DNA from: a virus
Length of the DNA: 25,867 bases
Direction: 5' to 3' (one strand)
Virus record (IMG/VR): IMGVR_UViG_3300025383_000097
Coordinates: 1-25,867 of that record
Translations under genes and position numbers: made by a program
In this document: positions 1 to 25,867 of the stretch, piece after piece
Position numbering within the stretch: position 1 is the stretch's first letter
How the letters are laid out: each line of letters opens with the position of its first letter
The notes under the pieces: generated by a model
Databases searched by the model: none
The model's input: the letters and a program-made list of their open reading frames with translations, nothing else
Told to the model about the DNA's origin: nothing

Positions 1-1
1 T

Positions 2-376
2 CCCCACTTAGACACCCCACATAGATTTAAGAAATATAACTTTGACAATCGATTACTTGGCATACAATGTATTGTAGCTTTAGAAGATATGACCATTGAA
101 AACGGCGTTACTGGACTTGTTCCATATAGTCAAAAGCGTGACTTTGATATTGTAGATTGCTATAGTGGTAAATACACACGTTGGTTTAAAGAAAATGCCA
201 AACAGTTTGACTTAAGCCGTGGCAGTGTGTTAATGTATAACTGTAGAGTATTACATAGTAGTATGAGTAATAAGTCAAATAATAATAGAACCGCACTAGC
301 AATTAATTATTTGGATAATAGTCTTGTAGATGAAGTGCGTAATATAGATAACATATGGACAAGCAATGGCAAATGA
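2..376 (+). CDS. PhyH-like 2-oxoglutarate/Fe(II) oxygenase, 3' part
   Basis: The reading frame is open to the left edge, so the start lies outside the window; 124 residues are visible. The second to fourth visible residues are HLD (bases 5-13), matching the HxD iron-binding motif of the Fe(II)/2-oxoglutarate oxygenase fold. A distal His follows in RVLHSS, then an Arg (NNNRTALAI) in the place that normally binds 2-oxoglutarate. The segment NGVTGLVPYSQK fits the strand that reads NG-x-PGSH in phytanoyl-CoA dioxygenase (PhyH) relatives. Such enzymes hydroxylate small molecules or protein side chains; the substrate here is unknown. They are common in T4-like marine phages. The frame ends at TGA 374-376 and the same frame then continues into zinc-finger-like sequence (see 377-595). 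Confidence 0.75.
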   Translation, partial: PHLDTPHRFKKYNFDNRLLGIQCIVALEDMTIENGVTGLVPYSQKRDFDIVDCYSGKYTRWFKENAKQFDLSRGSVLMYNCRVLHSSMSNKSNNNRTALAINYLDNSLVDEVRNIDNIWTSNGK

Positions 377-595
377 TATTATACAGTTAAAGGAGAAGGT
401 AACTATAAAAGATGGCACGGCGAAAGATGCAAAGACAATCCAAATAAACTTGCAAGAGAAATACCGAAATTAGTTGAAAATATGAAAAGAGTCAAATGCG
501 ACCATTGCGGTAACATTTTTCAACTTCCTAATTATAATAGGTGGCACGGAGACAACTGTAAGTCTAAAAAGATAAAAGGAGATAAAATTGAGTAA
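377..595 (+). pseudogene. decayed or unusual two-finger zinc-binding gene
   Basis: Between the oxygenase stop and the exonuclease gene the frame starting at 377 is open to TAA 593-595. It encodes two similar units: a first half-finger NYKRWHGERC (about 401-430) without the usual CxxC before it, and a complete finger CDHCG...NYNRWHGDNC (about 497-559). CxxC...H...C fingers with an RWHG-x-NC tail occur in small T4-like phage proteins. No ATG, GTG or TTG lies in frame before ATG 482, and that ATG has no clear ribosome binding site. The first finger therefore looks truncated. An AAAGGAG-like element at about 389-395 has no usable start after it in this frame. It is either a remnant or a 37-aa one-finger protein from 482; I favour remnant. 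Confidence 0.5.
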
Positions 596-1148
596 TGATA
601 TTATGTTGGATATTGAAAGTTTGGATACAACACCTAATTGTGTTATACTTACTATTGGTGCTGTGCGTTTTGACCCTAAGGGCAATGGTATCGCAGAAAG
701 ATTAGAACTACGACCAACAATTGAAGATCAAACTGAAATCTACAATCGTAGTATCAATGATGACACACTACGTTGGTGGGGTGAACAAAGTCCCGAATCA
801 ATTGAAGAGGCTATGGGTGATCGTGATCGACAACCATTTAAAGATTGCATGGAAATTCTTTACAAGTTTTGTTGGAATCGCAGAGCAGTATGGAGCAACG
901 GTGCTCCCTTCGACTTGGTAGTTATGGAACATGCATGGCGACAAACAAGTGACAAGCCAAACCCCATACCTTGGCCCTTTTGGACTATGCGTGACACACG
1001 TACACTATATGAAGTTGCAGGTGTAAGTCTTAAAGATGAAAAGCACGTTACCAGTCATAAGGCTGTTGATGACGCAGAACATCAGGCAATTGTTGTGCAA
1101 CGTGCATATATGAAATTAATGAAAGCAGGATTGGTTCAACCTCGATGA
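588..1148 (+). CDS. dexA: DexA-like 3'-5' exonuclease (DEDDh)
   Basis: This 186-aa protein carries the DEDDh motifs: LDIES with D8 and E10 (Exo I), a central NGAPFDL (Exo II) and HKAVDDAEHQ with H157 and D162 (Exo III). The spacing and the WW-x-QSPE segment resemble T4 exonuclease A (DexA, 227 aa). It should remove nucleotides from 3' ends of DNA or RNA. I chose the TTG start at 588 because an AAAAGGA element at 574-580 lies seven bases upstream; the next in-frame ATG (603) would cut into the protein two residues before the catalytic Asp. The stop overlaps the next gene's start as ATGA (1145-1148), implying coupled translation with the polymerase III alpha-like protein. The symbol is by family likeness; an RNase-type relative is possible. 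Confidence 0.8.
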   Translation: MSNDIMLDIESLDTTPNCVILTIGAVRFDPKGNGIAERLELRPTIEDQTEIYNRSINDDTLRWWGEQSPESIEEAMGDRDRQPFKDCMEILYKFCWNRRAVWSNGAPFDLVVMEHAWRQTSDKPNPIPWPFWTMRDTRTLYEVAGVSLKDEKHVTSHKAVDDAEHQAIVVQRAYMKLMKAGLVQPR

Positions 1149-1726
1149 GAATCGATAGTGACGTAGACATTGACTTTGGTAATCGTGATTTAATCTTAGA
1201 AAAGATTAAACATATCCCTGCCAGTATGCGTAAAGTAGATCCAATTAGAAAACATGCAACAGGTGTGCATATTACAGAAATACCCTATGATTCTGTAAAT
1301 AACATGGCATCGATAGACTATAAAGAAGCAGAAGATCGTGGATATTTTAAACTAGACTTGTTGAATGTGCATGTTTATGAACAAGTTAAAAGCGAAGAAC
1401 ATTTATTAGAATTAATGCGCGAACCCAATTGGGCTAGATTAAATGATCCAATCTTTGTAGAAAAACTTATACATTTAAGCAATCATTATCAGTCTATTAA
1501 GCGTATGCCAGAACCTATCAATAGTATTCCTAGACTAGCTATGTTTTTAGCAGCTATTAGACCCGCTAAAAAGCACTTGATTGGTAGACCCTTTAAAGAA
1601 ATAAGTGAAACTATCTGGGATAAAGAAGACGGAACTTATAGTTTTAAACGTAGTCATGCTGTGGCCTATGCACATCTTGTAGTTGTGCATATGAATCTAT
1701 TAGACTCAGGGCATACGTTTAACTAG
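1145..1726 (+). CDS. miniature DNA polymerase III alpha (DnaE)-like protein
   Basis: The protein has 193 aa, against about 1160 aa for E. coli polymerase III alpha, yet keeps its catalytic-core motifs in the same order. DVDIDF (D8, D10) matches PDFDVDF, which carries two catalytic Asp. KHATGVHI (36-43) matches KHAGGVVI. FKLDLL (68-73; K69, D71) matches VKFDFL, which carries the third Asp and its neighbouring Lys. FLAAIRP (134-140) matches the LVALFRPG region, and FKRSHAVAYA (167-176) matches FNKSHSAAYA. PHP, most of the fingers, the OB domain and the clamp-binding tail are absent. It starts inside the stop of the exonuclease gene (ATGA), a pairing reminiscent of DnaE with the proofreading exonuclease DnaQ. 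Its 3' end overlaps the convergent gene by 21 bases. Homology is inferred by eye; polymerase activity is not shown. Confidence 0.65.
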   Translation: MRIDSDVDIDFGNRDLILEKIKHIPASMRKVDPIRKHATGVHITEIPYDSVNNMASIDYKEAEDRGYFKLDLLNVHVYEQVKSEEHLLELMREPNWARLNDPIFVEKLIHLSNHYQSIKRMPEPINSIPRLAMFLAAIRPAKKHLIGRPFKEISETIWDKEDGTYSFKRSHAVAYAHLVVVHMNLLDSGHTFN

Positions 1727-2086
1727 GGTAATGCTCTTACGTTTAATACGGCGTTTGCTGATTTCACTAATGCTAGTAACAGGGCCATGAATAATCACTA
1801 AACTTTTGTTCGCAAAAGTACGCAAATATATCTTAAATGGATCCCATTCACTTTTTAGAAATAGATTAATTGGTATGGTTCTATTGCTTTCCCACCACCA
1901 GCAATCCCCTAATTTTAGGAATTTTTCTTTAACATTGCTGTCTACAATACTGCCATAATCATAAATTGTAGTTACTAAGTCATCACGATTCTGTACAATT
2001 CCTACATAGTCTTGACCGGCGTAGGAGCAGACCGTGATAAACGGGTGATTTTCAGTTAATTTTGTAAAAAAATCTTTGTCAACCAT
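1706..2086 (-). CDS. conserved phage protein, function unknown
   Basis: This 126-aa protein is read from the minus strand and begins MVDKDFFTKL. It is rich in aromatic residues (WWWESNRTIPINLFL near the middle) and ends in a basic tail (KRRIKRKS). I recall similar small proteins in T4-like marine phages but know of no function. No membrane segment or catalytic motif is evident. Its 3' end runs 21 bases into the 3' end of the polymerase III alpha-like gene. A late-type box reading GTAAATAAG on the minus strand (2102 to 2094) lies only ten bases from the ATG, so the mRNA would have a leader of a few bases at most, and no ribosome binding site is visible. Confidence 0.7.
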   Translation of the reverse strand: MVDKDFFTKLTENHPFITVCSYAGQDYVGIVQNRDDLVTTIYDYGSIVDSNVKEKFLKLGDCWWWESNRTIPINLFLKSEWDPFKIYLRTFANKSLVIIHGPVTSISEISKRRIKRKSITLVKRMP

Positions 2087-2093
2087 TGTTATG

Positions 2094-2102
2094 CTTATTT
2101 AC
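2094..2102 (-). promoter_or_regulatory. late-type promoter box, minus strand
   Basis: The minus strand reads GTAAATAAG, one of the variants of the T4-like late box seen through this window. The last A of the TAAATA core is ten bases before the ATG at 2086. By T4 geometry (start about six bases after the box) the transcript would begin near 2090. Confidence 0.45.
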
Positions 2103-2133
2103 TCTTTTTTACCCATACATAATATTTTATCTG

Positions 2134-2142
2134 AATAAATAC
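2134..2142 (+). promoter_or_regulatory. late promoter box AATAAATAC
   Basis: AATAAATAC matches the T4 late consensus TATAAATA followed by C, as at several other genes here. The predicted transcript start is near 2147, which is the first base of AAGGAG (2147-2152). It would drive the structural-type gene at 2239. Confidence 0.65.
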
Positions 2143-2238
2143 TGTCAAGGAGCATCATCAGTGTATACAACAGCGGTATTTTTATATATTCAACGAAACA
2201 TTGTTGTTGTCCTATCAGGACCGTCGCCAAGGAGATTT

Positions 2239-2982
2239 ATGCCAGTCTATTCAAAACCTCTCACCCTAAGTAAAGGTGTAGACAATCAATTACAATTTCA
2301 ATTCTTAAATCAAGATCAGAAACCTGTAGATGTAACTGGACTTGAAATAACTTTTAGAGCAATAGATCAAACTGGTAGCACTATATTATTTCAACAATCA
2401 TTAGATTCGGTATATCCAGCTAACGGTATAATGCAACTTAATTTAAATTCAAGTACATTGGTACCTGTAGATGCGCAACAATGTTTCTACACGTTGTCTA
2501 TCCCATCACAAGATGGTACCATGAACTTCCCTGTATACGTTGATCAAGCTGCACAGGCAAGAGGCGATTTAGCTATTGTAAATGCTATATTGCCAAGTGT
2601 GGTTCCTTCATTAAAGGTTACTATACCATCTGCTCAAGGCATTCCAGGTTTAGATGGTCCATATACTTTCAATTCTAATGACCAACCTATGTTTGGTGCA
2701 GGAAATACTGTATGGCATAGCAGTGTAATTACAAATGATAATAACCCAATATTAACTTTACAAATGGAATATTATCAATACACAGGCAATGTAGCAATTT
2801 TAGGTAGCTGCACAGGTAACGGAGATTGGGCACCAATTACTTCATATACATATTCTAATATTACCAATACTCTTGGGTATGTAATTGAAGGATTCTATCC
2901 GTTTGTACAAGTGGCATTTGAAGCAAACGCTAATAATATTGCAAACGGCTTTGATATTTTGTCCAATATTTACGCCAGATAA
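2239..2982 (+). CDS. probable virion structural protein (baseplate or neck type)
   Basis: This 247-aa protein (MPVYSKPLTL...) has a beta-rich look. Its first half (FLNQDQKPVDVTGLEITFRA) resembles the N-terminal jelly-roll of upper-baseplate and receptor-binding support proteins, which read DLTG-x-TVTF. The rest is rich in Asn, Thr and Gly and has no catalytic motif. I chose ATG 2239, with AAGGAG at 2229-2234 four bases upstream. A GTG at 2161 in the same frame also has a good AAGGAG (2147-2152, eight bases away) and would add 26 mostly hydrophobic residues; it cannot be excluded. The late box at 2134 makes it a late gene, in keeping with a virion role. It ends just before the primase promoter. 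Confidence 0.6.
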   Translation: MPVYSKPLTLSKGVDNQLQFQFLNQDQKPVDVTGLEITFRAIDQTGSTILFQQSLDSVYPANGIMQLNLNSSTLVPVDAQQCFYTLSIPSQDGTMNFPVYVDQAAQARGDLAIVNAILPSVVPSLKVTIPSAQGIPGLDGPYTFNSNDQPMFGAGNTVWHSSVITNDNNPILTLQMEYYQYTGNVAILGSCTGNGDWAPITSYTYSNITNTLGYVIEGFYPFVQVAFEANANNIANGFDILSNIYAR

Positions 2983-2983
2983 C

Positions 2984-3012
2984 TTTACATTTATATTTCA
3001 ACAAGTTATAAT
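2984..3012 (+). promoter_or_regulatory. sigma70-type promoter for primase gene (leaderless)
   Basis: TTTACA (2984-2989), a 17-base spacer and TATAAT (3007-3012) form a near-consensus sigma70 promoter. The primase ATG is at 3019, six bases after the -10 box, so transcription should begin at or next to the A of the start codon. Confidence 0.7.
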
Positions 3013-3018
3013 ATCTAG

Positions 3019-3987
3019 ATGTTTGAGATATTATCTATTATTCCTGGCAAAAAGAAATCAACTAGTAGTGGTTGGCAAAGCTTTAACGCCCCCTGTTGTG
3101 TTAATCGTGGACACAAAGCAGACCGTCGTATGCGAGGCGGGGTAATAACTGACGGGCCAAACAAATGGACATATCATTGCTTTAATTGTAACTTCAAATG
3201 TGGATTTGTATTAGGTAAATCATTAACTAAAAACACTAAATTATTATTAACTTGGTGTGGTATAGACAGTGATCAAATTACTAAATGGAATTTTGAAAGT
3301 TTACAACACAAAGATTTGTTAGACTTTACTAATAAAAAACGTGAAAAGAAAAAGGTAAAGTTCAAAGAAATGAAATTACCTGAGGGTGAATTAGTTGATG
3401 TAAACAATATAAATCACAAAGTATACGTTGATTATTTACAAAAACGTGGCATAACTATTAGCGAATATCCCTTCTTAGTAACACCAAATGCTGAAGGACG
3501 TAACAGTAATAGAGTTATCATACCCTTTACACATGAAAATAAAATTGTTGGTCATACAAGTAGATTTTTAGATGACAGAAAACCTAAGTTTATAAGTGAA
3601 CAACAATCAGGATATTTGTTTGGTTATGATTTACAAAAAAGTGATTATCAATTTTGTATAGTAGTCGAAGGTATATTTGACGCATTGAGTATTAATGGAT
3701 GTGCATTAACGCATAATTCAATCAGTGAAGAACAGGCTACATTACTAAAAAATCTTAATAGAAAGATTATCGTTGTGCCTGATCAAGACAAAGCTGGGTT
3801 AGAAATTTGCGATAGAGCATTAGAATTAGGATTTAGTGTTAGTTTGCCAGACTGGAACGTTAAAGATGTTAATGATGCTGTAGTAAAATATGGCAAAGTA
3901 GCAACTATGCTAAGTATACTGCAAAATGAAACTAGCAGTAAGATAAAGATTGAAATGAGGAAAAAAGAAATTGCTAAACGATTATAA
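3019..3987 (+). CDS. 61: DNA primase (T4 gp61 type)
   Basis: This 322-aa protein (T4 gp61 has 342) should make RNA primers for lagging-strand synthesis with the gp41-type helicase encoded next. An N-terminal zinc-binding region has C26, C27, H32, C54 and C57 (PCCVNRGH...CFNC). A TOPRIM domain follows, with E217 in VVEGIFDAL and the acidic pair D255/D257 in VPDQDKAG. The start ATG 3019 has no ribosome binding site; it lies six bases after a near-consensus -10 box, so the message is probably leaderless. The end overlaps the helicase start by 17 bases, matching the 61-41 order of T4-like phages. Confidence 0.9.
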   Translation: MFEILSIIPGKKKSTSSGWQSFNAPCCVNRGHKADRRMRGGVITDGPNKWTYHCFNCNFKCGFVLGKSLTKNTKLLLTWCGIDSDQITKWNFESLQHKDLLDFTNKKREKKKVKFKEMKLPEGELVDVNNINHKVYVDYLQKRGITISEYPFLVTPNAEGRNSNRVIIPFTHENKIVGHTSRFLDDRKPKFISEQQSGYLFGYDLQKSDYQFCIVVEGIFDALSINGCALTHNSISEEQATLLKNLNRKIIVVPDQDKAGLEICDRALELGFSVSLPDWNVKDVNDAVVKYGKVATMLSILQNETSSKIKIEMRKKEIAKRL

Positions 3988-5362
3988 TGTCGAAGTACAA
4001 ACATTGTTTTTACGTATGATGGTTACAAACGCTGAGTTATATACTCGTGTTATGAATATCATGAATCCAAAAAACTTTGATCGCACATTGCGACCAGTAG
4101 CAGATTTTATTGTTGACCACAGTAAAAAATATAATGTTATGCCAGAACCAAATCAAATTAAGGCAACAACAGGTCAAACTATTGAAACTGTAGATGATTT
4201 AGATGATGGACATTATGAGTGGTTCTTAGAAGAATTTGAGGCATTTACTAAACGACAAGAACTTGAAAGGGCTATTTTAAAGTCAGCCGACTTATTAGAA
4301 AAAGGTGAATATGATCCAGTAGAAAAACTAATCAAAGATGCTGTGCAAATTAGTCTACAACGTGACATGGGTACTGACTATTTTGACGATCCTCGTGGTC
4401 GATTAATGGCACTTAAAAGCAGCAATGGACAAAACAGTACAGGCTGGCCTAGCATGGATAAGAAACTATATGGTGGGTTCAATCGTGGTGAATTACAAAT
4501 CTTTGCTGGTGGCTCAGGTTCTGGTAAAAGTTTGTTTATGCAAAATCTTGCTGTTAACTGGGCACAATCAGGCTTAAATGGTGCATATATAACCTTAGAA
4601 TTAAGTGAAGGTCTTTGTGCGTTGCGCATCGATAGTATGATGACACAAACTGCTAGTAGGGACATTTTCAAAGATATTGACAATGTTGAAATGAAAGTTA
4701 AAATGGCAGCAAAGAAGGCAGGTAAACTTAGAATCAAATATATGCCAGCACAAAGCACAGTAAACGATATCAGAGCATATTGTAAAGAACTACAAATACA
4801 AACTGGAGTAAAAGTAGATTTTTTATGTATCGATTATCTTGATTTGATTATGCCCGTAAGCGCAAAAGTAAGTCCCAGCGATTTGTTTGTCAAAGACAAA
4901 TATGTTAGTGAAGAATTGCGTAACTTGGCAAAAGAATTAAACGTATTGTTTGTAACAGCCAGTCAGTTAAATCGTGCTGCGGTAGAAGAAATCGAATTTG
5001 ATCATAGTCATATTTCAGGTGGTATTAGTAAGATCAATACTGCTGATAACGTGTTTGGTATCTTTACAAGTCGTAGTATGCGTGAACGTGGGCAATATCA
5101 GTTACAATTAATGAAAACTCGTAGTAGTTCTGGTGTAGGTCAAAAGATTGAACTTGCATTTGACGTAGATACTCTAAGAATTACAGACCCTGAAGAAAAT
5201 TCTGACAATTCTACAGTTCCTCAGCCCTCAGCTAATGACATTATGAGTAAAATTAAGACGGTTTCAACTATAACCGATAGTATAGAACCTGAAACTAAAA
5301 AGGTCGTAGCTGATGTTCAAAGCTCCAAATTAAAGAGTTTATTGAACCAACTAAACAAATAG
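3971..5362 (+). CDS. 41: replicative DNA helicase (T4 gp41, DnaB family)
   Basis: The 463-aa protein matches T4 gp41 in size (475 aa). It has an N-terminal helical domain, then a RecA-type core with Walker A GGSGSGKS (180-187, K186) and Walker B FLCIDYLD (D288), followed by a Gln-bearing strand (FVTASQLNRAA). As a hexamer it should unwind the fork 5' to 3' on the lagging strand and activate the primase. I chose TTG 3971, which has GAGGA eight bases upstream inside the primase gene; a later in-frame ATG (4016) lies inside conserved helical sequence. The last 45 residues are Ser, Thr and Lys rich and look flexible. Translation is probably coupled to the primase. Confidence 0.92.
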   Translation: MLNDYNVEVQTLFLRMMVTNAELYTRVMNIMNPKNFDRTLRPVADFIVDHSKKYNVMPEPNQIKATTGQTIETVDDLDDGHYEWFLEEFEAFTKRQELERAILKSADLLEKGEYDPVEKLIKDAVQISLQRDMGTDYFDDPRGRLMALKSSNGQNSTGWPSMDKKLYGGFNRGELQIFAGGSGSGKSLFMQNLAVNWAQSGLNGAYITLELSEGLCALRIDSMMTQTASRDIFKDIDNVEMKVKMAAKKAGKLRIKYMPAQSTVNDIRAYCKELQIQTGVKVDFLCIDYLDLIMPVSAKVSPSDLFVKDKYVSEELRNLAKELNVLFVTASQLNRAAVEEIEFDHSHISGGISKINTADNVFGIFTSRSMRERGQYQLQLMKTRSSSGVGQKIELAFDVDTLRITDPEENSDNSTVPQPSANDIMSKIKTVSTITDSIEPETKKVVADVQSSKLKSLLNQLNK

Positions 5363-5364
5363 AT

Positions 5365-5395
5365 TCCTATAAAATCCGATAAATACAGTATAGGA
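5365..5395 (+). promoter_or_regulatory. late promoter within an inverted repeat covering the ribosome binding site
   Basis: The late box GATAAATAC lies at 5378-5386. It sits in the loop between TCCTATA (5365-5371) and TATAGGA (5389-5395). The right arm contains the ribosome binding site AGGA (5392-5395) for ATG 5403. The predicted late start is near 5391, so late mRNA would lack the left arm and its ribosome binding site would stay free. Confidence 0.6.
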
Positions 5396-5402
5396 CCTAC
5401 GT

Positions 5403-5648
5403 ATGCAGAAAAAAACTAGAAGTCTGTTAGAAGAATTAGAATCCATTGGTAGCAGCCGTGATATTAACCATGTCATAGAAAGTCGTGCTAATAATGTAAT
5501 TGCAAGTGCTATTAATTTATTAGAATTAATAGGCAAGCATTACTCTGTTGAAAAGGCAGAAATTCTAGAAAAGAAATTACTTAGTTCCATAAAGAGTAAG
5601 GACCAACGCAGGTTCGCAAAATCTTTAAGGAAGAAGGATGAGATTTAA
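5403..5648 (+). CDS. small conserved phage protein, unknown function
   Basis: This 81-aa basic, probably all-helical protein begins MQKKTRSLLEELESIG and contains ESRANNVIASAINLLELI. Short proteins with this wording recur in T4-like marine phages; I know of no function. The ribosome binding site AGGA at 5392-5395 is seven bases from the ATG. A late promoter lies just upstream. The 3' end overlaps the next gene by 11 bases, so the two are probably co-translated. A DNA-binding or head-core role is possible, but nothing in the sequence proves either. Confidence 0.7.
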   Translation: MQKKTRSLLEELESIGSSRDINHVIESRANNVIASAINLLELIGKHYSVEKAEILEKKLLSSIKSKDQRRFAKSLRKKDEI

Positions 5649-7833
5649 AGAATTTAATGAAGGTTTGCTTGACCCTTTACGAGCTACCGGATTACTTGGT
5701 AAAAACCAATATTCTAAATTACAACGTAAAAAAGAAGCAGATGCCGCAGCTAACGCAGCAAAAGCCTCACAAGTTCCTTTATCACAGCAAACTCCTGGTG
5801 TTTTAGCAAAATACGCAAAAGAATTTGCGCAAGACATACAAAATGCTATGCAAGAAGATAGCGCAATTGTATCAACATATAAAAAACCTGAACAATGGGA
5901 AAAATGGATTGATAGAGCATTAAGCGATGCTTTACCGCATGATCCGCAAACAGGATACTCAGTAATTTACAATAGATATTTAAAACCTAATCCTGAATAT
6001 CAAAAATTAATACAGTCGTTTATTAAAGATGCAATGAATGTTAATAAAAAGGTACCATATGCAGAAGCAAATCTCGAAACATCTATTAACAATTTAGGAC
6101 GTAGATTAGCAGTTACAGCTATTGATGAATTATCATCATTAAAAAAGAAAGTTGAAAAACCTGATATTACAGACGTAAATCAAATTAGAATGGCTAGATT
6201 ACACCCTGAGTTGGTAGCCCCTTTACCTGGTGCCGCACCACCAGCTAGCGCCGAAGCACCAACATTAGAAATAGGTGGAGATGTTTATACTAAGGGACCA
6301 AATGGTTGGAAAGTAGGTAATAAACCAGTTACTAGCTTAGAAACTATTAAATGGCTAGATAATACTTGGCAAAAACAAACTGCTCAAAACGTCCCACCTG
6401 CACAACCAAAACCTAAAGTTAAAAATGTTCAAGGTCAATGGGTAACTGTACCACCAAATGAACAACCAAAGGTAGCTACTCCTGAACCTACTGTAGCACC
6501 GAATACAGTACAAAATACTAATTCAAATATAGCAAAAGGGATAGCAACGGCGCAAGAACCACAACAGCAACCTACACAACAACCTACAACTCCTCAGCAA
6601 AAACCAAAAGTTTCTCCTGAATTTCTACAAAGAATGGCTGCTGCAAAACAACGTATGCTTGCACAACAGAACAAAAATAATATGAACTTAACAGAATCAT
6701 TGCGCAATCTTAGTGACAAATTAGCTAATATAAAATTAGTAGAAGACAAAGGACATTTAGATCATCCTGAAGATTTAGTCTTTTTACAAGATGTTGCAGG
6801 TGCTAATCAAGCATTAAACAACATACTTGCTACAGCAAAAAATCCTAATAACATTTCTATTAAATGGGATGGATATCCTGCATTGATTTTTGGTCGTGGC
6901 CCTAATGGTAAATTTAGCATTATGGACAAACATATGTTCAACAAAAAAGATGGCAGTGGTCGTAAAATTTATAGTCCTGCTGACTTTGCACAATATGATG
7001 CAGCTAGAGGTGTAAATCGCGGCGAATTAGAACGTATAATTAGTGAGATATGGTCTGGTTTAGAAATAGAGAGTAGAGGCACTAAAGGTTATTATTGGGG
7101 AGATTTACTATTTCATAAACCGTTAACACCAAATAATAATGGATTATACTCATTCAAAGCTAATCCTAACGGCATTACATATACAGTAGATCCAAACAGC
7201 GAACTGGGTAAATTAATGACTAAAAAAGTAGCAGGGATTGCTGTACATCAATATATTGATCCTAATGCTGATAGCACTGATCAAGCAGTATCATTGAATG
7301 GTGGAATTGGTAATCTTAAAAATAATAACAACGTAGCTATTATTCCAAGTGCTATGCCAGCTGCACCTAAATTAAAAGCTGATGCAAAATTAGTAAAGAA
7401 AACTAAAGACGATATTACAAAATACGGGGCAGACATACAACAATTAATGACTACTGCACCACAAGCTAGAAATACATTTAATCAATTGTTTACTACTTTT
7501 ATTAATAAAAAAGTCAAAGAAGGCAATCTTAAAAACTTATACAGTGAATTTGTAAAATATTTTGAAGCACGTCCCATGACTGCTGTTATGAAACAAAAAT
7601 TAACTAACCACTTGAAACAAAATAAAAGAGGCGTAGTTGGTGCATTTACAGTATGGATTGATTTATACAATCTAAAAGAGAAAATCGTACATCAATTGAA
7701 TCAAGCAGCAAAATCTAGCCCTGTACAAGGCTATCTCAATGATGGTACAGCAAGTCAAGAGGGTTTTGTTGCCAACGGGCTAAAATTTGTAGATCGTATG
7801 GGCTTTAGTAGACAGAACCTTCAGGGTCGTTAA
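5638..7833 (+). CDS. large protein with C-terminal ligase-type (KWDG) nucleotidyltransferase domain
   Basis: This 731-aa protein has three parts. The N-terminal 190 residues are mostly helical and begin MRFKEF, a leader common in marine T4-like phage proteins. Residues about 195-345 are a Pro/Gln/Ala-rich linker. The C-terminal half looks like a covalent nucleotidyltransferase: K409-W-D-G matches motif I (KxDG) of DNA and RNA ligases, YYWGDLLF (W487-D489) resembles motif III, and EGFV (E708-V711) resembles motif IV. A clear motif V (KxK) is not seen near the end. Relatives in marine phages are usually unnamed or called RNA ligase. It is expressed from a late promoter with the 81-aa gene, which is odd for a repair enzyme and suggests a late or virion-linked role. 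Activity is inferred. Confidence 0.65.
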   Translation: MRFKEFNEGLLDPLRATGLLGKNQYSKLQRKKEADAAANAAKASQVPLSQQTPGVLAKYAKEFAQDIQNAMQEDSAIVSTYKKPEQWEKWIDRALSDALPHDPQTGYSVIYNRYLKPNPEYQKLIQSFIKDAMNVNKKVPYAEANLETSINNLGRRLAVTAIDELSSLKKKVEKPDITDVNQIRMARLHPELVAPLPGAAPPASAEAPTLEIGGDVYTKGPNGWKVGNKPVTSLETIKWLDNTWQKQTAQNVPPAQPKPKVKNVQGQWVTVPPNEQPKVATPEPTVAPNTVQNTNSNIAKGIATAQEPQQQPTQQPTTPQQKPKVSPEFLQRMAAAKQRMLAQQNKNNMNLTESLRNLSDKLANIKLVEDKGHLDHPEDLVFLQDVAGANQALNNILATAKNPNNISIKWDGYPALIFGRGPNGKFSIMDKHMFNKKDGSGRKIYSPADFAQYDAARGVNRGELERIISEIWSGLEIESRGTKGYYWGDLLFHKPLTPNNNGLYSFKANPNGITYTVDPNSELGKLMTKKVAGIAVHQYIDPNADSTDQAVSLNGGIGNLKNNNNVAIIPSAMPAAPKLKADAKLVKKTKDDITKYGADIQQLMTTAPQARNTFNQLFTTFINKKVKEGNLKNLYSEFVKYFEARPMTAVMKQKLTNHLKQNKRGVVGAFTVWIDLYNLKEKIVHQLNQAAKSSPVQGYLNDGTASQEGFVANGLKFVDRMGFSRQNLQGR

Positions 7834-7894
7834 ACTAATTTCCAAAAAAATGCACCAAAAAGATACCATAAAACCGACTTTTTTTGAAAAAAGT

Positions 7895-7902
7895 GTAAAT
7901 AC
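7895..7902 (+). promoter_or_regulatory. late promoter box GTAAATAC
   Basis: GTAAATAC fits the window's late-box family. The predicted start is near 7907, just before the 5' hairpin at 7908-7924. It drives the small virion-type gene at 7947. Confidence 0.6.
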
Positions 7903-7907
7903 AGATA

Positions 7908-7924
7908 TGAAGCAGTAGGCTTCA
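7908..7924 (+). promoter_or_regulatory. hairpin at the 5' end of the 7947 mRNA
   Basis: TGAAGC (7908-7913), loop AGTAG, and GCTTCA (7919-7924) form a 6-bp stem almost exactly at the predicted transcript start (about 7907). A stem at the extreme 5' end is a known way to slow mRNA decay. The ribosome binding site AAGGA (7933-7937) remains free outside it. Confidence 0.5.
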
Positions 7925-7946
7925 ACAAACTTAAGGAATTTTCAAA

Positions 7947-8381
7947 ATGGCACAATTTACACGTACAAATGGTGACTTTCAACCAGTATTAAACTTAGAC
8001 TATGCTTCGTATACAAACACTGGTGTTAACACAAACACAAGCGGTTCAGTAGTTCAACCACAAGGTCCAAAACTTGACTTCTTCAACTTCGTAGTTGCAA
8101 ACGTACAAGCTAACGGCACAGTAACTCAAACAGTTATTCGTACAGTTGAACAATTAGCAACAGTTATGATTTATCAAGTTAACGCCGGCGGCGGTGGTAA
8201 CACACAACAAGATAACATCAGTTTAGCTGTTTACCCAACAGGTGCATGGTCAAACGTTGCATCAACAAATGGTGGCACAAGCCCAGCAAACTTAACTTCT
8301 GCTCTTAACACAGCAACAGGTTATGCTAACGTATCTGGTACACAAGTTGCTACATTTAACACATTGGTTGATTACGAATAA
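7947..8381 (+). CDS. small, probably abundant virion protein
   Basis: This 144-aa protein (MAQFTRTNGDFQPVLNLD...) is rich in Asn, Thr, Gly, Val and Ala, has no Cys or Lys-rich patch, and looks all-beta. Codon use differs from its neighbours: Asn is mostly AAC and Gly mostly GGT/GGC, as in strongly expressed genes. It is a one-gene unit, with its own late promoter, a 5' hairpin, AAGGA nine bases before ATG, and a strong terminator after it. Together these suggest a protein made in large amounts, such as a head decoration or tail component. I do not recognise a named family. The abundance claim is inferred from context, not from homology. Confidence 0.65.
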   Translation: MAQFTRTNGDFQPVLNLDYASYTNTGVNTNTSGSVVQPQGPKLDFFNFVVANVQANGTVTQTVIRTVEQLATVMIYQVNAGGGGNTQQDNISLAVYPTGAWSNVASTNGGTSPANLTSALNTATGYANVSGTQVATFNTLVDYE

Positions 8382-8405
8382 TAGTTACTTGTTAACTATA
8401 AAAAG

Positions 8406-8434
8406 AACCAGAGATTTATTCTCTGGTTTTTTTT
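8406..8434 (+). terminator. strong rho-independent terminator
   Basis: AACCAGAGA (8406-8414), loop TTTAT and TCTCTGGTT (8420-8428) form a perfect 9-bp stem followed by a run of eight T (8427-8434). It ends the mRNA of the 7947 gene and insulates the promoter at 8439. Confidence 0.9.
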
Positions 8435-8438
8435 GCCT

Positions 8439-8446
8439 CTAAATAC
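8439..8446 (+). promoter_or_regulatory. late promoter box CTAAATAC (leaderless)
   Basis: CTAAATAC lies five bases after the terminator's T-run. The ATG at 8450 is only five bases after the last A of the box, so transcription should begin at the start codon itself. Confidence 0.65.
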
Positions 8447-8449
8447 AGT

Positions 8450-8908
8450 ATGAGTTATATAATTACCTGTTATACATTATTTGATATAAAACAAACAAAC
8501 GTGTTAAACAGAAATCGTCCTAGTAACACGGATGATGAGTGGTTATATAAACGTAATACTCAAGCAAATTTAGATACTATTGTACAAGCTATAAGTTTAC
8601 GTAGTCAGCCCGAGCTAGTAGCGCCACCTGTATTTAACAAAACATATTTCGAAAACACTGAATTTGGTTTTTTATATAAAAAATTAAATAAATATTTAGT
8701 AAACGTTTGGACATTTGATTTTATAATACAACACCCTAGCGTGTTTGATAATGACTATGGAAAATTGGGAGCACTCTATAATGACTGTGATGGTGTACCT
8801 ATGATTAAATGTGGTACAGAATTTGATAAACTCAGTAATTTTTTAGATACTAGCCCTGAACTCAGAAACATTTACTTTGTATACCATGAACAAAATCAAC
8901 AAAATTAA
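8450..8908 (+). CDS. conserved phage protein, unknown function
   Basis: The 152-aa protein begins MSYIITCYTLFDIKQTNVLNR and contains RPSNTDDEWLYKRNTQANLD, a wording I associate with unnamed proteins of T4-like marine phages. It has many aromatic residues and no membrane segment or catalytic motif. It begins directly after a late box, with no ribosome binding site, so a leaderless late message is likely. It overlaps the following gene by about 23 bases. Its place at the head of a run leading to scaffold-like genes suggests a virion or assembly role, but that is inference. Confidence 0.7.
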   Translation: MSYIITCYTLFDIKQTNVLNRNRPSNTDDEWLYKRNTQANLDTIVQAISLRSQPELVAPPVFNKTYFENTEFGFLYKKLNKYLVNVWTFDFIIQHPSVFDNDYGKLGALYNDCDGVPMIKCGTEFDKLSNFLDTSPELRNIYFVYHEQNQQN

Positions 8909-9368
8909 AAAGTTTTTTGATAAAGAAATATCTAAAGACCTAAAAGATATAATGCTACTTGAGGTTAGCGATGGTAGTTATTTGGCATTTGGAAAATATA
9001 GCATAACACCCAAAGATGATTGTTTTGAAATTAAAACTATTAAGGAACCATGGAAAAAGTGCCCGATAGTATCAGACTTAAAAATAGCTATTGCTTGGTG
9101 CACATATGACAAGTATATTAGGGTAAAAGAAGCCAATCGACTACCCGAAATAGACATTGAATTGTCCGGTATTAAGGTTAGTTTAGCTATATTACAACAA
9201 AAATTAAAAAAATCTAAGGATTCGTCTGATAAATTCATTTATCTAGCCAAGATACAGGAAACTAAATATAGAAAGTCAATGATATTAAGTGAATTGAACG
9301 ACTATCTTATAACTTCAATGCGTTGGCAAAAAGATAAATTTGACAAAATTAAGACCAAAATATCTTAG
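8886..9368 (+). CDS. conserved phage protein with C-terminal helices, unknown function
   Basis: From ATG 8886 the protein has 160 aa (MNKINKIKKFFDKEI...); a TTG at 8877 in the same frame would add three residues. The first 90 residues look like a mixed domain (LLEVSDGSYLAFGKYSI). The last 70 are rich in Lys and Leu and probably form long helices or a coiled coil. Charged residues are abundant (many Lys, Asp, Glu). It overlaps the gene before it and is followed within 40 bases by another late promoter. No named family is recognised; a structural or assembly role is a guess from its neighbours. Confidence 0.65.
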   Translation: MNKINKIKKFFDKEISKDLKDIMLLEVSDGSYLAFGKYSITPKDDCFEIKTIKEPWKKCPIVSDLKIAIAWCTYDKYIRVKEANRLPEIDIELSGIKVSLAILQQKLKKSKDSSDKFIYLAKIQETKYRKSMILSELNDYLITSMRWQKDKFDKIKTKIS

Positions 9369-9374
9369 GATTCT

Positions 9375-9383
9375 GATAAATAT
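9375..9383 (+). promoter_or_regulatory. late promoter box GATAAATAT
   Basis: GATAAATAT with predicted start near 9388. The copies of TAGGATT at 9366-9372 and 9388-9394 flank it as a direct repeat. ATG of the next gene is at 9406. Confidence 0.55.
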
Positions 9384-9405
9384 ATTATAGGATTGGAAAC
9401 ACATT

Positions 9406-10098
9406 ATGAAACTCAACGATTTAGATTCAAAAAATTATGCGGTAAAAGCTCTCAAAGAAAGCTTTGATTATAAATTTGATCCATCAAATTTAAACAAAGA
9501 CGCAGCTACCAAAATGCTCAAAAAAGTACAAGGCTTGAAACAAGAAATGAGAACAAGCAAAGACTTTTATGAAAATCAAAGTTCGCCTTCATATATGAAA
9601 CTAGTATTCATGGAACAGGCTTTAACAGAGCATATTATTAATAATAAACCTCGCACTGCAAGAATCGTTGTTGAAAACGAAGAAGTAGAAAAATCACAAG
9701 TTATTTTAGCTGCGCAAGACATGGTTGACAGTGTACAAAAAATGATTGAAGAAGTCAGTGATATGATGGTAAAAGAATTGCCTGCATTAACAGACAGCAT
9801 TCAAAGTGAAATTGGTGTACAAGAAAGCACACAATTTAATCAACAAGCTAACGAAGCATTGACCGGTTTAAGTCAAGCATTAGCACAATCTAAAGCTACG
9901 TTATCAAATGCATTAAATGGCATTACAGGTCAAGGCGGTAGCCCAGAAGCATTTACTCCTGGCGCAGAAGAAATTCCTGGAGAAGAAGCTGACGTTATGG
10001 CATCGCAAGAAGAAATGCCACCTGAAGAGGCTCCTGAACTTCCAGCAGAAGAACCAGAAGAAATGCCAGCACCCAAGGTTGGTCGTGAAAAGAGATAA
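9406..10098 (+). CDS. probable scaffold or head-core-like structural protein
   Basis: This 230-aa protein is largely helical with coiled-coil character (residues about 80-160, QVILAAQDMVDSVQKMIEEV and on). It ends in a strongly acidic, Pro-rich tail (EEIPGEEADV, EEAPELPAEEPEEMPAP) and a short basic end (KVGREKR). Helical bodies with acidic tails are typical of head scaffolds and core proteins, and the N-terminal part (MKLNDLDSKNYAVKALKESFDYKFD) resembles unnamed virion proteins of marine T4-like phages. It has its own late promoter, and the next gene follows two bases after its stop. The scaffold assignment is inference. Confidence 0.6.
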   Translation: MKLNDLDSKNYAVKALKESFDYKFDPSNLNKDAATKMLKKVQGLKQEMRTSKDFYENQSSPSYMKLVFMEQALTEHIINNKPRTARIVVENEEVEKSQVILAAQDMVDSVQKMIEEVSDMMVKELPALTDSIQSEIGVQESTQFNQQANEALTGLSQALAQSKATLSNALNGITGQGGSPEAFTPGAEEIPGEEADVMASQEEMPPEEAPELPAEEPEEMPAPKVGREKR

Positions 10099-10100
10099 CA

Positions 10101-10436
10101 ATGTTTCTCTTTGAATTAGATGAACAGCCACTTGTCGCTAAAATAATTGCACTTAGCGACCAATTGACAACCTATATCAAATTAGGTAGAGTCAAGCCAA
10201 ATTGGACTGTTGATGAATTACTTGATTACTATAGAAAGTATGATGTTATATTAGATAAACAAGATTTATATAATATGATTAAGCAGGAACCTATGAGTAA
10301 TTTCATTACCAATATTCAAGGTGATAAAGTAACATTTAAAGGTCAAAAACAAGAACCTGCTTTAGACAGCCCTCCTCCTGCTCCAGAAGATCAAAAGAAA
10401 GTAGTAAAGCAAATGGCACAAAGGGCCGCAAAATAA
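10101..10436 (+). CDS. conserved phage protein, unknown function
   Basis: The 111-aa protein has an N-terminal helical domain (TVDELLDYYRKYDVILDKQDLY) that I recall from many T4-like marine phages, always small and unnamed. Then come a short strand segment (NIQGDKVTFKGQ), a Pro-rich linker and a basic helix (KKVVKQMAQRAAK). It starts two bases after the preceding acidic-tailed protein, so the two are probably one translational unit and may work together in assembly. There are no catalytic residues. Confidence 0.7.
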   Translation: MFLFELDEQPLVAKIIALSDQLTTYIKLGRVKPNWTVDELLDYYRKYDVILDKQDLYNMIKQEPMSNFITNIQGDKVTFKGQKQEPALDSPPPAPEDQKKVVKQMAQRAAK

Positions 10437-10439
10437 CAT

Positions 10440-11552
10440 TTGAATATACTAACGATTAGTTTAGAAACTGGTGATTATGCTAATATTAATAATCAACATT
10501 TAATAAACTTATTAAAAACTATTGACACAAACTTTATAACTGAGCCCTCAGAGGATTTTTATTATCTATTAGCTAATATAGATAATTTTCATTGGTTTCT
10601 AAAGTGTAATTATTTTAATCCAAAATACATAGCTGATCTACAAAATAACAAAGCTAAGTTACTGTTTTCAAGTAATGGAGATAGTTTTAATATAAGTCAA
10701 GGAAGTAACAAAAATATACCTGATTTAATAAATGGTTCAGCTAAATTTTTAAACATTTCTACGTCATCAATAATTTATACTGATACTAACTATAAATTAG
10801 AATCTGCGTTAAAGAAATTCAATTTAATAGGGTTTTGTGCTAACGTTTTTGAACACACTATTTCCACAATTAACAATAAACCAGTAATTGAAAGTATTAA
10901 ACATGTAAAAATAAGAAATAAAAAATTTTTATATTTAGGCGGAAGAGCCAGAGATTTTAGATTACGTTTTGTAGATAATCTATGTAGAATACCTGAGTTA
11001 GAAAATACCTCCTATGTGTCTACCCAATTTGGTACATACTGTGATCCCGTTACTAACCAAATTGTAACTGTAAAAGAAAAACAATTAGATTTAAATCCAT
11101 TAAAATTTAATGAAATATTAACTGATTTTTTATCACTCAGCACTAACACAGAATTGCATTTGTCAAGTTATATTAATATTATTCCAATGAGTTATTTTCA
11201 TACTGATTTTAATCATTTACAGCTTAATGAAAAACCATTTAAACCTATAGCTACTATGCAACCTTTTATCATAATAGGTGAACGCGGAACATTACAAACA
11301 TTACATAATTTAGGTTATAAGACATTTAATAAATGGATAGATGAAAGTTATGATGTTGAGTTAGACGATGATCTTAGATTTAACAAAATATTAAATGAAG
11401 TAAAACGATTGAATTCATTTAGCCAAGAACAATTAAGTGTTATGTTATATGAAATGTTGCCTATATTAATACATAATCAAGAATTACACACATATAGAAA
11501 AAATAACAATGTTGTAGCTAAGGAATTAGTCAACAAAATAATATCAATATAA
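10440..11552 (+). CDS. glycosyltransferase-like protein
   Basis: This 370-aa protein begins at TTG 10440 (MNILTISLETGDY). The C-terminal half has the signature NEKPFKPI..QPFIIIGERGTLQTLHNLGY (from N263) and KWIDESYD (W299 to D305). I associate this pattern (EK-x-KPI, PFI-x-G, a Gly-rich turn, GF/YKTF-x-W-x-DESYD) with glycosyltransferase-like proteins in marine phages and with the donor-binding lobe of fucosyltransferase-like enzymes. It would attach sugars to DNA, virion or host glycans; the acceptor is unknown. There is no good ribosome binding site close to the TTG. Its A+T is higher than its neighbours (many TTA, AAT, ATA codons), suggesting separate acquisition. Its end overlaps the convergent SGNH hydrolase by nine bases. 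Confidence 0.55.
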   Translation: MNILTISLETGDYANINNQHLINLLKTIDTNFITEPSEDFYYLLANIDNFHWFLKCNYFNPKYIADLQNNKAKLLFSSNGDSFNISQGSNKNIPDLINGSAKFLNISTSSIIYTDTNYKLESALKKFNLIGFCANVFEHTISTINNKPVIESIKHVKIRNKKFLYLGGRARDFRLRFVDNLCRIPELENTSYVSTQFGTYCDPVTNQIVTVKEKQLDLNPLKFNEILTDFLSLSTNTELHLSSYINIIPMSYFHTDFNHLQLNEKPFKPIATMQPFIIIGERGTLQTLHNLGYKTFNKWIDESYDVELDDDLRFNKILNEVKRLNSFSQEQLSVMLYEMLPILIHNQELHTYRKNNNVVAKELVNKIISI

Positions 11553-12290
11553 GTAAGAATTTATAAGTTCAGCCCAGGCTTTATCTGCGGAAAGACCAGG
11601 ATGAAAATTATCATCATAAAAATCATTATTTTTTAGTGCAAGTTCATATACTCCGTTATATTGCTTATCCGAAAAAATCCATTTTGAAAAATCTATTTGT
11701 TTAATTAAATATTGAAGTTCAGGATACTGAAATAATCCAAAATTTCCATTTATAAGATTTTCTTTGTCGTTCCAGTAATTTACATAACTCATAAAATGAT
11801 AATTTATATTTCTGTGTTTTAAATAATTTTGTAATTTTATCATTTCTAATAGACTATTGGTAGCCAAACTTGGTCTGCTACTCATTTTATAAGTGTTATT
11901 AAACATTTTGTTAATTAATGAATCGGCGTCTCTCCAACTACCATTAAGTCCACCACTGAATACATATGCTAGTTTTGTATTTTTTAAAACACCATAAAAG
12001 TGATATTCTTTTAATATATCAAGCCATGTTGAATCTGAAACATCTGTTAAAATATCTAATCTAGTAAGACCTGACCACATAACTAAAACGTGATCATAAT
12101 CTTTCTGTGATAATTCTGATATAACACCATTTGCAATATATTGATTTCCGGCAGCAAATCTGCCAATATTAGTAACTTTAAATCTTTTATCTAAATGATT
12201 AGGCCAATGGTTCGGCACATATGATCCAGTCCAATTACCACCATCGTTGTGACAAAATGTAAAACTACAACCAGACACCAAAATATTCAT
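11544..12290 (-). CDS. SGNH/GDSL-family hydrolase
   Basis: From ATG 12290 (minus) the protein has 248 aa and starts MNILVSGCSFT. SGCSFT holds the likely nucleophile S9 (block I), NIGRFAAGNQYI fits blocks II-III with Gly and Asn, and DDNFHPG near the end gives the Asp-His pair (D227, H230). SGNH enzymes cut esters, often acetyl or lipid groups on sugars. An upstream in-frame ATG (12314) would add eight residues, but MNILVSG is the natural start of the first strand. A late-type box on the minus strand ends five bases before the ATG, so the message is probably leaderless. It is convergent with the glycosyltransferase-like gene and equally AT-rich, so both may act on the same glycan; this is inference. 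Confidence 0.75.
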   Translation of the reverse strand: MNILVSGCSFTFCHNDGGNWTGSYVPNHWPNHLDKRFKVTNIGRFAAGNQYIANGVISELSQKDYDHVLVMWSGLTRLDILTDVSDSTWLDILKEYHFYGVLKNTKLAYVFSGGLNGSWRDADSLINKMFNNTYKMSSRPSLATNSLLEMIKLQNYLKHRNINYHFMSYVNYWNDKENLINGNFGLFQYPELQYLIKQIDFSKWIFSDKQYNGVYELALKNNDFYDDNFHPGLSADKAWAELINSYLY

Positions 12291-12295
12291 GAGTT

Positions 12296-12303
12296 TATTT
12301 ATT
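12296..12303 (-). promoter_or_regulatory. late-type box AATAAATA, minus strand (leaderless)
   Basis: The minus strand reads AATAAATA from 12303 to 12296, followed by AACTC and then ATG at 12290. The predicted start, six bases after the box, is the A of the ATG. Confidence 0.5.
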
Positions 12304-12307
12304 TTTA

Positions 12308-12336
12308 TTGACATCTAAATAAGTATTTGATACAAT
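12308..12336 (+). promoter_or_regulatory. sigma70-type promoter for the PD-(D/E)XK nuclease gene (leaderless)
   Basis: TTGACA (12308-12313, perfect -35), a 17-base spacer ending in TGA (an extended -10 TGn), and TACAAT (12331-12336). ATG follows after six bases at 12343, exactly as at the primase gene. A late-type CTAAATAAG (12315-12323) lies within the spacer and might give a second, late start. Confidence 0.72.
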
Positions 12337-12342
12337 AACTTA

Positions 12343-13029
12343 ATGTATAATCCTAACAAATATCTCTACGATCAATTAAAAAGAGAAACACTAAACGGTT
12401 CAAGACACTATGTAACTCCAAACGGAGAACGTGTTCCTAGTGTTACTACAATATTAGACGCTACCAAACCAGAAGAAAGCAAAAAAGCATTGCGTGAATG
12501 GCGCAAACGTGTAGGCGAAGAAAAGGCACGACAAATTACAACTGAAGCTGCGGGTCGCGGCACACGTATGCATAAGTGGCTTGAAAATTATATCAAAACA
12601 GGTGAGACCGGGGAGCCTGGCAGTAATCCATATAGTCTACAAAGTCATACAATGGCCCATACAATTATATCTGAGGGATTAAGTAAATGTCAGGAATACT
12701 GGGGCACAGAAGTTAGTTTATACTATCCTGACATTTACGCAGGAACCACAGACTTAGTTGGTATTCACGATAACGTAGAATGTATAATGGACCATAAGCA
12801 AACTAACAAGCCAAAAAAACGCGAATGGATTGAGGACTATTTTCTACAATTAGCAGCATATGCTAATGCTCATAACAAAGTCTGGAATACAGAGATCCGT
12901 AAAGGCGTGATCTTTATGTGTAGTGCTGATAATGTATACCAAGAATTTGTACTTCAGGGTGTAGAATTTGACAAATATACTGACCTTTGGTTTAAAAGAC
13001 TAGAAGAATACTACTCCAAATTTTTATAG
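12343..13029 (+). CDS. PD-(D/E)XK nuclease (RecB/Cas4-like)
   Basis: The 228-aa protein shows the RecB-type nuclease pattern in order: H77 in GRGTRMHKW, E123 in WGTEVSLY, D137 in YAGTTDLVG, D150-x-K152 in CIMDHKQT, and Q169-x3-Y173 in FLQLAAY. These residues bind two metal ions and cut DNA. Stand-alone proteins of this kind occur in many T4-like marine phages and may take part in recombination or host DNA degradation. The gene is divergent from the SGNH hydrolase. Its ATG is placed six bases after the -10 box of a strong sigma70-like promoter, with no ribosome binding site, so early leaderless expression is likely. Confidence 0.85.
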   Translation: MYNPNKYLYDQLKRETLNGSRHYVTPNGERVPSVTTILDATKPEESKKALREWRKRVGEEKARQITTEAAGRGTRMHKWLENYIKTGETGEPGSNPYSLQSHTMAHTIISEGLSKCQEYWGTEVSLYYPDIYAGTTDLVGIHDNVECIMDHKQTNKPKKREWIEDYFLQLAAYANAHNKVWNTEIRKGVIFMCSADNVYQEFVLQGVEFDKYTDLWFKRLEEYYSKFL

Positions 13030-13048
13030 CCGTTAACTCTTCCAAAGT

Positions 13049-13083
13049 GATAAATAGTTTTAATACGAGTATATTAAAACTAT
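13049..13083 (+). promoter_or_regulatory. late promoter overlapping an inverted repeat that reaches the start codon
   Basis: The late box GATAAATAG is at 13049-13057. An inverted repeat has arms ATAGTTTTAATA (13054-13065) and TATTAAAACTAT (13072-13083), 12 bp each with a 6-base loop. The right arm ends on the AT of ATG 13082. The predicted late start near 13062 removes most of the left arm from late mRNA, while read-through mRNA from 12343 would contain the full hairpin. Confidence 0.65.
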
Positions 13084-15997
13084 GGCTATTGTACAAATTT
13101 CCCAAATCCAACAAAGATCCGGTAATCTTGTAGATTTACCGCAACTTAACGAAGCCGAATTTGGCTGGGCAACAGATACTAAACAACTGTTTATTGGTAA
13201 AACTACCCCTGCTGAGAATATTGAAGTATTAACTTCTTATTCAAATATTGCATTTGATCAAATTACAGGTGCTGTAGGTAATTTAAATATCACCGCATCA
13301 TCATTAAGTACAGGAGAAGTACTAGCATTTGACGGAACCAATTGGGTCAATGCAGGTGGAAATGCAGGTGGAAACATTAATTTAGGTAATGTTAGCAATG
13401 TAAGCATTGGTGGCGGAGCTATTGGTTATGTATTACAAACTGACGGTACCGGAAATTTAAGTTGGGCACCTAAAACAACACTAACAGCATATATTCAAGA
13501 TGTTACAAAAGCTAATCCCGCAGTAGTTACTACAACACAAGATAACTATTTCACTAAAGGAGCTGCTGTAACAATTACTAATGTTCCTGGAATGACACAG
13601 CTTAATGGTCAAGTCTATTATGTTGTTCCTGTAACTTCTAATACATTTAATTTATGTACTACCCAAGATGGTAATACATCTAACTTAATAAATTCATCAA
13701 GTTATACAGCTTTCCCTTATTCAGCAGTGTCTAATACATTTGCTGGCAACTCAGGTATTTTATTGTCAAACTCAGTACCTTTTTCTACAGGTGAAAGTAT
13801 TCAATTTATAGGCACAACATTTGGCGGCATTCAGGCAAATACTACCTATTATATTTTAACAAATTCAGCTAACGTTATTACTGTGTCACTAACTCCAGGA
13901 GGAAGTACAGTAGGTTTAACTACTGCTAATGGTACTGCTAACGTATACGCAACAGGTGGTAGAGCCATTTCATCTATTGGTGGCTCAGGTGGTAACTCAG
14001 CAGCAGCCGGATCAACCACATCTATACAATATAACAATAATAACTTATTAGCAGGTAGTGCAAGTTTAACTTATGACTTTGCTAACTCTATATTAACTGT
14101 AAGTAATTTGTCTGTATCAAATCCAAATACAGGAAGTATTTTTTCAAACAATTTTTTTGCTACAAACAATATAACTGCTAATCGTATATCAGGTAATTTA
14201 ACAACAAATGCACAACCTAACATAACAAGTGTTGGTACACTAACTTCTCTTAACGTATCAGGTAACGCTAATGTTGGTAACATTGGTGCTGGTACAGGGG
14301 TGTTTACTGCTGGCATAACAGACGTTTCTGGTACTGGTTATGCATTGCGTGTTGTCAATCCAGGCGGAGCATCTTATGCTACATCCACTAGTGCCGTAAC
14401 TGGTGCAATAAAGATTACATTACCTCAAGGTTTTACAAATACCATGATGCGTATGACCGTTACAGTTTATACGTATGATGGTCAAGCGTTTGAAATTAAT
14501 CTAGGTGGATATAACTATTTACCATCCTCGGGATGGTATAGTACTTTTGCTGATATTACTACGAATTCTCGTCCCGCCTTGAATGTAAGATTTGGATTTG
14601 ATGGCACATATTGCTGCATTTATATCGGTGAAACAAGCACAGTATGGAGTTACCCTCAAGTATTCGTAACTGAATTCCAAGCAGGTTATAGTAACTATGC
14701 AGCTTCACAATGGAATACTGGTTGGTCAGTTTCTTTTGCAACAACATTTTTGAATGTAACTTCATCAGTCAATACTGCATCAATGGTATTGTATGCTAAT
14801 GGTTCTGGGTTAACTAGCTTAACAGGGTCTAATGTCACTGGTACAGTAGCATACGCAACTACAGCTAACTCAGTTGCAGGTGGTAATGTCAGTGGTGCTG
14901 TTGGTCTTGCTACTTACGCAACTACAGCAAACGCAGTAGCAGGTGGTAATGTCAGTGGTGCGGTTGGTTTAGCTACATACGCCACAACTGCTAACAGTGT
15001 AGCAGGTGCAAACGTATCAGGTGCAGTAGCCTACGCAACTACTGCTAACTCAGTAGCAGGTGGTAATGTCAGTGGTGCTGTTGGTCTTGCTACTTACGCA
15101 ACTACAGCAAACGCAGTAGCAGGAGCTAACGTGAGCGGCACTGTAGCGAATGCAAACAATTCAAGTTACTTGGGCGGACTATCTCAAACATCTGCTGCAT
15201 CTGCTTCAACAGTAATGGCTCGTGATACAAATGGTTACGCATTTGCGGTTTACTACAATGCTACAGGTACGTTCCCAACAACTGGTTCAGCCGCTACTTC
15301 TGGCATGGCTACATTTACAGGTACTAACGGTAGTGATAACTACGGTAGAGGTTATACAGCGGCTGCTGCTGCAGCATTGCTATCTGGGCAGTCAATGAAC
15401 ATTGTCGGGTCTGCATCTACAGTCACGACAGCAGCACAACCAAATATCACTTCAGTTGGTACATTGAGTTCACTAGCAGTAACAAACGGTATTACTGGTG
15501 CAAGTTTGTCAGTTGGTTCAGGTGCAGTAACATTAGGTACATTGACAACTGGTGCAAACACTACATCAGGTACAGTAACTGGTAACTGGACATTAAGTGC
15601 AGGTAGCAGATGGAACGCTACATACGCTGACTTGGCAGAAAATTACGTTTCAGATGTAAACTATGAACCAGGTACAGTTCTTGTATTCGGTGGTGAATAT
15701 GAAGTTACTATGGCAAATGAATTTGATTCAACAAGAGTTGCAGGTGTAGTTTCTACAAATCCAGCTTATATTATGAATGCAGGTTGTGAAGGTGATAACG
15801 TAGTAACTGTAGCATTAACCGGTCGTGTACCAGTTAAAGTACAAGGCAATGTCAGCAAAGGTGACTTAATGGTAACTGGCGCAAATGGTTATGCAGTAGC
15901 AAATAATTTAGCACGTGCAGGTACAATCATTGGTAAGGCTCTTGAAAACTTTAACGGTGTCACAGGCATCATAGAAGTAGTAGTCGGCCGCGTATAA
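13082..15997 (+). CDS. tail-fiber-like virion protein with tandem repeats
   Basis: This 971-aa protein starts MAIVQISQIQQRSGNLVDLP followed by LNEAEFGWATDTKQLFIGK, an N-terminal attachment module seen on fibers and other tail proteins of marine phages. A beta-rich middle follows, with LNGQVYYVVPVTSNTFNL and NTTYYILTNSANVITVSL modules. Residues about 583-690 hold Ala/Val/Gly tandem repeats of 18 and 21 residues (NVSGAVGLATYATTANAVAG). The C-terminal domain begins near Y848 (YADLAENYVSD), with FGGEYEV, RVAGVVSTNPAY and ALTGRVPVKV, a module often found at the ends of marine viral structural proteins. It probably contacts the host surface. Codon use shifts after about residue 580 towards AAC, GGT and GCT, suggesting a mosaic gene. 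Late expression is expected from the promoter at 13049. Confidence 0.8.
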   Translation: MAIVQISQIQQRSGNLVDLPQLNEAEFGWATDTKQLFIGKTTPAENIEVLTSYSNIAFDQITGAVGNLNITASSLSTGEVLAFDGTNWVNAGGNAGGNINLGNVSNVSIGGGAIGYVLQTDGTGNLSWAPKTTLTAYIQDVTKANPAVVTTTQDNYFTKGAAVTITNVPGMTQLNGQVYYVVPVTSNTFNLCTTQDGNTSNLINSSSYTAFPYSAVSNTFAGNSGILLSNSVPFSTGESIQFIGTTFGGIQANTTYYILTNSANVITVSLTPGGSTVGLTTANGTANVYATGGRAISSIGGSGGNSAAAGSTTSIQYNNNNLLAGSASLTYDFANSILTVSNLSVSNPNTGSIFSNNFFATNNITANRISGNLTTNAQPNITSVGTLTSLNVSGNANVGNIGAGTGVFTAGITDVSGTGYALRVVNPGGASYATSTSAVTGAIKITLPQGFTNTMMRMTVTVYTYDGQAFEINLGGYNYLPSSGWYSTFADITTNSRPALNVRFGFDGTYCCIYIGETSTVWSYPQVFVTEFQAGYSNYAASQWNTGWSVSFATTFLNVTSSVNTASMVLYANGSGLTSLTGSNVTGTVAYATTANSVAGGNVSGAVGLATYATTANAVAGGNVSGAVGLATYATTANSVAGANVSGAVAYATTANSVAGGNVSGAVGLATYATTANAVAGANVSGTVANANNSSYLGGLSQTSAASASTVMARDTNGYAFAVYYNATGTFPTTGSAATSGMATFTGTNGSDNYGRGYTAAAAAALLSGQSMNIVGSASTVTTAAQPNITSVGTLSSLAVTNGITGASLSVGSGAVTLGTLTTGANTTSGTVTGNWTLSAGSRWNATYADLAENYVSDVNYEPGTVLVFGGEYEVTMANEFDSTRVAGVVSTNPAYIMNAGCEGDNVVTVALTGRVPVKVQGNVSKGDLMVTGANGYAVANNLARAGTIIGKALENFNGVTGIIEVVVGRV
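14876..15123 (+). repeat. tandem 63-/54-base repeats in the fiber gene
   Basis: Units of 63 and 54 bases follow each other within 14831-15150. Two 68-base blocks (14876-14943 and 15056-15123) are identical at the DNA level and 180 bases apart; other units differ at several positions. Identical copies among diverged ones suggest recent duplication or conversion. Confidence 0.85.
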
Positions 15998-16007
15998 TTC
16001 AATTTGG

Positions 16008-16043
16008 ACATTCATCACTATGATAAGTAGTAGTGATGAATGT
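16008..16043 (+). promoter_or_regulatory. long inverted repeat over start codon with late-type box in loop
   Basis: ACATTCATCACTA (16008-16020) and TAGTGATGAATGT (16031-16043) are perfect 13-bp arms. The 10-base loop (16021-16030) contains GATAAGTAG, a one-base variant of the late box. The right arm contains ATG 16036. The predicted late start (about 16035) leaves out the left arm. The stem could also halt transcription leaving the fiber gene, although no T-run follows. Confidence 0.65.
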
Positions 16044-16473
16044 ATTTTTATTAGAATATGAGGCTAGATTAAAGAGTTGGGCTGATTTAAGAAATAATTT
16101 AACAGATAAGCCCTTAGAAACTCAAATAGTAGAAGTTGATCGTTTTTGGCAACGAGCACCAATACAAACATATTATCTACACACAGACTTTATAGATGAA
16201 TGGCCAAACCCATGGCAATTACTTTCCGAAAACATTTATTGTTACTACGCACGTGCTTTGGGAATAATTTATACCCTAAATTTGTTGGGTGTAAAAGAAC
16301 TTGATTTATGCGAAGCAATAGATCATAATAGTGAGAGCGTGGTATTAGTCTTAGTGGACAGCGCAAAATATGTGTTGAATTACTGGCCAGATACGGTATT
16401 AAATAATTCACTAAATGATTTTGTGATTACAAAGACACTAAATATTAAACCACTCTACAGTAAATTAGGTTAA
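16036..16473 (+). CDS. conserved phage protein, unknown function
   Basis: The 145-aa protein begins MNVFLLEYEARLKSWADLRN; a GTG three bases upstream is in frame but less likely. WQLLSENIYCYYARALGIIYTL and the Asp-rich ending recall an unnamed family in T4-like marine phages that lies near nucleotide-metabolism genes. It seems helical, without membrane or catalytic signatures. The start codon lies inside the right arm of a 13-bp inverted repeat and six to seven bases from a late-type box, with no ribosome binding site. nrdA follows after two bases, so the two may share a message. Confidence 0.7.
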   Translation: MNVFLLEYEARLKSWADLRNNLTDKPLETQIVEVDRFWQRAPIQTYYLHTDFIDEWPNPWQLLSENIYCYYARALGIIYTLNLLGVKELDLCEAIDHNSESVVLVLVDSAKYVLNYWPDTVLNNSLNDFVITKTLNIKPLYSKLG

Positions 16474-16475
16474 AA

Positions 16476-18797
16476 ATGAAAATAACAGTTATCAAGCGTT
16501 CAGGCAATAAAGAAGAATTAACAGTCGAAAAATGGCAAGCCCAAGTAGCAAAAATATGTAAAGGCATTGCAGATGTTTCTCAATCAATGATCGAGATTAA
16601 AGCACAACCTCATTTCTATGATGGTATAACCACACGTGAAATTGATGGCATTACATTACGTGCTATTGTTGATTTAATTGACGTAGAAACCAATCCAGAT
16701 ATTGGTCATGTAAACTATCAGTATGTTGCTGGTAAACAAAGACTAAGTATGCTACGCAAAGATGTATATGGTTCTTATACAGTACCACATCTTTATGAAA
16801 TTGTTAAAAAGAATGTTGATCTTGGATTGTATACAAAAGAATTATTAGAATGGTATACAATCGATGATTGGAATAAAATGAATGATATGCTCGACCATGA
16901 AAAGGATGAGCAATATAGTTACGCAGCGATTGAACAATTGATTGAAAAGTATCTTGTAAAGAATCGCGCTACAGGAGAAATCTATGAAACTCCACAAATA
17001 CGTTACATGGTTGCAGCAGCAACAGTATTCCATAATGAAGAACCGAATACCGCTAGAATGCGATACATTAAGGAATACTATAATTGCGCCAGTGATGGTC
17101 TTTTCACTTTGGCTACTCCAGTGCTTGCAGGACTGGGAACACCCACTAAACAGTTTAGTAGTTGCGTTCTTATACGCAGTGATGATGATTTGGATAGCAT
17201 TTTTGCTAGTGGAGAAATGATGGCTAAGTATGCTAGCAAACGTGCTGGCATTGGCTTAGAGATTGGCAGATTAAGACCATTGGGTTCGCCTATTCGCGGC
17301 GGTGAAATTAAACATACTGGAATGATCCCATTCTTAAAGAAATGGTTTGCTGACTTGCGTTCCTGCTCACAGGGCGGTATTAGAAATGCCTCAGCAACAG
17401 TATTTTATCCTATATGGCACCATCAATTTGATGACTTGATTGTATTAAAGAACAATCAGGGAACAGAAGAAACACGTGTACGACATTTAGACTATGGCGT
17501 AGTACTAAGTGCTTTCTTCTGGAAACGCTTTAAAAACAAAGAAAATATCACTTTCTTTGATCCTAACGAAGTTCCAGACTTATACGAGGCTTTTTACAGA
17601 AATTCCGAGAAATTTGAAGAACTTTACGTCAAATATGAAAAACGTAAGGATTTGCGTAAAAAGACCATGAGTGCTGAAGATGTATTCAAAGGCGGTATTT
17701 TAAAAGAAAGAACTGATACTGGTAGAATTTATCTTGTATTCATCGATAACGTTATGAATCAGGGCCCATTTGATCCCGAATACCATACAATTTACCAGAG
17801 TAATTTGTGTTGCGAGATCCTTCTTCCCACGAAGTCATTCAAGCGGTTGGATGATGATAAGGGTAGGATTTCCCTCTGTACGCTGGGGAGTATAAATTGG
17901 GGGAGTTTTAGGCACCCTGAAGACATGCGCCGTGCTTGTCGTATCCTTCAGCGCAGTCTTTGTAATATATTGGATTACCAAGACTATCTCTCTATTCAAT
18001 CTAAACTAAGCAACGATGAAATCAGTCCATTGGGCATTGGCGTAACTAATCTTGCGTACTGGCATGCTAAACGTAATTTAAAATATGGAGAATCAGATAG
18101 TTTACAAGAAGTTAAATCTTGGATGGAGCATCAAGCATACTATCTTACAGAAGCCACAGTTGAACTTGCTAAAGAACGTGGTAAATGTTTAGACAGTGAC
18201 AAAACATACTATGGTCAAGGGAAATTCCCTTGGGAACGTAGAGCAGAAGGTGTTAATGAATTAGCAGACTTTGCTCCTGAATTAGATTGGGAATCATTGC
18301 GTACAGATATGAAACAGTATGGAGTACGTAACGCAACATTAATGGCAATTGCTCCTGTTGAAAGTTCATCAGTAGTAATCAATAGTACAAATGGTATTGA
18401 ATTGCCAATGAGTTTAATTAGTGTTAAAGAAAGTAAAGCTGGTAGCTTAACACAAGTTGTTCCTGAATATCAAAAACTTAAAAACAAATATCAATTGATG
18501 TGGGATCAACCTGACTGTATTGGTTATCTAAAAACGGCAGCAGTATTGGCAGCATATGTTGATCAAAGTGTTAGTACAAATACTTTCTATAACCCTGCCT
18601 ATTATCCAGACCGTAAAGTGCCTACTACATTGATTGCTAAGAACTTAATGCAGGCACATTACTTTGGTATCAAGACCTTTTATTATAGCCTCGTGAGTAA
18701 GCAAGGATCAAAAGCTATAGATGAAACTCCGCCAGATATGCCACTTGAACAAATCAATTTTGATGACGATAACGACTGTCTGGCTTGTAAATTGTAA
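16476..18797 (+). CDS. nrdA: ribonucleotide reductase class Ia, large subunit
   Basis: This 773-aa protein reduces ribonucleotides to deoxyribonucleotides together with NrdB. An N-terminal ATP-cone-like region ([15 protein letters not shown]...) is followed by the barrel. C230 (SSCVL) and C468 (SLCTL) are the redox pair (C225/C462 in E. coli). N443, C445 and E447 (NLCCE) are the active-site trio (N437, C439, E441). The Tyr pair is in KTFYYS, and the C-terminal Cys pair in DCLACKL takes electrons from glutaredoxin or thioredoxin. The gene is intact. Bases 17806-17960, which encode the active-site Cys to residue about 495, are GC-rich and use codons rare elsewhere (CTG, CTC, CGG, AGG, GGG, ACG, CCC). 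A homing endonuclease gene follows immediately. Confidence 0.95.
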
Positions 18798-18798
18798 T

Positions 18799-18807
18799 GA
18801 TAAATAC
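18799..18807 (+). promoter_or_regulatory. late promoter box GATAAATAC for homing endonuclease
   Basis: GATAAATAC overlaps the nrdA stop region. CTTGTA (18784-18789) and TACAAG (18805-18810) flank it as a 6-bp inverted repeat. The predicted start is near 18812, giving a leader of about 57 bases to ATG 18869. Confidence 0.6.
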
Positions 18808-18868
18808 AAGTGCCGATCGCGATACTGATAATATCCACCGGCTCTATAACTGTGTGGAGTTACAGCAA

Positions 18869-19405
18869 ATGTATTTACACTATTACATCTATGCCTACTT
18901 GAGAAAAGATGGCACACCCTACTATATTGGTAAGGGAAAAGATGATCGAGCATGGGAACAACACCGAATTAACAATAAAGGTGTACATACTCCAGAAAAA
19001 TCTTATATCATTATTTTAGAATCTAACTTAACAGAAGTTGGAGCTCTAGCACTTGAACGAAGAATGATTCGATGGTACGGTAGAAAAGATTTAGGTACTG
19101 GTATATTGCATAATAGAACAGACGGCGGAGAAGGTACGGCTGGAATAGTTTTTACAGAAGATCATAAATCTAAAATAAGTAATGCTTTAAAAGGTATTAA
19201 AAGACCGCCGCAATCGGAAGAAAGAAAACGTCAAGTGCGTGAAAAACTAAAAGGTCGAGCAAAGTCTGAAGAAACTAAATTGAAATTAAGATTATCGCAT
19301 AATAAAAATTCTAATCCAGTTGGAGTTAAGCGATCAGAAGAAACAAAACAAAAAATGAGAGAAGCTCAATTGAGAAGGAATAAAAATGTCAAAACAACAA
19401 TATGA
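18869..19405 (+). CDS. GIY-YIG homing endonuclease, free-standing
   Basis: From ATG 18869 the protein has 178 aa: [21 protein letters not shown]. It has the GIY-YIG catalytic pattern (YYIYAYL...YYIGKG), a downstream Arg/Glu helix ([10 protein letters not shown]) and at least three NUMOD3-type DNA-binding repeats ([36 protein letters not shown]). It should cut one preferred site, probably in phage lacking the gene, and spread by repair. GGAG at 18856-18859 is nine bases before the ATG. An upstream in-frame ATG (18797) touching the nrdA stop adds 24 GC-richer residues without a ribosome binding site, and a late promoter lies inside that extension. The gene sits between nrdA and nrdB, like mobE in T4. 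Its 3' end overlaps nrdB by 20 bases. Confidence 0.88.
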
Positions 19406-20486
19406 TTTAAGCAAACCAACTGATTATCTTAATCGTAAGATGTTCTTAGATCCTGCAGGTCCAGTCACAATACAGAAATTTGAGGAGACTAAATATCGTA
19501 AGATTGCAGACTTTGAAGCGACAGCCCGAGGCTTCTTCTGGGTACCAGAAGAAATTAGTTTGACAAAAGATAGCCAAGATTTTAAAGACGCAAGCGATGC
19601 CGTCAAACATATCTTTACAAGTAATTTGCTAAGACAAACTGCATTGGATAGTTTACAAGGTCGTGGCCCTAGTCAAATTTTTACACCAGTTATTAGTTTG
19701 CCTGAATTAGAGGCACTTGTTTATAACTGGACATTCTTTGAAACAAATATTCACAGTCGTAGTTATAGCCACATTATTCGTAACATTTATAATGTACCTA
19801 AAGATGTATTCAATACAATTCATGACACTCAAGAAATTGTTAACATGGCAAGTAGTGTTGGTAAATACTATGATAATTTACATAAATTAAATTGCGCCTA
19901 CGAACTAGACGGAGATATCGCAGAAGAAGATCACATTAAAGCAATCTATATGGCATTACATGCAAGTTATGCATTGGAAGCATTTAGATTCATGGTGAGT
20001 TTTGCTACAAGTTTGGCAATGGTTGAAAATAGAATTTTTATGGGCAATGGTAATATTATTAGTTTAATTTTACAAGACGAACTATTACACAAAGAATGGA
20101 CTGCATATATTATCAATCAAGTAGTAAAAGAAGACCCAAGATTTGCAAAATTAAAATCAGAATGTGAAACAGAAGTATACAACATGTATATGGACGTCAT
20201 CCGTGAAGAAAAAGAATGGGCAGACTATTTGTTTAAGAAAGGTAGTGTTATTGGACTTAACGCAAATATTTTGAAAGATTTTGTTGATTACACAGCAAAT
20301 AATGCTTTAAAAGATGTCGGCATAAAATATAATCAATCAGCACCAAAAACCACTCCCATCCCATGGTTCAATAAACATCAAAACACTGCCAATAAACAAA
20401 CAGCATTACAAGAAAGTGAAAGTACAAGTTATGTTGTTGGCGTTATGAGCGACACATTAAATTACGATGAGTTGCCTGAACTATAA
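19386..20486 (+). CDS. nrdB: ribonucleotide reductase class Ia, small subunit
   Basis: This 366-aa protein houses the di-iron/tyrosyl radical. D88 (LDSL), E119, H123 and Y127 ([11 protein letters not shown]), the Glu in [10 protein letters not shown], and DELLH give the ligands and the radical Tyr. E119 and H123 are separated by three residues, whereas the E. coli motif is ETIH with two. The last residues ([11 protein letters not shown]) form the tail that binds NrdA. Its ribosome binding site, AGAAGGAA, lies inside the homing endonuclease gene, which overlaps the start by 20 bases, so expression has been preserved despite the insertion. Glutaredoxin follows 32 bases on. Confidence 0.94.
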
Positions 20487-20518
20487 GTAGTTCATAAGAT
20501 AATCTTAGGAGAAGAAAA

Positions 20519-20755
20519 ATGAAAGCACTAGTATGGAGCAAAGAGTTTTGTCCTTATTGCGACCGAGCAAAAGCATTACTCAAACAAAAGGGTATTGAAT
20601 TTGAAGAACGTGTGATTGGTAAAGGTTGGACTAAAGAACAATTAGTTGAGGCTATCCCAAACGCAAAAACAGTTCCACAGATATATTTGGGTGAAGAATA
20701 TGTTGGTGGATATACAGAATTAAAAGCAAAATTTGACAAGGAAGGCACAGTATGA
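20519..20755 (+). CDS. glutaredoxin
   Basis: This 78-aa protein has the redox motif C11-P-Y-C14 (EFCPYCDRAK), the cis-Pro loop TVPQIYLG and the GGYTEL glutathione-binding turn. It should supply electrons to the ribonucleotide reductase encoded just before it. AGGAGAAG lies about eight bases before the ATG. The stop overlaps the next ATG (ATGA, 20752-20755), so translation is coupled. Its role matches that of T4 nrdC. Confidence 0.93.
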   Translation: MKALVWSKEFCPYCDRAKALLKQKGIEFEERVIGKGWTKEQLVEAIPNAKTVPQIYLGEEYVGGYTELKAKFDKEGTV

Positions 20756-21051
20756 AATATGAAGTAGATCAGATTTATTCATTTAAATTGAATAGCGGTG
20801 AAGAATTAGTAGCAAAAGTTGTTAATGTTGACAGTAATACTATCACAATTAGCGATCCAGTAAGCATTGCCCCAACACAACAGGGCATGGGATTAGTCCC
20901 AAGCATGTTTACCTCAGAACAGCATGGAAATGTACAACTAAATACTAATAGTGTCGCATTAAGTGGAAACACTGATGAGTCAGTAAAAACTAAGTACATT
21001 CAAGCCACAACAGGGTTGGCTGTACCTGATAAAAAAGTAATTATGGGATAA
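20752..21051 (+). CDS. conserved small phage protein, Sm-like fold suspected
   Basis: The 99-aa protein begins MKYEVDQIYSFKLNSGEELVA and continues KVVNVDSNTITISDPVSI. This strand pattern (LxSGEEL-x-AKV...xIxDPV) recalls Sm/LSm-type barrels and an unnamed family found in many marine T4-like phages. The second half (MFTSEQHGNVQLNTNSVAL) is beta-rich. It overlaps glutaredoxin by four bases and precedes the PAAR gene by three. An RNA-binding role is only a possibility from the fold guess; a virion role is suggested by downstream genes. Confidence 0.7.
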   Translation: MKYEVDQIYSFKLNSGEELVAKVVNVDSNTITISDPVSIAPTQQGMGLVPSMFTSEQHGNVQLNTNSVALSGNTDESVKTKYIQATTGLAVPDKKVIMG

Positions 21052-21054
21052 TTA

Positions 21055-21333
21055 ATGCCGGGATTAAGTCGCAAGGGAGATAAGAACACAACAGGTGGCG
21101 CTATACAATCGGGTGCAAGCACCGTGTTTTGTAACGGCATTGCTGTGGGCTTACATACTCCTAGTCAACTTACCTCGCACGATCCTAGTAGTGATGCAGC
21201 ACATCAAAATGCAAAAACTACTGAAGGCAGTCCAACTGTATTTGCTGAGGGCAAACCTGTATTAAGAATAGGATCAGGCAATACATGTGGACATAAAATT
21301 AAAGATGGTAGTCAGGACGTTTTTGTACCATGA
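21055..21333 (+). CDS. PAAR-domain spike-tip protein
   Basis: The 92-aa protein begins MPGLSRKGDKNTTGGAIQSG and continues with the repeated turns STVFCNGIAVGL, SPTVFAEGKPVLRIG and CGHKIKDGSQDVFV, characteristic of PAAR proteins. These form a sharp cone on the tip of the tail spike; T4 gp5.4 has the same role and size (97 aa). A metal-binding set could include H-x-C-x-H residues (H55-type and C-G-H). It overlaps the next gene by four bases, making it the first of a tail-tip run. Confidence 0.9.
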   Translation: MPGLSRKGDKNTTGGAIQSGASTVFCNGIAVGLHTPSQLTSHDPSSDAAHQNAKTTEGSPTVFAEGKPVLRIGSGNTCGHKIKDGSQDVFVP

Positions 21334-22811
21334 GTGATTCAGGAATACAAAGTCCATTAGGAGTTAACGTTGTTAGCTCCTTACTACAAAATCAGGGGTT
21401 TTATATAAACCCCAATGCCGCTGCATTAATGGGGTCAAGTACAAATAATGCAAACTATACTCCTGGTAGTATAGTAAACAATACTTGTTTAAAATGGGTA
21501 ACATATGCAATTAATGCCGCATATCAAAATCTTGGTACTAATGTTTCCACAACAACATATGATAATTTAATATCAATTGGTGCACAAGCTATTCCCGCAT
21601 TGGGCAATAGTAAAGCACCTACATATATTATTGATGACCCATCAGGTGTTTGGAATGGGCAAGCAACATCAGGTTATGCAGTACAAGGACCCACAGATCA
21701 AGGACAAAGTGCTACTTGGGTACCTTATTTGTCAGAAAATGTAAACGTTGGTGTAACTCAATGGGGTTATATTAGACTATTAGCATTACAAGCATGGAAT
21801 GAATTTAATTGGAATGGTAAAACTACCACAGCTACAGTAACCGCAGGTAGTTTTGTTGTGGGTACTGTTTATACAATTTTAACAATAGGAAGTACAGATT
21901 TTACATCGATAGGTGCTACTTCTAATACGCCCGGTATCACATTTACTGCAACAGGAGTAGGTAGTGGATCTGGTACTGCTTCTTATACATATGTAAACAA
22001 TACCAGCCCTCCCGAATATAAAGAATTTACATCTTCATTTTTAACAGCAGATAACTTTGTAAATTATTCTAATAACGCAATCACCGCTATTACTAATTCG
22101 CAAACCTTTCAACAAGGTACTTATAGTAATCAAAATGATTTAATCACAGGTGAATTATCTGGTGTTAGTTTAGCATTGCAAGATTTTGGACAAGACTTAA
22201 TCAATTTAGGTAAAGCACTTAACATAGCACAAATTAATAAGTTTGGATTACCTTCTACATTATTACAATTAATCAAACAAAATAATGCACAAACAGCAAA
22301 TTTAAACTTGGCATTGTTAGCATCAGGATTGTCTAATAACGAAATTGACGCCATTGCAAGTGGAAATATAACCCCTACCATAAATCAAGAACAACAATTA
22401 TACAGTGCATTCCTTATTATTCAAGGGGCTGATCTTTCTGAAATATTAGTCCCGTTACAGTGTTTAACAAAGGGATTAACATCATTAGCTGATCTATTAA
22501 ATGTTAAAAAACTATTTCCAATAAGTTACACAACATTAACCGTACCAATCTATAACACAACACCTGGACCTACAAATAGCAAAACATATTATTTGTTGTT
22601 TATAGAAGAACAATTAAATCCACAACTTATTGCTCCTGCTGTAGTAGCACAAGTTGCACCAGTTGTGCCGCCTGCTCCTCCACCAGTTGCATTACCAGTA
22701 GAACCAGTAATAATACCTTCTACTCCTGTTACACAAGCAGCAGCGGTAGCAGTCAACGCAGGAATAGGTCCTCCAAGACTTGGATATATAACACCAACGG
22801 CGGCAAATTAA
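21330..22811 (+). CDS. large tail or baseplate structural protein with inserted module
   Basis: This 493-aa protein starts MSDSGIQSPLGVNVVSSLLQ. It follows the PAAR gene with an ATGA overlap and precedes a second large protein by one base, a layout typical of the tail-tip region in marine T4-like phages. No enzyme motif is visible. Residues 164-222 (ATVTAGSFVVGTVYTILT..., DFTSIGATSNTPG, FTATGVGSGSGTA) form a compact beta module that recurs in unrelated marine phage structural proteins. It is inserted between YIRLLALQAWNEFNWNG and SPPEYKEFTSSFLTADNF. The C-terminus is Pro/Val/Ala-rich (VPPAPPPVALPVEP). Function is inferred from context. Confidence 0.65.
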   Translation: MSDSGIQSPLGVNVVSSLLQNQGFYINPNAAALMGSSTNNANYTPGSIVNNTCLKWVTYAINAAYQNLGTNVSTTTYDNLISIGAQAIPALGNSKAPTYIIDDPSGVWNGQATSGYAVQGPTDQGQSATWVPYLSENVNVGVTQWGYIRLLALQAWNEFNWNGKTTTATVTAGSFVVGTVYTILTIGSTDFTSIGATSNTPGITFTATGVGSGSGTASYTYVNNTSPPEYKEFTSSFLTADNFVNYSNNAITAITNSQTFQQGTYSNQNDLITGELSGVSLALQDFGQDLINLGKALNIAQINKFGLPSTLLQLIKQNNAQTANLNLALLASGLSNNEIDAIASGNITPTINQEQQLYSAFLIIQGADLSEILVPLQCLTKGLTSLADLLNVKKLFPISYTTLTVPIYNTTPGPTNSKTYYLLFIEEQLNPQLIAPAVVAQVAPVVPPAPPPVALPVEPVIIPSTPVTQAAAVAVNAGIGPPRLGYITPTAAN

Positions 22812-22812
22812 T

Positions 22813-24327
22813 ATGGCAGACGCACTTAATTTTCAAATACCAACTGGCGGATATGGAACTTATTTACAAGGAATTCTTCCTGATGATCAAAGAGTATTGG
22901 CAGGTGCCTTTGCTACCGCTATGCAACAGATCAATAACATTAATCAAGTTGATTTACAAAAATTTGCACAAGTAGTTTTCTCAGGAGAGACCGTGCAAAA
23001 CTTACCTCTTGTTAATGGTACTGATGTACCCACCGATGTACAATTAGCAGTAACTGCATTGGGCAACATAGCATTAGGTGGCGGTATATATGGTACATAT
23101 ACAATGTCAAATTTCTTTGGTTGTATGTCTGGACTACCTTACCCATTACAAGATATACAAAATGGTATTCAACAATTACAAACTACAAAATTAACAAACA
23201 TTTATCAACAATTATATCTTGCTGTTAATTGGCAACAAGCTACAGCAACAGCAACAATAACATTATCAGGTGGTAATTATAGTCTTACAGGATTTACGAT
23301 CAATAATCCAAGTGGTGGATATGGAAGAGGTACTGCCCCAGCCCCAACTGTAACTGTAACAGGTAGTAATAGTTTTAGTGCTACTGCTACAGCAATTATA
23401 GGTACTGATCCAAATGATTTAACAACATATGGAAAAGTAACAGGATTTACAATTACTGATCCTGGAACACAGACAGGCAATCCAGGTACAACTACAACAC
23501 ACATTCAAGCACCACCTACTGCTGTATTAGCTGTTAATACTGATGGAAGTGTAGCAACAGGTGGAACTAACACAACATATAGTACTACAGGTTGGACTGG
23601 TGCAGGCATAGGTATGGACGCAGTTGTACAAGATTATATTACACAAGCTGACACAGAAATTATCGCCATATCAGTAGCCAGTACAGACAATTTTAATGCG
23701 GCTAATACATTAAATACAAATTATAACATAACCGGTACTGCACTTAAACAAGAACAACGTGCTAGATATATTGCAATATCTCCTGTACCAATTCCGCGCA
23801 ATAACTTTTTAAATATTTACCCAACTGCATTATATGTGTTTACTGATTCTATACCTTCTTTTGCGTTAGAAACTCTACCACACATGGCAGCACAAACATT
23901 AGAAAATATATCTGATTTAAATTTCACAGGTGGACAAAGTATAATTGGTGCTATGCGACAAGATAGAAACCAAGCAAGATTACAACAAGTTGGAATACCG
24001 TTAACTAACAATATACCTGATACTCCAACAGATTCACAAATTGCAGCGTTGATGCTAGGAGCTGAACCTGGAGTAACAGCAGCGTACCCAACACAACCAA
24101 CCCCACCTGCACCAATTGCATCATATAGTGATACAGCACCCAAAAATTTAACAATAGTTGGAACTGCTACACCGTTACCAATAGTAAATGGATTAGCAGC
24201 AGCCAATACTTTACCCACTTTATTAAACACAGGATACACATCTAGCACATTATCACCTGCTACATATAGTATTCCTCAAGCTATTGATCATGTAATAGAA
24301 TGCAATTGTGATTGTTGGGTAGCTTAA
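22813..24327 (+). CDS. large tail or baseplate structural protein
   Basis: This 504-aa protein (MADALNFQIPTGGYGTYLQG...) follows the preceding structural gene by one base. Residues about 140-260 have Gly/Thr-rich repeated strands (YSLTGFTINNPSGGYG, APTVTVTG, KVTGFTITDPG), the SGGYG-type module common in marine phage structural proteins. The flanks (IPSFALETLPHMAAQTLENI, GAMRQDRNQARLQQVGI) are helical. It ends in a Cys cluster (CNCDCW), unusual for this gene set and possibly metal-binding or cross-linking. No enzyme motif is seen. Together with 21330 it is probably part of the baseplate or tail tip; I cannot give a T4 equivalent. Confidence 0.65.
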   Translation: MADALNFQIPTGGYGTYLQGILPDDQRVLAGAFATAMQQINNINQVDLQKFAQVVFSGETVQNLPLVNGTDVPTDVQLAVTALGNIALGGGIYGTYTMSNFFGCMSGLPYPLQDIQNGIQQLQTTKLTNIYQQLYLAVNWQQATATATITLSGGNYSLTGFTINNPSGGYGRGTAPAPTVTVTGSNSFSATATAIIGTDPNDLTTYGKVTGFTITDPGTQTGNPGTTTTHIQAPPTAVLAVNTDGSVATGGTNTTYSTTGWTGAGIGMDAVVQDYITQADTEIIAISVASTDNFNAANTLNTNYNITGTALKQEQRARYIAISPVPIPRNNFLNIYPTALYVFTDSIPSFALETLPHMAAQTLENISDLNFTGGQSIIGAMRQDRNQARLQQVGIPLTNNIPDTPTDSQIAALMLGAEPGVTAAYPTQPTPPAPIASYSDTAPKNLTIVGTATPLPIVNGLAAANTLPTLLNTGYTSSTLSPATYSIPQAIDHVIECNCDCWVA

Positions 24328-24359
24328 TTACCAATTTTGTTTTATTATATCATTTGATA

Positions 24360-24368
24360 TGATAGAAT
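24360..24368 (+). promoter_or_regulatory. possible extended -10 promoter for lysis genes
   Basis: TGATAGAAT is an extended -10 (TGn plus TAGAAT, five of six). The -35 region 17 bases before (TTTTAT) is poor. It lies in the 82-base gap before the lysis genes. No late box is seen here. Confidence 0.35.
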
Positions 24369-24375
24369 GTTTTAC

Positions 24376-24404
24376 ACCTTAAAATTTTAAGGTACATAGG
24401 AGGT
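24376..24404 (+). promoter_or_regulatory. 18-bp palindrome and perfect ribosome binding site before endolysin
   Basis: ACCTTAAAATTTTAAGGT (24376-24393) is a perfect palindrome. Four bases later AGGAGGT (24398-24404) is a complete match to the 16S rRNA tail, five bases before ATG 24410. The palindrome could be an operator or an mRNA stem next to the ribosome binding site. Confidence 0.6.
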
Positions 24405-24409
24405 AGAAA

Positions 24410-24943
24410 ATGGAAACAGTTCTAAAGACTATGGTTTTATTGTTAGGAACTTGTCTTACTGTTTGTTTGGTAAGTCATATAACAAGCCATAGATTTGAAA
24501 TGTTACGTAATCAACAGACGACTATGGAAGGTGATACCAGTGAAGTTGTAACTAAACAACTTGATTGTCTAGCTATGAATGTGTATAAAGAAGCTGGAAC
24601 AGAACCTTTTGAAGGCAAAGTAGCGGTAGCACAAGTAACAATTAATCGTGCTAACGACAGTTCACATAGATTTGGTAATAAGATTTGCGATGTTGTATAT
24701 CAAAAATCTACATTTATGGGATACATTGTTTGTCAGTTTAGTTGGCATTGTGAAAACGCTAAAGTTCCAATTAATAATGAAATGTATAAAGAAAGTTATG
24801 CTGTCGCTAAAAAGGTATATTTAGAAGGTTTTAGATTAGAAGATTTAAATACAGCACTTTATTATCATGCGGATTATATTAACCCAAATTGGCATTTAAA
24901 AAAGATTGCTAGTATTGGACATCATGTTTTTTATGAAGGATAA
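24410..24943 (+). CDS. SleB-type cell-wall hydrolase (endolysin) with N-terminal anchor
   Basis: This 177-aa protein has a hydrophobic segment at about residues 5-24 (LKTMVLLLGTCLTVCLV) with few charges, fitting a signal anchor. The body matches the SleB/CwlJ hydrolase family: LAMNVYKEAGTEPFEGKVAV with likely catalytic E61, then INRAN, ICDVVYQ, CQFSW and a C-terminal AxYYHADYINP-like block. It should cut peptidoglycan for host lysis or entry. The N-terminal anchor suggests export by the host Sec system and late release, as in signal-arrest-release endolysins. Its ribosome binding site is perfect, and a holin-like gene follows two bases after its stop. Confidence 0.85.
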   Translation: METVLKTMVLLLGTCLTVCLVSHITSHRFEMLRNQQTTMEGDTSEVVTKQLDCLAMNVYKEAGTEPFEGKVAVAQVTINRANDSSHRFGNKICDVVYQKSTFMGYIVCQFSWHCENAKVPINNEMYKESYAVAKKVYLEGFRLEDLNTALYYHADYINPNWHLKKIASIGHHVFYEG

Positions 24944-24945
24944 TT

Positions 24946-25257
24946 ATGGAAAAAGTTAGAGCATTTTTTGAACACTTGTTTACTGATTTTAAAACCAAAG
25001 TTACTCATGTGAGTATCAATGGAATTGAATGGGCAAGTCTTATAGCATTACACGCAGCAACGGTACCAACAATGTTAAGTTTATTAGCAGGATTAACAGA
25101 TAAAACCCCAAGTATTGACATGGTGTTAATTGTTTGGGCAGCATTAGGATTATTGTTTGTAAAGTCTATAATGAAACGTGATTTTACAAGCATAGCAATT
25201 ATTGGCTTTGGCTTTCTGGGGCAGGCTATATTAATGGCACTGATATTTTTTAAATGA
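24946..25257 (+). CDS. holin-like membrane protein
   Basis: The 103-aa protein has an amphipathic N-terminus and three hydrophobic segments at about residues 29-50, 57-75 and 81-102, with charged turns (TDKTPSID, KSIMKRD) between them. Size, three spans and place directly after an endolysin gene fit a class I-type holin that times lysis. There is no sequence motif that proves this; another small membrane protein is possible. The stop overlaps the next ATG by four bases (25254-25257). Confidence 0.6.
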   Translation: MEKVRAFFEHLFTDFKTKVTHVSINGIEWASLIALHAATVPTMLSLLAGLTDKTPSIDMVLIVWAALGLLFVKSIMKRDFTSIAIIGFGFLGQAILMALIFFK

Positions 25258-25772
25258 AACAAATAAGTAAAAGCCCTGATCGTGGCAAGTTTGGTCGTGA
25301 AGCACACATAAAATCTCGAACTGAAAAAGGCCTAGAACCTAGTCAGGATTATCTTGATTATATGGAAAATTCTAGGCTTGAACGGGATATATGGATCAAT
25401 AATCCAGAAAATCAAGTAAACAATTTAGAATATGATTTACGCACAACTGATTGGATATTAGAGAAAGTACGCAACAGCGAAGATTACGCTCAAAATCTTT
25501 ATGCTGCCATGTGTAATAATGAATTTCAAAAAAACGATGTATGGCCAATCTTAAAAGAAGAACGTTGGTGTTGTACTTGGCGTAGTGCAGGTGGCATTAT
25601 AGCAAACATGCGTCAAGAAGGTGATTACATAGATTGGTACTGTAGTGGTATCAGAGATATTGATTCTCCCGAGAACAAATACGTTGGAGAATCTGTAGTC
25701 ACAGATGAGATACGTGAAGACTTACTTAAATTAGGATGGATAGTAATAGAGGACGACAATGACAGGATATAA
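25254..25772 (+). CDS. conserved phage protein, unknown function
   Basis: The 172-aa protein has a charged, Arg/Glu-rich first half and a conserved-looking second half (EERWCCTWRSAGGIIANMRQ, EGDYIDWYCSG). I recall this second block from several T4-like marine phages, where it is unnamed. It contains three Cys and several Trp, so a small metal-binding or compact fold is possible. It is coupled by ATGA overlap to the holin-like gene and overlaps the next gene by 14 bases, so the run from 24410 is probably one operon. Confidence 0.7.
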   Translation: MKQISKSPDRGKFGREAHIKSRTEKGLEPSQDYLDYMENSRLERDIWINNPENQVNNLEYDLRTTDWILEKVRNSEDYAQNLYAAMCNNEFQKNDVWPILKEERWCCTWRSAGGIIANMRQEGDYIDWYCSGIRDIDSPENKYVGESVVTDEIREDLLKLGWIVIEDDNDRI

Positions 25773-25867
25773 CTTTAAAAAGAAAGATAGTGGTTTAAAT
25801 TTAATAAAAGAAATTATTGCCAAAAAACACAATAGACAAAAAGAACAAGAAATAATTAATAAGCTAT
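25759..25867 (+). CDS. start of a further small gene, cut by the window edge
   Basis: ATG 25759 opens a frame that stays open to the end of the window (36 codons seen): MTGYNFKKKDSGLNLIKEII and on, very rich in Lys. GAGGA at 25749-25753 lies five bases upstream. It overlaps the preceding gene's end by 14 bases. Too little is visible to name it. Confidence 0.55.
   Translation, partial: MTGYNFKKKDSGLNLIKEIIAKKHNRQKEQEIINKL

Follow-up and report, generated by a model that had tools for sequence, protein, structure and literature searches.

The nrdA region of the window

The window considered here is the whole 25.9-kb record IMGVR_UViG_3300025383_000097 of an uncultured virus with a T4-like gene content, for which a near-identity search of phage records returned no matches; its own sequence is denoted W, and the contigs of its relatives carry L numbers. 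The genes for the two subunits of ribonucleotide reductase flank a gap that houses a homing endonuclease gene (Table 1). A long gene at 13082-15997 differs between W and its sister L200 in the block 15445-15625 and is identical around it.

Table 1. Features of the nrdA region and its surroundings, in coordinates of the window
Feature	Position	Strand	Evidence or occurrence
nrdA, class Ia ribonucleotide reductase large subunit, 773 aa, uninterrupted	16476..18797	+	Pfam PF02867 E=2e-108, PF00317 E=4e-17; PHROG 84 E=1e-263
Block in which W departs from its sister L200 at 7 of 31 nt, up to the intein site	17777..17807	+	
Patch with revised limits (putative footprint), codons 445-481: unusual codons; residues S466, S477, H480	17808..17917	+	Identity profile against L005
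Split-intein insertion point NLC|CEI (codon 445|446) in relatives	17810..17811	+	L223, L219/L221, L214/L222, L248, L189, L091, others
GIY-YIG-type endonuclease (HEG) element splitting nrdA in two in relatives, near codon 463 (~17865)	17859..17867	+	L195, L202, L203, L204, L205
Block of 41 nt in which W, L195 (HEG-occupied) and L193 (empty) agree at every position	17877..17917	+	
20-nt word TGGGGGAGTTTTAGGCACCC (recoded WGSFRHP); sampling probe	17898..17917	+	In 17 contigs, 11 interrupted
Exact match of 118 nt to L005, marking the right border of the patch; ordinary sequence	17914..18031	+	
GIY-YIG/NUMOD3 homing endonuclease gene in the nrdA-nrdB gap	18797..19405	+	NUMOD3 (Pfam) E=5e-9; PHROG 314 homing endonuclease E=6e-15; GIY-YIG motif by eye
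nrdB, small subunit	19386..20486	+	Pfam PF00268 E=4e-44; 5' end within the conversion tract of the downstream endonuclease

Among the relatives compared, the length of the nrdA-nrdB gap lies between -4 and 3033 nt, and the segment 18783-19585 is a site of endonuclease exchange: W and L086 carry copies of the GIY-YIG gene that are 99.5% identical in otherwise diverged genomes (about 80% identity in the surrounding matching region), and in L200, which matches W almost perfectly over most of the two nrd genes, this place is taken by an unrelated HNH gene.

Composition and borders of the active-site patch

Inspection of nrdA confirms the GC-rich, codon-shifted patch which the first-pass annotation had placed over the active site: its counts of 76 G or C in the 150 bases at 17811-17960 (50.7%) and of 23 in the 60 bases at 17641-17700 are exact, the whole gene having a GC content of 37.3%, and C445, E447 and C468 are indeed encoded within it. 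The GC3 of the patch is 0.54 as against 0.27 elsewhere in nrdA, and this contrast (patch minus rest, 0.27) is the highest among 81 sequences (W and 80 relatives), the remaining 80 having a mean of 0.046 with an sd of 0.073. When synonymous codons are shuffled within the gene and all windows are counted, a GC3-rich peak as strong as that of W in a 52-codon window has p=0.0017, with the caveat that windows of similar strength occur in other relatives elsewhere in nrdA. Further, 9 of the 39 codons in the patch are shared with <5% of 98 ordinary relatives, and nowhere else in nrdA do such rare choices lie so close together. The codons said to be scarce outside the patch are a mixed set: CGG and AGG are restricted to it and GGG and ACG each occur once elsewhere, whereas CTG (1 in the patch, 2 elsewhere in nrdA), CTC (1 and 3) and CCC (1 and 2) are simply rare gene-wide.

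The limits first proposed, 17806-17960, can be narrowed. Identity to the closest relative, L005, is 87-90% just upstream, falls to about 70% in the patch and rises to 99% in the downstream flank, which places the anomaly at about 17808-17917 and leaves the last 43 bases (17918-17960) as ordinary sequence. Over codons 444-482 the two sequences differ by 20 synonymous and 5 non-synonymous codons, as compared with a single difference in the next 39 codons. On the left, the border at 17808 adjoins the known insertion site of a homing element at 17810|17811, as expected of a co-conversion tract; differences between W and L200 lie to the left of this point and identity to its right. The short block of differences at 17777-17807 probably stems from a further small conversion event in either W or L200, on the side of the N-extein.

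Toward the right border, the 41-nt block is shared with L195 and L193, in which identity to W over the rest of nrdA is about 74-75%. Chance, or local translational selection on codons (for expression or mRNA structure), is hardly credible as the source of the patch: the GC3-rich windows elsewhere in the nrdA of relatives would suit it, but this run of identical codons in other lineages contradicts it, and the amino-acid changes, the sharp borders and the conflicting trees (see below) likewise speak against it.

The first-pass annotation had also linked the patch to the endonuclease gene 0.9 kb downstream, and free-standing phage endonucleases can indeed cut hundreds of bases from their own gene (PMC2988022); additionally, L091 combines an intein with a related endonuclease (59%). 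Nevertheless, that this gene caused the patch, through its target or its conversion tract, is very improbable because the tract shared with L086, which spans only about 18783-19525, stops short of the patch, and because L200 has an identical patch with the HNH gene. The gap-side block of difference between W and L200 that accompanies the swap runs from about 18068 to 19585, with the patch outside it.

Elements at the patch sites in relatives

Comparison with relatives shows that elements occupy two sites in this region, at both of which W lacks an insert (Table 1). Precisely at the codon boundary NLC|CEI, L091 and further relatives bear a split intein; the inserts of L223 and L219 read as IntN, an HNH ORF and IntC, and the C-exteins of L223, L219/L221 and L214/L222 read like W. 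The element near codon 463, typified by L195, consists of a 235-aa endonuclease gene (PHROG 314) with no annotated relatives among phage records, and the tail which precedes it weakly matches part of the intein splicing domain (E=0.02, below the Pfam cut-off). The HEG-element alleles of L195 and L205 are 93-96% alike at codons 444-461 and 465-482, as opposed to 74-77% just outside, and these limits point to a co-conversion tract with the same extent as the patch of W. Occupied alleles combine W-like flanks with the odd residues S477 and H480 of W. As for group I introns, no Rfam hit was obtained at the gathering threshold in 14 sources, and the inserts read as inteins or ORFs; hence, of the introns or inteins anticipated at matching codons in relatives, the inteins are present at the exact codon boundary and the introns did not materialize.

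Several of these loci display additional complexity. In L195, the HEG element lies between a conserved 45-aa tail (GEFKLNLDDGTEITLPGQHKVLL...; 3339-3473) and a short MRIIKKEC leader (4167-4206), which resemble remnants of split-intein halves without the splicing residues. The nrdA gene of L189 (4234-10238, minus strand) is in four coding pieces. An insert lies near codon 229, codon 446 is the site of a split intein accompanied by an HNH ORF, and about 15 codons farther on there follows a GIY-YIG element that has an intein-like tail. Two such modules would enclose the piece that bears the active-site glutamate, which would amount to a short peptide. A further type of insert near codon 463 is found in L216 (6705-8465, minus strand) and L304; that of L216 contains a GIY-YIG-like ORF, and this type has an acidic leader (EEIDDEYEYYEIDEAEGRIALC) on NrdA-C. 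Finally, L195 and L219 are nearly identical in downstream nrdA (tree branches of about 0), yet they carry the HEG element and the intein, respectively, which suggests fast turnover at neighboring sites.

The similarity of the patch to the flanks of these elements is uneven along its length. Its 3' half is 81-93% identical to HEG-occupied alleles as against 72% to L005, the closest to W elsewhere; thus, as expected of a co-conversion tract, it is nearer to element-bearing alleles than to the recipient lineage. No allele outside the W group matches the whole patch closely (the best, L223, reaches 81% over codons 446-482), and the closest allele changes from one sub-segment to the next: L223/L219 are 88-92% identical to W over codons 446-453, and no occupied allele matches the middle (codons 454-469) well. 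The HEG element alone was considered as the donor and found insufficient, given that KSFKRL and S466 of W occur with intein alleles and not with HEG alleles. Over the same codons, GC3 is 0.57 in the W group as compared with 0.30-0.43 in other recoded alleles, occupied or empty; since the GC excess is thus peculiar to the W group among the recoded alleles sampled, the exact donor of W appears to lie outside the sample.

To relate recoding to occupancy, two samples of alleles were drawn by DNA pattern, one with the recoded and the other with the ordinary 3' end, the former using the 20-nt word with two degenerate positions. The recoded 3' end was found in 17 contigs, of which 11 are interrupted, by inteins at 445|446 (L214/L222, L219/L221, L223), by the HEG element (L195, L198, L215, L218, L220) or by another insert (L216); the six empty ones are L193, L217 and all four contigs of the W group, among which there is no intermediate. 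The scan for the ordinary 3' end returned 112 uninterrupted and 2 interrupted alleles, with 6 cut by contig ends. After dereplication, 7 of 11 recoded lineages (7 occupied, 4 empty) are occupied as opposed to 2 of 102 ordinary ones (2 and 100), a difference with a Fisher p=3e-7, which is optimistic since the lineages are not fully independent.

Phylogenetic trees of the patch and of downstream nrdA are likewise in conflict. The patch tree unites 11 recoded alleles on one branch (81/93), a grouping that is partly circular as 4 of the 11 were picked by the 20-nt pattern, while L202, L203 and L205 were recovered independently, by protein search. In the tree of codons 483-740, the recoded alleles are scattered (7 changes), and W and L200 group with L005 at 100/99, a conflict that agrees with recombination. 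Hence, two of the checks proposed in the first-pass annotation, of codon statistics and of phylogeny, bear out its suspicion, the latter with the above partial circularity; a common tree with ordinary codons, which would have counted against it, was not what was found.

Origin of the patch and its implications

Taken together, these comparisons make it probable that the patch is a gene-conversion footprint of homing elements which is now empty, the element having been lost or its flanks alone having been copied. It would represent the flanking coding DNA of a pool of nrdA alleles with homing elements at active-site codons, namely the split intein with its HNH gene at codon 445|446 and the GIY-YIG endonuclease element near codon 463. 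Recombination of the W lineage with a virus of this pool would have copied in about 110 bp of flank, most likely via repair of an endonuclease cut, which would then be the cause of the transfer. W may itself have once carried the element; it would possess the flanks without it either through later loss of the element or through a repair confined to copying the flanks. The initial proposal of a gene-conversion tract is therefore upheld by the conflicting trees and the tract-like identity profiles. The related proposal of a scar of a lost intron or intein fares well in part: the presence of an intein at the exact left border, and of the HEG element inside, makes the scar of a lost intein plausible, whereas the Rfam searches gave no intron.

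That co-infecting phages exchanged a short patch by ordinary gene conversion, without the involvement of any mobile element, is an unlikely origin. Exact runs of at least 100 nt occur at several positions between nrdA genes that are <83% identical, and diverged relatives often share exact runs >45 nt in other parts of the gene, such that short conversion does not need an element. This process predicts, however, neither the above association with occupancy nor a border on the intein site. The length of shared exact runs was rejected as sole evidence for the footprint, there being longer runs between other pairs elsewhere in nrdA, as was the notion of the patch as a conversion hotspot, because it is not specially hot whereas codons 331-345 are. 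At the latter (17466-17510 of the window), diverged nrdA genes share long exact matches more often than anywhere else in the gene, with about 5.5% of pairs having a run of at least 45 nt, a peak which local conservation does not explain.

A tentative alternative, which the first-pass annotation had also raised, is that the patch is an immune allele, i.e., a recoded target that is kept by selection because the endonucleases of the elements cannot cut it; this is compatible with the transfer and differs on why the patch is kept. It would account for the 20-nt word, in which nearly every codon differs from the ordinary spelling (including A477S and N480H) and which is found beside three kinds of insert and also in the empty alleles W, L193 and L217; moreover, escape mutations in homing sites have been reported for inteins (PMC10643990). 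On the other hand, insertion itself already destroys the homing site, and immunity is thus not needed for the linkage. A more doubtful extension is that the recoded stretch constitutes a shared resistance allele, with which unrelated elements that invade the active site might travel and which element-free phages might keep.

The architectures seen in the relatives have precedents. "Fractured genes", in which phage nrdA has split inteins with an endonuclease gene between the halves, were reportedly described by Dassa et al. in 2009, a study cited in PMC3653736. L223 and L219 are comparable, with NrdA-IntN, an HNH ORF and IntC-NrdA at the active-site cysteine pair; W differs in having the flank only and no intein. 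The nrdA gene of Aeh1 is presented, in the account that cites the original work, as split by mobE, a free endonuclease gene, with no intron (Friedrich et al. 2007, cited in PMC2988022). On that account the L195-type element is similar in splitting nrdA with a free endonuclease gene and no intron, and distinct in that its protein is GIY-YIG-like as opposed to HNH, and in the intein-like tail that closes the NrdA-N piece. A query with the tail, aimed at the Aeh1 split site, gave only cyanophage nrdA among the matches listed.

The process itself is also known. Homing endonucleases of T4 cause exon co-conversion and marker exclusion, in which the element-bearing version of the DNA beside a homing site supplants the resident one, and nrdA/nrdB are a known target area (PMC2988022); in W, by contrast, the flank is seen without the element, and the evidence comes from comparing sequences of uncultured viruses. 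In yeast mitochondria, excess exonic diversity is observed beside mobile introns (Repar and Warnecke 2017, PMC5378118); it is not tied strictly to the presence of the element and has been attributed to co-conversion from divergent templates or to mutagenic repair (PMC5378118). W similarly has excess divergence in coding DNA bordering a mobile-element site, although the yeast elements are self-splicing mitochondrial introns and those of phage nrdA are inteins and split-gene endonucleases. A comparable process has been described for archaeal inteins (PMC10643990).

The patch in W thus looks like a clear natural example of this known process, left by selfish elements. If so, an essential viral gene can bear legible traces of selfish homing elements without containing any of them. 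Further, intein-bearing, split, empty recoded and empty ordinary genes form a natural allele series at one enzyme active site, which makes the choice between scar and resistance testable for the empty recoded alleles.
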